NCBI GenBank assembly: GCA_016841185.1
Contig: JAENZQ010000025.1
Location: forward strand, 1 to 57,791
From: Anaerovorax odorimutans
Lineage (GTDB): Bacteria; Bacillota; Clostridia; Peptostreptococcales; JAAYPU01
Reading direction: 5' to 3'
Length of the DNA stretch: 57,791 nt
Both the position numbers and the translations under genes were made by a program. Numbering within the stretch: the stretch's first letter is position 1; the number at the start of each line of letters is the position of its first letter. Below are positions 1-57,791 of the stretch, in pieces. Below the pieces are notes generated by a model. It was not told the DNA's origin. It saw only the letters and a list, made by a program, of their open reading frames with translations, and searched no databases.

Positions 1-2
1 AG

Positions 3-128
3 ATCGTTGCAATCAAAGATACATCCTACGGGATAGGAATAGAATATATTGATATGAAGCTGTATGATGAATACGGTGACAAGCAAAAAGAAATAGCAGA
101 ACATTTAAAAAAAGTTGTAAACAAATAG
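3..128 (+). CDS. C-terminal end of an unidentified protein (partial)
   Basis: An open frame enters from the left edge and ends at TAG 126-128, giving the last 41 residues of a protein (it ends EIAEHLKKVVNK). The piece is charged and probably helical at its end. It has no motif I recognise, so no function is proposed. A hairpin with a T-rich tail follows 34 bases later, which fits the end of a transcription unit. The start and most of the gene lie outside the window. Confidence 0.5.
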   Translation: MVAIKDTSYGIGIEYIDMKLYDEYGDKQKEIAEHLKKVVNK

Positions 129-162
129 CAGCAATTAAATTTTAGGTAAGTTTAACTTATTA

Positions 163-193
163 AAAACCTCGAATTATCGGGGTTTTGTTTTTA
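163..193 (+). terminator. Rho-independent terminator
   Basis: A 9-bp stem (AAAACCTCG with CGGGGTTTT, one G-U pair) has a 6-base loop and is followed by GTTTTTA. It lies just after the partial gene at the left edge. Confidence 0.75.
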
Positions 194-303
194 TAAGGGC
201 ATTTGACTGCAATTATCTGAAAAAGGTATAATGAGGCAGGGGGCAGGGGACAGAAGAAATTGATAATGGATATTCAAGGATGGCTTTGTTTTAAAACCTT
301 TTC

Positions 304-340
304 ACTAACCACTAACCCTTAACCTCTAACCTCTAACCTT
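304..340. repeat. CTAACC-type short tandem repeats
   Basis: About five variants of CTAACC/CTAACCT follow each other directly in the gap before the YihY/BrkB gene. A G-rich stretch (GGCAGGGGGCAGGGGACAG) lies about 70 bases upstream. The two tracts are rich in C and G respectively on the same strand. Confidence 0.6.
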
Positions 341-414
341 TGATTTACTATGTATACCAAAAAAAAGATGGCGTAATAATATAATAAGCGTTAGAATAAA
401 GGATGATTCATTCA

Positions 415-1251
415 ATGGCAAAGAAAAAAAGAAAAGATCTGAAAAAGATCGTATTTTCTATTATTAAGAGCATGTCGGACCCTTTTTATGCTGGAGTGGC
501 TGCAGAGCTGGCATTTTTCTTTTTGCTTTCCATTATCCCTACGGTTTTGCTGCTGGGCAGGCTGTCGGGGTTATTTTCCGTTTCTTTAAATTTCTTCATA
601 GAATTCATACATATTTACACACCTGAAGAATTTGCAGATCTGGTCATACCTTATCTGGAGCCTGATTCTGCAAAAAGTTTGAGTATTATTTTCTTTGTCT
701 TTTCTTTATGGCTGGCTTCGAGAGGTTTTTTCGCATTGATCCGGATTTCCAACTATGCCTACAATATTGAAATGGATGGGCCCTTTAATTTCTCAGAGAG
801 ATTAAAAGCTATGAAAATAACACTTCTTTTACTGTTCATGATTATCTTTGGCCTGCTGATTGTTATCTACGGACGGCTCATTGGAGAGTTTATAACAAGA
901 AATTCCGCTGTCGTCATAGGACACAATATTGTGATAGACGATATATGGTATATGATCAGGTGGCCCCTTGCTTTTTTTGTTTTTTACTGGATTATGATTT
1001 ATGTTTATTCACATTCGCCTAATTATCATTTGCCGGCAAGGAAAGTCAGACCGGGAGCTATTTTCTCTACTGCAGGAATCATTGTATCTTCTTTGGTTTT
1101 TTCTTTTTATGTGTCGCATTTTGCCAATTATGATATACTTTATGGTAGCTTGGCTAATGTTATCAGCTTGATGTTATGGTTTTATCTCATCGGTTATGTC
1201 ATCGTTGTTGGGATTCATATCAATATCTCCTTTGATAAAACTCATTATTAA
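415..1251 (+). CDS. YihY/BrkB family inner-membrane protein
   Basis: The protein has a basic N-terminus (AKKKRKDLKK), a conserved N-terminal membrane region (AGVAAELAFFFLLSIIPTVL) and about six hydrophobic segments, ending in a last segment near FYLIGYVIVVGIHIN. This matches the YihY/UPF0761 family, formerly annotated as ribonuclease BN, whose molecular role remains unclear. Length (278 aa) is normal. I chose ATG 415 because AAAGG at 398-402 sits about 12 bases before it. The same AAAGG directly abuts the in-frame ATG at 403, which is too close. It appears monocistronic, with crcB 120 bases downstream. Confidence 0.85.
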   Translation: MAKKKRKDLKKIVFSIIKSMSDPFYAGVAAELAFFFLLSIIPTVLLLGRLSGLFSVSLNFFIEFIHIYTPEEFADLVIPYLEPDSAKSLSIIFFVFSLWLASRGFFALIRISNYAYNIEMDGPFNFSERLKAMKITLLLLFMIIFGLLIVIYGRLIGEFITRNSAVVIGHNIVIDDIWYMIRWPLAFFVFYWIMIYVYSHSPNYHLPARKVRPGAIFSTAGIIVSSLVFSFYVSHFANYDILYGSLANVISLMLWFYLIGYVIVVGIHINISFDKTHY

Positions 1252-1371
1252 TATACAGGGATACAATTTTATTCAAAATAATATAGGGGTTGATCTATTT
1301 AGCCTGACGGTTCGCATCGGTAAAGTTCGATCCAGTAAATTTAATTTTATTTTAAAAAGCAGGTGAGGGAA

Positions 1372-1752
1372 ATGTTGTCTAAAGTCTTATTGTTGGGGAT
1401 AGGTGGATTTATTGGAAGCAACTTAAGATATTGGATTTCCAATTGGTCGGTGAATTATTTCGGTACTTCTTTGCCATATGGTACTTTAATGGTAAATGCC
1501 ATAGGCAGTTTTATTCTTGGATTTTTGATGATTTATGGGACAGAAGTTGCCAATATAGATCCCCGGATGCGCCTCTTTATCGGGACTGGAATGATGGGGG
1601 CCCTTACGACTTTCTCTACGTTTTCCGTAGAAACCTTTGTATTTATTCGCCAATCCGATTATCTGCTGGCGATTTTGAATATAGGCCTGAATATTACCAT
1701 TACCTTATGTGCAGTCTGGCTGGGATTTATCATTGCCAAATCATTGGCATAA
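1372..1752 (+). CDS. crcB: Fluoride efflux channel CrcB (Fluc family)
   Basis: This is a 126-aa, four-helix membrane protein. Recognisable Fluc features are GGFIGSNLRYWIS near the N-terminus, GTLMVNAIGSFILGF in helix 2 and GALTTFSTFSVET in helix 3, the conserved TFSTFS region that lines the fluoride pore. The family forms dual-topology dimers exporting fluoride. I chose ATG 1372 because AGGTGAGGGA precedes it closely. An in-frame GTG at 1363 lies inside that ribosome binding site. Many bacteria encode two crcB genes, but only one is visible here, which is compatible with a homodimer. I saw no fluoride riboswitch consensus upstream. Confidence 0.92.
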   Translation: MLSKVLLLGIGGFIGSNLRYWISNWSVNYFGTSLPYGTLMVNAIGSFILGFLMIYGTEVANIDPRMRLFIGTGMMGALTTFSTFSVETFVFIRQSDYLLAILNIGLNITITLCAVWLGFIIAKSLA

Positions 1753-1838
1753 TGCAATTATTTAACAAGAAAAAAAGAATGCAGATGAGGTGAAAAATTT
1801 TGATAGATTTTATTACATGTTATGAGTAGCTAAATTAA

Positions 1839-1860
1839 GAGGCTGACTCTCGCCAGCCCC
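1839..1860 (-). terminator. Possible terminator of the serC-serA-serA operon
   Basis: A short GGCTG/CAGCC hairpin read on the minus strand is followed by a T-rich stretch. It lies about 65 bases past the stop of the last serA copy. The stem is short, so this is tentative. Confidence 0.35.
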
Positions 1861-1924
1861 ATTTGACTTTTTACAAGTGCTTTACCCCAACATTTGACAT
1901 AAAGCCTTTATTTATTATCTGAAA

Positions 1925-3091
1925 TTATTTAATGACCCTTACGGCAATGATACCGTCGATTTTTCTCAGCATATCCAATTGCCGGTTGTCCACCTGGGTA
2001 TCGGTATCTACTAATGTATAGGCATAATGCCCTTTGCTTCGATTATTCATTTCATTGATATTGATATCCAATTCCCCTAATATGTTGGTGATTTTACCGA
2101 CCATGTTGGGAATATTTTTATTCAATACGCCGATTCTTCCGGCAGTCACGCAGTCTCCAAGAGAACAATCAGGAAAATTGACTGAATTGGTGATATTGCC
2201 ATTCTCAAGATAGTCGCTTATTTCATCTACGGCCATGACAGCACAATTTTCCTCGGATTCAGGAGTGGATGCACCCAGATGAGGGACGCAGAGTACATTT
2301 TCAATGCCAAGAAGCTTGTCGGTTGGAAAATCTGTTACATATCGATCGACAATACCTAAATGGATGGCTTCCATAAGGGCATCATCATCTACTATTCCAC
2401 CCCGTGAGAAATTCAAAAGCTTAACGCCTTCTTTCATTTTAGAAAAACTTCCTTTATTGATCATATGCTTTGTGTCTTCTATCATCGGGACATGAAGAGT
2501 AATGTAATCCGCTTCAGCCAACACATCTTCAAGCTTATCTCCCAATTGGATTTTTCTTGATAATTCAAGAGCAGATTTAACAGAAATAAACGGGTCATGT
2601 CCAATGACTTTCATGCCGAGTGCCGAGGCGGAATTAGCTACCATGACGCCGATGGCACCCAGTCCGATAACTGCCAGGGTTTTGCCTTTAATTTCATTAC
2701 CGGCGAACTGCTTTTTACCCTTTTCTACTAATTTCTCGACTTCATCACCTTTTCCTTTTAAACTGCTGACCCAATTGATGGATTTGACAATTCTTCTGGA
2801 TGATATAAGCAATCCTGTAAGAACCAGTTCTTTTACAGCATTGGCATTGGCACCGGGCGTATTGAAAACTACGATACCTTTTTCTGAGCATTCATCAATG
2901 GGAATGTTATTCACACCTGCACCTGCTCTGGCAATGGCTTTAAGCTTTGGAGAGAGGTCCATTTCGTGCATATTAAAGCTTCTCACAAGAATGCCGTCAG
3001 CTTCACTGATATCATCCGAAATGTGAAATTTTTCGTTAAAACATATTAAGCCCTTAGGCGAAATATTATTAAGTGTAGCAATTTTATACAT
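1925..3091 (-). CDS. serA: D-3-phosphoglycerate dehydrogenase, copy 1 (distal)
   Basis: SerA oxidises 3-phosphoglycerate to 3-phosphohydroxypyruvate with NAD+, the first step of serine synthesis. The 388-aa protein has the substrate domain, a Rossmann motif GLGAIG at residues 143-148, catalytic Arg in NFSRGG (about 230), catalytic His in PHLGAS (about 271) and a C-terminal ACT-like domain (about 318-388) that could bind serine. It is the short form without the extra intervening domain. MYK at 3091 is preceded by AAGGAG with good spacing. The upstream neighbour is a near-duplicate serA 69 bases away, then serC, so all three probably form one operon. Confidence 0.93.
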   Translation of the reverse strand: MYKIATLNNISPKGLICFNEKFHISDDISEADGILVRSFNMHEMDLSPKLKAIARAGAGVNNIPIDECSEKGIVVFNTPGANANAVKELVLTGLLISSRRIVKSINWVSSLKGKGDEVEKLVEKGKKQFAGNEIKGKTLAVIGLGAIGVMVANSASALGMKVIGHDPFISVKSALELSRKIQLGDKLEDVLAEADYITLHVPMIEDTKHMINKGSFSKMKEGVKLLNFSRGGIVDDDALMEAIHLGIVDRYVTDFPTDKLLGIENVLCVPHLGASTPESEENCAVMAVDEISDYLENGNITNSVNFPDCSLGDCVTAGRIGVLNKNIPNMVGKITNILGELDININEMNNRSKGHYAYTLVDTDTQVDNRQLDMLRKIDGIIAVRVIK

Positions 3092-3160
3092 TTTGCAGCT
3101 CCTTCTTTTATCTTGCTCATTCCGTTTCATAAACAGGTCAACGAATTTTTCTATACAGCC

Positions 3161-4327
3161 TTACTTGATTACTCTTACAGATATAATGCCTTCAACACTT
3201 CTAAGTTTTTCTACCTGACTATCCGTAACTTTTGTATCGACATCTACCAGTGTGTAAGAGTTTGTTCCTTTGCTTCTGTTGTTCATATCACTGATATTGA
3301 TATTCAGCTCACCCATGGTATTGGTGATTTGACTGATTTTAGCGGGAACATTTTTATGAAGGACACCAATCCTTCCGGCAGTAGCACAAACTCCCAGAGT
3401 GCAATCCGGAAAATTGACTGAATTGGTGATATTGCCATTTTCAAGATAATCGCTTATTTCCTCAACAGCCATGATTGCACAGTTTTCCTCAGATTCGGGT
3501 GTGGATGCGCCAAGATGGGGAATCGTCAAAACGTTATCGATGCCAAGCAGTTTGTCATTGGGAAAATCTGTTACATATCGATCTACGATCCCTAAGTTGA
3601 CGGCTTCAATAAGGGCGTCATCATCAACGATTTCTCCTCTTGAGAAATTTAACAGTTTGACGCCTTCTTTCATTTTTGAGAATTTTTCTTTATTGATCAT
3701 ATTTTTTGTTTCATCCATAACAGGAACATGAAGCGTAATATAATGAGCCTGATTTAATAAATCATCAAAGTTATCCGCCAACTGGATTTTTCTGGATAAT
3801 TCCAAAGCGGATTTTACAGAAATAAACGGATCATAGCCAATGACTTTCATGCCCAGAGCCGAAGCGGAATTGGCAACCATAACACCTATGGCCCCCAGTC
3901 CGATGACAGCCAGTGTCTTTCCTTTGATTTCGGATCCTGCAAATTGTTTTTTCCCTTTTTCAACTAACTGTATTACTTCATCGCCCTTTCCTTTTAAACT
4001 GCTTGCCCATTGAAGACCCCGGGCTATTTTTCTGGAAGAAAGAAGCAAACCTGCCAGAACGATTTCTTTGACCGCATTGGCATTTGCGCCGGGTGTATTA
4101 AATACAACGATACCTCTTTCAGTACATTTTTCTATAGGGATATTGTTTACGCCGGCACCTGCTCTTGCAATGGCTTTGAGATTTTTCGGCAGAGCCATAT
4201 CATGCATGTTGAAGCTTCTGACAAGGATACCGTCCGCTTCTGTTATATCATCTGTAATATGATATCTGTCATTGAAATATATCAATCCTTTTGCGGAAAT
4301 GTTGTTGAGGGTTGCGATTTTAAACAT
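3161..4327 (-). CDS. serA: D-3-phosphoglycerate dehydrogenase, copy 2 (proximal)
   Basis: This tandem paralogue has the same length (388 aa) and domain order as the copy downstream: substrate domain, GLGAIG nucleotide fold, catalytic Arg and His regions, and ACT-like tail. Long stretches are identical, such as SASALGMKVIG and ENGNITNSVNFPDC, while other stretches differ, so it is a diverged duplicate. In this copy the catalytic Arg loop reads NFSRGEIVDDD rather than NFSRGGIVDDD. MFK at 4327 is preceded by AGAAAGGA. It lies 16 bases after serC and is surely co-transcribed with it. Whether both copies act on phosphoglycerate cannot be told from sequence. Confidence 0.92.
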   Translation of the reverse strand: MFKIATLNNISAKGLIYFNDRYHITDDITEADGILVRSFNMHDMALPKNLKAIARAGAGVNNIPIEKCTERGIVVFNTPGANANAVKEIVLAGLLLSSRKIARGLQWASSLKGKGDEVIQLVEKGKKQFAGSEIKGKTLAVIGLGAIGVMVANSASALGMKVIGYDPFISVKSALELSRKIQLADNFDDLLNQAHYITLHVPVMDETKNMINKEKFSKMKEGVKLLNFSRGEIVDDDALIEAVNLGIVDRYVTDFPNDKLLGIDNVLTIPHLGASTPESEENCAIMAVEEISDYLENGNITNSVNFPDCTLGVCATAGRIGVLHKNVPAKISQITNTMGELNINISDMNNRSKGTNSYTLVDVDTKVTDSQVEKLRSVEGIISVRVIK

Positions 4328-4343
4328 ATCAAAAATCCTTTCT

Positions 4344-5426
4344 CTATCTGTTATCCATTTCAAACTTTTTCATGAACTCTACCAGTTTTTCTACGCCTTC
4401 TTTCGGCATGGCATTATAGATACTTGCTCTCATGCCGCCTACAGTGCGATGACCGTTTAAATTGACCATGCCCTGTTTTTCCGCTTCTGCTAAGAATTTT
4501 TTGTCTAATTCATCGGAACCTGTTACGAAAGTGACGTTCATAAGGGAGCGGTCCTCCGCAGCAACAGGATTCTTAAATAACTTACTGTTGTCGATATAAT
4601 CATAAAGAAGGGCAGCTTTTTCTTTATTTATTTTTTCCAGTCCTGAGACACCGCCTTGTTTTTTGACCCATTCAAATGTCAGCTTTGCAATGTAGATGTT
4701 ATAAGTAGGAGGCGTGTTATATAATGAACCTTTCTCGGCGTGTATTTTATAATCAAGCATGGTGGGGGTCATATCTGCCGCATGACCGATGAGATCGTCT
4801 CTTATGATGACGATGGTGACACCTGAAGGGCCGATATTCTTCTGTGCACCTGCAAAAATAAGCCCGAATTTGGAAACGTCATAAACCTGTGACAATATGT
4901 TAGAGGACATGTCGCCTATTAGCGGTACATTTCCTGTATCAGGAAGATCGACATATCTTGTTCCATAAATAGTATTGTTGGTTGTGATATAAAAATAATC
5001 CGCATCAGGAGAATAATGTTCTTTTCCTACTTTTGGTATGTATGAAAAAACATCTGATTCGGAAGAAGCCAATACATTGACAGTTCCATACCGTTTTGCT
5101 TCAGATGCGGCTTTTTTTGTCCATGATCCGGTAATAATAAAATCTGCTTTTTTCGAATTTCTGAAAAGATTTAAAGGGATCATGGAAAATTGAGTTGAGC
5201 CGCCGCCTTGGAGAAACAATACTTTATAGTTGTCAGGGATATTCATAAGTTCACGTAAAAGGTGCTCTGCTTCTGTAATGATTTCTTCAAATTCTTTTGA
5301 ACGATGGCTCATTTCCATAACGGACATACCCGATCCTTTATAATCAGTCATTTCACCTGCAGCAGTTTCCAGCACTTCCAAAGGAAGCATGGAGGGACCT
5401 GCGGAAAAATTAAATAGCCTTTTCAT
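4344..5426 (-). CDS. serC: Phosphoserine aminotransferase
   Basis: SerC transfers an amino group from glutamate to 3-phosphohydroxypyruvate, giving O-phosphoserine. The 360-aa protein begins with the family signature FNFSAGPSMLP and has the PLP-lysine motif AGAQKNIGPSG (Lys about 196). It also carries the HRSKEFE and GGGSTQF segments typical of class V SerC enzymes. ATG 5426 is preferred because AGGAGG is 8 bases upstream. An ATG two codons earlier is too close to it. It is the first gene of the serC-serA-serA operon. No phosphoserine phosphatase gene is seen nearby. Confidence 0.95.
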   Translation of the reverse strand: MKRLFNFSAGPSMLPLEVLETAAGEMTDYKGSGMSVMEMSHRSKEFEEIITEAEHLLRELMNIPDNYKVLFLQGGGSTQFSMIPLNLFRNSKKADFIITGSWTKKAASEAKRYGTVNVLASSESDVFSYIPKVGKEHYSPDADYFYITTNNTIYGTRYVDLPDTGNVPLIGDMSSNILSQVYDVSKFGLIFAGAQKNIGPSGVTIVIIRDDLIGHAADMTPTMLDYKIHAEKGSLYNTPPTYNIYIAKLTFEWVKKQGGVSGLEKINKEKAALLYDYIDNSKLFKNPVAAEDRSLMNVTFVTGSDELDKKFLAEAEKQGMVNLNGHRTVGGMRASIYNAMPKEGVEKLVEFMKKFEMDNR

Positions 5427-5482
5427 ATTCATAACCTCCTGTTGTTTGATAAAAAAATATCAATCAAATAAATATATTCATG

Positions 5483-5511
5483 ATAATATATAATATTGGT
5501 AATAAAGTCAA
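5483..5511 (-). promoter_or_regulatory. Sigma-A promoter of the serC operon
   Basis: On the minus strand TTGACT (5511-5506), a 17-base spacer and TATTAT (5488-5483) stand about 55 bases upstream of the serC start. The rest of the serC/apgM divergent gap shows no other clear element besides the opposing promoter. Confidence 0.65.
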
Positions 5512-5649
5512 TAGCATACTGAAAGAAAATCCGTGATTTTTATTGAAAAAAGAATGTTTTACATAAACCCTGTGATCATGGTTTTGATCTCATGCCCCTA
5601 TAATCTATTATAGCTATTTTACGAAAAGTATAATGACCTGTATACAAAA

Positions 5650-5678
5650 TTGAAGATTGCCTCAGAATATGGTACAAT
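5650..5678 (+). promoter_or_regulatory. Sigma-A promoter of the phosphoglycerate mutase gene
   Basis: TTGAAG, a 17-base spacer and TACAAT lie about 60 bases upstream of the GTG start. The arrangement is divergent to the serC promoter. Confidence 0.55.
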
Positions 5679-5740
5679 AATCAACGGAGTTTTTGATTGA
5701 TCTTAAACTCTGATTGCTGAAAAACAAAGGAGTGTTCATT

Positions 5741-6955
5741 GTGAAATATATTCTTATACTGGCAGACGGTATGGCTGATGAAAAGATTTTATCTTTAGGC
5801 GGTAAGACGCCTCTGCAATCTGCAAGCCTTCCTGCAGTCAACAGCCTGGCCCAAAGAGGTGAAATAGGACAGGTAAAAACCATTCCCGAAGGGATGTCTC
5901 CCGGAAGTGATACGGCCAATTTATCTGTAATGGGGTATGATCCTCTTGTTTATCATACCGGCCGTTCTCCTCTTGAAGCGGTAAGTATGGGAATACAGTT
6001 GTCAAAAACCGATATAACATTCCGTTGTAACCTTGTTACATTGTCGGAAGAAGCATCTTATGAGGATAAAATCATGATAGATAACAGTGCAGGTGAGATT
6101 TCCAGTGAGGAAGCAGCTATATTAATCGCTCATATTCATAATCATTTAAGTACAGATAAAATATCATTTTATCCCGGTGTAAGTTATCGTCATGCCATGG
6201 TGTGGGGAAACGGCCTCGATGATTTTGAACTGACACCTCCCCACGATATTCTGGATAAGAAAATCAAAGCATATCTTCCTAAAGGAAAAAGTTCAGAAAT
6301 CATAATGGATATGATGATGAAAAGTTATAAACTTCTTAGGGATCATCCGGTTAATACAGAGAGACAAAAAAAGGGTTTGCGGCCTGCAAATTCTGCCTGG
6401 ATATGGGGGCAGGGAAGGAAACCTCAATTAAAGCCCTTTGCAGAAAAATATAATCTTACAGGAAGCGTTATATCGGCAGTGGATCTGGTGAAAGGTATCG
6501 GAATCTGTGCCGGACTTGAGTCTATTGATGTTCCGGGTGCTACAGGGAATATAAATACGAATTTCGAAGGAAAAGCAAAAGCGGCTATTCAAGCCTTGCA
6601 GAATGGAAAAGATTTTATTTACGTTCATATTGAAGCACCTGATGAATGCAGTCATCAGGGAGATTGCAAGGGTAAAATAAAATCAATGGAGATCATTGAC
6701 GAAAAAATTGTAAAGCCGATCCTTGAATACCTGAATTCCGGGAAGGAGCCGTTCAGGATAATGATTTTGCCTGACCACCCGACTCCACTATCTATTAGAA
6801 CGCATACTTCTGAACCGGTCCCTTATGTGTTGTATGACAGCACAAAGGATATATATAATGAAAGCAATGCTTTTGATGAAGTTGCGGCAGAGGAAAGCGG
6901 TAACTACTATGATGCAGGCTACAAATTGACAGATTATTTTCTAAGCAGAGAATGA
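5741..6955 (+). CDS. apgM: Cofactor-independent phosphoglycerate mutase (ApgM type)
   Basis: This 404-aa member of the alkaline phosphatase superfamily interconverts 3- and 2-phosphoglycerate. The N-terminal metal-binding motif ILILADGMAD, the nucleophile region GMSPGSDTANLSVMGYDP (Ser of SDTANLS) and the C-terminal metal ligands in HIEAPDECSHQGD and LPDHPTP are all visible. These define the archaeal-type ApgM family, also common in Clostridia, rather than GpmI. GTG 5741 follows AAAGGAG with good spacing and starts the protein directly at KYILILADG. It is transcribed away from serC, placing an enzyme acting on 3-phosphoglycerate beside the genes that consume it. Confidence 0.88.
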   Translation: MKYILILADGMADEKILSLGGKTPLQSASLPAVNSLAQRGEIGQVKTIPEGMSPGSDTANLSVMGYDPLVYHTGRSPLEAVSMGIQLSKTDITFRCNLVTLSEEASYEDKIMIDNSAGEISSEEAAILIAHIHNHLSTDKISFYPGVSYRHAMVWGNGLDDFELTPPHDILDKKIKAYLPKGKSSEIIMDMMMKSYKLLRDHPVNTERQKKGLRPANSAWIWGQGRKPQLKPFAEKYNLTGSVISAVDLVKGIGICAGLESIDVPGATGNINTNFEGKAKAAIQALQNGKDFIYVHIEAPDECSHQGDCKGKIKSMEIIDEKIVKPILEYLNSGKEPFRIMILPDHPTPLSIRTHTSEPVPYVLYDSTKDIYNESNAFDEVAAEESGNYYDAGYKLTDYFLSRE

Positions 6956-7116
6956 ATTTAGATAATGCAGATAATAGGTCAGGATAGTTTTTCAAGGGAA
7001 AAACTTCCATCTATTATCTGTTATTTTTTGATTCTAAAAGAAGAGATTTTGCATAGGCAAAATCATGTAATAAAAAAGCAGAAACTTTATCTTTATGTAC
7101 TATCTTTCATCTTATT

Positions 7117-7512
7117 TTATTCTTCTTCTGTCTCTTCTTCGGTTTCCTCTTCATAGCCGGTGATATCTTTTATGTAATCCTCCAGAGACTCCAGCTGAAT
7201 AAGCTTTTCGTTCATGATCTCAAGTTGGCTTTCCAATTCGGATATATATTCTTTCTGCTGCTCATTCTGGACGGTAAGAGTATTGATTTCTGATACGTTT
7301 TCACTGATGGAAGCGCTGATTTTTCTATTGGCCAAGGTTAAGCTTAAAGAATAGATTCCTAACGAAAGAAGCACAATAATTATGATATGAAAATAGAGTT
7401 TTCGTATTCTTAATTGAAAGGACTTTTTATTAGTATTTGGCACGATTACGAAGGAATAATAGTTTTTGAATTGTGCCTTTAGTTTTTTCCCAAAATTCTT
7501 TATAATCATCAT
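7117..7512 (-). CDS. Small membrane-anchored coiled-coil protein
   Basis: This 131-aa protein has a basic N-terminal stretch (FGKKLKAQFKNYYSFVIVP). One transmembrane helix follows (IIIIVLLSLGIYSLSLTLA), then a predicted coiled coil (QNEQQKEYISELESQLEIMNE) and a glutamate/threonine-rich tail (EEETEEETEEE). The N-terminal pattern resembles the anchoring region of Firmicutes M23 peptidases, where a FTFLIVP-like segment precedes the membrane helix, but no peptidase domain follows. ATG 7512 has GAGGTG 6 bases upstream. It converges with the phosphoglycerate mutase gene. The function is unknown, and it may be a truncated derivative of such a peptidase or an adaptor. Confidence 0.65.
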   Translation of the reverse strand: MMIIKNFGKKLKAQFKNYYSFVIVPNTNKKSFQLRIRKLYFHIIIIVLLSLGIYSLSLTLANRKISASISENVSEINTLTVQNEQQKEYISELESQLEIMNEKLIQLESLEDYIKDITGYEEETEEETEEE

Positions 7513-7664
7513 TTGAAACACCTCAAAAAATATTCAATTATTTGAATAATAAATATTATATAACATCTTTTTTAATAAACAAACCCATTAAGGGGAATTA
7601 ATAAAAGTATTACATTTAAATATTAAAAACGAAATGTAAATAACAAATACGATAATGCCGGGCT

Positions 7665-7693
7665 TTGACTAAGACACTTTCATATGATATACT
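7665..7693 (+). promoter_or_regulatory. Sigma-A promoter of the D,D-carboxypeptidase gene
   Basis: TTGACT, a 17-base spacer and TATACT end 45 bases before the ATG at 7739. This is a close match to the vegetative consensus. Confidence 0.7.
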
Positions 7694-7738
7694 CTTCTGG
7701 TTGATATACGACAAAATATGACATAAGGTGATAGACAG

Positions 7739-9067
7739 ATGAAAAAGAATATTTGCTTAATGCTTACGATAACAATAATTTTTCTTTTTACCACCACTAA
7801 CATTTATTCCGATCAGAGTATAAACCTTCAGGGTGAAACAGCAGTTCTTATAGATGCCACAACAGGAGAAATCTTATATGAAAAAAAGATGCATCAGGAG
7901 ATGTATCCGGCCAGTACAACAAAAATAATGACGGCAGTATTGACACTTGAACATTGTGAACTTGATGAGACGGTGATTATTGACGAAGAGACACCCTTTA
8001 CGGAAGGCAGCAGAATTTATCTTCTGGAAAACGAAATAGTAACAGTCGAGCAGCTGTTACATGCATTGCTGATTGAATCTGCCAATGATGCGGCTGTTGC
8101 ACTTGCAAAACATATTTCAGGAAGCGTAGAAGATTTTGCAGATCTGATGAATCAAAAGGCTAACGAGTTAGGCGCTCTGAATACCCACTTTACTAATCCA
8201 AACGGACTTCCGGATGATGCCCATTACACATCTGCTTATGATCTCTCAATGATTGCAAGATATGCTTTGAAGAACGATAAGTTCAGAGAATTCATTAGGA
8301 CGATAAACTATCACATGCCGGCTACCAATAAGCAGGATGAACGGTATTTTAAGATTACTAATCGGCTGCTTTGGGACAGCAAGAAAATTTTTGAATATAA
8401 CGGAGAATATGTGGCACCGAAGTATGAATATGCCACAGGGGTCAAAACAGGATATACCATTGCAGCAGGATATTGTCTCGTGGCTTCTGCTGAAAAGAAT
8501 GGGAGGGAAGTAATATCGGTTGTATTAAAGTCAGACCCGAATTATGTGTATCTGGATTCCAGAAAACTATTGGATCATGGATTGAATGATTATAAAAATA
8601 TTATTGTTCAAAGGCAGGGGGATGTAGCAGGAATTGTAAAAGTCCGAGGGGGAGATGTAAAATCTGTTGATGCGGTTGTTTCTGAAAATATAGTAAAAAC
8701 AGTACCTGTAGATTTTAATGAAGCCGATATTGAAAAAGAAATTATACTATCTGAGAATTTGGAGGCTCCCGTTGAAAAAGGCGAGAAATTAGGAAGTATA
8801 AATGTTATTTATAATGGTGAGATAATAGATACTTTAGAGCTATCTGCATCAAAACGAGTTGAAAAAAGTTTTGTTGCTTCTGTAGCAGTAAATGCAGGAG
8901 GGTTTTTCAAAAGCCTTAAGATCATTTTTTTGATCATAATTCTATTGATAATAGGATATATTGGATTGATCATAATAAGCAATGTAAGAAGAAACAAAAG
9001 AAGAAGACTCAGAAGACAGAAATATAAAATAGACAGTAATTATATCAACAGAAACATACTTAAATAA
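7739..9067 (+). CDS. D-alanyl-D-alanine carboxypeptidase (PBP5 family, S11)
   Basis: The enzyme trims the terminal D-Ala from peptidoglycan stem peptides outside the membrane. The sequence has an N-terminal signal segment (ICLMLTITIIFLFTTT), the SxxK motif in PASTTKIM (Ser59, Lys62), the SxN motif in ESANDAA (Ser114, Asn116) and the KTG motif in GVKTGYT (about 236). A PBP5 C-terminal beta domain follows. A C-terminal transmembrane helix (IIFLIIILLIIGYIGLIII) and a very basic cytoplasmic tail (RRNKRRRLRRQK) end the 442-aa protein. That true membrane helix differs from the amphipathic anchor of classic PBP5. The gene ends at a bidirectional terminator shared with the hydrogenase operon. Confidence 0.93.
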   Translation: MKKNICLMLTITIIFLFTTTNIYSDQSINLQGETAVLIDATTGEILYEKKMHQEMYPASTTKIMTAVLTLEHCELDETVIIDEETPFTEGSRIYLLENEIVTVEQLLHALLIESANDAAVALAKHISGSVEDFADLMNQKANELGALNTHFTNPNGLPDDAHYTSAYDLSMIARYALKNDKFREFIRTINYHMPATNKQDERYFKITNRLLWDSKKIFEYNGEYVAPKYEYATGVKTGYTIAAGYCLVASAEKNGREVISVVLKSDPNYVYLDSRKLLDHGLNDYKNIIVQRQGDVAGIVKVRGGDVKSVDAVVSENIVKTVPVDFNEADIEKEIILSENLEAPVEKGEKLGSINVIYNGEIIDTLELSASKRVEKSFVASVAVNAGGFFKSLKIIFLIIILLIIGYIGLIIISNVRRNKRRRLRRQKYKIDSNYINRNILK

Positions 9068-9084
9068 AGACGATATAAAAGATA

Positions 9085-9108
9085 AAGGATGGGAGTTTTC
9101 CCATCCTT
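9085..9108. terminator. Bidirectional terminator
   Basis: A perfect 9-bp stem AAGGATGGG/CCCATCCTT encloses a 6-base loop, with T- and A-rich flanks. It lies between the converging carboxypeptidase gene and hydA. Confidence 0.75.
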
Positions 9109-9126
9109 ATTATTATATATTGATGT

Positions 9127-10875
9127 CTATTTTAATTTTATATCGGCTACTTTTTTATTCCTCGGATGATAATGTGTGTGCAGCAATTCATGAGATTTAT
9201 GGCCAAGAGGTTCTTTCAAATATTCATCATACAGATGGTTAATGGCAGGATTTTCATGAGATTTCCTGTATGGGAGTTTTTCTTTGTCAATCTTATAAGT
9301 GGACTCGATTCTTTTTGCTTTTGCTGCCAGAGTCGTAGTGATGGGCTGTCCGCCGCCGCCGATACATCCGCCGGGGCAAGCCATTACTTCGATAAATGTA
9401 TACGGGCATTCGCCTTTATCGATCATATCCATGACTTTTTTAGCATTGGATAGGCTGTGTGCCACTGCAACCTTTATTTTTGTACCGTTAAGATCCACTT
9501 CGGCTTCTTTGATACCTTTCAAGCCTCTTGCCGGTTCAAAATCCAAGGAAGGCATTTCTTTGCCCACAACAACTTCATATACTGTTCTTAGAGCTGCTTC
9601 CATTACACCGCCTGTAGCTCCGAAGATAACAGCAGCACCGGTTCCGATTCCAAATGGAGAATCAAATTCAGTTTCAGGAAGTGCCTTAAAATCAAGTCCG
9701 CTCATTTTGATCATCTTAGCCAGCTCTCTTGTTGTCAAAACAATATCTACATCCCGGACGCCCTCGGTGTTAAATTCAGGTCGTTGAGCTTCATATTTTT
9801 TGGCCGTACAAGGCATGACAGATACGGTGACGATATTTTTCGGATCGATACCTGTTTTTTCTGCGTAATAGGATTTTGAAAGGGCTCCGAACATTTGCTG
9901 CGGAGATTTGCAGGTAGAAAGATGATCCAATAAATGATCGTATTTACCTTCAATATAGTTAATCCATCCTGGTGAGCAGGAGGTAATCATAGGAAGAGTT
10001 CCGCCATTTTTTAGTCTGTGAATCAATTCATTGCCTTCCTCTATGATGGTCAGGTCGGCAGTGAAGTTTGTATCAAATACTTTATCAAATCCAAGCTGTT
10101 TTAGGGCGTTTACCATTTGACCGGTTACGATTTCACCTTCGGAAAGTCCGAAAGCATCTCCTATTGATACCCTGATGGCAGGGGCAACTTGCACAATGAC
10201 ATGTTTCTTTTCATCTGCGATAACATCGAATACTTTGTCCGTATCATCCCTTTCAACAATAGCGCCTACAGGACATACAGCCGAGCATTGTCCGCAATAC
10301 GTACAGAGTGTGCTATTCAATGGCAGATTATAAGGGGTAGAGATAATATATTCGTCAGATCTGTGAGAATACGTCAGTATATCAACTCCCTGTGTATTTC
10401 TGCAAGCTTCGACACATCTGTTGCATTTAACACATTTACTTGGATCCCTTACAATTGCAGGGTTTGTATCATCAATAGGAATATCAAGTATATCTAAATC
10501 CATATCCGTCTTTGTAATGTTAAATCTTTCTGCAAGATTTTGAAGTTCACATGTGCCATTTCTTTGGCAATTGAGGCAGTCCTGATTATGAGAAGCAATC
10601 AATAATTCAATAACGCCTTTTTGCGCATCCAATACTTTTTTTGACGTCGTAACAACTTCCATACCATCCCACACAGGGGTTGAACATGAAGCTGCAAGTT
10701 TTCTGCTGCCTTTTACCTCAACAACACATACACGGCAGTTTGCTTTAATGGCCTGATCAGGGTGATAACAGAGTGTGGGGATATTAATGCCAATTTTTCT
10801 GGCTGCTTCGAGTATTGTTGTACCTTGGGGAACAACAACTTCTTGATTATTGATAGATATTTTAACCTCTTTCAT
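9127..10875 (-). CDS. hydA: NADH-linked [FeFe]-hydrogenase catalytic subunit
   Basis: This is the catalytic subunit of a trimeric cytoplasmic hydrogenase that makes H2 from protons during fermentation. The 582-aa protein has, in order, an N-terminal [2Fe-2S] domain (Cys36, 47, 50, 64), a His-ligated [4Fe-4S] motif (His96, Cys100, 103, 109) and two CxxCxxC ferredoxin clusters (from Cys148 and Cys191). The H-cluster domain carries all three signatures: TSCSPGW (about 298), MPCTAKK (about 354) and EVMACPGGCIGGGGQP (about 496). It is the last gene of hydC-hydB-hydA, starting 13 bases after hydB. It lacks the extra C-terminal [2Fe-2S] domain of the longest bifurcating HydA proteins. Confidence 0.95.
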   Translation of the reverse strand: MKEVKISINNQEVVVPQGTTILEAARKIGINIPTLCYHPDQAIKANCRVCVVEVKGSRKLAASCSTPVWDGMEVVTTSKKVLDAQKGVIELLIASHNQDCLNCQRNGTCELQNLAERFNITKTDMDLDILDIPIDDTNPAIVRDPSKCVKCNRCVEACRNTQGVDILTYSHRSDEYIISTPYNLPLNSTLCTYCGQCSAVCPVGAIVERDDTDKVFDVIADEKKHVIVQVAPAIRVSIGDAFGLSEGEIVTGQMVNALKQLGFDKVFDTNFTADLTIIEEGNELIHRLKNGGTLPMITSCSPGWINYIEGKYDHLLDHLSTCKSPQQMFGALSKSYYAEKTGIDPKNIVTVSVMPCTAKKYEAQRPEFNTEGVRDVDIVLTTRELAKMIKMSGLDFKALPETEFDSPFGIGTGAAVIFGATGGVMEAALRTVYEVVVGKEMPSLDFEPARGLKGIKEAEVDLNGTKIKVAVAHSLSNAKKVMDMIDKGECPYTFIEVMACPGGCIGGGGQPITTTLAAKAKRIESTYKIDKEKLPYRKSHENPAINHLYDEYLKEPLGHKSHELLHTHYHPRNKKVADIKLK

Positions 10876-10888
10876 TGTTTCTCCCTCC

Positions 10889-12130
10889 TTATTGTAATCC
10901 GAATTCTTCCGGGAAATATCTTATCGCGTTGAGTAGTGCGGATTGAGCCGTTTCACCTAATCCACAGAAGGAAGCCTGTGACATCAGTTTGGCTAAACGT
11001 ATTAATGTACTGATATCTGTGTCTTTTTGTGTTCCGGCAAGTAATCTGTCAAGAATATGAGCAATCTGCTTATTGCCTTCACGGCATGGTGTGCATTTTC
11101 CGCAACTTTCGTGACAGAAAAATTCCTGAATAGATTTTAGGAATTCCAGCACACTCATATTTTCATCAATAACAAGAATTGCACCGGATCCGATTACCAA
11201 TCCGACCTTATGAAGATCATCATATGCATAAGGTGTATCCAACAGGCTTGGAGGGCCTATTTTCCCGGATGCACCTCCTAATTGAAATAAAGTTATTTTC
11301 TTATTTCCGGGAACACCACCGGCAATATCATAAATTATTTCTCTCAAAGTCAATCCGAATGGTATTTCATAAACGCCGGGTTTGTTTACATTACCGGCAA
11401 TACTAATCACTTTTGTTCCGGGACATTCAGCTGTTCCATAGCTCAGATATTTTTCAGCTCCGTGGGTCAAAAGAGCAGTCCCTATTGCCAGTGTTTCCAC
11501 GTTGTTTACACAAGTTGGCAGCTGATTCAAACCGCATTGTTTAATAAAAGGCGGTTTAATTCTGGGGCGTCCGCTTTTTCCTTCTATGGATTCAATCAGT
11601 GCCGAACCTTCTCCGCATACATAAGCACCGGCACCGGAATAAACATGAATATCATAATTGAAATCTGTTCCTAAAATATTGTTGCCGAGATAACCTTTTT
11701 CTTTAGCCTGTTTTATGGCATTTTTCATCTTCGGCTGCAGGTGTCTGTATTCTTCTCTTATATACAGATAACCATTTTGTGCGCCTACTGTATATCCGGC
11801 AATGGCCATTCCTTCAATTAATCTGAAGGGGTCATTTTCCAACATGCTTCTGTCTTTAAAAGTACAGGGTTCTCCTTCATCGGCATTACAAATAACGACT
11901 TTATTATCCCCGGGTACTGATCTGGCCTGTTCCCATTTTCGGCCTAATGGATATGCAGCACCGCCTCTGCCCATGACTTTTGAAGCTTTTGCTATATTTA
12001 TAACCTCATCGGAGGACATATTCAGAGCATTTTTAAGCCCGGTAAAGCCGCCAATATTGATATACTCATCTATTGAATCAGGATTATATTTATTATAGTT
12101 TTCTGTAATCAGACTAACCGTTTTTGACAT
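10889..12130 (-). CDS. hydB: Hydrogenase NADH-binding flavin subunit, minimal NuoF-like HydB
   Basis: This subunit oxidises NADH with FMN and passes electrons to HydA. Visible motifs are the FMN/NADH loop GRGGAAYP (54-61), NADEGEPCTFKDR, GAGAYVCGEGSAL, and the [4Fe-4S] ligands SCGKCTPCREG (Cys343, 346, 349) with a fourth Cys in FCGLGE (about 389). At 413 aa it is only the NuoF core. The N-terminal thioredoxin-like [2Fe-2S] domain and the C-terminal 2x[4Fe-4S] ferredoxin domain of classical electron-bifurcating HydB (about 600 aa) are both absent. The tight gene borders (16 bases to hydC, 13 to hydA) leave no room for them, so the short form is real. Confidence 0.93.
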   Translation of the reverse strand: MSKTVSLITENYNKYNPDSIDEYINIGGFTGLKNALNMSSDEVINIAKASKVMGRGGAAYPLGRKWEQARSVPGDNKVVICNADEGEPCTFKDRSMLENDPFRLIEGMAIAGYTVGAQNGYLYIREEYRHLQPKMKNAIKQAKEKGYLGNNILGTDFNYDIHVYSGAGAYVCGEGSALIESIEGKSGRPRIKPPFIKQCGLNQLPTCVNNVETLAIGTALLTHGAEKYLSYGTAECPGTKVISIAGNVNKPGVYEIPFGLTLREIIYDIAGGVPGNKKITLFQLGGASGKIGPPSLLDTPYAYDDLHKVGLVIGSGAILVIDENMSVLEFLKSIQEFFCHESCGKCTPCREGNKQIAHILDRLLAGTQKDTDISTLIRLAKLMSQASFCGLGETAQSALLNAIRYFPEEFGLQ

Positions 12131-12146
12131 TTTATTAACCTCCTAT

Positions 12147-12647
12147 CTATCTATAACGTTTGATAATTTCTTCTAATTTTTCTTCTGTAAGATTCCCATA
12201 AACATCTTGATTTATCTTAATAGCCGGAGCAACATCACATGCACCGAAGCAGGCGGAATATTGAAGGGCGAACTTTCCATCCGCAGTTGATTCTCCCACT
12301 TTTATGCCAAGAATCTTTTCAAGAGATTTCTGAAGGTCCATATAATTATTGGTCCTGCATACAATGCTCTTGCAGAGATTAATAATATTTTCAGCACGGG
12401 GTTTATCCGATAGTGAAGAATAGAATGTGATCACATCATATACTCCCGTAAGAGGAATATTTAATTCAGATGCGACATAAGCGGCTACATCCATAGGGAT
12501 GTATTTTTTGGGGACAATATCCTGGATGTCTAACAGAATACCGACTAATTTAGAAGCGTCGTATTCGTTTTCAGATAAAATTTTGTCAATCTTTGAAGTT
12601 AATTCGCTGTTTAAAACTTCAAATTCTGGTGTGGCAATACTACCCAT
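12147..12647 (-). CDS. hydC: Hydrogenase NuoE-like [2Fe-2S] subunit
   Basis: This 166-aa thioredoxin-fold [2Fe-2S] protein is of the NuoE/HydC type. The cluster ligands follow the family spacing: C-x4-C in CKSIVC and C-x3-C in CFGACDVAP. The helical N-terminal domain contains the GILLDIQDIVPKKYIP segment typical of NuoE. It probably carries electrons between the flavin subunit and the rest of the complex. ATG 12647 follows AAAGGAGAG. It is the first gene of hydCBA, and the promoter region upstream has two CcpA-type operators, so the operon is likely carbon-regulated. Confidence 0.93.
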   Translation of the reverse strand: MGSIATPEFEVLNSELTSKIDKILSENEYDASKLVGILLDIQDIVPKKYIPMDVAAYVASELNIPLTGVYDVITFYSSLSDKPRAENIINLCKSIVCRTNNYMDLQKSLEKILGIKVGESTADGKFALQYSACFGACDVAPAIKINQDVYGNLTEEKLEEIIKRYR

Positions 12648-12698
12648 TTTTTTTCTCTCCTTTCAAAACTACATATTACTAAGGTGTGAAACAATTTG

Positions 12699-12712
12699 TG
12701 AAATCGTTTACA
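12699..12712 (-). promoter_or_regulatory. cre-type operator (CcpA) downstream of the hyd promoter
   Basis: TGAAATCGTTTACA fits the catabolite-responsive element consensus TGWNANCGNTNWCA at every defined position. It lies about 35-50 bases downstream of the predicted start of transcription, in the 5' leader of hydC, where bound CcpA would act as a roadblock. Confidence 0.65.
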
Positions 12713-12752
12713 TTTATAGAATATCATGAAAAAGTAAAAACTTCTATAAAAA

Positions 12753-12781
12753 GATATAAATAGATTAAATCTTAATGTAAA
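12753..12781 (-). promoter_or_regulatory. Predicted hydCBA promoter
   Basis: On the minus strand TTTACA (12781-12776), a 17-base spacer and TATATC (12758-12753). The -35 box is part of the upstream cre-type palindrome. Confidence 0.5.
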
Positions 12782-12789
12782 CGATTACA
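12776..12789 (-). promoter_or_regulatory. cre-type operator (CcpA) overlapping the hyd -35 box
   Basis: TGTAAACGATTACA fits TGWNANCGNTNWCA at every defined position and is nearly palindromic. It overlaps the -35 box of the predicted hyd promoter. Its first base is 77 bases from that of the second copy. Both sites are about equally good, suggesting cooperative or looping control. Confidence 0.68.
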
Positions 12790-12926
12790 TATAAAATCTA
12801 ATTTAACCCATTTGACATAAAATGCAAATATCATGCCGAAACGTTAGTTAACTATCAAACAATACTGTAAGATTCAAATTTGAAGCTTAGGGAGATTTTG
12901 TCGATGCGAGGCTCTTTTTTCAGCAC

Positions 12927-12956
12927 AATATAATTCTCAAAATTGAGAATTATATT
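12927..12956. promoter_or_regulatory. 30-bp perfect palindrome, unknown operator or hairpin
   Basis: Two 14-base arms (AATATAATTCTCAA and its complement) are separated by AA. It lies between the hyd operon and the coiled-coil/glycosidase pair. The site is AT-rich, lacks a T-run directly after it, and is more like an operator than a terminator. A smaller palindrome TTCAAATTTGAA lies just upstream near 12873. I recognise neither as a known regulator site. The rest of the 428-base gap holds the hyd promoter and cre sites. Confidence 0.5.
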
Positions 12957-13075
12957 ACGATTTTAGATACACTTTTTGATATTAAAATTTCATTACAAGA
13001 GGCCTCTCTGATTGATTAATCATGTCGTTTATTGTAGCATATAATAAGACTTATAATGTACAAAGGAGGATCAAC

Positions 13076-13480
13076 GTGAGCAAAATAATGACAGAAGACA
13101 ATGAAATAAGCGAAAGAAGAGTAAAGCGTAAGGCGAGAAAAGCTTCACAGAATAGATTGATAAAAATTGTTATGATAATCATATGTATAGGTATATGGGG
13201 CGGTGTGGTTTACTATGGATATACAACTGCCAAAGAATATATTGATACCAGTATTCAGAATGTGCAACAGCAAAATGCTATGAGTTTATCGGAGATAAAT
13301 GAGCAGATATTATTGCTGAAAAATGAGATATCTGAATTAAGGACCAGTATTGACGATACCGGAAGTTCCCTGTCTGATACCGGGTCTTTACAGAAGAGTA
13401 TTGACAGGCAGCTGGAAGCATTGGATGAACGGCTTGAAGAGTTGGAGGAAAGTCTTGAAATATTACAGGAGGCACCATGA
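13076..13480 (+). CDS. Membrane-anchored coiled-coil protein, partner of the glycosidase gene
   Basis: This 134-aa protein has a highly basic cytoplasmic N-terminus (ERRVKRKARKASQNRLIK), one transmembrane helix (IVMIIICIGIWGGVVYYGY) and an extracytoplasmic coiled coil (QILLLKNEISELRTSI, then LDERLEELEESLEIL). GTG 13076 is chosen because AAAGGAGG stands 5-6 bases upstream. Its stop overlaps the start of the next gene by four bases, so translation is coupled and the products probably work together at the cell surface. I recognise no family. Function unknown. Confidence 0.65.
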   Translation: MSKIMTEDNEISERRVKRKARKASQNRLIKIVMIIICIGIWGGVVYYGYTTAKEYIDTSIQNVQQQNAMSLSEINEQILLLKNEISELRTSIDDTGSSLSDTGSLQKSIDRQLEALDERLEELEESLEILQEAP

Positions 13481-14526
13481 TGTTAAAAATCAATACATTT
13501 TTATTGTTTCTGATAGCGCCGTTTTTGTCCATATATTTGGTCTGCTTGCAATTTGCCGAAAATGCTGAAGGGCTGATGATAAATTCGGAGACGGTAAAAA
13601 GCAGTATGACGAAACTGAGCAATGAAACAAATGAACTGGGAAATACCATCAGTGATTTGGGATTATTGGTACAGTCTCAATATGAAGTATTCAGCAGACA
13701 AAGTGGCGTTTTGAATGAATTAGCAGAGGAAAGCAGTGAATATACGGATCTTTCCAATGACATATATGAGCAGAAAATATTGAATATGCTGGGGCCGGCA
13801 GTTGCTGTTCATAAGAGTAAAAGTAATGAGATAAAAATATTTAAATTGGATGAATTGGGATACAGAGGTTTTATTGCAAAAATAAAACTTTATAAACCTG
13901 ATTCTTTTGAAGTGGTTTTAGCCAAAGATAAATTAGGAGAAGTGGAAACAACTTCACAGGCAGCTAAAAGGAAAGACGCAATTTTTGCAGTAAATGGCGG
14001 CGGATTCTACTATGAAGATCGGGATGGAAAGAAATATGCAAGGCTTATAGGAAATACCGTTATTGACAGTGACTTGGTTGAGCCTTTTAACGGGTATCCG
14101 GGAGATCTTTTTTTTGCGGGAATAAATGAAGACGGTGAGGTAATAGGAACTGTACCTAAGAAAGAGAAAGATATCACTTCTCTGGATGCTTATCAGGGAG
14201 TTAGCTTTATACCGGTCCTTCTAAAAAATGGGGAGGAAGTTGATATTCCGGAAGACTGGGTGGAAACAAAGCAGCCTCGTACTATGATCGGAAAATATGC
14301 CAATGACGACCTGATTTTTATTGTCATTGACGGACGTCAGAATGATTGGAGTTCAGGTGTTACTTTAGAAAGATTGCAGGAAAAGCTTTTGGAACTGGGC
14401 GTTAAGGAAGCTTATAATCTCGACGGCGGCGGATCAAGCGCCATGTACTTTAATGGAAAGATATTAAACAAGCCTTCCGATGGGAAAGAAAGACCTGTTG
14501 CCAATAATATTGTGATATTGCCGTAA
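13477..14526 (+). CDS. Membrane-anchored phosphodiester glycosidase family protein (NAGPA domain)
   Basis: The 349-aa protein has an N-terminal membrane anchor (TFLLFLIAPFLSIYLVCL) and a helical/coiled region (residues about 30-100). A C-terminal NAGPA/DUF2233 domain (about 115-349) follows, marked by FAVNGGGFYY, PRTMIGKY, FIVIDGRQNDWSSG and YNLDGGGSSAMYFNG. Characterised relatives cleave phosphodiester-linked sugars, for example uncovering mannose-6-phosphate or acting on wall glycopolymers, so an envelope role is inferred. Its ATG overlaps the TGA of the upstream coiled-coil gene. A terminator follows 40 bases after the stop, closing a two-gene operon. The coiled regions in both products suggest they interact. 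Confidence 0.85.
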   Translation: MMLKINTFLLFLIAPFLSIYLVCLQFAENAEGLMINSETVKSSMTKLSNETNELGNTISDLGLLVQSQYEVFSRQSGVLNELAEESSEYTDLSNDIYEQKILNMLGPAVAVHKSKSNEIKIFKLDELGYRGFIAKIKLYKPDSFEVVLAKDKLGEVETTSQAAKRKDAIFAVNGGGFYYEDRDGKKYARLIGNTVIDSDLVEPFNGYPGDLFFAGINEDGEVIGTVPKKEKDITSLDAYQGVSFIPVLLKNGEEVDIPEDWVETKQPRTMIGKYANDDLIFIVIDGRQNDWSSGVTLERLQEKLLELGVKEAYNLDGGGSSAMYFNGKILNKPSDGKERPVANNIVILP

Positions 14527-14565
14527 GTTATGGAATATGGATTGAATCAGGATTATAAAAACTTT

Positions 14566-14599
14566 GAGATTTTGTGTAAGCAAAGTCTCTTTTTTTTTT
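14566..14599 (+). terminator. Rho-independent terminator
   Basis: A 9-bp stem (GAGATTTTG with CAAAGTCTC, one G-U pair), a 6-base loop and a run of ten Ts. It closes the coiled-coil/glycosidase operon. Confidence 0.85.
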
Positions 14600-14690
14600 A
14601 AGCAATAGACAAAAACACAACATTTTATATAATGGAATTAAATGTATAAATAAGAAACTAAATCAAATAAAACATTTTTTTTCTTTTCTA

Positions 14691-14721
14691 TTGACCCCGC
14701 CCTTAGGGCAGAGATTAAAAT
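14691..14721 (+). promoter_or_regulatory. MerR-type promoter with 19-base spacer
   Basis: TTGACC and TAAAAT are separated by 19 bases, the over-long spacing that MerR-family activators correct by twisting DNA. The spacer contains an imperfect dyad centred on GCCCTTAGGGC. Transcription would start about 17 bases before the ATG of the MerR-methyltransferase gene, whose ribosome binding site (AAAGGG) fits inside that short leader. This is likely an autoregulated operator-promoter. Confidence 0.7.
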
Positions 14722-14744
14722 GAATTGTGAAAGGGAGAACTATC

Positions 14745-15770
14745 ATGCAGACAAAAGAAGTATGCCGGCAACTTGCAGTGACTCCGAAAATGTTAAGAGT
14801 GTATGAACAGCAGAATTTAATCAGTCCAAAGAGAAAAGAAAACAATTACAGGGAGTATTCTCTGGATGATATCATGAAAATCAAAGCCATCGTTACACTA
14901 AAAGAAATCGGATTTCCCTTGAGTCAGATCAAAAAAATACTGTATTTGAATAAGAAAGAGCAGGATTCTTCCTATAGCTTTTATATTCAGTTAAAAGCTG
15001 TAGAAACCAGGATCGCAGAATTGCAAAAAGTAAGGAACGTACTTAAAGACAGTATTAATGAAGTTCTGGCAAAACAAACCGATATTCTGGATATTGTCTT
15101 TAATCATACCAGAATCATTGAGGAAAGCAGTTCTTTACGTAAAGATCTAATCGATAGATGGGATTTTGATCAGATGGCAGTAGGCTATTACGATAAATAC
15201 CTGTCACAGGATCAAGGATATAAGAATGGAATCGGTCAGATGGCTAAAGCCGTTGTAGATACCGGAATCAAATCAACTATCATTGATATCGGGTGTGGAA
15301 CATGTACACTTTGGGAAGGATTTTCTGACGATTATCAGTTGACGGCATTGGATAACAGCTATGCTATGCTGGCAGTTGCGAGAGAAAAGCTTAAATGGCC
15401 CCGTTTTATTTTAGGAAATATTCTGGATGCGGATATCTTAAATATCGGAGCATATGATTTAGTAATCTCTACTTTTATGCTTCATCATATCAGCTATGAA
15501 TATCAGCCCCGAGCAATCAATCACCTTGTAAAGCTAATGAAGGGTACCGGGAAAATACTCATTGCGGATAGAGTTTTTGAGGATGAAAAGGATAAAGAGA
15601 AGTATAAAGAGATTCTTTATCAAGAAAAAAATTTTAACAGGATAAAGAATATCGACAATGAATATCATCTGTATGTTTCAAAAGTAAAACCGTACATTGA
15701 AAGCATAGGTTATAAAGTCAAGTATCGTCAGCTGGGGCCTGAAATAGGGTTTTTCGAAATCCTAAAATAG
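14745..15770 (+). CDS. MerR-family regulator fused to a SAM-dependent methyltransferase
   Basis: Residues 1-70 form a MerR winged-helix domain (TKEVCRQLAVTPKMLRVYEQ, then EIGFPLSQIKKIL), followed by a helical dimerisation region to about 110. The C-terminal part (about 140-341) is a class I methyltransferase with motif I IDIGCGTCTLWEGF, an acidic loop (TALDNSYAML) and DLVISTFMLHHI. MerR proteins usually carry a ligand-binding C-terminus. Here an enzyme fold takes that place, so SAM or a methyl-accepting small molecule may be the signal. ATG 14745 follows AAAGGGAG. It stands alone between a terminator and the next gene, behind its own MerR-type promoter. Confidence 0.88.
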   Translation: MQTKEVCRQLAVTPKMLRVYEQQNLISPKRKENNYREYSLDDIMKIKAIVTLKEIGFPLSQIKKILYLNKKEQDSSYSFYIQLKAVETRIAELQKVRNVLKDSINEVLAKQTDILDIVFNHTRIIEESSSLRKDLIDRWDFDQMAVGYYDKYLSQDQGYKNGIGQMAKAVVDTGIKSTIIDIGCGTCTLWEGFSDDYQLTALDNSYAMLAVAREKLKWPRFILGNILDADILNIGAYDLVISTFMLHHISYEYQPRAINHLVKLMKGTGKILIADRVFEDEKDKEKYKEILYQEKNFNRIKNIDNEYHLYVSKVKPYIESIGYKVKYRQLGPEIGFFEILK

Positions 15771-15853
15771 CATCATAGCAATTAGAAAAAAATGAAATAT
15801 AAGTACCGATTTCAGAAAATTTAGTTAATTAAAATTATTAGGGAGGCGTTTTT

Positions 15854-16357
15854 ATGTCAAAGGTTATAAATCAACCGGCAATTAATGAAGTGCATATCAA
15901 TGATTTGAGGAATGCTTATGAACATCGGGCTACATGGTTTTATTTTCTATTGGATGAAGCAAGAAAAAGAGGACTTGAATGGAAAGATTTTGCAAGGGAA
16001 GCTGTTTTCAGATGTGGTTGCTATCATGGAAGTAATTTTGAGAATAAGATTTCATGTAAAAGCAGCCTGTTGGAATTTTCCCGGTTATTTGTAAATGAAT
16101 TGTCTAAAAAGGTATTTGAAATGGAAATTGAGGCATGTGATGAAGACAGATTATACATAAATTTTCATTATTGCCCGCTTGTATCTGCGTGGCAGAAACA
16201 AGGATGTTCTGAGGAAGATATGGCAGAGTTATGTGATATTGCAATGGATGGTGACCGTGGTATTGCCAGCAGATTTAATGACTTTACATTCAGGATCGAC
16301 GGTACCATTGCTGAAGGATGTCCTATGTGTAAAATAAGATTTAACAAAAAAAAATAA
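15854..16357 (+). CDS. L-2-amino-thiazoline-4-carboxylic acid (ATC) hydrolase family protein
   Basis: This 167-aa protein has the family pattern of ATC hydrolase: YEHRATWFYFLLDEARKRG at the N-terminus, FRCGCYHGSN, FHYCPLVSAW, LCDIAMDGDRG and a C-terminal EGCPMCKIRF. The founding Pseudomonas enzyme opens a thiazoline ring on the way to L-cysteine. Many Firmicutes members have unproven substrates. It is rich in conserved cysteines. It is followed by a terminator and then by a cysteine-desulfidase-family gene, so a link with sulfur amino acids is plausible but inferred. ATG 15854 follows a GGGAGG site. Confidence 0.75.
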   Translation: MSKVINQPAINEVHINDLRNAYEHRATWFYFLLDEARKRGLEWKDFAREAVFRCGCYHGSNFENKISCKSSLLEFSRLFVNELSKKVFEMEIEACDEDRLYINFHYCPLVSAWQKQGCSEEDMAELCDIAMDGDRGIASRFNDFTFRIDGTIAEGCPMCKIRFNKKK

Positions 16358-16367
16358 TGCATATATA

Positions 16368-16405
16368 AAAAAGAAGCTTGAATCAAGATATGAAAGCTTC
16401 TTTTT
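16368..16405 (+). terminator. Rho-independent terminator
   Basis: A 12-bp stem (AAAAAGAAGCTT and its complement) ends in TTTTT after a 14-base loop. It lies between the ATC-hydrolase-family gene and the desulfidase-family gene and may allow partial readthrough. Confidence 0.75.
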
Positions 16406-16419
16406 AATAGGAGGCTGCT

Positions 16420-17703
16420 ATGGAAAAAATTTCGGAAATACTTCGGAGAGAATTGGCACCTGCCATTGGATGCACAGATCCTATAGGCATCGTTTATGCT
16501 GTAGCTTCTGCAAAAAAGTATTCTGCTGGAGCGATTGAGCATGTCCACTGTGAATTATCAGAGAATATTATAAAAAACGCCTCTGCGGTATGCATACCTG
16601 GGACATCGGGAGAGTCAGGTATCGATTTGGCTGCGGCTTTAGGTGCTATAGCAGGCAAACCTGAATTAGGACTGGAAGCATTGAAAGATGTGAATTATTC
16701 AGATGTGGACAGGGCTAAGGAATTGATCAATAAAGGCATGATCAGTATTTCTTCTGCCCAAAATGAAAAAAAACTGTTTATTAAAGTTAATTTAAAATCT
16801 GTTGAAAAAAACGTAAATTTAATCATTGAAGATAATTATTTAAATATTTCCTTTGTCAGTATTGACGGGAACGAATATTTCAGTAACCGAAGTGAACCGT
16901 TAAAGCTGAATAATGAAAAAGAATCATTGCCTTCATTGGATACAATAATTGAATTTTCCGAGAACGCACCGCTGGAGGAATTAGGTATCATAAAAGATGC
17001 GATCCGGTTAAATATGGCGATAGCAGAAGAAGGCATGTCTAAAGCTTATGGGTTGGGTACAGGGAAAAATCTGAAAAAGTCAATAGAGAGAGGTTATTTA
17101 GGAGATGATTTATTAACGGAGGCGATGATGTGGACAGCTGCAGGAGTAGATTCCCGAATGGCCGGTTCAGATATGCCTGTTATGAGCAATACCGGAAGCG
17201 GCAATCAGGGACTTACGGCAACCGTTCCTGTGGTTTGTGCCGGCAGAAAACTGAAAAAAAGTGAAGAAGCAATCATCAGGGCGGTTACGGTCAGTAATTT
17301 GACTACGATCTATATTAAATCGGAATTGGGTCTACTCTCGCCTATATGCGGCGCTGCTGTAGCTGCAGCAGGCTCCGGCTGCGGAATCATTTATCTCCTT
17401 GGCGGAGGCAGGACACATATGGCGGCTGCCCTTTCCAACACTTTAACCAATGTAGCCGGAATACTTTGTGATGGTGCTAAAGGCAGTTGTGCCCTTAAAG
17501 TTTCAACCTGTATAAATGCTGCAGTACAGGGCGCTTTACTGGCGATGGATGATATATGTGTTAAGGAGACAGACGGGTTGGCAGGTAAAGATGAAACGGA
17601 GACCATTCGCAATTTTGTCGAACTTGCTCATAAAGGTATGGCTGCTGCAGACCATGTTATTCTGGATATTATTTTAAGGAAAAATAATCGGAACTGTTAT
17701 TGA
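16420..17703 (+). CDS. L-cysteine desulfidase / serine dehydratase alpha-like protein (UPF0597, CyuA/YhaM type), copy 1
   Basis: The 427-aa protein belongs to the SDH_alpha-type family that includes the [4Fe-4S] L-cysteine desulfidase CdsB and E. coli CyuA (YhaM), which split cysteine into pyruvate, ammonia and sulfide. Cluster-ligand candidates are Cys18 in AIGCTDP, Cys in SPICGAA (about 310) and Cys in ILCDGAKGSC (about 352). SGSGNQG and the glycine-rich AAAGSGCGIIYLLGGG are family blocks. The gene follows AGGAGG closely and lies upstream of an AGCS symporter. A second, diverged copy is present at 37479. The exact substrate (cysteine, serine or another) is not fixed by sequence. Confidence 0.82.
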   Translation: MEKISEILRRELAPAIGCTDPIGIVYAVASAKKYSAGAIEHVHCELSENIIKNASAVCIPGTSGESGIDLAAALGAIAGKPELGLEALKDVNYSDVDRAKELINKGMISISSAQNEKKLFIKVNLKSVEKNVNLIIEDNYLNISFVSIDGNEYFSNRSEPLKLNNEKESLPSLDTIIEFSENAPLEELGIIKDAIRLNMAIAEEGMSKAYGLGTGKNLKKSIERGYLGDDLLTEAMMWTAAGVDSRMAGSDMPVMSNTGSGNQGLTATVPVVCAGRKLKKSEEAIIRAVTVSNLTTIYIKSELGLLSPICGAAVAAAGSGCGIIYLLGGGRTHMAAALSNTLTNVAGILCDGAKGSCALKVSTCINAAVQGALLAMDDICVKETDGLAGKDETETIRNFVELAHKGMAAADHVILDIILRKNNRNCY

Positions 17704-17747
17704 TATAAGGATTGAGAGGAAAAGAATCAATTTATTAAGGAGGTGAA

Positions 17748-17768
17748 TTGTTTAAAGCATTTTTTTAA
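17748..17768 (+). other. Tiny leader ORF candidate before the AGCS symporter
   Basis: A strong AAGGAGGTG sits a few bases before TTG TTT AAA GCA TTT TTT TAA, a six-codon frame. The frame overlaps an inverted repeat (GTTTAAA with TTTAAAC). The real symporter gene has its own AAAGGAGG further down, so this is either a leader peptide or a relic ribosome binding site. Confidence 0.25.
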
Positions 17769-17800
17769 ACACAACTTTTTGTTAAAAGGAGGAATGTAAG

Positions 17801-19270
17801 ATGACGGAATTTTTAGATAAGCTAGTTGGTTGGTTATGGGGAACACCGTTAATTGTAACAATTTTAGCAACTGGACTATACTTTACTTTCGGCACAAAGT
17901 TCTTCCAATTTTCTCATTTTGGTCATATATGGAAACAGACATTTGGAAAATTGATTAAACGAGACAGCGGAGAAGGCGATTCAGGCATTTTGTCTCCCTA
18001 TGAAGCTGTAAGCACGGCAGTTGGAGGCTCTGTAGGCGTAGGAAATATCGGCGGTGTTGCAACTGCAATTGCAGTCGGAGGCCCCGGTGCCGTATTCTGG
18101 ATGTGGATCACAGCACTTATTGGCATGATTATTAAAAATGTTGAGGTTACTTTAGCTGTTCATTATCGCTCAAAGGATGAGGAAGGGAATCCATATGGCG
18201 GACCCACCTTTTATATGGAAAAAGGTCTGGGTGAAGAGAAAGGTTTTAAAGGCTGGCGGATACTTGCCGTTATATTTGGTATCGGCATTTTTTCCACCTT
18301 CTTTATTACACTACAAAACTATACCATATCGGAGGCGGTTGGAGGAACATTCGGAATTCCGATGATAGCAGTATCATTGTTCTTCGTTGCATGTGTCTAT
18401 TTCATGATATGGGGCGGTATTCCCGGAGTAGGGAAAATAGCAGGCTTTTTAGTGCCCATTATGTGTTTGTTCTATGTGATTGCCGGTCTTTTTATCATTT
18501 TGAAGAATGCAGGAGAAATCGGCAGTACATTTGGGCTCATTTTTGGAAGCGCATTCTCAGGCACTGCTGCTGTTGGAGGATTTGTCGGAGCGGCCATGGC
18601 TCAGGCCATCAGAATGGGGATCGCCAGAGCGGTCTACAGTAATGAAGCCGGCTGGGGAACATCTCCAATGATTCATTCTACTGCCAAGACGGACCATCCG
18701 ATAAAACAGGGACTATGGGGTTCGTTTGAAGTATTTGTAGATACTGTCATTGTATGTACCATTACTGCACTGGTCATTATCATAACCGGTGTCTGGTCAT
18801 CAGGCGATGCAGGTGCAACCCTGACCTTATCCGCTTTTGAAACGGAAATAGGTATGGCAGGCAGAGTTATTGTGACCATAGGTGTATTTCTGTTTGGTTT
18901 GACAACTGCAACGGGCTGGTACTCTTATTATGAAATACTATTAAGGCATGCTTTCAGAAACAACCTCAATGCTAAAAAGAAAATACTGATGGTTTATAGG
19001 GCACTGAATCCCGTATCCGGTTTTTTGATGGTGGTATATGTCGTGGTAAAAGGTTTGCCTGGTCAGGCAGTATGGTATTTTGCAGATATCACATCGGCAA
19101 TACCGACTTTTATCAATGTTCTGGTTATTTTAATACTGAGTCCCAGATATTTTGAACTGCTGAGAGATTATAAAGCAAGATATCTTGGAATAGGCGTTGT
19201 AGATCCGTCATTTAAACCATTTTATGAAGACAGGATCAAAAAGGATCCGGAGGCAAGCAAAAATGTATAA
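17801..19270 (+). CDS. Sodium:alanine symporter family protein (AGCS)
   Basis: This 489-aa, multi-helix carrier is of the AGCS family (alanine/glycine:cation symporters; AlsT, DagA). Hallmarks are the N-terminal GTPLIVTILATGLYFT, the STAVGGSVGVGNIGGVATAI segment, GGPTFYMEKGLG, and AVYSNEAGWGTSPMIHSTAKT. Members take up alanine, glycine, serine or D-alanine with Na+ or H+. AAAGGAGGAATGTAAG precedes ATG 17801. It lies between a desulfidase-family gene and an M20 peptidase gene, which suggests uptake of the substrate or release of a product for that catabolic set. Confidence 0.93.
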   Translation: MTEFLDKLVGWLWGTPLIVTILATGLYFTFGTKFFQFSHFGHIWKQTFGKLIKRDSGEGDSGILSPYEAVSTAVGGSVGVGNIGGVATAIAVGGPGAVFWMWITALIGMIIKNVEVTLAVHYRSKDEEGNPYGGPTFYMEKGLGEEKGFKGWRILAVIFGIGIFSTFFITLQNYTISEAVGGTFGIPMIAVSLFFVACVYFMIWGGIPGVGKIAGFLVPIMCLFYVIAGLFIILKNAGEIGSTFGLIFGSAFSGTAAVGGFVGAAMAQAIRMGIARAVYSNEAGWGTSPMIHSTAKTDHPIKQGLWGSFEVFVDTVIVCTITALVIIITGVWSSGDAGATLTLSAFETEIGMAGRVIVTIGVFLFGLTTATGWYSYYEILLRHAFRNNLNAKKKILMVYRALNPVSGFLMVVYVVVKGLPGQAVWYFADITSAIPTFINVLVILILSPRYFELLRDYKARYLGIGVVDPSFKPFYEDRIKKDPEASKNV

Positions 19271-19300
19271 TTGTTCAACTAATCAATAATTGCTGAGTTT

Positions 19301-19333
19301 TTGTTCAGGCAGGGATATTCTCTGCCTGAACAA
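19301..19333 (+). other. Strong hairpin between symporter and peptidase genes
   Basis: Perfect 12-base arms (TTGTTCAGGCAG and its complement) enclose a 9-base loop. No T-run follows on the plus strand, so it may be an attenuator, processing site or poor terminator. An extended -10 box (TGGTATAAT, about 19340-19348) lies just downstream and could start separate transcription of the peptidase gene. Confidence 0.55.
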
Positions 19334-19379
19334 ATGATATGGTATAATATGATTTCAATCAAGTTGAGAAGGTGATAGA

Positions 19380-21011
19380 GTGTCATGGTATATAGAGGAT
19401 AAAATTAAAGAGATATTGTTCAAATTGGTATCCATTCCAAGTATTTCCGAAACGGAAGGCGAGGTGGCAATCGAAGGGGAGATATACGATTTATTGAATC
19501 AAATTCCATATTTTCAACAGCACTCTGAGTATTTAAATAAACATGCTATTGAAAATGATAAGTTTGGGCGGTATGTGATATCTGCACTCTTAAGAGGCAG
19601 AGGAGACCGTACTGTGATTGTTTTCGGGCATCATGATATTGTGGATTTTGACGGATATGGCGAATACAAAGATTATGCTTTGAATCCTGAAGAATTGACT
19701 AAAAGGCTTGATCCTGACATTCTTCCCGAAGATGCAAGAAAAGATTTGCTTTCGGGAGAATGGCTTTTTGGAAGAGGAATCAATGACATGAAATACGGCC
19801 AGGCCCTTGGAATTGCTCTGATGGAGGATTTAAGCAGTGAAGCAGAAATGCTATCGGGAAATATTTTGTTTGTTTCTGTTCCCGATGAAGAAAATAATTC
19901 TGTCGGCATGTTGGCTGCCGTACCTTTTATTAACGATATTGGAAAAAAATATGCTCTGGATTTCAGAGCATACATCATAAATGAGCCGGATTTTATAAGT
20001 AGTGATAGTGGTATGCATAATTTCTTTGTGGGATGTGAAGGAAAAGTCCTGCCTGTTTTTTATTGTATGGGAAAAGAGACACATTCCACCGAAGTGTATA
20101 AAGGCCTGAATGCAGGAACCATGATAGCTGAAATAGAAAGGCAGATGAATTTAAATATCCGGTTTACGGATTATAATGAAGGACATTTTACCGGGCCGCC
20201 TACGGTGCTTCAAATAAGGGATACAAAGGAACATTACAATGTTTCAACCTGTGCATATGCTTATTCTTATTATACGCTGTATACCGTCAGCAAAACCCCG
20301 GACGAAATATTGCGGCTGTTGAAGGATACTGCCTATAAGGCTTTTGATCAGGTTTTGGAGCAGTTCAAATCATCCTGTGCAGATTTTGAGAAGCTAACAG
20401 GAATCAGGCATGATTGCCCTTGGACACCAAAGGTATTTTCTTATGAAGAAATATATGCATACAATTTAAGTGACATAGGGCAATCATTTGATATACACAT
20501 GAAGAAATATATGAAAGAAAACAGGAGCAAGTTCAAAGATGATAGGCTCTTTACCATTGACATCATTAAAGAGGTAGTCAGGTTATGCCCGGATAAAGAG
20601 CCTAAGATAGTAATAGCATATGGTCCTCCTTATTATCCTCACAGGACCAATAAAGGGGAAACGGAGAAAGAAAAACATATGCTCAAAGTCCTGGATCGTG
20701 TCAATGAGTACAGCCAGGCCAAATACCATAAAGGATGGCAGTTGAAAAAGTATTTTGGTATTGCAGATTTATGTTATACGGGAATCGATGAATATGAATC
20801 GGTTGTAAAAAATTTAAAGCCAAATATGCCTATTTTGGGAAACGGCTATTCTATACCTTTTGAAGAAATAAAAAAATTAAGCTTACCTGTTGTCAACATC
20901 GGGCCTGTTGCAAAGGATGCTCACAAGTTTACTGAAAGAATACACATAAATTCATCTTTTGAAATGATTCCAGACGTTTTTAAGTTTGCAGTTTTAGAAT
21001 TGATGAAATAA
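19380..21011 (+). CDS. M20 family metallopeptidase, RocB-like
   Basis: This 543-aa protein is like the arginine-utilisation protein RocB. It shows the M20 metal-site blocks FGHHDIVDFDG, GRGINDMKYGQ and VPDEENNSVGM, and a late His in KDAHKFTERIH. Relatives hydrolyse amide bonds of small peptides or N-acyl amino acids. RocB itself has no firmly assigned reaction. The start is GTG 19380 with GAGAAGGTGA upstream. It is followed 32 bases later by an amidohydrolase, and together they look like a degradative pair downstream of an amino-acid symporter. It is much longer than the dipeptidase-type M20 enzymes. Confidence 0.85.
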   Translation: MSWYIEDKIKEILFKLVSIPSISETEGEVAIEGEIYDLLNQIPYFQQHSEYLNKHAIENDKFGRYVISALLRGRGDRTVIVFGHHDIVDFDGYGEYKDYALNPEELTKRLDPDILPEDARKDLLSGEWLFGRGINDMKYGQALGIALMEDLSSEAEMLSGNILFVSVPDEENNSVGMLAAVPFINDIGKKYALDFRAYIINEPDFISSDSGMHNFFVGCEGKVLPVFYCMGKETHSTEVYKGLNAGTMIAEIERQMNLNIRFTDYNEGHFTGPPTVLQIRDTKEHYNVSTCAYAYSYYTLYTVSKTPDEILRLLKDTAYKAFDQVLEQFKSSCADFEKLTGIRHDCPWTPKVFSYEEIYAYNLSDIGQSFDIHMKKYMKENRSKFKDDRLFTIDIIKEVVRLCPDKEPKIVIAYGPPYYPHRTNKGETEKEKHMLKVLDRVNEYSQAKYHKGWQLKKYFGIADLCYTGIDEYESVVKNLKPNMPILGNGYSIPFEEIKKLSLPVVNIGPVAKDAHKFTERIHINSSFEMIPDVFKFAVLELMK

Positions 21012-21043
21012 CGGTATCACTATTTTGAAGGGAGATTAAAAAA

Positions 21044-22669
21044 ATGGATTTAATTCTAATAAACGGAAATATTCTTACAATGAACGATGCATATCCAAAA
21101 GCAGAAGCGATGGTTATAAAAGACGGTAAATTTGTAAAAGTTGGATCCAATGAAGAAGCCTTGAGTCTTAGAACTGAAGATACCAAGGTCTTGGATCTTC
21201 AAAATAAAACGGTTGCTCCCGGCTTTAATGACAGCCATATGCACTTGCTGGAGTTTGGATACAGCCTGACCAAGGTGGACTTAAACGGTTCAAAGAGTAT
21301 TGACGAGGTAATCGAAAGAACAAAGTCTTTTCTAAAAAGCAGCGATCTGGGTGAAAATGACTGGATAAAGGGAAGAGGATGGAACCAGGATCTTTTTAAA
21401 GATAAGAGATTTCTTGACCGTTACGATCTGGATAGGATATCTACAAAGAATCCTATTTATATGACCAGAGTGTGCGGCCATGTTATTGCAGTGAACAGCA
21501 AAGCATTAGAAATAATGGGTGTTTCCAAAAACACACCTCAGATCGAAGGGGGACAGTTTGATGTGGATGAAAAAGGAGATCCGACAGGTATATTCAGGGA
21601 GAATGCCCGTGATTATATATTCAATTGTGTCCCTTCACCAAAAAAAGAGGATATAAAACGTATGATTCTGGAGGCAACAGATGCATATGCCGCTCAAGGG
21701 ATTACTTCCGTACAGACCGAGGATCTGGAAGCTTTACCGGGTATTGGATATGAGGAGATCTTCAATGCATATAAAGAACTTGCAGAAGAAGGAAAATTGA
21801 AGACCAGAGTATATGAGCAATGTATCTTCAGAGATATAGATGAATACAGGGGTTTTTTATCAAAAGGCTATAAAACCGGGTATGGTGATGAATATTTTAA
21901 AATTGGGCCCTTAAAAATAGTAAGAGACGGTGCTCTGGGCGGAAGAACTGCTTTATTGTGTGCACCTTATTCTGATGAACCTGCATCTATTGGTATTTCG
22001 TGTCTCACACAAGAAGAGCTGGATGAATGGGTCTTAATGGCCCAAAAATCAGATATGACTGTAGCAGTTCATTGTATTGGGGACGCAGCCATGTACAGTA
22101 CACTGGAAAGCATTGAAAAAGCAAAAAAGACAGTACCTAAAAAAGATATGAGGCATTCTATCATTCACTGCCAGATTACCGACAGAGAAATTATAAAAAA
22201 ATTTAATGAACTTGATGTAATCGCCCATGTTCAGCCGATATTTCTGGATTATGATTTGCACATAGTAGAAGACAGAGTAGGAAAAGAACGGGCAAAGTAT
22301 ACTTATAATTTTAAAAGGATGATAGATGAGGGCATACACGTAGCAGGAGGATCTGATTATCCATATTGTGAATTCTACCAAACCTTTTTCAACCTTCATG
22401 CAGCTATAAACAGACAGGATATCCATGGATATCCTGAAGGAGGTTGGCTTCCCGATCAGAAACTGTCCGTATTCGAAGCAATTAGTATCTTTACTAAGGG
22501 TAGTGCCTATGCATCATATGAGGAGGACAATAAAGGAACCATAGAAAAAGGTAAATTTGCAGATTTCTTTGTTATGTCCGATGATATCTATAAGGTGGAG
22601 CCCTCGGAAATAAAAAATATGCAGGTGGAAATGACGTTTATGGGTGGCAATTTGGTATATAAAAGATAA
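21044..22669 (+). CDS. Amidohydrolase family protein, YtcJ-like
   Basis: The 541-aa protein is an amidohydrolase-superfamily metal-dependent hydrolase (amidohydrolase_3 / YtcJ group). It has an N-terminal beta domain with LINGNILTMNDAYPKAEAM, the HxH motif in PGFNDSHMHLLEFG, a later His in AVHCIGD and HSIIHCQITD, and the Asp in AGGSDYPYCEFYQTF. A C-terminal segment KGTIEKGKFADFFVMSDD closes the beta domain. Substrates of this group are mostly unknown N-acyl or cyclic amides. It ends just before a perfect palindromic terminator. Its position after the RocB-like gene suggests one operon. Confidence 0.88.
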   Translation: MDLILINGNILTMNDAYPKAEAMVIKDGKFVKVGSNEEALSLRTEDTKVLDLQNKTVAPGFNDSHMHLLEFGYSLTKVDLNGSKSIDEVIERTKSFLKSSDLGENDWIKGRGWNQDLFKDKRFLDRYDLDRISTKNPIYMTRVCGHVIAVNSKALEIMGVSKNTPQIEGGQFDVDEKGDPTGIFRENARDYIFNCVPSPKKEDIKRMILEATDAYAAQGITSVQTEDLEALPGIGYEEIFNAYKELAEEGKLKTRVYEQCIFRDIDEYRGFLSKGYKTGYGDEYFKIGPLKIVRDGALGGRTALLCAPYSDEPASIGISCLTQEELDEWVLMAQKSDMTVAVHCIGDAAMYSTLESIEKAKKTVPKKDMRHSIIHCQITDREIIKKFNELDVIAHVQPIFLDYDLHIVEDRVGKERAKYTYNFKRMIDEGIHVAGGSDYPYCEFYQTFFNLHAAINRQDIHGYPEGGWLPDQKLSVFEAISIFTKGSAYASYEEDNKGTIEKGKFADFFVMSDDIYKVEPSEIKNMQVEMTFMGGNLVYKR

Positions 22670-22676
22670 GAAGAGA

Positions 22677-22710
22677 AGCAGATATCTTAAGATATCTGCT
22701 CAATTTTTAT
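22677..22710. terminator. Bidirectional palindromic terminator
   Basis: A perfect 24-base palindrome built from AGCAGATATCTT and its complement is followed by CAATTTTT. It serves the amidohydrolase gene and the converging NUDIX gene, whose stop codon lies at its edge. Confidence 0.85.
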
Positions 22711-23068
22711 TGGCTATTTTTACAGCTGCTTCAAAAACAGATTGGTCAGGAGATAAGGGTTTCGGTAGCCGGTTTATTTCAAACCAGCCTAAATCAGTAC
22801 TTTCGTAGCTGCAGCGCAGGCTTCCGGAAAGGTATCTACATGCAAATACAATCATGTGTGTATCATATGCGTCAAATTCATGAATCTTAGAAACCACTTC
22901 ACAGTTGATACCGGTTTCTTCCAGAACTTCACGTACTACAGTTTCTTGTAACGTTTCATTGACTTCTGTAAATCCACCCGGTGGTCCCCATAATACAGGA
23001 TGGAATCGTCTATGAACTAAAAGCACCTTATCACAATCAACAACAATACCCAACGGTACAATCCTCAT
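22700..23068 (-). CDS. NUDIX hydrolase
   Basis: This 122-aa protein is built around a complete NUDIX box: GGFTEVNETLQETVVREVLEETGI fits G-x5-E-x7-REVxEExGI. These enzymes hydrolyse nucleoside diphosphates linked to another group, needing Mg2+. The N-terminal VLLVHRRFHPVLWGPPGG resembles MutT-like members that clean oxidised nucleotides, but specificity cannot be read. ATG 23068 is selected because AAAGGAG precedes it. An earlier in-frame start overlaps that site. It is 39 bases downstream of the aldolase gene on the same strand, so co-transcription is possible. Confidence 0.9.
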   Translation of the reverse strand: MRIVPLGIVVDCDKVLLVHRRFHPVLWGPPGGFTEVNETLQETVVREVLEETGINCEVVSKIHEFDAYDTHMIVFACRYLSGSLRCSYESTDLGWFEINRLPKPLSPDQSVFEAAVKIANKN

Positions 23069-23107
23069 TATACTCTCCTTTATCATATTGCTCAATAACA
23101 AAAGGTA

Positions 23108-24037
23108 TTATCTCTGATTGCTTGCATTTAAAACATTCTTGATTTTGTGCCGTACCATTTTCTTAATGGCCTCTCTTGCCGGCCCAAGGTATTTTCTCGG
23201 GTCAAATTCTGAAGGGTTCTCTACAAATAATTTTCTGATGGAAGCAGTCATGGCCAATCGTAAATCTGTATCGATATTTATTTTACAAATATTATATTTG
23301 GCAGCTTCTTTTAACATGGCTTCAGGAACACCTTGTGCACCAGGGATCTCACCCCCATATTTATTGCACATTTCTACAAATTCCGGTAGTACGGTGGAGG
23401 CGCCATGAAGGACCAATGGTGTATCCGGAATTATTTGAGAGATTTTTCCAAGTCTCTCAAAGTCTAAACGGGGTTCTCCTTTGAATTTATAAGCACCGTG
23501 ACTTGTTCCTATTGCTATGGCCAGAGAATCAACGCCTGTTTTTTGAACAAATTCGGCAGCTTGTTCAGGATCAGTAAAAGTTGCATCCTGTGCCTTTACA
23601 TTCACATCATCTTCGATGCCTGCTAATTTTCCCAGTTCTGCTTCAACAACGACACCTTTGGAATGAGCATATTCAACAACCTTTTTTGTGATTTTAATGT
23701 TTTCTTCAAACGGATATTTAGAACCGTCGATCATAACTGAAGTGAAGCCGTCATCCACACATTTTTTACATATTTCAAAATCCTCTCCATGGTCCAGATG
23801 AAGGACGATATCCAGATTTGTGTCTTCCATGGCGGCTTCAACTAATTTAACCAGATAGACAGGTTTTGCATATTTTCTTGCTCCGGCCGAAACCTGAAGA
23901 ATTAAGGGTGCGTTTTCTTCTTTAGCCGCTTCGGTAATCCCTTGAATGATTTCCATGTTATTGACATTGAAAGCACCCACGGCATAATCACTATGTATTG
24001 CTTTGCTGAACATTTCTTTTGAAGAAATAAGTGCCAT
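23108..24037 (-). CDS. fba: Class II fructose-bisphosphate aldolase
   Basis: This 309-aa zinc aldolase cleaves fructose 1,6-bisphosphate to the two triose phosphates. Class II marks are GAFNVNNMEIIQG, the metal-binding HLDHGEDFEICKKC (His-x-Asp-His), VEAELGKLAGIEDD, AIAIGTSHGAYKF, VLHGAST and CKINIDTDLRLA. The first and last blocks match the short FbaA/GatY-like group, so a tagatose-bisphosphate role cannot be excluded, although the general FBA assignment is favoured. AGGAGG lies before ATG 24037. Confidence 0.92.
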   Translation of the reverse strand: MALISSKEMFSKAIHSDYAVGAFNVNNMEIIQGITEAAKEENAPLILQVSAGARKYAKPVYLVKLVEAAMEDTNLDIVLHLDHGEDFEICKKCVDDGFTSVMIDGSKYPFEENIKITKKVVEYAHSKGVVVEAELGKLAGIEDDVNVKAQDATFTDPEQAAEFVQKTGVDSLAIAIGTSHGAYKFKGEPRLDFERLGKISQIIPDTPLVLHGASTVLPEFVEMCNKYGGEIPGAQGVPEAMLKEAAKYNICKINIDTDLRLAMTASIRKLFVENPSEFDPRKYLGPAREAIKKMVRHKIKNVLNASNQR

Positions 24038-24119
24038 ATTTTTTACCTCCTTGTTCTTTTGATATTATTATAACAAATCCTAAATTAATTATATAATAAA
24101 TAAAAGGGAAGTCAAAAAA

Positions 24120-24151
24120 AACATAAAAAAGAAACGGTTTTTATAACCGTT
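24120..24151 (-). terminator. Rho-independent terminator (minus strand)
   Basis: AACGGTT and AACCGTT form a 7-bp stem. Read on the minus strand it runs into a long T-rich tract. It lies just past the stop of the 208-aa helical protein gene and separates it from the aldolase gene. Confidence 0.7.
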
Positions 24152-24182
24152 AAGAGAATAAAACATTTACAGATATTACAAA

Positions 24183-24809
24183 TTATTTATTCAAGGAAGA
24201 AATCAAGTTAGCCATTTTTACTACCTTTTCAATATTCTTAAGATTATCTTCATTTCCTTGGGGCATTAAAGGGGTAAGAGCCCCTACCATATCGGATACA
24301 GAGGAGTCAGAAGTTTTTTTTGAAGCCATGGTGCGCTGAACATCAAATACTTTTTTTACTTCACTGATTTTTTTGACGGTTGAAAGTGTGTTTTCCAGAG
24401 AATTTAACTTCTCAATTTTAGACGTGTCGTTAACAATACTTTTTAATACCGAAAAAGTATCTTGGATACCATCCAGAGTATTCTTATCGACAGTTGATTT
24501 TTTTATATCGTTCAGTTTATTTACTTTTTTCATTAAATCAACTACGTTTGAAAGTTTGTCAACAGTATGTTCCACTTTGTTTACGATTTCAGTATTTCCT
24601 TTTCCTGCAGCTGCAGCCGACGGAAGATAACGGTTTTCTTTAGTGTTCTTTATACCGCTTATTCCTTTTCCGGAGCTCAGGGAGAAAACCAGAATCAAAG
24701 GCAATGCAAGGGGCAAAAGATTTTGTAAACAAATACCTTCTTTTTTATATTCACTTTGATAATCATTACTGGATAGTTCTATTACTTTATTTTTATCAAT
24801 ATCGTTCAT
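24183..24809 (-). CDS. Uncharacterised membrane-associated helical protein
   Basis: The 208-aa protein has one hydrophobic segment (NLLPLALPLILVFSLSSG, about 29-46) and then a long charged, helical region with repeated Lys/Val/Leu heptads (VEHTVDKLSNVVDLMKKVNK, ENTLSTVKKISEVKK). It ends NIEKVVKMANLISSLNK. I recognise no family. GGGAGGTAAAGT precedes its ATG. It is divergent from another small helical protein gene (25018), about 210 bases apart, so the two may share control. It has its own terminator. A surface or sporulation role is possible but unsupported. Confidence 0.6.
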   Translation of the reverse strand: MNDIDKNKVIELSSNDYQSEYKKEGICLQNLLPLALPLILVFSLSSGKGISGIKNTKENRYLPSAAAAGKGNTEIVNKVEHTVDKLSNVVDLMKKVNKLNDIKKSTVDKNTLDGIQDTFSVLKSIVNDTSKIEKLNSLENTLSTVKKISEVKKVFDVQRTMASKKTSDSSVSDMVGALTPLMPQGNEDNLKNIEKVVKMANLISSLNK

Positions 24810-25017
24810 ACTTTACCTCCCTAAAGGAATCATAACTATATTCATGTAGTATGTAATGATCCCAATTATTATTCCATATCATAGTATGAAAAAGGACTGA
24901 ATATGGTGTCAGCCAAAATAAAGATATCAGTCACAAAATAGAATCAAAAGCATATTTTTGTAATATGCAAACTTGTTTTGCATAATTTATATTAATTAGA
25001 ATTTGGGAGGTCTTACC

Positions 25018-25302
25018 ATGGCAGATATCAACCGGCAGAAACTGATGGAGCTGGCAGCATCTTTAGGGCTGAGCCCAATTGACAAAAATAAATTAAGGTC
25101 AGTGGAGGATGCCGCTAAAAAGTATGAGAATAAAAGTGAAGAAGAGGTGTTGAAAGAGCTGAAACAATTGAAAGAAACATTGTTTGCAGACAAAGCATCT
25201 TTTGAACGTCAAATGAAACTGGTTAAAGATATACGGCCCATGCTTAATACAGAGCAGAGGCAAAAACTGGATAGAATAATCGATTTACTGTCGAGGGAAT
25301 AG
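25018..25302 (+). CDS. Uncharacterised small helical protein
   Basis: This 94-aa, highly charged, cytoplasmic-looking protein starts MADINRQKLMELAASLGLSP and is predicted almost wholly helical, with a coiled-coil-like middle (SEEEVLKELKQLKETL). The ending RQKLDRIIDLLSRE is also helical. It has no cysteine and no membrane segment. The start is ATG 25018 behind GGGAGG. An in-frame start five codons earlier lacks a ribosome binding site. It is divergent from the 24183 gene. Function unknown. Confidence 0.6.
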   Translation: MADINRQKLMELAASLGLSPIDKNKLRSVEDAAKKYENKSEEEVLKELKQLKETLFADKASFERQMKLVKDIRPMLNTEQRQKLDRIIDLLSRE

Positions 25303-25342
25303 CTATAATTTATCCAATGTCGTTAAGGAAGATTTTACGATA

Positions 25343-25371
25343 TTGACAAAAATAGTATAATTGTATACAAT
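25343..25371 (+). promoter_or_regulatory. Sigma-A promoter of the citrate synthase gene
   Basis: TTGACA, a 17-base spacer and TACAAT match the consensus almost perfectly. TTGTATACAA, a small palindrome, overlaps the -10 box and could be an operator. Confidence 0.75.
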
Positions 25372-25399
25372 ATTAATAAATAAATATCATAATCAAAAG

Positions 25400-25429
25400 A
25401 CAGATATATTCAATCTTGGATATATCTGT
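25400..25429 (+). other. Hairpin in the leader of the citrate synthase gene
   Basis: Perfect 10-base arms (ACAGATATAT and ATATATCTGT) enclose a 10-base loop. It lies between the promoter and the ribosome binding site and is followed by ATTTTAC. It may be an attenuator or a stabilising 5' hairpin. Confidence 0.5.
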
Positions 25430-25456
25430 ATTTTACATAAAGGAGGATGATGATAG

Positions 25457-26833
25457 ATGGAATATACAATGGACAAAATTAACAGCCAGCGAGAGAACCA
25501 ATTTATCACGAAAATGAGTGACAAGATATATTGTAATAATGCTATAGACCCCTCATATTATCAGAAGTATGACGTAAAGCGGGGACTGCGCAACAGCAAT
25601 GGTACAGGAGTTCTTGTCGGGTTAACCCAAATAGGTGATGTCCAGGGATATGTCGTAGAAAACGATAAGAAAGTACCTATTGAAGGAAAGCTACTTTACA
25701 GAGGTATTGATGTAAAAGAAATCGTTAATTCCTGTCTGAAGGAGAAAAGATTCGGATATGAGGAGACAAGCTATCTTCTTCTTTTTGGAGAGCTTCCAAA
25801 TAAAAAAGAGTTGGAAACATATAAAAAAATACTGGGAGATAACCGGGATGTTCCGAGCAATTTTACAAAGGATATGATTTTAACCGCACCCAGTAAGAAC
25901 ATAATGAATAAGATTGCAAGGACAGTTCTTGCACTATATTCATATGACCCGAATCCGGATGATATTTCTATTTCAAATGTACTAAGGCAGTCTATTATGC
26001 TGATTGCCCGTTTCCCGGCAATGATTTCATATGCTTATCAGGCAAAAGTGCGTTATTATGATAATCAGAGCCTGCATTTACATTATCCCGATCCTGAATT
26101 AAGTTCTTCCGAGAATATTTTGAGACTGATCCGGCCTAATAGTGAGTACAGCAAGCTGGAAGCAGTCCTATTGGATATTGCGTTAATACTTCATGCGGAA
26201 CACGGCGGAGGAAACAACTCAGCTTTCACAAATCATGTCATTTCTTCTTCAGGAACCGATACTTATTCTGCGATTGCTGCAGCAGTAGGTTCTTTAAAAG
26301 GTCCGAAGCATGGAGGTGCCAATACGGTTGTTCTGGAGATGATTGAAGATATTAAAGATAATGTTAAAGATTATACAAATGAAAAGCAGGTTGAAAATTA
26401 TCTGGTAAAAATACTAAAAGGTGAAGCCTTTGATAGAACCGGATTGGTATATGGAATGGGGCATGCCGTTTATACCTTATCGGATCCGAGAGCAATATTG
26501 TTGAAAGATCTTGCAAGGCAGCTTGCTGAAGAAAAAGATCTGCAAGAGGAGTTTAAGATCTATGATTTTATTGAGCGGAGAGTCCCGAGCCTTTTAAAAG
26601 AAGTGCGGGGAGAAGAAAAAATCATATCCGCCAATGTAGATTTATATTCCGGCTTTATCTATAGGGCCTTGAATATCCCCATCGAATTGTGTACACCTTT
26701 GTTTGCTACTGCCAGAATATCCGGTTGGTGTGCTCACAGGATAGAAGAATTGGTTGCCGGCGGTAGAATCATGAGACCTGCCTACAAGCATGTCAAGGAA
26801 CCCCGCCCCTATGTTTCTATTGAGGAAAGATAA
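25457..26833 (+). CDS. gltA: Citrate synthase
   Basis: This 458-aa citrate synthase condenses oxaloacetate with acetyl-CoA. Conserved blocks are LLYRGIDVKEIV, the catalytic His region HAEHGGGNNSAFT, GSLKGPKHGGAN (second His), GMGHAVYTLSDPRA (with the general HAVY motif) and DLYSGFIYRALNIP with the catalytic Asp. The long N-terminus before residue 50 fits the clostridial form of the family. An AAAGGAGG site lies before ATG 25457. The gene is single, with its own promoter and terminator. It probably supplies 2-oxoglutarate for glutamate in an incomplete TCA cycle. The 2-methylcitrate activity of some relatives cannot be excluded. Confidence 0.93.
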   Translation: MEYTMDKINSQRENQFITKMSDKIYCNNAIDPSYYQKYDVKRGLRNSNGTGVLVGLTQIGDVQGYVVENDKKVPIEGKLLYRGIDVKEIVNSCLKEKRFGYEETSYLLLFGELPNKKELETYKKILGDNRDVPSNFTKDMILTAPSKNIMNKIARTVLALYSYDPNPDDISISNVLRQSIMLIARFPAMISYAYQAKVRYYDNQSLHLHYPDPELSSSENILRLIRPNSEYSKLEAVLLDIALILHAEHGGGNNSAFTNHVISSSGTDTYSAIAAAVGSLKGPKHGGANTVVLEMIEDIKDNVKDYTNEKQVENYLVKILKGEAFDRTGLVYGMGHAVYTLSDPRAILLKDLARQLAEEKDLQEEFKIYDFIERRVPSLLKEVRGEEKIISANVDLYSGFIYRALNIPIELCTPLFATARISGWCAHRIEELVAGGRIMRPAYKHVKEPRPYVSIEER

Positions 26834-26868
26834 TAAAACAATTGACAATGTATAATTGAAAATTATGG

Positions 26869-26905
26869 AAAGGATTTTGTACTGTTCGTTCAAAATCCTT
26901 TTTTA
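26869..26905 (+). terminator. Rho-independent terminator
   Basis: AAAGGATTTTG pairs with CAAAATCCTTT around an 11-base loop and is followed by more Ts. It ends the citrate synthase unit. Confidence 0.85.
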
Positions 26906-26966
26906 TGAAAAAAAAGAATTTGCCGTAAGCAAATTCTTTCGTTAATTTTTCATTATTCATTCTTAA

Positions 26967-27518
26967 TTAATTCTGACCTGTCAATATATTGATGATTTCA
27001 TCAATAGAAGCGTTTTCAGGTATCTTGAATTTTCCTGCCCGGAGTTTAACATCCAGCTCTCTTTCTTCCAGACGGTTCAGAAACTCTGAAGTACTGTTGA
27101 TCAGCCCTTTTTCCTGAATCATTTTAGCGATAGCAACACCTGATGTGCCGGAGGGAATATCAATAGTAATTTTATTGATTGATTGTGCAGATGTATCATC
27201 TGCATTTTCATCTTCTTCCTCCTCATCAGACGAAGACGGTGTCTCATCTATTGTTTCGCCAGATTCCTGTTGTGAAGGGTTTTCTACTTCATCAGGTGAA
27301 TCAGAACCTTCAGAGTCTTCGGAATCGGGTTCGGCTAAATCATCCTCATATTCAGAAACGTGCGAGGCTATGTCTGTTTCCTGTGCGGCAACCTGATCAG
27401 GGTAACTCAGTATATCTTCTATTTTCCAGCTAATGATGTAAGAAGCTAAAGCAATTATTAAAATTGCTACGATCAAATCATTGACATTGTAAAAAAAATC
27501 TTTTATTTTATCAAACAT
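26967..27518 (-). CDS. Membrane protein with an MltG/YceG-like N-terminal-type domain
   Basis: The 183-aa protein has one N-terminal membrane helix (LIVAILIIALASYIISW, about 14-30), a very acidic Glu/Ser/Asp linker (about 45-115) and a C-terminal globular part (about 118-183). That part reads IDIPSGTSGVAIAKMIQEKG, FLNRLEE, LRAGKFKIPENASIDEII and resembles the LysM-like first subdomain of MltG/YceG. The transglycosylase catalytic domain is missing, so it is probably a wall-binding or regulatory protein. AGGTGA lies upstream of ATG 27518. Short proteins of this kind recur in Firmicutes. Confidence 0.7.
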   Translation of the reverse strand: MFDKIKDFFYNVNDLIVAILIIALASYIISWKIEDILSYPDQVAAQETDIASHVSEYEDDLAEPDSEDSEGSDSPDEVENPSQQESGETIDETPSSSDEEEEDENADDTSAQSINKITIDIPSGTSGVAIAKMIQEKGLINSTSEFLNRLEERELDVKLRAGKFKIPENASIDEIINILTGQN

Positions 27519-27653
27519 TTTATCACCTATTTATCTTTCTTATTAATAATGTAACATAATATGACAATATAGTACAATAATAAAAATTACCAATGTGAAG
27601 AAAAATATATTACAATATATAGAGAGAATCTTAGGAGAAGGAAGCGGAATCAA

Positions 27654-28628
27654 TTGATTGAAATACGAATTAATGAAAACGAAGCGAACCAAAGAATAGA
27701 TAAATTTTTAAGAAAATATCTTACAGATGCACCTCTGAGCTATATCTATAAAATGGTAAGGAAGAAAAATATCAGGCTGAATGGTAAAAAAGCAAAAGTT
27801 GAGACTATATTAAAAGAAGGTGATGTTCTTACCTTCTATATAAAAGAAGAAGCCGCAGGATCATTAATAGGAAAAAAGACACTCGGGACAAATATCAGGA
27901 AAAATTTTAAAATTGCTTTTGAAGATGAAAATATTATTATTGTGGAAAAACCAAAAGGGTTATTGATTCATGGAACGAAAAATGAGAAGAAAAATACTTT
28001 AGTGAATCAGGTTGTTGCATATTTAAAACAAAATGGGGACTATGACCCTGAAATAGAGAAAACATTTATTCCTGCAGCTGTTAACCGATTGGACAGAAAT
28101 ACCAGCGGTTTGGTAATTTTCGGAAAAAACAATAAGTCTCTTCAAGTTTTAAATGCCATGATAAGAGATAAAAATATCAGGAAATTTTATATTACAATGG
28201 TCATGGGCAGTATTAAAGAGACATTGCATGTTAAAGGCAGTATTATAAAAGATCAAGGGAAGAATAAGGTAGAATTGGTCCGGCAAACGAAACGGAATGC
28301 AAAAGAGATAGAGACGATTTTCAGACCCTTAAAAGGAAATGAGAGTTATACATTAGTAGAGGCAGAACTTATTACGGGCCGGACACATCAAATAAGAGCA
28401 CAGCTTTCCGATTCAGGTTTTCCCATTTTAGGGGATGAGAAATATGGTGATCATAAAATAAATGAAAAGATGAGAAAAACATTTAATTTGAAAAGTCAAT
28501 ATCTTCATGCCTATAAAATATTTTTCCAAAAATGTTATCCGCCATTGAATTATCTGGAAGGAAGAGAAATTATTTCTGAATTTCCGGTACAGCTTAAAGA
28601 AATAGAAGAAAGACTATTAATGAGATAG
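27654..28628 (+). CDS. RluA-family pseudouridine synthase
   Basis: The 324-aa enzyme converts uridine to pseudouridine in rRNA or tRNA. It has an N-terminal S4 RNA-binding domain (RIDKFLRKYLTDAPLSYIYK to about residue 60) and an RluA catalytic domain with IIVEKPKGLLIHG, the catalytic Asp in NRLDRNTSGL (Asp147), the LIKD-type loop and GRTHQIRAQL. The start is TTG 27654, with AGGAGAAGGA upstream. It is needed to include the S4 domain, since no ATG lies before it. Which uridine it modifies (RluC- or RluD-like) is not clear. It is 9 bases ahead of a signal peptidase gene. Confidence 0.9.
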   Translation: MIEIRINENEANQRIDKFLRKYLTDAPLSYIYKMVRKKNIRLNGKKAKVETILKEGDVLTFYIKEEAAGSLIGKKTLGTNIRKNFKIAFEDENIIIVEKPKGLLIHGTKNEKKNTLVNQVVAYLKQNGDYDPEIEKTFIPAAVNRLDRNTSGLVIFGKNNKSLQVLNAMIRDKNIRKFYITMVMGSIKETLHVKGSIIKDQGKNKVELVRQTKRNAKEIETIFRPLKGNESYTLVEAELITGRTHQIRAQLSDSGFPILGDEKYGDHKINEKMRKTFNLKSQYLHAYKIFFQKCYPPLNYLEGREIISEFPVQLKEIEERLLMR

Positions 28629-28637
28629 GAGAGAATA

Positions 28638-29165
28638 ATGTCAAAGAGCAATATTATCGAATGGGTAAAAACAATCATAATTTCTGTAGTAATCGCATTG
28701 ATTATAACAATGTTCATAAGGCCTACTCTTGTTCTGGAATACTCCATGTATCCGACGATACAGCAATATGACTATTTGATTATCAACAAAATAACCTATA
28801 AAATGAATCAACCTGAGCATGGGGATATAGTTGTTTTTAAAAGTGAGCTGTTAACCGAGGAGGGCAAGAAGAAGCAATTAATAAAACGTGTCATTGGTGT
28901 TCCGGGGGATACATTGGAAATAAAGGGAGGTATTGTATATAGAAATGGTGAACCCTTGGAAGAAGCTTATATTAATGGAGACTTTACACCAGGAGAATTG
29001 ACACCTACGGTAATCCCGGAAGGAAAATATTTTTTAATGGGAGACAATCGTCCAAACAGCTTAGACAGCAGAAGCCAACAAGTCGGGCTGGTTTCCATGG
29101 ATAGAATTATAGGAAAGGCCTTTCTGAGATTGTTTCCGTTTAATAAAATCGGGTTATTACATTGA
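28638..29165 (+). CDS. lepB: Type I signal peptidase, copy 1
   Basis: This 175-aa enzyme removes signal peptides from exported proteins. It has one N-terminal membrane helix (TIIISVVIALIITMFI). The catalytic Ser is in YSMYPT (Ser36) and the catalytic Lys in LIKRVIGVPGD (Lys83), the Ser-Lys pair of the Gram-positive SipS type. YFLMGDNRPNSLDSR is the third conserved block. It is adjacent to the RluA gene and followed by a second signal peptidase 100 bases later. Confidence 0.94.
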   Translation: MSKSNIIEWVKTIIISVVIALIITMFIRPTLVLEYSMYPTIQQYDYLIINKITYKMNQPEHGDIVVFKSELLTEEGKKKQLIKRVIGVPGDTLEIKGGIVYRNGEPLEEAYINGDFTPGELTPTVIPEGKYFLMGDNRPNSLDSRSQQVGLVSMDRIIGKAFLRLFPFNKIGLLH

Positions 29166-29265
29166 ACATCGGACAAAGAAGAATTGATTATTGGTTTTAA
29201 AAGTTATAAAATATAATCAGGCATCATTATTCTGATGACTGAATTTTGAAAAGCAGGAGATATCA

Positions 29266-29796
29266 ATGTCGCAGGGAAACACAATAAAAGAATGGGTAAA
29301 AACGATTATAATATCGATCATTATTGCTTTTATCATAACGACTTTCATAAGGCCGACATTGGTCAAGGGATATTCCATGTATCCGACCATTGATGAGTAT
29401 GATTATCTGATAATCAACCGGATTCCTTATATTGCCGATGAGCCAGACTATGGAGATATAGTTGTCTTTAAGACAAACCAACTTACTATAGATGGTTCGG
29501 AAAAAGATTTGATTAAGCGGGTTATCGGCCTGCCCGGAGACATCATCGAAATAGAAAAAGGTGTTGTATATAGAAATGGTAAGGCATTGGATGAACCTTA
29601 TATATATGGCGGCAGCACACCTGGAGAATTAGACCCTACAGTTGTAGAAGAAGGGAAACTATTTGTTATGGGCGATAATAGGCCCAACAGCCTGGATAGT
29701 CGTGATGAAAGGGTCGGAGAAGTACCTATGAGCAGTATTCAGGGAAAAGTGATGGTAAGACTGTTTCCTTTCAGCAAAATAGGAACAATAGAGTAA
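29266..29796 (+). CDS. lepB: Type I signal peptidase, copy 2
   Basis: This 176-aa tandem paralogue has the same layout: membrane helix (TIIISIIIAFIITTFI), YSMYPT with Ser37, LIKRVIGLPGD with Lys84, and LFVMGDNRPNSLDSR. The pair is clearly a duplication but differs in many substrate-facing residues, for example YIYGGSTPGELDPTVVEEG against YINGDFTPGELTPTVIPEG. Several Firmicutes keep more than one type I peptidase with overlapping substrates. AGCAGGAG stands before its ATG. Confidence 0.94.
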   Translation: MSQGNTIKEWVKTIIISIIIAFIITTFIRPTLVKGYSMYPTIDEYDYLIINRIPYIADEPDYGDIVVFKTNQLTIDGSEKDLIKRVIGLPGDIIEIEKGVVYRNGKALDEPYIYGGSTPGELDPTVVEEGKLFVMGDNRPNSLDSRDERVGEVPMSSIQGKVMVRLFPFSKIGTIE

Positions 29797-29820
29797 TATG
29801 ATATCATAGAGGGTAATGTT

Positions 29821-30505
29821 ATGAATCTGATATATTTTATAATTGTTATTGGTGCCCTTCTGATTATTGCAGAAATACTTGCCATCGGCTTAAGGATAAC
29901 GGGCCTTGAGAGAGAGAGCCCTTTTTCAGGTTGTGTCAATTCTCACAGGGACCGGGTTTACAACCAATGAATCTGAGCTGATTACCCAACACCCGCTTAG
30001 AAGAAAACTTGCTGAAATATTAATGCTTGTAAGCTATGTGGGTCAGGCTACTATTATCGGTCTGGTCATCAGTATTGTTACAGAAGTTTCGAAATTTGAA
30101 AATATGAAAATAGGTCTTGTAATTACTGCTGTTTTTATTTTTCTGGGTATCAGTCTGTTTAAAAACTCATGGTTTGTACGTAAAATCGAAAAAATACTGG
30201 AAAAAAGTTTTCTGCAAAAATCAAAAACCAATAAAAGCAAAACGGTTGAACAGGTTCTCAAGCTCAAAGATGATTATGGCGTCGTGGAGTTTTTGATAGA
30301 AAGTGACCATCCGCTTGTAGGAGTTACTCTGGCTCAATCCAATTTAAAAAAGCAGGAAATCCAGGTTTTAAATATTGAGAGAGGAAACTTCATAGAACAA
30401 TTTCCTCAAAAAAATTATATATTTAAAGAAGGAGACAGAGTAGTTGTATATGGTAAAATTGAAAACATTAAAAAGATAGCAGTACCAAAACTTTCCGATA
30501 CTTGA
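29821..30505 (+). pseudogene. TrkA C-terminal (RCK_C) domain membrane protein, frameshifted in a GA repeat
   Basis: Frame 1 from ATG 29821 gives MNLIYFIIVIGALLIIAEIL, a membrane start that reads on to RITGLERE and then fails. Frame 2 continues with RALFQVVSILTGTGFTTNES, further membrane helices and a C-terminal TrkA_C domain (EFLIESDHPLVGVTLAQSN, then KEGDRVVVYG). The family normally reads through as one protein of about 228 residues. The break lies in GAGAGAGAGAG (about 29908-29918). Adding one GA unit restores the frame. It may be a sequencing error, a real lesion, or a slippage site that switches the gene. The N-terminal frame stops at TGA about 29970. Confidence 0.7.
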
Positions 30506-30530
30506 CACCGGTACGGATGCATGTTAACAT
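30502..30530 (+). promoter_or_regulatory. Sigma-A promoter of smpB
   Basis: TTGACA, a 17-base spacer and TAACAT begin at the stop codon of the TrkA-C gene. The leader to smpB is then about 160 bases, in which I see no further element. Confidence 0.5.
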
Positions 30531-30694
30531 ATGCTTTACAGCCTTAGCAGCATTACTAAGAATTAAGAATAGCTTTAAAGAATTAAAGAAATTTTATTTA
30601 AAGGTTTCATAAGGATTTTATTTATATTATATGAAACAATCAAATCAAAAATCTTAAATTCAAAGGATAGAATATATAAAGGTGAGTGTTATGT

Positions 30695-31150
30695 ATGACA
30701 CAGAAAGTATTGGCAAATAATAAGAAAGCGAGACATGACTACTTCATTGAAGAAACCTATGAAGCAGGTATGGTTTTAAAAGGAACAGAAATAAAGTCCA
30801 TGAGAATGGGAAAACTGAACCTGAAAGACAGCTATGCAAAAGTAGAGGATGGAGAGATCATGATTTACAGCATGCACATAAGCCCTTATGAAAAAGGCAA
30901 TATATATAATACAGACCCTTTAAGACCCAGAAAACTGCTGCTGAATAAGAGAGAGATCCGAAAGCTGTTGGGATATACCACACAAGAAGGACTTACATTG
31001 ATTCCATTAAAAGTATACCTGAACTCAAAAGGCGTTGCAAAGATGGAGTTGGCAGTAGCAAAAGGTAAAAAACTATATGATAAAAGAGATGATATGGCAA
31101 AGAAGGATGCCAACCGCCGCATGGAACAGCATATGAAGCAACGACGATAA
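30695..31150 (+). CDS. smpB: SsrA-binding protein SmpB
   Basis: The 151-aa SmpB binds tmRNA and brings it to stalled ribosomes for trans-translation. Family blocks are [57 protein letters not shown] and the C-terminal [20 protein letters not shown], whose tail enters the mRNA channel. ATG 30695 follows AAGGTGAG. An ATG four bases earlier is in another frame. ssrA follows about 125 bases later, the classic smpB-ssrA arrangement. Confidence 0.97.
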
Positions 31151-31202
31151 GGTGAACTGTTAGATAAAAGATAACATATAAAATAGATAATAATTAAGGA
31201 AA

Positions 31203-31224
31203 AAATTCTATCCAGATAGAATTT
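31203..31224. terminator. Hairpin after smpB, probable terminator
   Basis: Perfect 10-base arms (AAATTCTATC and its complement) enclose only two bases. It is flanked by As before and Ts after. It lies between smpB and ssrA. Confidence 0.55.
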
Positions 31225-31275
31225 CTGCAAACCTAAATCATCAATTGTCAATTATGAATTGTCAATTGACATAAT

Positions 31276-31625
31276 GGGGGCGTACAGGTTTCGACGGGGG
31301 TATTGAAGCAGAAGAAGCGAGCCGTTGTCGCCAAGTCAACGTTAAAAATGGCAACCTAAATATAAACGCAAAGAATAATAATTACGCATTAGCTGCGTAA
31401 TCGCAGCTCGTCTCCTCTGACTCACCTGTAGGTCAGAGATCAGGCGTCGATGATACAGGAAAACTTCTGATGAGGGCTCCGGCATCAGAGGGAACAAGGA
31501 GATAGCCGAACGTACAGCCTGCTGATAGGCGGTACAGGAAGCGAATAATAAATTATCAGCTGCGCTCGGAGAAACTTTTGTGAATGTGCTTTCGGACGTG
31601 GGTTCGATTCCCACCGCCTCCACCA
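31276..31625 (+). ncRNA. ssrA: Transfer-messenger RNA (tmRNA)
   Basis: The 5' end GGGGGCG pairs with CGCCTCC before the encoded CCA at 31623-31625, forming the 7-bp acceptor stem. The tRNA-like T arm (GGTTCGATTCCC) and the conserved start GGGGGCGTACAGGTTTCGACGG are present. The resume frame at 31368-31400 encodes the tag AKNNNYALAA followed by TAA, a normal clostridial-type degradation tag. The length of 350 bases is usual. Just downstream the 3' end is repeated, so the gene looks like a used integration target that still encodes an intact product. Confidence 0.97.
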
Positions 31626-31633
31626 ATTAAATT

Positions 31634-31661
31634 AATACACCATGATTAAGGTGTTTTTTTA
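31634..31661 (+). terminator. Terminator of ssrA
   Basis: ACACC and GGTGT form a short stem around an 8-base loop, followed by seven Ts. Confidence 0.6.
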
Positions 31662-31824
31662 TTGCAACAATGTTGTTGTTGAACCCACGTCCAGAGGGGA
31701 TAAAAGGGGAGAGCATTTCCCATTTTTGGGATGAGCTTGCTCATCGGATTACCTTTTCGGGGGTGACAGGCACCAGAAAGTGCCGCCAAGAGGGGGCAGA
31801 GCACCCTATGGGGAGCGGAAGCGA

Positions 31825-31857
31825 CGGATGGGGGTTCAATTCCCACCGCCTCCACCA
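31825..31857 (+). repeat. Second copy of the ssrA 3' end (att-like direct repeat)
   Basis: These 33 bases match the end of ssrA (31593-31625) with three mismatches, including the T-arm half, the acceptor strand and CCA. There is no tmRNA body in front, only about 200 bases without a gene. The stretch from 31681 also carries a 12-base inverted copy of GGACGTGGGTTC from the same ssrA end. tmRNA 3' ends are common integrase target sites, and integration normally duplicates exactly this part. No integrase gene is seen in the window. Confidence 0.75.
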
Positions 31858-31913
31858 AAAAATCAAAGTGCCCTGAAGACACTGTTTTAATGCATAATTA
31901 ACAATGAACAATT

Positions 31914-31973
31914 AAGGAAGATTTTGCTGCTGAAGTAAAGTCTTTCTTTATTATATTGCCATGAAGTCCATAT
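31914..31973. repeat. Flanking direct repeat, left copy
   Basis: About 60 bases (AAGGAAGATTTTGCTG ... TCTTTCTT ... TCCATAT) recur with several mismatches and small gaps at 38819-38875, after the second desulfidase-family gene. The two copies bracket the LysR/TRAP/desulfidase block. Each contains a hairpin-forming core. Confidence 0.55.
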
Positions 31974-32023
31974 TATCATAAGTAAAAACAGATTATTTAT
32001 TTCCCCAAACTTTAATGTGACCA

Positions 32024-32965
32024 TCAGATATGTTGAGCATCCTGGTATTCCTCGAATGCTTCTTTTATAAAGATATCTAATTCCGGAATGTTACGTCGGT
32101 TGAGGCGGTTGTAGGAAATATAAAAAGGCAGCTTGCAATTTTCCAATCGAATTGGGCAGAGGGATTGAACGATACTTTGGGGTCCGTATTTAAGCTGACA
32201 ACGCATAACACTGGTAAATCCGACGCCCTGAGCGGTAAGTTCCAAAGCCAGAGGTAGGGACGAGGCTTTTATTTCTGTCTCAGGTTTAAACTGCAGTTTT
32301 TTGAGTGCTTCCTCGGCCAAAAAGCTCATGATTGCGATGGGTTTACAGTGGATCAGCGAAGCGCCTTTTAGTGTAGACACGTCAAGGATCAGTGGATTAT
32401 CAAAACTGGCGCGTTCAGTATCATATTCGGCCAGAGCCGGATGATCCCGATTCCCAACCAAATACACGTCCTCGAAAAGAAGAAGTTCCGAACAGATAGA
32501 CGGATCATTGATAGGTGTAGTTCTACATATAAAGGCTACATCAATTTGATGTGCAACCAGCCGTTGGCACAGGTTGTCCGAGATATCCTGAATCGGATCG
32601 ATTTGTATATGGGGATATTTTTTTATTACACGGGGGAGAATATGAGAGAGGATATACTCACCTGAGAGAAACGGTGCTCCGACCTTTATTGTTTTGCCGG
32701 ACAGCTGGGTATTTTCCCTCAAGTCATTACGCAAAGTACTCTCCAATTCCAAAATAGCATTGGCATAGGAGCAAAAACGTATTCCGGCGCTAGTTAGTTG
32801 GATGGGCGAAGTAGACCGATCGAACAGCGTAACTCCGAGTTCCTTTTCCAAGTTGCTGATGTAGCGGCTAAGTGCAGGCTGAGAGATGTAAAGGAGTTCT
32901 GCAGCCCGGCTGAAACTTTTACATGCTGCTATGGTAAGAGTGTATTGATAGTCTTTTTCATTCAA
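32024..32965 (-). CDS. LysR-family transcriptional regulator
   Basis: The 313-aa regulator has an N-terminal winged helix (residues 1-60: SFSRAAELLYISQPALSRYI, ELGVTLFDRSTSPIQLT) and a LysR substrate-binding domain (about 90-300), with VGAPFLSGEYILSHILPRV at its start. It is divergent from the aspartoacylase-like/TRAP genes, the standard position for a LysR that senses the substrate of its neighbours. A 9-bp inverted repeat in the gap between them is a good candidate operator. Confidence 0.93.
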   Translation of the reverse strand: MNEKDYQYTLTIAACKSFSRAAELLYISQPALSRYISNLEKELGVTLFDRSTSPIQLTSAGIRFCSYANAILELESTLRNDLRENTQLSGKTIKVGAPFLSGEYILSHILPRVIKKYPHIQIDPIQDISDNLCQRLVAHQIDVAFICRTTPINDPSICSELLLFEDVYLVGNRDHPALAEYDTERASFDNPLILDVSTLKGASLIHCKPIAIMSFLAEEALKKLQFKPETEIKASSLPLALELTAQGVGFTSVMRCQLKYGPQSIVQSLCPIRLENCKLPFYISYNRLNRRNIPELDIFIKEAFEEYQDAQHI

Positions 32966-33030
32966 AGTTTACTTCTCCCTTCAACATTTTTTTTATTTTA
33001 TGATGATTATATACTATTATAACATAAATG

Positions 33031-33066
33031 GTATGTCCAGTATTGCAAAAGAGGTTTTGGACATAC
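33031..33066. promoter_or_regulatory. Candidate LysR operator
   Basis: GTATGTCCA (33031-33039) and its exact complement TGGACATAC (33058-33066) are separated by 18 bases in the divergent gap between the lysR gene and the aspartoacylase-like gene. Each half lies within reach of both start regions. Confidence 0.55.
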
Positions 33067-33179
33067 TTTTAATTGTGCCTTAAAATTAATAATAAATGAG
33101 GCGCCTTACATAGAAAAAATGACAATCATATAGGTTGTTGCAAGCTAAAGACCTAAGCTAAAGAAAAGGAGTATTTATT

Positions 33180-34190
33180 ATGGAAAAGATTCAGTTGGAT
33201 GTAATCGTGAATCAGCGCGGCAACCGTACGGATGGCTTCATCAACTATGGTCAGAAAGCCGATCTGTCTTTTTATCAGATTCCTGTGATTATTATTGAGG
33301 GCGGTAAGCCCGGAAAGACTCTCCTCGTTGACGGCGCAATGCACGGCGATGAGACCGAGGGGTCGGAGGCCATTATTAAGCTGGCTGCCGAACTGGAGGA
33401 CACTGAATTTGCCGGTACCTTCGTTGGCGTTCCTGCGCTGAACATGGAGGCGTTCACAATCATCAGCCGAGGAACCATCACCGATGGCTTTAACCTCAAC
33501 CGTATTTTCCCCGGTCGTAAGGATCAGTACATTACGCACTATCTGGCCGCACATTACATGGAGCGTGTTGTGAGCCATGTTGACGCAGTCATCAATTTCC
33601 ACGGCGGAGGCGACGTTCTTCACTTGGAGCCCCTGTGCGCTTATGTTCCCTTTGATGGCCCCGACGATACCGCTGCGAGAGTTTCCTATGAAATGGCTCA
33701 GGCCTTCAACGTAAAGTATCTGTGGTCGCAGCAGAACCTGCCCTTTGGCGGCATCACTTCTTTGGAATACAAGAAGGCCTTTAATATCCCAACCATTATC
33801 CCCGAGGTAGGTTCTCAGTGCAGCCGTTTCACCAACCGTGACCGTGATATTGATATCTGCTACAACGGTATTAAAAATGTTATGGCTTATTTCGAGATGA
33901 TACCTCCCACCGGCCAGAAGCCCGTCGAGGACAAGCTGCATATCGAGTTAAACTATTTACATTCCCGTAACGGCGGCATTATGAAGCTCTGCAAGCGTGA
34001 GAACGAGTTCTTTGAGGAAGGCGAAGTCCTGTGCGTCATCGACAATCTGTTTGGCGATCGTGTTGAGGCCCTCAAGGCTCCCTGGCCCGGCATTGTGATC
34101 GGCTATTGGAGCGTCCCGGTTATCCATCCGGGCGATTGGTGCTCTTTGGCTGCCAAGATCATTGATGCTCCTGAGTTCTACAAGAAGTAA
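33180..34190 (+). CDS. Succinylglutamate desuccinylase / aspartoacylase family protein
   Basis: This 336-aa zinc hydrolase is of the M14-like AstE/AspA family, which removes acyl groups from N-acyl amino acids. Zinc ligands are His55 and Glu58 in GAMHGDETEG and a later His in INFHGGG (about 140). PTIIPEVGSQC carries the likely catalytic Glu, and the C-terminal beta domain contains GVPALNMEAF-linked and GEVLCVIDNLFG segments. The gene has notably high GC and C-ending codons: one 60-base line at 33601 has 36 G+C, against 16 in a line of the TrkA-C gene. This suggests horizontal origin. It heads the TRAP operon and may process the imported compound. Confidence 0.87.
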   Translation: MEKIQLDVIVNQRGNRTDGFINYGQKADLSFYQIPVIIIEGGKPGKTLLVDGAMHGDETEGSEAIIKLAAELEDTEFAGTFVGVPALNMEAFTIISRGTITDGFNLNRIFPGRKDQYITHYLAAHYMERVVSHVDAVINFHGGGDVLHLEPLCAYVPFDGPDDTAARVSYEMAQAFNVKYLWSQQNLPFGGITSLEYKKAFNIPTIIPEVGSQCSRFTNRDRDIDICYNGIKNVMAYFEMIPPTGQKPVEDKLHIELNYLHSRNGGIMKLCKRENEFFEEGEVLCVIDNLFGDRVEALKAPWPGIVIGYWSVPVIHPGDWCSLAAKIIDAPEFYKK

Positions 34191-34345
34191 TCAATAAACT
34201 ATATATAAACTATTTTTTAACTTTCCTAGTTATGTTATTTAACCTTTTGTGTGTCATAGGACAACATGTTATGAGCTTACGGCATGTTAAGTTTATTCGT
34301 TATAGATAAAAACTATAATAAAAAACTATTAATAAGGAAAGGGAA

Positions 34346-35410
34346 ATGAAAATGAAAAAGAAAAAGATTTGCACATTGTTACTCTGCATGGTTATGCTGC
34401 TTACTATGGCAGCCTGTGGCGATTCTGACACTCCCGATAATTCCGATACTTCCGAAGACGTTGAGAAGGTTACTATCAGCGTTGCAACTCCAACAGCGGA
34501 TGGTAATCCTATGCAGGAACTGGTTTATTACTTTCAAGAGCAAGTTGATACTCTGCTCCCCGATCGTGTTGAATGGAAAAACTATCCCAACTCATCCATG
34601 GGTTCTGAGCGGGAGATTGGTGAACAGGTCATCGACGGTACTTTGAATGCTGCTTTGGTAGGGCCCACCAATATCCCTTCCTTTGCTCCCATGAACGCGG
34701 TTCGTCTGCAGGATGTTCCTTTCTTATTCAAGGATCAGGATGAGCTTTATGCAGCCAGCGATGAGTGGTATGCAGATATGATCGATGAAGAGTGTGCCGA
34801 GTATGGCATCACAACCGTTTTCTTTGAATATATCATGGGACAAGAAATTGAGAATACCGTGCGGCCTGTTTATACCCCTGAAGACGTGGAAGGTCTGAAG
34901 ATCCGGGTCTATGATTCAATTGGACCATACAAGTTTGTAGAGGCCTGCGGCGGTTTGCCTGTTGCTATGGCATTCAGTGAGGTATATACCGGCTTACAGC
35001 AGGGAGCTGTGGATGGCCTGTATACCACCAGCAGCAACTTCGTGCCTCAGAAGTTCGTCGAAGTAACCAACTATCACACCAAACTTCCCATCACCAACTG
35101 TGGTATGACGCTGCTGTTCAACCTGGAATTCTTGGAAAGTCTACCTGAAGATTTGCAGGAAGCAATCGAGACCGCCGGCAAGAAGACAGAGGAATATTGC
35201 CGCGATGTTGTCGGACCTGAGACCAGAAACAGTACTTATGAAGAGATTGCCGCAGCCGGTGTCGAAATTAGTGAATTGACCGATGAGCAATATCAGGCCT
35301 TTGCTGATCTTGTGGCTGATTACTGTTATGAAGATCTTCGTGAAATGATTGGTGCTGATATGTGGGATTATTGTGTCGATTGGCTGGAAGATTATCGTGC
35401 TAATCAGTAA
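34346..35410 (+). CDS. dctP: TRAP transporter substrate-binding lipoprotein (DctP type), system 1
   Basis: This 354-aa extracytoplasmic solute receptor of a tripartite ATP-independent transporter has a lipoprotein signal (CTLLLCMVMLLTMAACGD, Cys about 26) and a DctP domain. The domain includes the Arg region GLKIRVYDSIGPYKFVEACG that binds the substrate carboxylate, and ALPFSEVYTGLQQG-like MAFSEVYTGLQQGAVDGLYT. It presents organic acids to the DctQM pump. The gene continues the GC-rich codon use of its upstream neighbour. AAGGAAAGGG precedes ATG 34346. Substrate unknown. Confidence 0.93.
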   Translation: MKMKKKKICTLLLCMVMLLTMAACGDSDTPDNSDTSEDVEKVTISVATPTADGNPMQELVYYFQEQVDTLLPDRVEWKNYPNSSMGSEREIGEQVIDGTLNAALVGPTNIPSFAPMNAVRLQDVPFLFKDQDELYAASDEWYADMIDEECAEYGITTVFFEYIMGQEIENTVRPVYTPEDVEGLKIRVYDSIGPYKFVEACGGLPVAMAFSEVYTGLQQGAVDGLYTTSSNFVPQKFVEVTNYHTKLPITNCGMTLLFNLEFLESLPEDLQEAIETAGKKTEEYCRDVVGPETRNSTYEEIAAAGVEISELTDEQYQAFADLVADYCYEDLREMIGADMWDYCVDWLEDYRANQ

Positions 35411-35476
35411 TTGATATAATAAGATGCGGCGGATCAGCTCTGCCGTATCTTATTATATGGAAAAGAGAGGATATTC

Positions 35477-35995
35477 ATGAATAAGCTTTATGAAGGTTTT
35501 AATCGATTTGAGAAGGTTGTTCTCGGAGTCATCATGTGTATGTTGATCATCATGGGATTCGTACAAGTCTTATTTCGTTTTGTACTTGAGATGTCCTTGG
35601 CTTGGGCGGTGGAACTGATGACCTTCCTAATGATATGGGTAGCCTATCTGGGTGCCAGCGCAGCAACCAATGAACGCAAGCATATTATCGTGAGCATGTT
35701 TGTTGATTTACTGCCAAAGCGCTTAAGGATTGGATTTACGGTTTTTTCTCAGATCCTATGGCTTGCCTGCTCAATAGCTATGGCATATTTAGGCTGGGAT
35801 ATTACGATGAATTATATCGACAGAGGGGCAGTAACGCTTGGCGGGCAATATCCTTATTGGTGTGCTTCAATTGCTATCCCCATAAGTATGGCTTTAATGG
35901 CGATTCGTGTCGTTGTTTTGATTGTTCATACTTTACGAGGTGAAAGAGATGTGATTTCACAGGAAGAAAAGATACGAGAGGAAATGGATAAATGA
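35477..35995 (+). CDS. dctQ: TRAP transporter small permease (DctQ), system 1
   Basis: This 172-aa, four-helix protein joins the binding protein to the large permease. Family features are VLGVIMCMLIIMGFVQVLFRFV, LAWAVELMTFLMIWVAYLGA and the charged loop NERKHIIV. It follows a short hairpin-containing gap after dctP, and its stop overlaps the dctM start (ATGA), so the two permeases are translationally coupled. Confidence 0.93.
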   Translation: MNKLYEGFNRFEKVVLGVIMCMLIIMGFVQVLFRFVLEMSLAWAVELMTFLMIWVAYLGASAATNERKHIIVSMFVDLLPKRLRIGFTVFSQILWLACSIAMAYLGWDITMNYIDRGAVTLGGQYPYWCASIAIPISMALMAIRVVVLIVHTLRGERDVISQEEKIREEMDK

Positions 35996-37275
35996 ATACA
36001 CTGTTATTGCTTGGAATATTCTTCTTATTTGTCGTAATGAAGGTTCCTGTTGCGATTTCTCTGATAATATCTTCATTGATCGGCTGCTATATATTGGATC
36101 TTGCACCGCTTACGGCAATTGCAGGTTCAGCAATGAATTCGTTGTTTTCATATCCGCTGCTGGCTATACCTTTTTATATTTTTGCCGGAGCCATAATGAC
36201 ACGTGGTGGAATATCTAAAAAGTTATGTGACTGGATTGGAACGATTTTTAACCGTTTCACCGGAGGTTTGGGACTGGTGACCATCGTGGCATCCGCATTC
36301 TTTGCGGCAATCAGCGGTTCCGCCACTGCAACGACTGCTTCCATCGGTTCAATGATGCTTCCTGAGATGGAAGAACAAGGCTATAGAAGGCCCTATGCAT
36401 TATCAATTGCTGCTGCCGGCGGCGTCATCGGTCCGATGATTCCTCCCAGTATCATGCTGGTTCTCTACGGTGTTGGTACCGAGACTTCCATCGGCAGTTT
36501 GTTTCTTGCAGGTTTTCTGCCTGGTATACTTCTGGCTGGTTTTCTCTGCGGTGCAATCTATATAACGGCAAGAAAAGAGGGCTTGTACAGTAAAGCGGAC
36601 GGGCACTTCAGCCTGTCTGCATTCGGAAAAACAATGTGGCGGGCTAAATGGGCAATTTTGGTCCCTGTCATCATTCTGGGTGGTATTTACGGAGGTATTT
36701 TCACTCCGACGGAAGCAGGTGCTGTCTGTTGCGTCTACGCAATCATTGTTGCTACGATTATAGAGCGTAACCTTGACTTCAAGGGCCTGATTGCTTGTGC
36801 CGGTGAAGCAGCTTTGATCAGCGCAACTATTTTCATTTTACTGGCCTCAGCCGGTATTTTCGGCAGGGTTCTGACTTTGGCACAAGTGCCCCAGCAGCTG
36901 TCCTCTGCGATTCTAGCTGTTGCCGACAATAAGGTGGTTATGTTGCTTTTGGTTAACCTCCTATTGCTGTTGGTTGGCTGCGTGATGGATGGGGGTGCGG
37001 CTGTCGTCATACTCGCTCCTCTGTTATTGCCGGTTGTTCAAGCGTTTGGTGTTGACCCCATACATTTTGGTGTTATAATTTGCTTGAACCTTAGCATTGG
37101 AGCAATTACGCCTCCGGTTGGTTCCTGCCTCTTTTCGGCTTCAATTATCGGAGATACTTCGCTGGAGAAAATTAGCCGAAATATCATTCCTTTTTTAATT
37201 GCCGAAGTGGCTGCTTTGATAGTTATCGTTTTCGTGCCTCAACTATCTATGGCATTGGTATCTATGGTTCCTTAA
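35992..37275 (+). CDS. dctM: TRAP transporter large permease (DctM), system 1
   Basis: This 427-aa permease with about 12 helices forms the sodium-driven pore. DctM marks are IPFYIFAGAIMTRGGISKKL, AISGSATATTASIGSMMLPEM, GGVIGPMIPPSIMLVLYGV, GIFTPTEAGAVC and the late INLSIGAITPPVG-type LNLSIGAITPPVGSCLFSA. It completes the first TRAP set. Downstream lies a strong hairpin and then a desulfidase-family gene. Confidence 0.94.
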   Translation: MNTLLLLGIFFLFVVMKVPVAISLIISSLIGCYILDLAPLTAIAGSAMNSLFSYPLLAIPFYIFAGAIMTRGGISKKLCDWIGTIFNRFTGGLGLVTIVASAFFAAISGSATATTASIGSMMLPEMEEQGYRRPYALSIAAAGGVIGPMIPPSIMLVLYGVGTETSIGSLFLAGFLPGILLAGFLCGAIYITARKEGLYSKADGHFSLSAFGKTMWRAKWAILVPVIILGGIYGGIFTPTEAGAVCCVYAIIVATIIERNLDFKGLIACAGEAALISATIFILLASAGIFGRVLTLAQVPQQLSSAILAVADNKVVMLLLVNLLLLLVGCVMDGGAAVVILAPLLLPVVQAFGVDPIHFGVIICLNLSIGAITPPVGSCLFSASIIGDTSLEKISRNIIPFLIAEVAALIVIVFVPQLSMALVSMVP

Positions 37276-37367
37276 TCATGATTGAATAAAATGTAATATC
37301 ATAATTGAGCAACGGATATTACTATTTATAAATATGGGAAAAGGAAGTGTAATTCCAACTACAACAA

Positions 37368-37400
37368 GAGTGGGTGTATTGGAACCCAATAGACCCACTC
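37368..37400 (+). other. Very stable hairpin of unknown role
   Basis: Two 15-base arms with one mismatch (GAGTGGGTGTATTGG and CCAATAGACCCACTC) enclose just three bases. No T-run follows, so it does not look like an ordinary terminator. It stands between dctM and the desulfidase-family gene and could be a processing/stability element or an operator. A TTGACA lies at 37454, too near the ATG to be its promoter. Confidence 0.6.
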
Positions 37401-37478
37401 GTGAAAAGCTGCAGGAGAGTATATTTATTAATGTGGTCAGAGAAATATAACATTTGACATAAATGGATGGAGAGAAAT

Positions 37479-38777
37479 ATGGATGAAAAGATTTGTGATA
37501 AATATGTCGAGATACTAAAGGAAGAGCTGGTAATGGCTTTAGGCTGTACAGAACCCATAGCACTTGCTTATGCAAGCGCTGTTGCCCGAAAAGAACTGGG
37601 AGTGTTTCCCGAAAAAATAACCGCTGTCTGCAGCGGAAATATCATCAAGAATGTTAAGGGTGTAACCGTTCCAAATTCAGGTAATCAGAAGGGAATAGAA
37701 GTTGCGGTTACTCTAGGCGCATTGGGAGGAAACCCTGACAGAAAGTTAGAAGTACTTACAGAAATTACAGAAGATCAAATTGAAGCATCAAGAAAACTTG
37801 TAAAATTAGGTTTTTGCAATGTTAAATTGGCAGAGGGTGTTGCAAACTTATATATATGCATTATTGCGGTAAGTAAAGATGATGTTGTAAAAGTAGAGAT
37901 ATTAGATAAGCATACTAATATCGTTAATATAGAAAAAAATGATAAAAAGGTTTTATATAAGAATTATACCCTTAATAAGGGAAAAAACATGAATAAGCGA
38001 AGCTTCATGAGTATAGAGGGAATACTGGATTTTACAGATGCTGTAAAAGTGGAAGAATTATCGGATTTACTTGATACTCAGATCAGATGCAATACGCTTA
38101 TTGCCGAAGAAGGTCTTGAAAAATCATATGGTGTCGGTACTGGTAAGGAATTGCTGACAATATATGGATCTGATGTGGCAATTCGCGCGAGGGCAATGGC
38201 TGCAGCAGCTTCTGATGCAAGAATGAGCGGAAGTGATTTGGCTGTAGTAATCAATTCCGGAAGCGGTAATCAGGGTATTACAGTTTCTATACCTGTAATT
38301 GAATATGCCAAGGAATTGAAATGTAATAAAGAACAATTATACAGGGCTTTAATCTTAAGCAATCTTGTTGCGATCTATATTAAGAAGGATATTGGCAGTC
38401 TTTCGGCATACTGCGGAGCTGTAAGCGCAGGAGCAGGCGGCAGTGCCGGAATAACATATCTTATGGGTGGTACAAGAAATCAGATATTAAATGCGGTAAG
38501 CAATACATTAGCAATTGCTTCCGGAATGATTTGCGATGGTGCAAAGCCGTCATGTGCCGCTAAGATTTCCGTATCAGTCGATACTGCTATTATGGCCAGT
38601 AAAATGGCTTTAAGCGGGAATAATTACAGCGGTGGAGAAGGTATCATCATGAATGATGTGGAAGCGACTTTAAGTAATATCGGAAGGCTGGGCAGAGTAG
38701 GAATGAAGGAAACGGATATAGAAATCTTGAATATGATGATTGGGAAATCTGACGATGTTAATATTTCGAATAGTTGA
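37479..38777 (+). CDS. L-cysteine desulfidase / serine dehydratase alpha-like protein (UPF0597, CyuA/YhaM type), copy 2
   Basis: This 432-aa paralogue of the protein at 16420 has the same ligand cysteines (Cys23 in ALGCTEP, AYCGAVSAG, ICDGAKPSC) and the blocks INSGSGNQGI and GAGGSAGITYLMGG. The pair is clearly diverged, so different substrates are possible. ATG 37479 is preceded by GGAG. An ATG four codons earlier lacks a site. It probably belongs functionally to the TRAP/aspartoacylase-like set upstream. It ends at a 14-bp terminator stem. Confidence 0.82.
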   Translation: MDEKICDKYVEILKEELVMALGCTEPIALAYASAVARKELGVFPEKITAVCSGNIIKNVKGVTVPNSGNQKGIEVAVTLGALGGNPDRKLEVLTEITEDQIEASRKLVKLGFCNVKLAEGVANLYICIIAVSKDDVVKVEILDKHTNIVNIEKNDKKVLYKNYTLNKGKNMNKRSFMSIEGILDFTDAVKVEELSDLLDTQIRCNTLIAEEGLEKSYGVGTGKELLTIYGSDVAIRARAMAAAASDARMSGSDLAVVINSGSGNQGITVSIPVIEYAKELKCNKEQLYRALILSNLVAIYIKKDIGSLSAYCGAVSAGAGGSAGITYLMGGTRNQILNAVSNTLAIASGMICDGAKPSCAAKISVSVDTAIMASKMALSGNNYSGGEGIIMNDVEATLSNIGRLGRVGMKETDIEILNMMIGKSDDVNISNS

Positions 38778-38818
38778 TTGAGAAAGAAAAATATAAATAT
38801 CTATCAAAATAATATAAT

Positions 38819-38850
38819 AAGAAAGATTTTGCTGATGCAAAATCTTTCTT
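38819..38850 (+). terminator. Strong terminator-like hairpin
   Basis: A perfect 14-bp stem (AAGAAAGATTTTGC and its complement) has a TGAT loop and is followed by ATTTAT. It lies inside the right copy of the flanking direct repeat. Confidence 0.75.
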
Positions 38851-38875
38851 ATTTATATTACGATAAAATCCATAT
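38819..38875. repeat. Flanking direct repeat, right copy
   Basis: This is the partner of the repeat at 31914-31973, in the same orientation, with shared AGATTTTGCTG, TCTTTCTT, TTATATT and TCCATAT blocks. Confidence 0.55.
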
Positions 38876-39021
38876 ACACTTTCCCTGTGCTTTTTTCTAA
38901 TATGGAACTCTCTTTTCTCCAAATTCGATACGGATAATTATTTGTACAGGTTTACTCAAAAGAAGATTATATATTAACTTTTTCCACAATCGCAAAATAT
39001 TTGATATTTTCCCTTCTGTTC

Positions 39022-39061
39022 TAAGAGAAATTTATTTCTCTTAGAAGAAATTTATTTCTCT
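39022..39061. repeat. Tandem palindromic repeat upstream of the sigma-54 promoter
   Basis: A 20-base unit (AAGAGAAATTTATTTCTCT-like) is repeated twice in tandem. The first unit and the next two bases form a perfect 22-base palindrome with 9-base arms. It lies about 170 bases upstream of the -24 box, a usual distance for an enhancer-binding protein site. The remaining gap (38876-39214) shows no gene. Confidence 0.5.
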
Positions 39062-39214
39062 CATAGATAATGTAAATATTTATAATCTTCAAATATAAAT
39101 TGCTTTATTATTTGTATTATCACTGAAATATATTATTTGGACAGGCCGTGATTGCTGGAATATTCAGTATTTTTCGTCAATTGAGCATAAACGGATGTAA
39201 TTTAAATAATATCA

Positions 39215-39229
39215 TGGCACGGAAATTGC
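39215..39229 (+). promoter_or_regulatory. Sigma-54 (-24/-12) promoter of TRAP system 2
   Basis: TGGCACG-GAAA-TTGC matches the -24/-12 consensus exactly, with GG and GC 10 bases apart. The start site would fall near 39241, leaving about 29 bases of leader with the AACAGGAGGAG site before dctP. Confidence 0.85.
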
Positions 39230-39269
39230 GAAAAAAGATGGAACAGTTTTAAAAAACAGGAGGAGAAAA

Positions 39270-40298
39270 ATGAAAACAAAAAAGTATCTTATTATTTTGA
39301 TGTGTTTGGTATTGAGTTTAAGCTTGATAACCGGTTGTGGAGGCAGCCAGGAAGAACCAGCAGATTCTGAAGCCGGATCTGAAGCCGGACCGGAATACAC
39401 AATCCGATTTGCTCATATTGAAAATGAATTCACCGGCGCAGCACAAGGATGTCAGCTCTTCAAAAAGTATGTAGAAGAGGGCAGTGACGGCAGAATTGCT
39501 GTAGAAATACTCGGAGCAGGTGCAATGGGCGGTGAAAGAGAGATTCTGGAAAGTGTTACAATGGGCAATCTTGAGGCAGGAATGGCCATGTCAACACTGT
39601 TCACCACATATCTCGACAATTGGAATATTTTCGATCTTCCCTTTGTATTTAGGGATAGAGCAGACTGGGCAAAAAAAGTTGACGGAGATCTCGGCAAAAT
39701 GCTGGCAGCTGAAGCTGAATCAATACATGTTAAGGTACTCAGCTTTTTTGACGGCGGATTCCGCGTAATTTCCAATAACAAGAGGCCTATTCTATCTAAG
39801 GCAGATTTTGACGGTGTGAAATGCCGTGTCGGAGAATCTACACTCAATATTAATCTCCACAAAGCTTTGGGCACTAATCCGATACCCATGTCATTCAGTG
39901 AGGTCTATACAGCATTGCAGCAAGGAACAATCGACGGGGTAGATACTTCTATCATCTATGTACAAGACGGAAATTTCCAGGAAGTAACCAAATATTGCAC
40001 CCTGACCAATCATACGGCCCTGCAGATGGTAACTTTTATCAATCAAGACTTCTTTAACAGCCTGCCTGCCGATCTTCAGCAAGTTGTAACGGATGCCGCC
40101 GATAAGGCCACTGTTGAACAGAGAGAAATTGCAGTACAAGTTGACGAAAAAGCTATGGAAGTTATGGAAGAAGCAGGTATGCAGATCGACAAACCTTCAG
40201 CAGAATTTACCGAGCAGATGATAACCGATACAATGCCGATTATTGATAGTTATAGAGAAACAATCGATTCTGAAGTGTTTGAAGCTGTCGGACTATAA
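39270..40298 (+). CDS. dctP: TRAP transporter substrate-binding lipoprotein (DctP type), system 2
   Basis: This 342-aa DctP-family receptor has a lipoprotein signal (LIILMCLVLSLSLITGCGG), an acidic linker and the domain marks FAHIENEFTGAAQGC, LSKADFDGVKCRVGESTLN (carboxylate-binding Arg) and MSFSEVYTALQQGTIDGVDT. It differs strongly from the system 1 receptor, so another acid is likely bound. Its codon use is like that of the host background. It is the first gene behind the sigma-54 promoter, with AGGAGG upstream of ATG 39270. Confidence 0.94.
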   Translation: MKTKKYLIILMCLVLSLSLITGCGGSQEEPADSEAGSEAGPEYTIRFAHIENEFTGAAQGCQLFKKYVEEGSDGRIAVEILGAGAMGGEREILESVTMGNLEAGMAMSTLFTTYLDNWNIFDLPFVFRDRADWAKKVDGDLGKMLAAEAESIHVKVLSFFDGGFRVISNNKRPILSKADFDGVKCRVGESTLNINLHKALGTNPIPMSFSEVYTALQQGTIDGVDTSIIYVQDGNFQEVTKYCTLTNHTALQMVTFINQDFFNSLPADLQQVVTDAADKATVEQREIAVQVDEKAMEVMEEAGMQIDKPSAEFTEQMITDTMPIIDSYRETIDSEVFEAVGL

Positions 40299-40425
40299 AT
40301 AGAACAGCAAGTATTGTTCATTTTTATCACATAATGGGACTCCAATGTCGTCTGAAAGACAGCCGGCATTGGTTCCTTGGTTTTGGTTTATGACTGTAAC
40401 TTGCTTGGCTTGGGAGGTAACTATA

Positions 40426-40938
40426 TTGATAAGTAAAATAGGAAAAAAACTCGATAAAATAGAGTCTGGCGTTCTAATAATCTCTTTGGCGGTAATGGTC
40501 TTCGTAATTTTTTTACAGGTCGTGATGCGTTATGTATTCAATAATTCATTATCCTGGTCCGAAGAGTTTGCAAGGTATTTGTTTGTCTGGTTTTCTTGGA
40601 TTGGTGTCAGCGCCGGCCTTAAAGACGGTGAGCACCTTAAGGTGGAAATACTGGCGGCAGCTTTGATAAAAAGAGGATTTATAAAACCTAAAGAGATGAT
40701 CAATATCTTAGTATCATTGGTTTGGCTGGCGACGACTTTGATTGTTACCTATTACGGATTTGAAATGGCAGCTGCACAAGCAGATCTCGGCGTGGTTACT
40801 CCGGCCATGAGAATGCCAATGTGGTTAGGATATTTGTCAATTCCTGCCTGCAGTTTGATTGTAGGTATTCGTCTTGTAGTAAAGATAATAGATAGTGTAA
40901 AGGTATTGCTTGGCAACGAAAGAGAGGTGGATAACTAA
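40426..40938 (+). CDS. dctQ: TRAP transporter small permease (DctQ), system 2
   Basis: The 171-aa protein has four helices, with VLIISLAVMVFVIFLQVVMRY, SLSWSEEFARYLFVWFSWIG and the DGEHLKVE loop. I place the start at TTG 40426, since GGGAGGTAA lies upstream and the protein then has normal DctQ length. An earlier ATG at 40345 would add 27 residues unlike the family and lies in a hairpin. It overlaps dctM by one base (TAATG). Confidence 0.9.
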   Translation: MISKIGKKLDKIESGVLIISLAVMVFVIFLQVVMRYVFNNSLSWSEEFARYLFVWFSWIGVSAGLKDGEHLKVEILAAALIKRGFIKPKEMINILVSLVWLATTLIVTYYGFEMAAAQADLGVVTPAMRMPMWLGYLSIPACSLIVGIRLVVKIIDSVKVLLGNEREVDN

Positions 40939-42218
40939 TGGAAATCTTGGTTATGTTCGGCGTCATGCTTCTATTGATTGCAATTGGCCTGCCAATAGGC
41001 TATGCAATAGCTACGTCAACTATTATTACTTTTATAACTTTTTCTTCTACGCCCTTGCGCATCGTGTCCCAGAATGCTTTTACCGGGATCGATTCTTTCG
41101 TGTTGCTGGCGATTCCGTTCTTTATTTTGGCGGGAGTCCTGATGAGCGCAGGAGGTGTCGCCAGGAGGCTGGTAGATATAGCGGATGCATTTATAGGCTG
41201 GATTACCGGCGGTCTGGGAATGGCTTCTGTCATGACGTCAACATTTTTTGGGGCAATATCAGGTTCCGGTGCAGCTACGACTTCTGCGGTAGGTTCTTTG
41301 ATGCTTCCAGAGATGACGAGAAAAAAATATGGAGGTGAATTCAGTGCAACACTGATTGCTTCTGCAGGATCTATAGGAGTCATAATACCTCCGAGTATCC
41401 CCTTTGTTGTTTACGGTGTGACAGTGGGAATCAGTATCGGTGATCTTTTTCTGGCCGGAATTCCTGCAGGGATCGGCATGTGTCTTGTATTGATGATTGC
41501 CTGCTATGTTATATCAAAAAAGAAAGGTTACAAAGGAAGCGATACCAGACCCAGCGTTAAAAATATTGCACATACCCTGAAGGATGGCATATGGGCATTA
41601 TTCGCTCCTATTATTATTCTTGGCGGGATTTATTCAGGAATCTTTACACCAACGGAATCCGCTGTAGTTGCTGTTGTATATTCACTTATAATCGGTTTGT
41701 TTGTATACAAGGAGTTAAATATAAAAAAATTGAAAGAGGCATTTTATCAATCGGCAGTTCTCAATGGGGTCATCGTTTTTATCATAGGCTTTTCAGGTGC
41801 AATGGCAAAGTTTCTGGCTCTGGAAAATGTACCGCAAAAAGTAAGTGATGGAATTTTATCGCTGACAGAGAATCCAATTTTGATTTTATTGATTATTAAT
41901 GTCTTTTTAATGATTGTAGGAATGCTGATCGATAATATTCCCGCCATCATTATTCTTTCACCAATATTTCTGCCGGTTGTGCAAAGCGTAGGCGTCACAC
42001 CGTTGCAGTTTGGAGTTATAATTGTAATGAACCTTGCCATCGGCTATGTCACACCGCCCTACGGCACAACTCTTTTCGTGGCATCTGCCATTTCAAAGAT
42101 TTCAGTCGACAGGCTGTCCAGATATGCAATAATTTTTACATTAGTGCTATGTATTCCTTTGGCACTTGCCACCTATTGGCCGTGGTTTACAAACGGATTT
42201 GTTGCATTATTTAAATAG
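40938..42218 (+). CDS. dctM: TRAP transporter large permease (DctM), system 2
   Basis: This 426-aa permease has the same architecture as DctM of system 1: LAIPFFILAGVLMSAGGVAR, AISGSGAATTSAVGSLMLPEM, GSIGVIIPPSIPFVVYGV, GIFTPTESAVVA and NLAIGYVTPPYGTTLFVAS. It closes the sigma-54-driven dctPQM operon and is followed by a strong terminator. Confidence 0.94.
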   Translation: MEILVMFGVMLLLIAIGLPIGYAIATSTIITFITFSSTPLRIVSQNAFTGIDSFVLLAIPFFILAGVLMSAGGVARRLVDIADAFIGWITGGLGMASVMTSTFFGAISGSGAATTSAVGSLMLPEMTRKKYGGEFSATLIASAGSIGVIIPPSIPFVVYGVTVGISIGDLFLAGIPAGIGMCLVLMIACYVISKKKGYKGSDTRPSVKNIAHTLKDGIWALFAPIIILGGIYSGIFTPTESAVVAVVYSLIIGLFVYKELNIKKLKEAFYQSAVLNGVIVFIIGFSGAMAKFLALENVPQKVSDGILSLTENPILILLIINVFLMIVGMLIDNIPAIIILSPIFLPVVQSVGVTPLQFGVIIVMNLAIGYVTPPYGTTLFVASAISKISVDRLSRYAIIFTLVLCIPLALATYWPWFTNGFVALFK

Positions 42219-42252
42219 AAATAATATCGGTACTGACAGTGCTGGTTTTTGT

Positions 42253-42296
42253 ACCAAGTTCAAGTTAGTTCATCCTAATTTTGAGCTTGGTTTTTC
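42253..42296 (+). terminator. Terminator of the TRAP system 2 operon
   Basis: ACCAAGTTCAA pairs with TTGAGCTTGGT (one G-U) around a 17-base loop, followed by TTTTT. Confidence 0.75.
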
Positions 42297-42313
42297 TAAA
42301 AGGACCTGTGAAT

Positions 42314-42460
42314 TCAATAATGTGCTGTCGTTAAATGAAATGGTTTCCAGCGGCAGAAGGTTTGCTCGGAAATATTGTGTTGGTGAATGATTTCCTTGGG
42401 TACAAAACCGTTTTCAAAGTAGTTAAAAAAAGTGATGATTGTCAGAAAAACTTTTTTCAT
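42314..42460 (-). pseudogene. IS3-type transposase OrfA remnant 1
   Basis: On the minus strand ATG 42460, preceded by AGGAGGGA, starts a 48-codon frame ending in the helix-turn-helix block KEIIHQHNISEQTFCRWK typical of IS3/IS911-type OrfA. The frame then stops, and no OrfB catalytic part is present. It is a broken relic. Confidence 0.55.
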
Positions 42461-42567
42461 TTTTATTCCCTCCTGGACAGATTCATTATATTGATTTTCT
42501 CCCCAGAAGAATCGTCCACTCTTAACGAGAAAGAATAATGAAAAAGTGGCAAAACCGTGGAAGAAAT

Positions 42568-42656
42568 ATGAAGAAAACAAAGTTTGTCGAAGAGCAGGCA
42601 TATCTGAGCAAACCTTCTACCACTGGAAAGGAAATATGGAGGGATTTACAATCAGG
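42568..42656 (+). pseudogene. IS3-type transposase OrfA remnant 2
   Basis: On the plus strand MKKTKFVEEQ (an OrfA-like start) is followed directly, in another frame, by GISEQTFYHWKGNMEGLQS, the recognition-helix block of IS3 OrfA. The middle of the helix-turn-helix is deleted and the frame is lost. It is oriented opposite to remnant 1 about 110 bases away. Confidence 0.6.
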
Positions 42657-42703
42657 CCAGCCGGTAAAAGTCTTGTTGACTTTTATCAGCTGGTCAGATT
42701 TTT
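42655..42703 (+). terminator. Strong terminator after the IS relics
   Basis: Two 18-base arms (GGCCAGCCGGTAAAAGTC and GACTTTTATCAGCTGGTC, a few mismatches) enclose five bases and are followed by TTTTTTT. The following gap (42704-43282) shows no clear gene, only short degenerate frames and a repeated TCTATAGTC near 43238. Confidence 0.75.
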
Positions 42704-43282
42704 TTATTTCAAAAAATAGTTATAATTACTTTTTTTGTTGTATTAGAATTCATGAAATACTTAAGATATTATCGATTGTAAATTTGTTAATTATGGTATA
42801 TAATTCATTTTAAGATTATGTATTATAGAATATACACATTTGCTGTACGGGTGTTTTTTGTAACGAAATCACTCATTTCTTTGTGAAACATCAAAGGAAC
42901 TATAGTCACTTCTTTGATCACACCTACTAATACCGATCATTTTTATAATCTTGTAAAAGACTTCCAATTAAACAATCTGGTTCAGTCTGCTATATCAGAA
43001 ATCCTTAGTGTTCACTGTGAATTATCATCAGGATAAATTCAGTATTTTTGTTGTACAAAAAGAAGCCATTTCTGTGCTGAAACCAGAATGATTCCAAAGA
43101 TTTGGCACAAATTATTTCATTCAAGGCCTTTTTTCAATTGTGTATCCTTCGGGTTTGTATTCTCGTCAGTGTACCTGAAATGTACCCGATGAATACATGG
43201 CAGAAAAAGACTGGATTAATGCCACTAAAATCTATAGTCTATTCTGTCGGATTATTTCTATAGTCAAAAAGGAGTTAGGAAA

Positions 43283-44698
43283 ATGGATGTTAAAATCGAG
43301 AAAAAGAAAATGCTGAAGATGCCTCATGCATATGCGATCATGATTTTTATAATCATAATTATGTGCTTGCTTACATTTATTATACCGGCGGGAACATTTG
43401 AACGTGTGTATGACGAGGAACTGGATCGGGAGCTGGTTGTGGCAGGGACATATTTACAATTAGATGAATCCAGTCCGGTAGGGCCCTGGGGATTTTTCAT
43501 TTCACTCTATTCAGGTGTGGTTGAGTCGGCAGAAATCATTTTTTTCATCGTTTTTGCGACAGCTTATGCAATGCTGTTACAAAAGACGGGTACACTCAAT
43601 GCAATGGTCGGTGCGATGCTCAGAAAGCTCGGCAATAAGGATGTCCTGATGATTCCTATTTTTATGGTGTTGTTTGGATTGGCGGGTACATCCTTTGGCA
43701 TGTATGAGGAAACTTATGCACTGATTCCTGCATTTATGGTTATTGCGGTCACTTTGGGCTATGATCGTCTGGTTGGCGGCAGCATGGTATTTGTCGGCGT
43801 AGCAACCGGATTTGCAGCTGCTATCCTCAACCCTTTTACCATTGGCATTGCAAGTTCCATCGCGGGTATTAATCTGGTAGGTTCTTCAGTTACTCCTTTC
43901 CGCATTCTTGCTTTTATTCTGTTTGAAGCACTGGCTATTGCCTATACTATGAGATATGCTATCCGGATTAAAAAGGATCCGACCAAATCCTTTCTTTACG
44001 GGACAGAAGAGCCGCTGCTTAAAAGCAAGGACGTGAAAAGCCGTGATGAGGTCATGCAGTTGGAATTTACCCTTCAACAGAAGTTTACTTTAGGCGGTTT
44101 TATACTTCTGATTATATTAATGGGTGTGACCTGTGGTGTTTGGGGATGGTATCTGTATGAATTGGCTGCTTTGTTTATTGTTTTTTTTCTTGTTACTTCT
44201 ATTATTAACGGCTACAGCGTCAATAAAATTTGTGAAACCTTTGTGGAAGCAGCCGAAGCTGCTATGTTTGGCGCACTGCTGGTGGGTTTTGCCCGCTCCA
44301 TCAACGTGGTTATGGAGAACGCAAATATTATTGATACTTGTGTTAATGCTATTGCCGGCGTCGTTTCTTCACTGCCTAAGGGGCTGTCTGCCGTAGGTAT
44401 GCTGGTGGTACAGAATGCTATCAACTTTTTTATTCCTTCCGGTTCGGGTCAAGCGGTGGTTATGATGCCTATAATGGCACCTCTTTCTGATTTACTTGGG
44501 CTTTCCCGTGAACTGGCTGTTGTTTGTTATCAATTTGGTGATGGGTTTTCCAATATGTTCTGGCCTACTGCTGTGGCAACTGAATGCGGAATCATGGGCA
44601 TTGCCATGGACAAGTGGTACAAATACATTGGCCCATTGTTCGGTATGATGTTTGTTCTTCAGGCAATACTCGTTACCATTGGTGTGGCTGTCCTTTGA
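43283..44698 (+). CDS. YfcC / C4-dicarboxylate anaerobic carrier family permease
   Basis: This 471-aa membrane protein has about 11-12 helices. It is of the YfcC/ArcD-like family, whose members move dicarboxylates or exchange basic amino acids such as arginine and ornithine. Visible blocks are MPHAYAIMIFIIIIMCLLTF, FIIPAGTFERV, AGTSFGMYEETYALIPAF, NPFTIGIASSIAGI and NFFIPSGSGQAVVMMPIMAP. AAAAAGGAG precedes ATG 43283. It stands alone between IS debris and a REP-like repeat. Given the decarboxylase operon nearby it may export a product or import its substrate, but this is only inferred. Confidence 0.88.
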   Translation: MDVKIEKKKMLKMPHAYAIMIFIIIIMCLLTFIIPAGTFERVYDEELDRELVVAGTYLQLDESSPVGPWGFFISLYSGVVESAEIIFFIVFATAYAMLLQKTGTLNAMVGAMLRKLGNKDVLMIPIFMVLFGLAGTSFGMYEETYALIPAFMVIAVTLGYDRLVGGSMVFVGVATGFAAAILNPFTIGIASSIAGINLVGSSVTPFRILAFILFEALAIAYTMRYAIRIKKDPTKSFLYGTEEPLLKSKDVKSRDEVMQLEFTLQQKFTLGGFILLIILMGVTCGVWGWYLYELAALFIVFFLVTSIINGYSVNKICETFVEAAEAAMFGALLVGFARSINVVMENANIIDTCVNAIAGVVSSLPKGLSAVGMLVVQNAINFFIPSGSGQAVVMMPIMAPLSDLLGLSRELAVVCYQFGDGFSNMFWPTAVATECGIMGIAMDKWYKYIGPLFGMMFVLQAILVTIGVAVL

Positions 44699-44767
44699 TT
44701 CTGAGAAATAATTTTTTGCAAGTACAGACGGTCAGTGATGTGGCAATTGACCGAGTGTGAATTTTGT

Positions 44768-44888
44768 GAATTTTGGGGTCAGGAATTTTGGGGTCACAGG
44801 AATTTTGGGGTCAGGCTTGACAAATTGACATTAACAAATTGACAGAATGTAAAAAAAACTTGTTTGTCAATTTGTCAAGCCTGACCCC
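44768..44888. repeat. REP-like element with tandem GAATTTTGGGGTCA and long inverted repeat
   Basis: Three near-identical copies of GAATTTTGGGGTCAG lie head to tail (44768-44815). The last runs into a perfect 24-base inverted repeat (44807-44830 with 44865-44888) that starts GGGGTCAGGCTTGACAAATT. Such GGGGTCAGGC...GCCTGACCCC units occur as dispersed intergenic repeats in many bacteria. No transposase is beside it. Only one such element is in the window. Confidence 0.75.
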
Positions 44889-44936
44889 TTCAATAACTCG
44901 AAGAAAAAATTTATTTTTTTATAGATTCCATCAAGA

Positions 44937-45055
44937 GTTACAAAAAAGTAACAGATCATATCTGAAAAGTTACACTAAAAAAATAAATCAAATAATTGTT
45001 ATATATGAGACTTGTAACGCATAACAACATAATGTCTTGTCACCTAAAAGTAACG
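44937..45055 (+). promoter_or_regulatory. Candidate enhancer region with repeated GTTAC/GTAAC
   Basis: Five GTTAC or GTAAC pentamers occur in about 120 bases (44937, 44948, 44969, 45014, 45050). Three of them sit in AAAAGTWAC direct copies, and CAGATCATATCTG, a near palindrome, lies at 44952-44964. The cluster lies about 75-190 bases upstream of the -24 box, the expected range for an NtrC-type activator. The rest of this gap has no gene. Confidence 0.5.
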
Positions 45056-45087
45056 ATTAAATTTGATTTCATTCGTGATCATTAAAG

Positions 45088-45113
45088 AAAAACGTTCATT
45101 TTTGAACGTTTTT
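45088..45113. terminator. Hairpin just upstream of the sigma-54 promoter
   Basis: Perfect 11-base arms (AAAAACGTTCA and its complement) enclose TTTT, followed by TTT. It looks like an intrinsic terminator that insulates the promoter from upstream reading, though an operator role is possible. Confidence 0.6.
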
Positions 45114-45128
45114 TTAATTGCTTTAGTT

Positions 45129-45143
45129 TGGCATATCGCTTGC
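45129..45143 (+). promoter_or_regulatory. Sigma-54 (-24/-12) promoter of the decarboxylase operon
   Basis: TGGCATATCGCTTGC has the TGGCA and TTGC boxes with GG and GC exactly 10 bases apart. The start site would be near 45155, leaving a leader of about 97 bases before the first gene. Confidence 0.8.
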
Positions 45144-45251
45144 GATTTATACAGATGATCTGAAAACCCTTGCTGAAACGATTTAGAAAGGAGATGAAAA
45201 TCAGAAATCTGACAGAAATGGCAGGAGGGCGATAAGGAAGGAGGAGCTTAA

Positions 45252-46676
45252 ATGCTTAATACAAAAATCAGTGTCTTGGAGTCACTAAACGGTCATCTAT
45301 ATATGGATGGCTTGGATTTGGTCCAACTGGCAGAGAAATATGAAACCCCGCTCTATGTTTTTTCAGAGCGCAGGCTAAAGGAAAATATCAATGAAATCTT
45401 ATCATCTTTTAGAAAATATCATCCTAATACATCGCTGCATTATGCAGCTAAATGCGAATCTACTATTGCCAATCTTCAGATCATTCTTGAAGGCGGAAGC
45501 GATATTGAGGTCAACTCCGGCGGGGAACTTTATAAAGCCTTTTATGCCGGAGCAAAAGGAAATCAAATCGTATTCAACGGTGTAGGCAAAACAGTATCAG
45601 AAATTGAATATGCCATTAACTCGGAAATCAAATCCATTAATGTCGATTCGGAATTTGAACTGGAAAGGACCATTGAAGCTGCCCGAAAACTCAAAAAAAA
45701 GGCAAATGTAACCATTAGAATTGTGCCCGAAGTGTCGACAGGGGTTGTCAAGGGAAATGAAACAGGGACTCATGAATCCAAATTCGGCATCCTGCTGGAT
45801 AATCTTGAAGATGTCATTAAAAAAGCAACAGAACACAGAGAAGCACTAAATGTGCTTGGATATCATTTTCATATCGGAACACAAACCTATGATCTTCAAT
45901 CCTTTGTTGATGCATTTATAGTGATGCTTCAGATATCTGTGGATATTTATAAAACAACCGGATTCAAACCTCGTATTCTTAATATCGGCGGAGGATTACC
46001 GGTTCCACACTACATTGATGTTGCTGCATCACAGTATATGCCGCCCAATATTTATCTGATGCTTAAAGGAGATTTGACTATTGAACAGATAGCAAAAAGC
46101 ATTTGTTTACAACTGAAAGCTGATAAAGTAGGCGCCTGGGCCGGAAAAGAATATGAAAAGTTTTTCGATGAATGTGAATTAATCTTAGAGTCCGGCAGAA
46201 AAGTCGTTGCTGATGCGGCAGTTCTTCTGTCACGAGTGGAAAATAAGAAATATCGAGACAATACCGGTGAGGATTGGATCACTGTGGATGCGGGATTCAA
46301 TACCCTGATGGAAGTTAAGACTTATTTTTGGTACTACCATATGGTCTGTGCCAACAGGACCGATGAATATCACGGTAAAGATTTTAAAGTTGGCGGACCT
46401 TGCTGCGATTCCGGTGACGTATATTTCGATATCGACAGTCATATCAATCTGCCGGATTACAGAAAGCTGCCTTGCAGTACGGGACCGGGAGACATTATTG
46501 CTATGCTGAATGTTGGTGCTTACGGCACGCCGAATATGTCAAATTACAACGGCAGACCAAAAGCAGGAATCCTTTTGATTCATGAAAACGGAGAAGTTTC
46601 GGTAAGCAAAAGAGCAGAAACCTATGCGGATCTTGTCACTACCGAAACAAGGATAAAAGAGATAAGAAAAGGATAA
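45252..46676 (+). CDS. PLP-dependent fold-III decarboxylase (DapDC/ODC-like)
   Basis: This 474-aa enzyme of the alanine-racemase-like fold III group contains diaminopimelate, ornithine and arginine decarboxylases. The PLP Lys is Lys67 in HYAAKCES. HFHIGTQTYD, NIGGGLP, ILESGRKVVADAAVLLSRV and the active-site CDSGD in GGPCCDSGDVYF are in place. It is longer than normal LysA because of an insert around residues 250-300. With lysine genes absent nearby and a sigma-54 promoter in front, a catabolic decarboxylase acting on an unidentified amino acid is more likely than lysine synthesis. First gene of the six-gene operon. Confidence 0.85.
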   Translation: MLNTKISVLESLNGHLYMDGLDLVQLAEKYETPLYVFSERRLKENINEILSSFRKYHPNTSLHYAAKCESTIANLQIILEGGSDIEVNSGGELYKAFYAGAKGNQIVFNGVGKTVSEIEYAINSEIKSINVDSEFELERTIEAARKLKKKANVTIRIVPEVSTGVVKGNETGTHESKFGILLDNLEDVIKKATEHREALNVLGYHFHIGTQTYDLQSFVDAFIVMLQISVDIYKTTGFKPRILNIGGGLPVPHYIDVAASQYMPPNIYLMLKGDLTIEQIAKSICLQLKADKVGAWAGKEYEKFFDECELILESGRKVVADAAVLLSRVENKKYRDNTGEDWITVDAGFNTLMEVKTYFWYYHMVCANRTDEYHGKDFKVGGPCCDSGDVYFDIDSHINLPDYRKLPCSTGPGDIIAMLNVGAYGTPNMSNYNGRPKAGILLIHENGEVSVSKRAETYADLVTTETRIKEIRKG

Positions 46677-46719
46677 GGACTTTAATCAATTTATTATTTT
46701 AGAAAGCGAGGTACAAAAT

Positions 46720-48099
46720 ATGTCGGATAATCAAATTAGAATAAAGGAAGTAGAACCACTGCGTAATATGGGCTTCTGGATGATCTGGGCCGTTGGCGTA
46801 GGAGCAGTTGTCGGAGACGGCATTTTCCTGCTTCTAGGAGCAGGGATACAGGAGGCAGGACCCAGTGCAGTTTGGGGATTCCTTTTTGCAGGATTAGTTC
46901 AGATGTGTTTAATGGTTGCCCTTGGGGAAGTGGCCGTAGGTATGCCGAATGCCGGTGCCATGTCGGTCTGGGTCGAACGGTATATGGGTAAAGGCTTCGG
47001 CCTTTTATCGGGAATGACATTTTCAGTTGGATGGGTAGTCCTGGGAGGGTCTATCAGTATTGCACTCGGCAGGTTTACCTGTTACTGGTTTCCATCCATC
47101 GACTTAGAGACAGGGACCATTGTTTTTGCTTTATTGTTATTTTCTGTTTTTTGTCTGATGAATATTCTGGGAACAGCTATTGCTGCTAAAGGTCAGCTGG
47201 TATTTGTAATTTTACTGGTAGGTATTATGGCAGTATTCGGGATACTTGGGGTTATGAAAATCGATACTGCAAATTTTACTCCCTGGATGCCCAATGGAAT
47301 AGCCGGTTTGATTGCAACGATCCCTATGGGAACCTATGCTTATATGGGAGCAGTCTGCATTGCTACTTCAGGATCTGAATGCAGGGACCCGAGAGATCTC
47401 GGTAAAGCACTTGTATGGTCCAGCATTACATTTCTTGTTATGTATACACTCGATATGCTGGTCGTAGTGGGTGTTATTCCCTGGGAGCAGATTTCTATGG
47501 ATATATCCCCGTTTACACAGGCTGCTGAAGTGACCTTTGGGTACGCAGGAGGCTTTATCCTCAATATTGCCGCATGGCTTGCAGCCGGAACTTGTCTCAT
47601 CATGGGTACGATATATACGCCATCTCGTATATTTTATCAAATGGCAAAGGAAGGCTATCTGCCTAAGCTCTTCGGTGAATTGAATTCTAAAACCAGAACG
47701 CCTATAAAGGGGATCATCGTTATTTGGATCATCGGGACCATCTTTATTCTGCTTGGATATTTTGATGCAACGGGCTTATATGTGGTTATGTGCAATCAGG
47801 CAGTAATCGCCTGGATGGTTTCATGGGGCCTTGCACTTCTGGCTGCCATAAAATTCAGAAAGGAAATGGGAGCAGAAAGAATCAGAAACGAAGTGGGCTG
47901 GAAGCAGCCGCTATATCCTTTATTCCCTGCTATAGCATTTTTAGGCTGTATATATGTATTGTACCTGTCATTTTATGACTGGGTCCAGTTTGTCAGCGTA
48001 GCCGTTTGGATGGGAATTTACTTGATTTGGTATCATGGCTCAATAAAGAAAAAAATTAAAAATGGTATCATCAAACCTACGGAATTCAAAAAACTCTGA
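46720..48099 (+). CDS. APC-family amino acid permease
   Basis: This 459-aa carrier with about 12 helices is of the amino acid/polyamine/organocation superfamily. GFWMIWAVGVGAVVGDGIFL is the typical helix 1, with the later blocks FLFAGLVQMCLMVALGEVAV and ATIPMGTYAYMGAVCIATSGSE. It lies 43 bases after the decarboxylase gene and 35 bases before an aminotransferase gene, so it probably imports the substrate or exchanges it for a decarboxylated product. Confidence 0.92.
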   Translation: MSDNQIRIKEVEPLRNMGFWMIWAVGVGAVVGDGIFLLLGAGIQEAGPSAVWGFLFAGLVQMCLMVALGEVAVGMPNAGAMSVWVERYMGKGFGLLSGMTFSVGWVVLGGSISIALGRFTCYWFPSIDLETGTIVFALLLFSVFCLMNILGTAIAAKGQLVFVILLVGIMAVFGILGVMKIDTANFTPWMPNGIAGLIATIPMGTYAYMGAVCIATSGSECRDPRDLGKALVWSSITFLVMYTLDMLVVVGVIPWEQISMDISPFTQAAEVTFGYAGGFILNIAAWLAAGTCLIMGTIYTPSRIFYQMAKEGYLPKLFGELNSKTRTPIKGIIVIWIIGTIFILLGYFDATGLYVVMCNQAVIAWMVSWGLALLAAIKFRKEMGAERIRNEVGWKQPLYPLFPAIAFLGCIYVLYLSFYDWVQFVSVAVWMGIYLIWYHGSIKKKIKNGIIKPTEFKKL

Positions 48100-48134
48100 T
48101 TTAGTAGCTTAGATCTAAGAAAGAGGGAAATGTA

Positions 48135-49481
48135 ATGGGTATAAATGAGCGCTTGCTAAAAAGGGACAGAGAAGCCTTGTCAGATGTTATGAAACTCAGA
48201 TTCTACCCGCTGATAGCGGTATCTGGAAAAGGCTCTGTTATAAAGGACTTAGAGGGTAAGGAGTATCTCGACCTGAATGCAGGATGGGCAGTGGCCAATA
48301 CAGGCTACTGCCATCCAAAAATCGCCGGGGTAGTTCGTGAACAGATGGAAAAACTCAGTTTCAACTCACTGATTTCAGTAATGAATGAGTCTAGCATCAA
48401 TCTGTCAGAGAAACTGATTGAGCTGACTCCTGGTAAGTTTCAAAAAAAAGTTTGGTTTGGACATTCCGGTTCAGACGCAAATGAATGTATTGCCAAAATT
48501 GTTCCTCTTGCCAGTGGTAAACCAAGAATCATAACTTTTGTCGGGTCCTATCATGGTCAGACCATGGGTTCCTATGCTATGTCAGGCCATCCGGCACAAA
48601 GTAAATTTATTGGAAGCGGAAATATCACCAAAATACCATATCCCTATTGTTACCGCTGTGCATTTAAGAAGGAGCATCCCGGCTGTGATTTGTTTTGTTT
48701 AAAATACCTGGAGGAACATATTTTAAAATCTGTTTGCCCGGCTGATCAGACTGCGGCTATTGTAATCGAAGCCATTCAAAGTGATGGAGGCGATGTGGTA
48801 CCACCGCAAGGATACTTACAGGGGTTACAGGATATTTGCAGAAAGAATAATATTTTTTTGATCCTGGACGAAGTAAAGGTAGGATTTGGAAGGACAGGAA
48901 GGTTTTTTGGATTTGAAAACTGGGGAATTGTACCGGATGTAGTGATTATGGGAAAACCTATTGCTTCAGGCTTGCCGTTAAGTGCTGTAGTCGGTCGTAA
49001 AGAAATAATGGATTGTGGTGTTGCGCTTCATATGTTTACAACTGCCGGTAATCCGGTAGCCTGTACGGCAGGCCTTAAAACCATCGAGATACTTAAAAAT
49101 GAAAAACTGATAGAGAATGCAAAAAATATCGGAGATTATATGTTGAAAGCATTTAAATCCATGCATAGAAAATATGCTGTAATCGGTGATGTAAGGGGAA
49201 AGGGATTGATTATAGGTATTGAGCTGGTCAAGAATAGGGAAACCAGAGAGCCTGCAGACCAATTCGCCGCCCTTGTTGCATATCGTGCATATGAGTTGGG
49301 TGTGCTGTTTTATTATGCAGGTATCCATTCCAATGTTCTGGAGCTGACACCACCTCTGACATTAACATATGATGAGGCGGATAAAGCTATCAAAGTGATC
49401 CGGCAGGCGATAGAGGATGTTATGGATCATAAAGTTGACCCCGCAAAGATTGAAGCGTTTGCAGGATGGGCGTGTAATTAG
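48135..49481 (+). CDS. Class III PLP-dependent aminotransferase (or racemase)
   Basis: The 448-aa class III enzyme has the motif LILDEVKVGFGRTG (Asp about 244) and the PLP Lys in MGKPIASGLPLSAVV (about 274). GHSGSDANECIAKI and FVGSYHGQTMGSYAMSG are typical. A cysteine-rich insert, YCYRCAFKKEHPGCDLFC (about 171-188), has four Cys that could bind a metal, a pattern I know from archaeal omega-aminotransferases and amino-acid racemases of this class. So it could transaminate an omega-amino group or racemise an amino acid. Third gene of the operon, 15 bases before the next. Confidence 0.9.
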   Translation: MGINERLLKRDREALSDVMKLRFYPLIAVSGKGSVIKDLEGKEYLDLNAGWAVANTGYCHPKIAGVVREQMEKLSFNSLISVMNESSINLSEKLIELTPGKFQKKVWFGHSGSDANECIAKIVPLASGKPRIITFVGSYHGQTMGSYAMSGHPAQSKFIGSGNITKIPYPYCYRCAFKKEHPGCDLFCLKYLEEHILKSVCPADQTAAIVIEAIQSDGGDVVPPQGYLQGLQDICRKNNIFLILDEVKVGFGRTGRFFGFENWGIVPDVVIMGKPIASGLPLSAVVGRKEIMDCGVALHMFTTAGNPVACTAGLKTIEILKNEKLIENAKNIGDYMLKAFKSMHRKYAVIGDVRGKGLIIGIELVKNRETREPADQFAALVAYRAYELGVLFYYAGIHSNVLELTPPLTLTYDEADKAIKVIRQAIEDVMDHKVDPAKIEAFAGWACN

Positions 49482-49496
49482 ATAGGAGGAATTAAA

Positions 49497-50390
49497 ATGA
49501 GAATTGAAAAAGATAAATATATCAATGTAATGGATAAAAATAATACACCGGTTGCATATTGTGATCTCCCGGTAGCTTTAATTTTTGAAACTCAGGATTG
49601 TTTTTCCGGCACAATAAAAAGCGAAACGGATACTGTTGAAAAGTTAGATTACAGCGTACTTAATCCTGCCACCGGACCGGTATATTTTAACGGTGTAAGA
49701 CCCGGAGATGTAATAGAAATAAAAATAAAAAGGATTTCCTGCGATTCCCCGGGATGTACGATGTGCGTGCCAACGGAAGGATTGTTAGGGGATCTGGTTA
49801 AAAAATCTGTTACAAAAATTTATCACTTCGAAAATAATATACTCACCCTTAGTGACGATCTTAAGTTAAAACTGGAACCAATGGTTGGTGTCATGGGATT
49901 AGCGCCGAAAGATGAAGGAATCGGAACTGTCATTCCCGGTGACCACGGTGGAAACATGGACACGACACTGCTCCGAGAAAGTTCTACGTTGTATTTACCG
50001 GTATTTGTTGAAGGAGGGCTTTTAGCAATGGGAGATCTTCATGCTGCCATGGGTGATGGCGAATCGTTCTATACAGGGCTTGAAGTATCCGGTGAAGTAG
50101 AAATTGAAGTCGATCTCAGGAGAGATTTAAAAATGGATATACCCTTTGTCAAATGTGAAGACAAATTTGCGTCCATAGCAACGGCTAAGGATGTAGATGG
50201 CGCCTTAAAGAAAGCTATGGAAAAGCTTGTGAAGTTCATTTCTGATAATAACGGTATGGATTTCTATGATGCCGGTTTTCTGTGTGGTTTGTATGGTAAT
50301 TTGGAAATCAGTCAGGTAGTGGACCCGCTGAAAACAGCCAGAATGTCAATAAAAACCGAAATACTTGAAAAACTCGGAATTTGTTTATAA
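49497..50390 (+). CDS. Acetamidase/formamidase family protein
   Basis: This 297-aa protein is of the FmdA/AmdA family, which hydrolyses formamide, acetamide or related amides to ammonia and acid. Family marks are VYFNGVRPGDVIEIKI, IPGDHGGNMDTTLLRESSTL, VFVEGGLLAMGDLHAAMGDG and the ESFYTGLEVSGEVEIEV segment. AGGAGG stands before ATG 49497. In this operon it would fit removal of an amide or formyl-amide formed from a catabolised amino compound, but no substrate is indicated by the sequence. Confidence 0.9.
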   Translation: MRIEKDKYINVMDKNNTPVAYCDLPVALIFETQDCFSGTIKSETDTVEKLDYSVLNPATGPVYFNGVRPGDVIEIKIKRISCDSPGCTMCVPTEGLLGDLVKKSVTKIYHFENNILTLSDDLKLKLEPMVGVMGLAPKDEGIGTVIPGDHGGNMDTTLLRESSTLYLPVFVEGGLLAMGDLHAAMGDGESFYTGLEVSGEVEIEVDLRRDLKMDIPFVKCEDKFASIATAKDVDGALKKAMEKLVKFISDNNGMDFYDAGFLCGLYGNLEISQVVDPLKTARMSIKTEILEKLGICL

Positions 50391-50422
50391 CAAGCTTGTT
50401 ATTAGGATCAAGGAGGGATAAA

Positions 50423-51067
50423 ATGAAAATAATAGATCTTACACATTATATATCTGAAGACATGCCTGTATATCCAGGTACCGAAGGACCAAAGCTTCAA
50501 CCTGCTAACTCTTATGAAGTCGATGGATTCAAGGAAACTCTCATGATTATGTACACCCATACAGGTACACACATGGATCCGCCCGCGCATCTTTTTAAAG
50601 GCAGAACGACTCTCGATCAATTTCCTGTTTCTCAGTTTGTGGGAAAAGCGCTGGTTATAGATTGTTCGGATCTAAACGAAGGGCAGAGGATCACCATGGC
50701 GTATGTCAACAAGAACAGGAAAAAAGCAGAGGAAGCAGAATTTCTCATATTTCGATCAGGTTGGGATAAATATTGGGGAACAGAACAATATTTTGGAGAC
50801 TATCCATATATTGATGATGAAGTTGTCGACTTCCTGATTGCAGGAAATAAAAAGGGAGTTGGTCTGGATGTTATCGGTATTGATCCGATAGCAGATGAAA
50901 ATCTAACGATTCATAAGAAATTATTCAGCAAAAATGAAATCGTAGTTATTGAAAATCTGATGAATTTGGACCTTGTGGGTAATGATCTGTTTACATTCTG
51001 TGCGTTGCCTCTGAAGCATACGGATGCTGACGGTTCTCCGATCAGGGCAGTGGCTTTGTTGGATTGA
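50423..51067 (+). CDS. Cyclase family protein (kynurenine-formamidase-like)
   Basis: This 214-aa metal-dependent hydrolase is of the cyclase family (PF04199), which includes bacterial kynurenine formamidase KynB and isatin hydrolase. The metal motif HTGTHMDPPAHLFKG (HxGTHxDxPxH) is complete, and ILTHYISEDMPVYPG-like ending DLTHYISEDMPVYPG opens the protein. GIDVIGIDPIADE-type GLDVIGIDPIADENL is also typical. ATG 50423 follows AAGGAGGG. Together with the amidase-family gene before it, it suggests hydrolysis of an N-formyl, cyclic or lactam-like intermediate. Confidence 0.9.
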   Translation: MKIIDLTHYISEDMPVYPGTEGPKLQPANSYEVDGFKETLMIMYTHTGTHMDPPAHLFKGRTTLDQFPVSQFVGKALVIDCSDLNEGQRITMAYVNKNRKKAEEAEFLIFRSGWDKYWGTEQYFGDYPYIDDEVVDFLIAGNKKGVGLDVIGIDPIADENLTIHKKLFSKNEIVVIENLMNLDLVGNDLFTFCALPLKHTDADGSPIRAVALLD

Positions 51068-51091
51068 CGCATATTATAAAGGAGGGCACTC

Positions 51092-52540
51092 ATGAGAAAG
51101 AAATTGCCAATACACGACTTTTTGATTGGTCATGCAAGAAAGAATCCTATATCTTTTCATATGCCGGGGCATAAGGGATCGGCAATCTATAAGAGATTGG
51201 GTTATGGAGAATTTCTTAATAATATAATGGATTGTGATATTACGGAAATAGCGGGAGCAGATAACCTTTTTCAAACAGAAGGGATCATCAGAGAATCAAT
51301 GAAGGTGTATGAAAACCTGTACGATTCCAAGAAAAGCTACCTGCTGATTAACGGAACCAGTGGAGGCATAATCGCAGCAATTATGGCGGCTGTTCCTAAA
51401 GGGAAAAAAATAATAATGGCACGAAATTCTCACAAATCTGTTTTTAATGCATTGGGGCTTGCCCATATACAGCCATTGTATGCATATCCGGATATGATTG
51501 AGGAATATGGAATATCCGGAGCGATTCCACCCGAAGAAATAGAAAAACTGCTAAAGAGTAATCCTGACGCTGAAGCTGTGATTCTTCCAAGTCCAAACTA
51601 TTATGGTATCTGTTCGGATATTAATTCTATTGCTGAGATTGTCCATAAATATAACAAGATATTGATCGTTGATCAGGCCCACGGTGCGCACCTAAAGATG
51701 TTCAGTAAGTTTGGCGTTAAAGGCTTGCCGAAATCCGCAGAAGAATCCGGAGCCGATATTGTTATTAACAGTACGCATAAAACGCTGACATCCTATACTC
51801 AAAGCGCTATACTTAATCTTAATACGGACCGTGTTTCACCTTATGTTATTGAAGACAAACTCCAGAGTATTGAAAGCACCAGTCCGTCTTATATTTTGAT
51901 GGCTTCTTTAGATATCAACGCTAATATTCTGCTTCAGCATGGGCAGGAGCTAATGCCCCAATGGGCTGATAATCTAAACATTTTCTATAATGAAGCCGGA
52001 AAAATAGAAGGGATGGAATATATTGACAAGGTTTTGGGTATGGATTGGACTAAAATCAATTTTAGCTTAGGGAGCCTTGGAATCTCCGGGGATGAATTAG
52101 AAAAAATATTATTAGAAAAGTACAGAATTTTTATAGAGCTTTATACAGGCGATCTGGTTATGTGCATGACAGGTATCGGCAATACGAAAACAGATATTGT
52201 ACGCCTTGTCAATGCATTAAAGGAGATTGCATCAGAACGGGCAGGTTTCAGTCAAAAACAGCAGATAAGAACCCGGAATGATTCCGGTCACTTGTTGGCT
52301 TATAAAAAATCGGAGATCTATGAGATACCGAGGGAAAAAATACGTATCCCGCTGCTTCAAGCAGAAGGCAGGATATGTGCTTCAAGTATTATTCCATATC
52401 CGCCGGGTATCCCTCTTGTGTGTCCGGGTGAAAAGTTTGAAAAAGAAATTCTTTACTATATCAAGTCACTGCGGGAGCATGGCGAAAAGGTCATAGGTGT
52501 AAACGCAGCCGGAGAAGTGGTGGTAGGAGCCGATAAATAG
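51092..52540 (+). CDS. Orn/Lys/Arg decarboxylase family protein (fold I, short form)
   Basis: The 482-aa protein is of the aminotransferase-fold Orn/Lys/Arg decarboxylase family. It has FHMPGHKGS at the N-terminus, LINGTSGGIIAAI, VDQAHGAHL (Asp194, His197) and the PLP Lys in NSTHKTLTSYTQSA (Lys230). The C-terminal domain (IPYPPGIPLVCPGE) is the usual small one. It lacks the N-terminal wing of the large inducible E. coli enzymes. Substrate may be arginine, lysine, ornithine or a relative. It is the last gene of the operon and ends at a shared terminator. Confidence 0.9.
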   Translation: MRKKLPIHDFLIGHARKNPISFHMPGHKGSAIYKRLGYGEFLNNIMDCDITEIAGADNLFQTEGIIRESMKVYENLYDSKKSYLLINGTSGGIIAAIMAAVPKGKKIIMARNSHKSVFNALGLAHIQPLYAYPDMIEEYGISGAIPPEEIEKLLKSNPDAEAVILPSPNYYGICSDINSIAEIVHKYNKILIVDQAHGAHLKMFSKFGVKGLPKSAEESGADIVINSTHKTLTSYTQSAILNLNTDRVSPYVIEDKLQSIESTSPSYILMASLDINANILLQHGQELMPQWADNLNIFYNEAGKIEGMEYIDKVLGMDWTKINFSLGSLGISGDELEKILLEKYRIFIELYTGDLVMCMTGIGNTKTDIVRLVNALKEIASERAGFSQKQQIRTRNDSGHLLAYKKSEIYEIPREKIRIPLLQAEGRICASSIIPYPPGIPLVCPGEKFEKEILYYIKSLREHGEKVIGVNAAGEVVVGADK

Positions 52541-52558
52541 ATCGGAATACATTGTAGT

Positions 52559-52586
52559 GGCCTTACCTCGATTTAGAGGAAAGGCC
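52559..52586. terminator. Bidirectional terminator between operon and regulator genes
   Basis: GGCCTT plus CCTC pair with GAGG plus AAGGCC, with one mismatch, around a 6-base loop. It overlaps the last codons of the response regulator gene. Confidence 0.75.
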
Positions 52587-53933
52587 ATACTCTTTTATCT
52601 TATTGTAAAGGTTTTTTCTTGCCAGTTTTAATTCTCTCGCTGAAGAGGCAACATTCCAGTTATTTTTTTCAAGTACTGCTTCAATATAATTTTTTTCAAA
52701 ATTGCTGCGCGCTTCTTTAAGGGAGCGCGCAGCTGATAAAACAGGCTTGGATCCGGTTTTCAATTCTTCCGGAAGATTAGACAGGCTAACGACAGAACCT
52801 CTTGAGAGGACTACCAGCCGTTCAATAATATTTTTTAGTTCACGGACGTTTCCCGGCCAGTTGTAGGCTGAAAAGGCAACCATTATGTCGGGGGGGAACG
52901 GTTCAATGATCTTGTTTAATTCACGGCTCCATACAGCTAAAAAATATTTTGCTAAGATCGGTATATCCTCTTTGCGATCCCTTAGCGGCGGTAAAAAAAT
53001 CGGAACGACGTTAAGTCTGTAGAAAAGATCTTCTCTGAATTTTCCATTCTTGATCTCATCCAATAAATTTTTATTTGTTGAAGCGATCAGCCGAAAGTCA
53101 GTGTGTATAGAAGTGCAACCACCTACTCGCTCGAATTCTTTTTCCTGCAGGACACGCAGAAGTTTTGCCTGGGTTGAAAGCGTCAGTTCGCTGATTTCAT
53201 CAAGCAGCAGAGTGCCTTTGTTTGCCATCTCAAACCGTCCGAGGTGTGTTTTATCAGCACCGGTGAAAGCACCCTTTTCATGTCCGAACAATTCGCTTTC
53301 CAAAACACTTTCAGCAAGAGCGGCACAATTGACTTTAACAAAAGGTTTTCCGGCACGTTTGCTCTTATTATGGATATGACTGGCGATAATCTCCTTACCT
53401 GTACCGCTTTCCCCTGTTATCAGTACTGCAGAATCACTTTTTGCTACGATTTCAATGGTATCCCGAATCTGCTCGATGGATTGACTTTTCCCAATCAGCG
53501 GATTTAGCCTGGAAAGCTCAGCCACCTGTTTTTTTAGAACAATATTTTCCTCATATGTTACGAAAAGCTTCTGTGCACGTTGTACATTGAAAAGCAGCTC
53601 TTCAATATCTGCAGGTTTGACGATGTAAGTAAAAGCCCCGAGCTTGACTGCATCGACAGCACCTGATATGGATCCTTCAGCCGTCAGCACGATAACCTGG
53701 GTCTGACTTCTACGAAGTTTTATGCGCTTGAGAAGCTCTGTACCATCAAGCTTAGGCATAATGATATCTGTGATCACTACCGATATGTAATTGTTTTCGA
53801 TCATATGCAGAGCTTTCGTACTATCAGGCGTGGTCATGATGTTATAGCCGTTCATTTTAAAAATTTGTTCATATACTTTTAATAAATTCAGATCATCGTC
53901 AACAAGAAGAATTTTGTCTTCACTTTTGCTCAT
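52563..53933 (-). CDS. Sigma-54-dependent response regulator (NtrC family)
   Basis: This 456-aa transcription activator has three parts. A receiver domain (1-125) has phosphoacceptor Asp56 in VITDIIMPKLDG. An AAA+ domain (about 145-380) has Walker A GESGTGKE (174-181), the GAFTGA loop (221-226) that contacts sigma-54, and NWPGNVRELKN. A Fis-type helix-turn-helix lies at the end (about 415-456). ATG 53933 is 5 bases after the kinase stop, so the two genes are coupled. With two sigma-54 promoters in the window (39215 and 45129) it is the obvious activator candidate for them. The start 41 codons upstream lies inside the kinase gene and is not used. Confidence 0.95.
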   Translation of the reverse strand: MSKSEDKILLVDDDLNLLKVYEQIFKMNGYNIMTTPDSTKALHMIENNYISVVITDIIMPKLDGTELLKRIKLRRSQTQVIVLTAEGSISGAVDAVKLGAFTYIVKPADIEELLFNVQRAQKLFVTYEENIVLKKQVAELSRLNPLIGKSQSIEQIRDTIEIVAKSDSAVLITGESGTGKEIIASHIHNKSKRAGKPFVKVNCAALAESVLESELFGHEKGAFTGADKTHLGRFEMANKGTLLLDEISELTLSTQAKLLRVLQEKEFERVGGCTSIHTDFRLIASTNKNLLDEIKNGKFREDLFYRLNVVPIFLPPLRDRKEDIPILAKYFLAVWSRELNKIIEPFPPDIMVAFSAYNWPGNVRELKNIIERLVVLSRGSVVSLSNLPEELKTGSKPVLSAARSLKEARSNFEKNYIEAVLEKNNWNVASSARELKLARKNLYNKIKEYGLSSKSR

Positions 53934-53938
53934 GCTAA

Positions 53939-56305
53939 TCAACTCTCTTTCTTTTGTGTAGTAGGAAGGATGACCGTAAAGGTTGTTCCTTTGTCCGGAA
54001 TACTGTGCATTGTGATTTCCCCGGAAAGCTTTTCCACTGCAAGCCTGGTGACCCACAGGCCAAGGCCCGTTCCGCCTCCGCCTTCCCGGGCAGTAAAGAA
54101 GGGCTTGAAAATTTCACTCTGCATATTATACGGGATTCCTATACCTTCATCTCTAATAGACAACTGGATTTTATCATCATCTGTCCGGCAGTATTGACCT
54201 CTTATGGTCAGCTTTCCGCCCTTTTGCATGGCCTGGATTGCATTGGCTATCAGATTCAGAAGGATGTGTTTTATGGCATCCAGCTGGCAGCTAATGATAA
54301 ACGGGGCCGGATTAAGTAAAACATCAGTTTTAATACTGTTTTTAGTTATATTTCTCTTTTCAAGCAGAAGGATCTGGTCAATGATCTTGCCGATATCTAC
54401 GTTTTCCTGAGAGTGTTTTGATTTGGCTGAGAATTCAAGCAGATTGAAGATGACATTTTCCGAATTCTCGATACTTGCATCTATTATATCAATATTTGCA
54501 GTAATATTCGGATCGGCATAATTTTTAGTCTTATTTCTTAATAAATAAGAGGCACCTTTCATTATTGCCATTGGATTCTTAAGTTCGTGGGCGATAGCAG
54601 AGGATAACTGTCCGACACCGGCGAGTTTTTCAGCTTGAGCCAGCTCTTTTTCCATTAATATTCTGTTTGTGATGTTCTGACTGTAAACAATAATTTCTTC
54701 AATATTACCATTATCATTAATAATCGGATAATAAGCATTTGAGAAGATATCACTGCCATTACCTATCTGTTTATGAACAGGTTTTCCCGTGGACAGTGCT
54801 TCATCAAAGCCGCAATTGCTGCAACAGAAACTTTGTCCGGCTATGGATCTGAAACAGTATGTTTCTATAATCTCTTTATCAAGTTTTCCAAACCGGTAGA
54901 ATCCTTTTTTGTTTAGCATTTTAATTTTCCTATCAGGAGACAAGATCATGAGCAGACCTCCAATGCTGTTGAAAACCGTTTCCACTTGATTAGTTCTTCG
55001 AATTAAACTTTCTGTATAACTTTTAAGCTTGGCACTCATAGTATTAAATGCACTGGATAGAATCTCAATTTCCTGAAAATTGGAAATAATATCCTGATTG
55101 TCAAAATTACCTTCTGAAAGTTTTTGTGCATGATCGGTCAATTGTTTGAATGGTTTTGAATATTGGCGATATACATATATAGAGAGGATACTGAACAGAA
55201 AAAGCGAGAAAGTTAAAAACGCATATATACTTGATGTTTGAACCCTGTTACTGACCAGAAAGCTATTCTGGTTCACATCGATTCCGAGAGCCCAGCCTTG
55301 ATCCGGTATCTGAGAGTAGGCTACCAAGTGGGTATTATTCCCTGACTGATACCGGCCTATGCCGGTCAGGCTATTCATCATGCATTCAATAATATTGGCT
55401 TGGGCATTGCTCAATTCTTCGTCAAAGATACTTCGTTTCAGTGGTACGCCCTGCCGGCTGCCAATCTCAAGAACATCCGGATGATAAATTATATTTCCAT
55501 TACTATCGATGAGGAAAGCAAATCCGGTATCGCCGACTCGAAAATCTGCAAGGATATCTTCCCGAAGGGTATCCAGTCTTAAATCAAGGGAAAGGATACC
55601 TAAAAGGGTGTCTCCGTCATATAGGGGTGTCGAGCAGGTAATCATCCAGCCTGTCAAAAGATAATCATAATAAGGCTGCGTCCAAATAGTTTTACCTTCA
55701 GGATTATTCTCTTTATTGGCAGTTGCATAGAATACATCCAATCTTTGATCGTGGTCGGGTTCATATGCCGTGTTGTCTACATACGGGAAAAGCCGCATCA
55801 TGCCGTTTTCCGTCGTTAAATATGCCCACTGAATATATTTATTTCGAGCTATGACCTGACTGAAGAGAGGATCAAGTTTTTCGGTCTTCAAGATTTCTTG
55901 TTCGATCATAGGTGTCAGCACACTGTTGTTGGGCAGATAAATATTTGATAGATTCAATTTTCTGTTTTCAATTTCGGATTGATCAATATTTCTGCCCAAG
56001 ACCCCTCGGTCATCGCGCTTATATTCAGCAGCGATAAAGGATGTGTTTTCATCTTTTGCCGTTAGGTATTCTTTAGCGACATATGCAAGGTTTTGACTTT
56101 CTGCCTTGATATGATCCAGATTGACAGCGAGGACATGAGCCTTTTCCTTTGAGATTTCCTGTATGCTTTCTTCAATATAATGCATATGGAATCGCTTATC
56201 CTGCTGATATAAAAATAAAGTATAAAAGGCCAGAGAAATAATATTAATGATGAAAAACAAAACAATGATCTGGCTTACAATAGTTCTCCTCCGCATATTG
56301 AACAT
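53939..56305 (-). CDS. Membrane sensor histidine kinase with dCache, HAMP and PAS domains
   Basis: The 788-aa kinase pairs with the sigma-54 response regulator. It has membrane helix 1 (TIVSQIIVLFFIINIISLAF, about 8-30), a large extracellular dCache-like ligand domain (to about 340, with DLRLDTLREDI and GFAFLIDSNGNIIYHPD), helix 2, a HAMP domain and a PAS domain. The PAS region carries a cysteine cluster CFRSIAGQSFCCSNCG. HisKA with phospho-His573 (AIAHELKNPM) and an ATPase with NLIANAIQAM, DEGIGIP and GGGGTGLGLW follow. dCache domains of this type often bind amino acids or polyamines. The ligand here is unknown, perhaps the substrate of the operon next door. Confidence 0.93.
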   Translation of the reverse strand: MFNMRRRTIVSQIIVLFFIINIISLAFYTLFLYQQDKRFHMHYIEESIQEISKEKAHVLAVNLDHIKAESQNLAYVAKEYLTAKDENTSFIAAEYKRDDRGVLGRNIDQSEIENRKLNLSNIYLPNNSVLTPMIEQEILKTEKLDPLFSQVIARNKYIQWAYLTTENGMMRLFPYVDNTAYEPDHDQRLDVFYATANKENNPEGKTIWTQPYYDYLLTGWMITCSTPLYDGDTLLGILSLDLRLDTLREDILADFRVGDTGFAFLIDSNGNIIYHPDVLEIGSRQGVPLKRSIFDEELSNAQANIIECMMNSLTGIGRYQSGNNTHLVAYSQIPDQGWALGIDVNQNSFLVSNRVQTSSIYAFLTFSLFLFSILSIYVYRQYSKPFKQLTDHAQKLSEGNFDNQDIISNFQEIEILSSAFNTMSAKLKSYTESLIRRTNQVETVFNSIGGLLMILSPDRKIKMLNKKGFYRFGKLDKEIIETYCFRSIAGQSFCCSNCGFDEALSTGKPVHKQIGNGSDIFSNAYYPIINDNGNIEEIIVYSQNITNRILMEKELAQAEKLAGVGQLSSAIAHELKNPMAIMKGASYLLRNKTKNYADPNITANIDIIDASIENSENVIFNLLEFSAKSKHSQENVDIGKIIDQILLLEKRNITKNSIKTDVLLNPAPFIISCQLDAIKHILLNLIANAIQAMQKGGKLTIRGQYCRTDDDKIQLSIRDEGIGIPYNMQSEIFKPFFTAREGGGGTGLGLWVTRLAVEKLSGEITMHSIPDKGTTFTVILPTTQKKES

Positions 56306-56737
56306 ATTCCCCCTCCATATTTATACGCTGAAATGAATATATATTAAATATATCTTGCCGAACCTATGAAAATTATGGATATATCAGTCTTTAATATCGG
56401 AAGGCTGGAAGCGTATCAGGGACTAATTGTTTAACAAAAATATATCTTTTTCTTTTCATTCAAGTATACCATAGACATAAATGATTTTCTGTTAATTCTC
56501 AATATTCATATAATTATCCCGTGCCGAATTTAAAACGCTGCTGTTATGCGGATTTGAAACATATTTTTAAATTATTTTTTGTATGACGAGATGTTTGGCA
56601 AATTCATAAACGTTCCTGCTGATATATTGACTTTTCACTCTTCTTTTGTACATACTATTTATATATAGGATTGATTTGATTGTTTGCCCTATACTAAAGT
56701 GGAAATATAGAGTGGAAATATAGAAAAGGAGGTTATC
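56306..56737. other. Divergent intergenic region, no gene seen
   Basis: This 432-base AT-rich gap lies between the kinase gene and the next gene. The tandem GTGGAAATATAGA repeated near 56698-56725 directly precedes the ribosome binding site AAAGGAGG. I found no -24/-12 site, no strong terminator and no coding frame. Short inverted repeats are present but not striking. Confidence 0.6.
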
Positions 56738-57791
56738 ATGGATAAATCGAAAGAATATGATCCGAATTTTACAAGGTACCATGATCTGATGAAATTCCGT
56801 GTAAGGGAAATACTATTAGTATCAACTCCGTATGACTCATTTGTTTTGGAGGAGGACGGACATCTTTCCGATAAGATATTCGGTGAATATTTGGATTTAA
56901 ATCTCCAGTTTGTACCGAGAATAGCACATGCATCATCAGCAGAGGAAGCTTTCGATGCGCTTAAAAGCAGGACTTATGACCTTGTCATTACAATGCCCCG
57001 GATCAGTGATATGAATCCCCTGGATTTTAGCAGACGTGTAAAAGAAATTTATCCTGAAAAACCTGTTGTTATGTTGACTTATGAAATTTTGAACAATGAA
57101 ATGCTTGAAGAAATCAGGGAGTCAAAATCAATCGACAGAGTATTTGTCTGGTCAGGCAACAGCCAAATATTGCTTGCAATTATAAAATACGTCGAAGACC
57201 GGGGGAATGTTGAAGAAGACAGCCGGCAAGGTGTACAAGTTATTTTAGTTGTTGATGATTCTCCAAATTACTATTCTCAGTATTTACCTCTGATTTATAC
57301 AGAGATCATGAAACAGACCCGATATCTTATTTCTCATGCCGTTAATGATCTTCATCGCTTGTTGAGGATGCGTGCAAGACCCAAAATTTTATTATCGGAT
57401 TCATTTGAAGAATCTTTAGAAATCATTCGTAAATATCAAAATAATTTACTGGGGATCGTATCGGATGTTGGCTTTTTAAAAGGCGGTACTGTTAATTCCG
57501 GAGCCGGGTTTGAGCTGACTGCTGAAGTCAGGGACAGGATCTCCGATCTTCCGATTTTATTGCAGTCTGAAGAAACTAAAAATTCACAAGAGGCTGAAAA
57601 ACTGGATGTAAGCTTTCTTGACAAGAATTCACCAAATTTATTGAAAGATCTTCGTAATTATATATTGGATCATTACAGCTTCGGAGAGTTTGTATTCAAA
57701 AATCCCCAGGGAGAAGTAATTTCAAAGGCTTCTGATATCTCGAATTTTGAGAGGGTGATCAAGGATTTACCGGATGAAAGCCTTATTTATC
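56738..57791 (+). CDS. Partial gene: two receiver-like domains, probably N-terminus of a PEP/pyruvate-dikinase-type protein
   Basis: ATG 56738, preceded by AAAGGAGG, opens a frame of 351 codons that runs off the right edge. A first receiver-like domain (about 20-130: REILLVSTPYDSFVLEEDG, YDLVITMPRISDM) lacks the phosphoacceptor Asp, which is replaced in DLVITMPR. A second receiver-like domain (about 165-300) has VILVVDDSPNYY and LGIVSDVGFLKGG. The end (EVISKASDISNFERVIKDLPDESLIY) matches the region before the PEP/pyruvate-binding domain in a family of large PPDK-like proteins. The enzyme part lies outside the window, so this is a moderate-confidence call. It is divergent from the sensor kinase. 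Confidence 0.6.
   Translation, partial: MDKSKEYDPNFTRYHDLMKFRVREILLVSTPYDSFVLEEDGHLSDKIFGEYLDLNLQFVPRIAHASSAEEAFDALKSRTYDLVITMPRISDMNPLDFSRRVKEIYPEKPVVMLTYEILNNEMLEEIRESKSIDRVFVWSGNSQILLAIIKYVEDRGNVEEDSRQGVQVILVVDDSPNYYSQYLPLIYTEIMKQTRYLISHAVNDLHRLLRMRARPKILLSDSFEESLEIIRKYQNNLLGIVSDVGFLKGGTVNSGAGFELTAEVRDRISDLPILLQSEETKNSQEAEKLDVSFLDKNSPNLLKDLRNYILDHYSFGEFVFKNPQGEVISKASDISNFERVIKDLPDESLIY

Follow-up and report, generated by a model that had tools for sequence, protein, structure and literature searches.

A duplicated tmRNA 3′ end

What placed a repeat of the tmRNA 3′ end downstream of the tmRNA gene (ssrA) in Anaerovorax odorimutans? The window, by which we mean the whole stretch of DNA analyzed (57,791 nucleotides), is an entire contig and carries ssrA on the forward strand, like the other parts of this locus given below, at 31276–31625 (ARAGORN; Rfam RF00023, 190 bits), with the tag AKNNNYALAA (ARAGORN). 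A sequence-only reading of the locus had noted that the last 33 bases of the gene recur with three mismatches, the encoded CCA included, and took the repeat as possible evidence of an integrated island, either as a scar left after decay or as an edge of something larger. The repeat is there and spans 34 nt: the intact tmRNA 3′ end, from the T-arm to CCA (31593–31626), is matched at 31 of 34 positions, CCA included, by a second copy with three mismatches at a spacing of 232 (31825–31858). The inverted 12-base copy that had been reported at 31681 was likewise confirmed as a perfect match (31681–31692; GAACCCACGTCC). It is antisense to the tmRNA T-arm, and we refer to it as the left arm, a feature also backed by the own-host antisense arms of 33 elements. 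Between ssrA and the element lies a terminator-like hairpin with a T-run (31637–31661), a consensus match only. Dinucleotide shuffling of the 500 nt downstream, repeated 300 times, gave a best 34-mer match of 20/34; the rest of the window offered at most 20/34 on the forward and 19/34 on the reverse strand; and 1 of 2000 shuffles contained an exact antisense 12-mer from the 34-mer. We rejected a chance repeat on these grounds. A permuted tmRNA (RF04321) was also considered and rejected, its two matches (32.4 and 30.6 bits) lying below the gathering score of 47 and drawing chiefly on ordinary tmRNA sequence.

A conserved hairpin core between the repeats

The sequence-only reading had overlooked a conserved core within the 198 bases that separate the two repeats. 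The core (31693–31825) comprises five covarying hairpins and a tail, GGAGCGnnAGCGAC, and is recognized by two covariance models, R1 and R2, both built with the tRNA copies excluded. The first hairpin (H1, 31707–31721; GGGAGA/TTTCCC) corresponds to a helix that covaries in the Omnitrophota, the second (H2, 31730–31745; GATGAGC/GCTCATC) is not seen in the Omnitrophota type, and the third (H3, 31749–31766; TTACC/GGTGA) and fourth (H4, 31769–31784; GGCAC/GTGCC) precede a fifth (H5, 31786–31811; CCA..GGGGGC AGA GCACCC..TGG) that is clear in the Omnitrophota too. The five hairpins emerged from the alignment of five Clostridia cores, from left arm to right repeat, on which R1 was trained. Under this structure, two-sided changes affect 9 of the 32 pairs, compared to 0–3 when the partners are slid. 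Model R2, which was trained on 23 copies from the Omnitrophota and the genome of bacterium FW104_bin.10, contains 21 pairs of which 6 covary; 38 cells of its alignment have changed on both sides versus 11.7 in shuffled alignments, and 97.3% of the cells pair in a structure that was predicted from that same alignment. The window core scores 135.9 bits against R1, of which it is a training member, and R2, trained without it, matches it at 31702–31816 with an E-value of 1.7e-4 in a search of 66 chosen loci. Compared to shuffled sequences, the window stretch folds only slightly better on the forward strand (z of −1.6), which counts against the insertion reading developed below, and better on the reverse strand (z of −2.7), so that the folded molecule may be either RNA or single-stranded DNA.

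Distribution of the core

A second copy of the core (81% identity by BLAST) resides on another contig of the window's own genome (G000). It directly follows tRNA-Arg(ACG), whose 3′ end and terminator recur behind it; the 3′ part of the window insertion is 87% like this copy. The family has two other genomes, G001 and G002. In G002, which belongs to a sister genus, BLAST located the core after tmRNA and after tRNA-Arg(CCT), as well as a further copy that ends in a tRNA-Arg(CCT) 3′ end, and R1, trained on these three cores and the two of G000, added one copy after tRNA-Ala(GGC). No core was found in G001 by BLAST. A survey of the tmRNA loci of relatives with R1 detected the core in 2 of 26 (G000 and G002), with no tmRNA match in G001. 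The first ~38 nt of the two tmRNA insertions look alike by eye, and identity is 65% over the whole 5′ part and 59% over the 3′ part.

In the class as a whole, 9 of 391 genomes had an R1 match at E ≤ 0.01, three of them strong: the window's genome, G254, where the copy follows tRNA-Pro(CGG), and G269, where it follows tRNA-Thr(CGT). Six weak matches in Clostridia (L020–L025; 17–22 bits) fell in loci devoid of a tRNA and were therefore rejected as chance. A pattern scan of GTDB contigs returned at least 117 stretches, and R1 confirmed the core in at least five of them, two from G002 and the others from Omnitrophota STC_87 (L078), bacterium FW104_bin.10 (L042) and Clostridiales AS22ysBPME_288 (L126). 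Within the Omnitrophota, R1 matched 29 of 285 genomes (E ≤ 1e-4) and R2 matched 70 of 384 (E ≤ 1e-6).

Neither the window stretch nor the L042 core had a BLAST match in phages. In plasmids, the L042 core matched nothing, and the 8 records that matched the window stretch did so solely over its right tRNA-end repeat. Scanning IMG/VR for the tail pattern gave 14 stretches, the best with an R1 score of 20 bits over 29 nt and none with a convincing core, and the Omnitrophota H5 pattern gave 0. A phage or plasmid origin was rejected on these results. We also rejected a known Rfam RNA, as no family reached its gathering score on the cores scanned. Among the papers listed, we could not find a previous description of the family in the open-access journal literature.

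Association with the 3′ ends of tRNA and tmRNA genes

We assembled 60 distinct copies with locus sequence, a set to which many R1 and R2 matches in the Omnitrophota do not belong for want of a locus, and from which we excluded the weak matches L020–L025, a partial copy (L169), a match with an E-value of 0.08 (L170), an upstream match in L244 and repeats of places already counted. A copy was scored as associated if a tRNA or tmRNA gene on its strand ended no more than 100 nt before it, and the 3′ end was scored as copied if at least 18 of 28 bases recurred after the core. The core models omit the tRNA copies, yet 43 of the 60 cores follow a tRNA or tmRNA gene that ends 0–88 nt upstream on the same strand, which we count in favor of an insertion. 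The hosts represent 19 anticodons plus tmRNA (20 host kinds), and the host 3′ end is repeated after the core in 40 of the 43 copies; the copy is poor in the other three (L015, 13/28; L019, 15/28; L272, 7/28 at a contig edge). Control positions in the same loci followed a tRNA or tmRNA gene in 20 of 995 cases and were also followed by a 3′ end copy in 4.

The usual unit thus reads as the host T-arm to 3′ end with its trailer, the antisense T-arm, the hairpin core and a second host T-arm to 3′ end. Units measure about 150–260 bp (232 bp in the window) and form tandem arrays of 2–3 units at some sites. The direct repeats range from 17 to 126 bp in 28 copies and include the left arm in some, which is untidy for a single insertion reaction.

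Among the other 17 copies, three are later units of tandem arrays (the second unit of L078, L171 and L282) and one (L014), next to an island described below, ends with the 3′ end of a tRNA-Arg. Two (L197 and L259) sit at the edge of their contigs, and in L198 the gap to the tRNA is 217 nt. Three Omnitrophota copies (L271, L277 and L288) have a group I intron (Rfam RF00028) just upstream, then a tRNA 3′ end and then the element, an order that points to tRNAs that ARAGORN misses. The remaining 7 of the 60 (L173, L174, L193, L195, L196, L268 and L276) do not follow a tRNA and count against the insertion reading; one of these (L195) sits 3′ of a tmRNA on the opposite strand and another (L268) 5′ of tRNA-Cys.

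Some copies have peculiarities of their own. L271, L277 and L288 are apparently intron-bearing tRNA genes that carry the element downstream. Two of the Omnitrophota loci away from tRNAs (L193/L270 and L276) have a terminator-like hairpin where the T-arm copy is expected, as if they had come to serve as terminators or independent RNAs. In the right-hand T-arm copies of L183, L190 and L078, an extra hairpin interrupts the T-loop, and the stem halves facing the antisense arm are kept despite it.

An upstream arm antisense to the host

The sequence just upstream of the core is antisense to its own host's T-arm. Summed over 33 copies, the local alignment score reached 346, compared to 214 ± 10 with the hosts permuted, and none of 20000 host permutations scored as high; the control in the sense direction gave 169 versus 163 ± 6. 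The own host scores best for 23 of the 33 left arms. For the window arm, 2 of the 32 pairings with other hosts outscore its own, which counts against the insertion reading. A comparison of the copies after tRNA-Arg(CCT) in G002 and L126 illustrates the matching: one T-stem side differs (GGATGT/GGACGT) and the left arm has changed alongside it (ACATCC/ACGTCC). The L126 arm does not track its host on the opposite T-stem side, however, which again weighs against the insertion reading. In single-sequence folds, 13 of 28 copies, the window not among them, had a helix between left and right arms that exceeded every one of 30 controls with shuffled arms, an outcome that we also count against the insertion reading.

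Long antisense tRNA copies also occur where the core is absent, after tRNA-Arg(ACG) of G002 (L296:223-330; score 26) and after tRNA-Arg(TCG) of G001 (L297:1570-1673; score 22). In both, the antisense copy is followed by a short CTGTGGGGGAWGCGC stretch. They may be core-deleted copies or a second kind of element.

Empty and filled sites

A site between tRNA-Met and tRNA-Val exists in both states. It is empty in L245 and L246, where 14 and 15 bp separate the two genes and the antisense arm is absent, and filled in L194, L243, L078 and L042, with two tandem units in L171; in L249, the site is filled and the core is mostly deleted. In L194, the right-hand copy of the tRNA-Met end is followed by the native sequence that precedes tRNA-Val. 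Because the arrangement recurs at many tRNA genes and because this site is found both empty and filled, the part of the sequence-only reading that proposed an insertion at the ssrA 3′ end is supported.

The other part, which invoked an island, either decayed or larger with its edge here, was not supported. As that reading had stated, no integrase or phage gene was found in the window: of 20 proteins surveyed from 27.6 to 56.3 kb, none matches an integrase, transposase or phage family in Pfam, and their functions are ordinary (signal peptidase, SmpB, LysR, TRAP transporters, decarboxylases, a two-component system). The locus shares with integrative elements the duplicated host 3′ end as an att-like repeat, but no integrase gene of its own was found in the 232-bp unit or among the 20 proteins of this window, which stops at the contig ends. 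Further, the 232-bp unit is a member of its own family with a conserved core, and the tmRNA gene of G002 carries the core at the same place with no island, albeit with a decayed right repeat, an arrangement in a relative that the sequence-only reading had itself taken to speak against an island. Only one of the six neighborhoods with listed open reading frames has an island, on contig C6 of G002, where two copies of the element flank it; the other five argue against an island as the source of the repeat. We therefore rejected the island scar, and regard an island scar or edge as highly improbable. Direct repeats of tRNA ends thus need not signal islands.

The island on contig C6 (L013:14118-19273, L014) is a Tn7-like transposon (TniQ, a TnsA-TnsB fusion and TnsC) between two element copies, both joined to tRNA-Arg(CCT) sequence. 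The same stretch also holds a trypsin-like protein and a radical SAM protein and, from our reading of the open reading frames, a DNA methylase and a helicase-like protein.

A proposed gene-less insertion element and its rivals

We conclude that the window locus probably (probability about 0.6, judged from sequence comparison) holds a single copy of a non-autonomous insertion element that has no genes and spares the host tRNA. The element would insert inside the T-arm of a tRNA gene and preserve the host tRNA, because the gene's 3′ end, often along with part of the trailer, would be duplicated in the process. We favor a duplicated target rather than a 3′ end carried by the element because it better explains the intact genes across many host kinds. 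The antisense arm would be made from the host T-arm or kept matched to it, either through fold-back copying by the insertion reaction itself or through later template-switching between the inverted arms during replication. Replication template-switching homogenizes inverted arms, according to two reports (PMC8604942, PMC8794818). The folded core may be the recognition feature for a putative trans-acting enzyme. More tentatively, and with odds that we place somewhat below even, these features would describe a new class of mobile element, a hairpin without genes that enters almost any tRNA or tmRNA gene at its T-arm, lets that gene survive by duplicating its 3′ end and remakes its own upstream arm as the antisense of the new host's T-arm, every copy thus bearing the address of its host.

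Several other explanations address the same features. The position of 43 of the 60 copies downstream of the host gene and on its strand, the covarying fold and an arm matched to its own host are also what a cis-acting regulatory RNA could display, if the antisense arm paired with the nascent tRNA T-arm or with the second T-arm to control maturation or read-through, and if the RNA were kept by selection and spread by descent or gene conversion only. Such an RNA is, however, difficult to reconcile with the patchy presence of the core (70 of 384 Omnitrophota genomes, 2 of 26 tmRNA loci), the 20 kinds of host gene, the tandem arrays, the duplicated 3′ ends and the empty sites, and we consider it unlikely. 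We hold a similarly low opinion of retroposition, in which the element RNA would be copied at a nick in the T-arm by target-primed reverse transcription and the end of the cDNA would fold back on the T-arm to generate the antisense arm. This route accounts for the duplicated target, the variable left junction and the host-specific arm, and in our own reading of the alignment and folds the forward strand has tetraloop-like loops and G-U pairs. Yet no match to the reverse transcriptase family PF00078 was found in the window's genome, listed as 100% complete, or in G254, both of which carry the element, and the family is present in 3 of 12 element-rich versus 5 of 12 element-free Omnitrophota genomes, and is thus not commoner in carriers. 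A resident reverse transcriptase therefore does not seem to be required.

The inverted arms around the hairpin core are reminiscent of the attC sites of integrons and the attP of the CTX phage, which act as folded single-stranded attachment sites. By analogy, the arms could pair into a double-stranded replica of the T-arm, which a tyrosine recombinase would then join to the tRNA gene. The T-loop is also a known crossover place of ssrA islands (PMC3146451). Such a unit would, however, have to bring the correct 3′ end for each of the 20 host kinds, the arms do not always pair well, and no integrase was found near the window copy; we rate this alternative as rather improbable. Another alternative is a guide-RNA-like molecule whose antisense arm would lead a Tn7-like or other RNA-guided system to tRNA genes. 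Its appeal lies in the order of a 5′ arm matching the target and a structured scaffold, and in the transposon with TniQ, TnsA-TnsB fusion and TnsC genes between the two copies in G002, but such genes were seen in one neighborhood of six and not among the open reading frames of the others, and the second copy of the T-arm is left unexplained. We consider it very improbable.

Relation to known elements

Genes for tRNAs and tmRNA are classic landing sites of phages and islands, and those insertions bring integrases and kilobases of cargo. The ssrA islands of Dehalococcoides enter at the T-loop, generate a 20-bp direct repeat and carry serine recombinases and cargo (PMC3146451). The element proposed here resembles such ssrA- and tRNA-targeted integrative elements in its probable insertion in the T-loop region, the host 3′ end as direct repeat and the tandem insertions (PMC3146451). 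It differs in its size, 150–260 bp rather than kilobases, in being gene-free, and in having a conserved hairpin core, an antisense T-arm and many kinds of host gene. Here, a gene-free unit of about 150–260 bp, its arm matched to its own host, occupies a landing site of phages and islands in 20 host kinds and two phyla. If the element moves, it is a very small tRNA-targeting element, and it raises the questions of which enzyme inserts it and how the antisense arm is remade for each host.

Miniature non-autonomous elements such as MITEs are small, gene-less, repeated and hairpin-forming, with a duplicated target, and the element is like them in all these respects. In contrast to MITEs, however, its inverted arms are not constant terminal repeats but follow the host tRNA, its target duplication is not short and of fixed length but varies from 17 to over 100 bp (17–126 bp in 28 copies), and no partner transposase was found for it. 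Integron attC sites and the folded CTX attP have inverted arms around a structured middle. The element shares this layout but targets the tRNA T-arm and duplicates the 3′ end.

The palindromes of REP/RAYT systems are short dispersed hairpins, as is the element; to our knowledge, they have no link with the 3′ ends of tRNA genes. Some copies (L019:1436-1628, L014:5607-5735 and L296) have all or part of a REP-like motif, GGGGACATTCC...GTGTCCCC, apparently inserted in or beside them, and in L019 it seems to interrupt the element.
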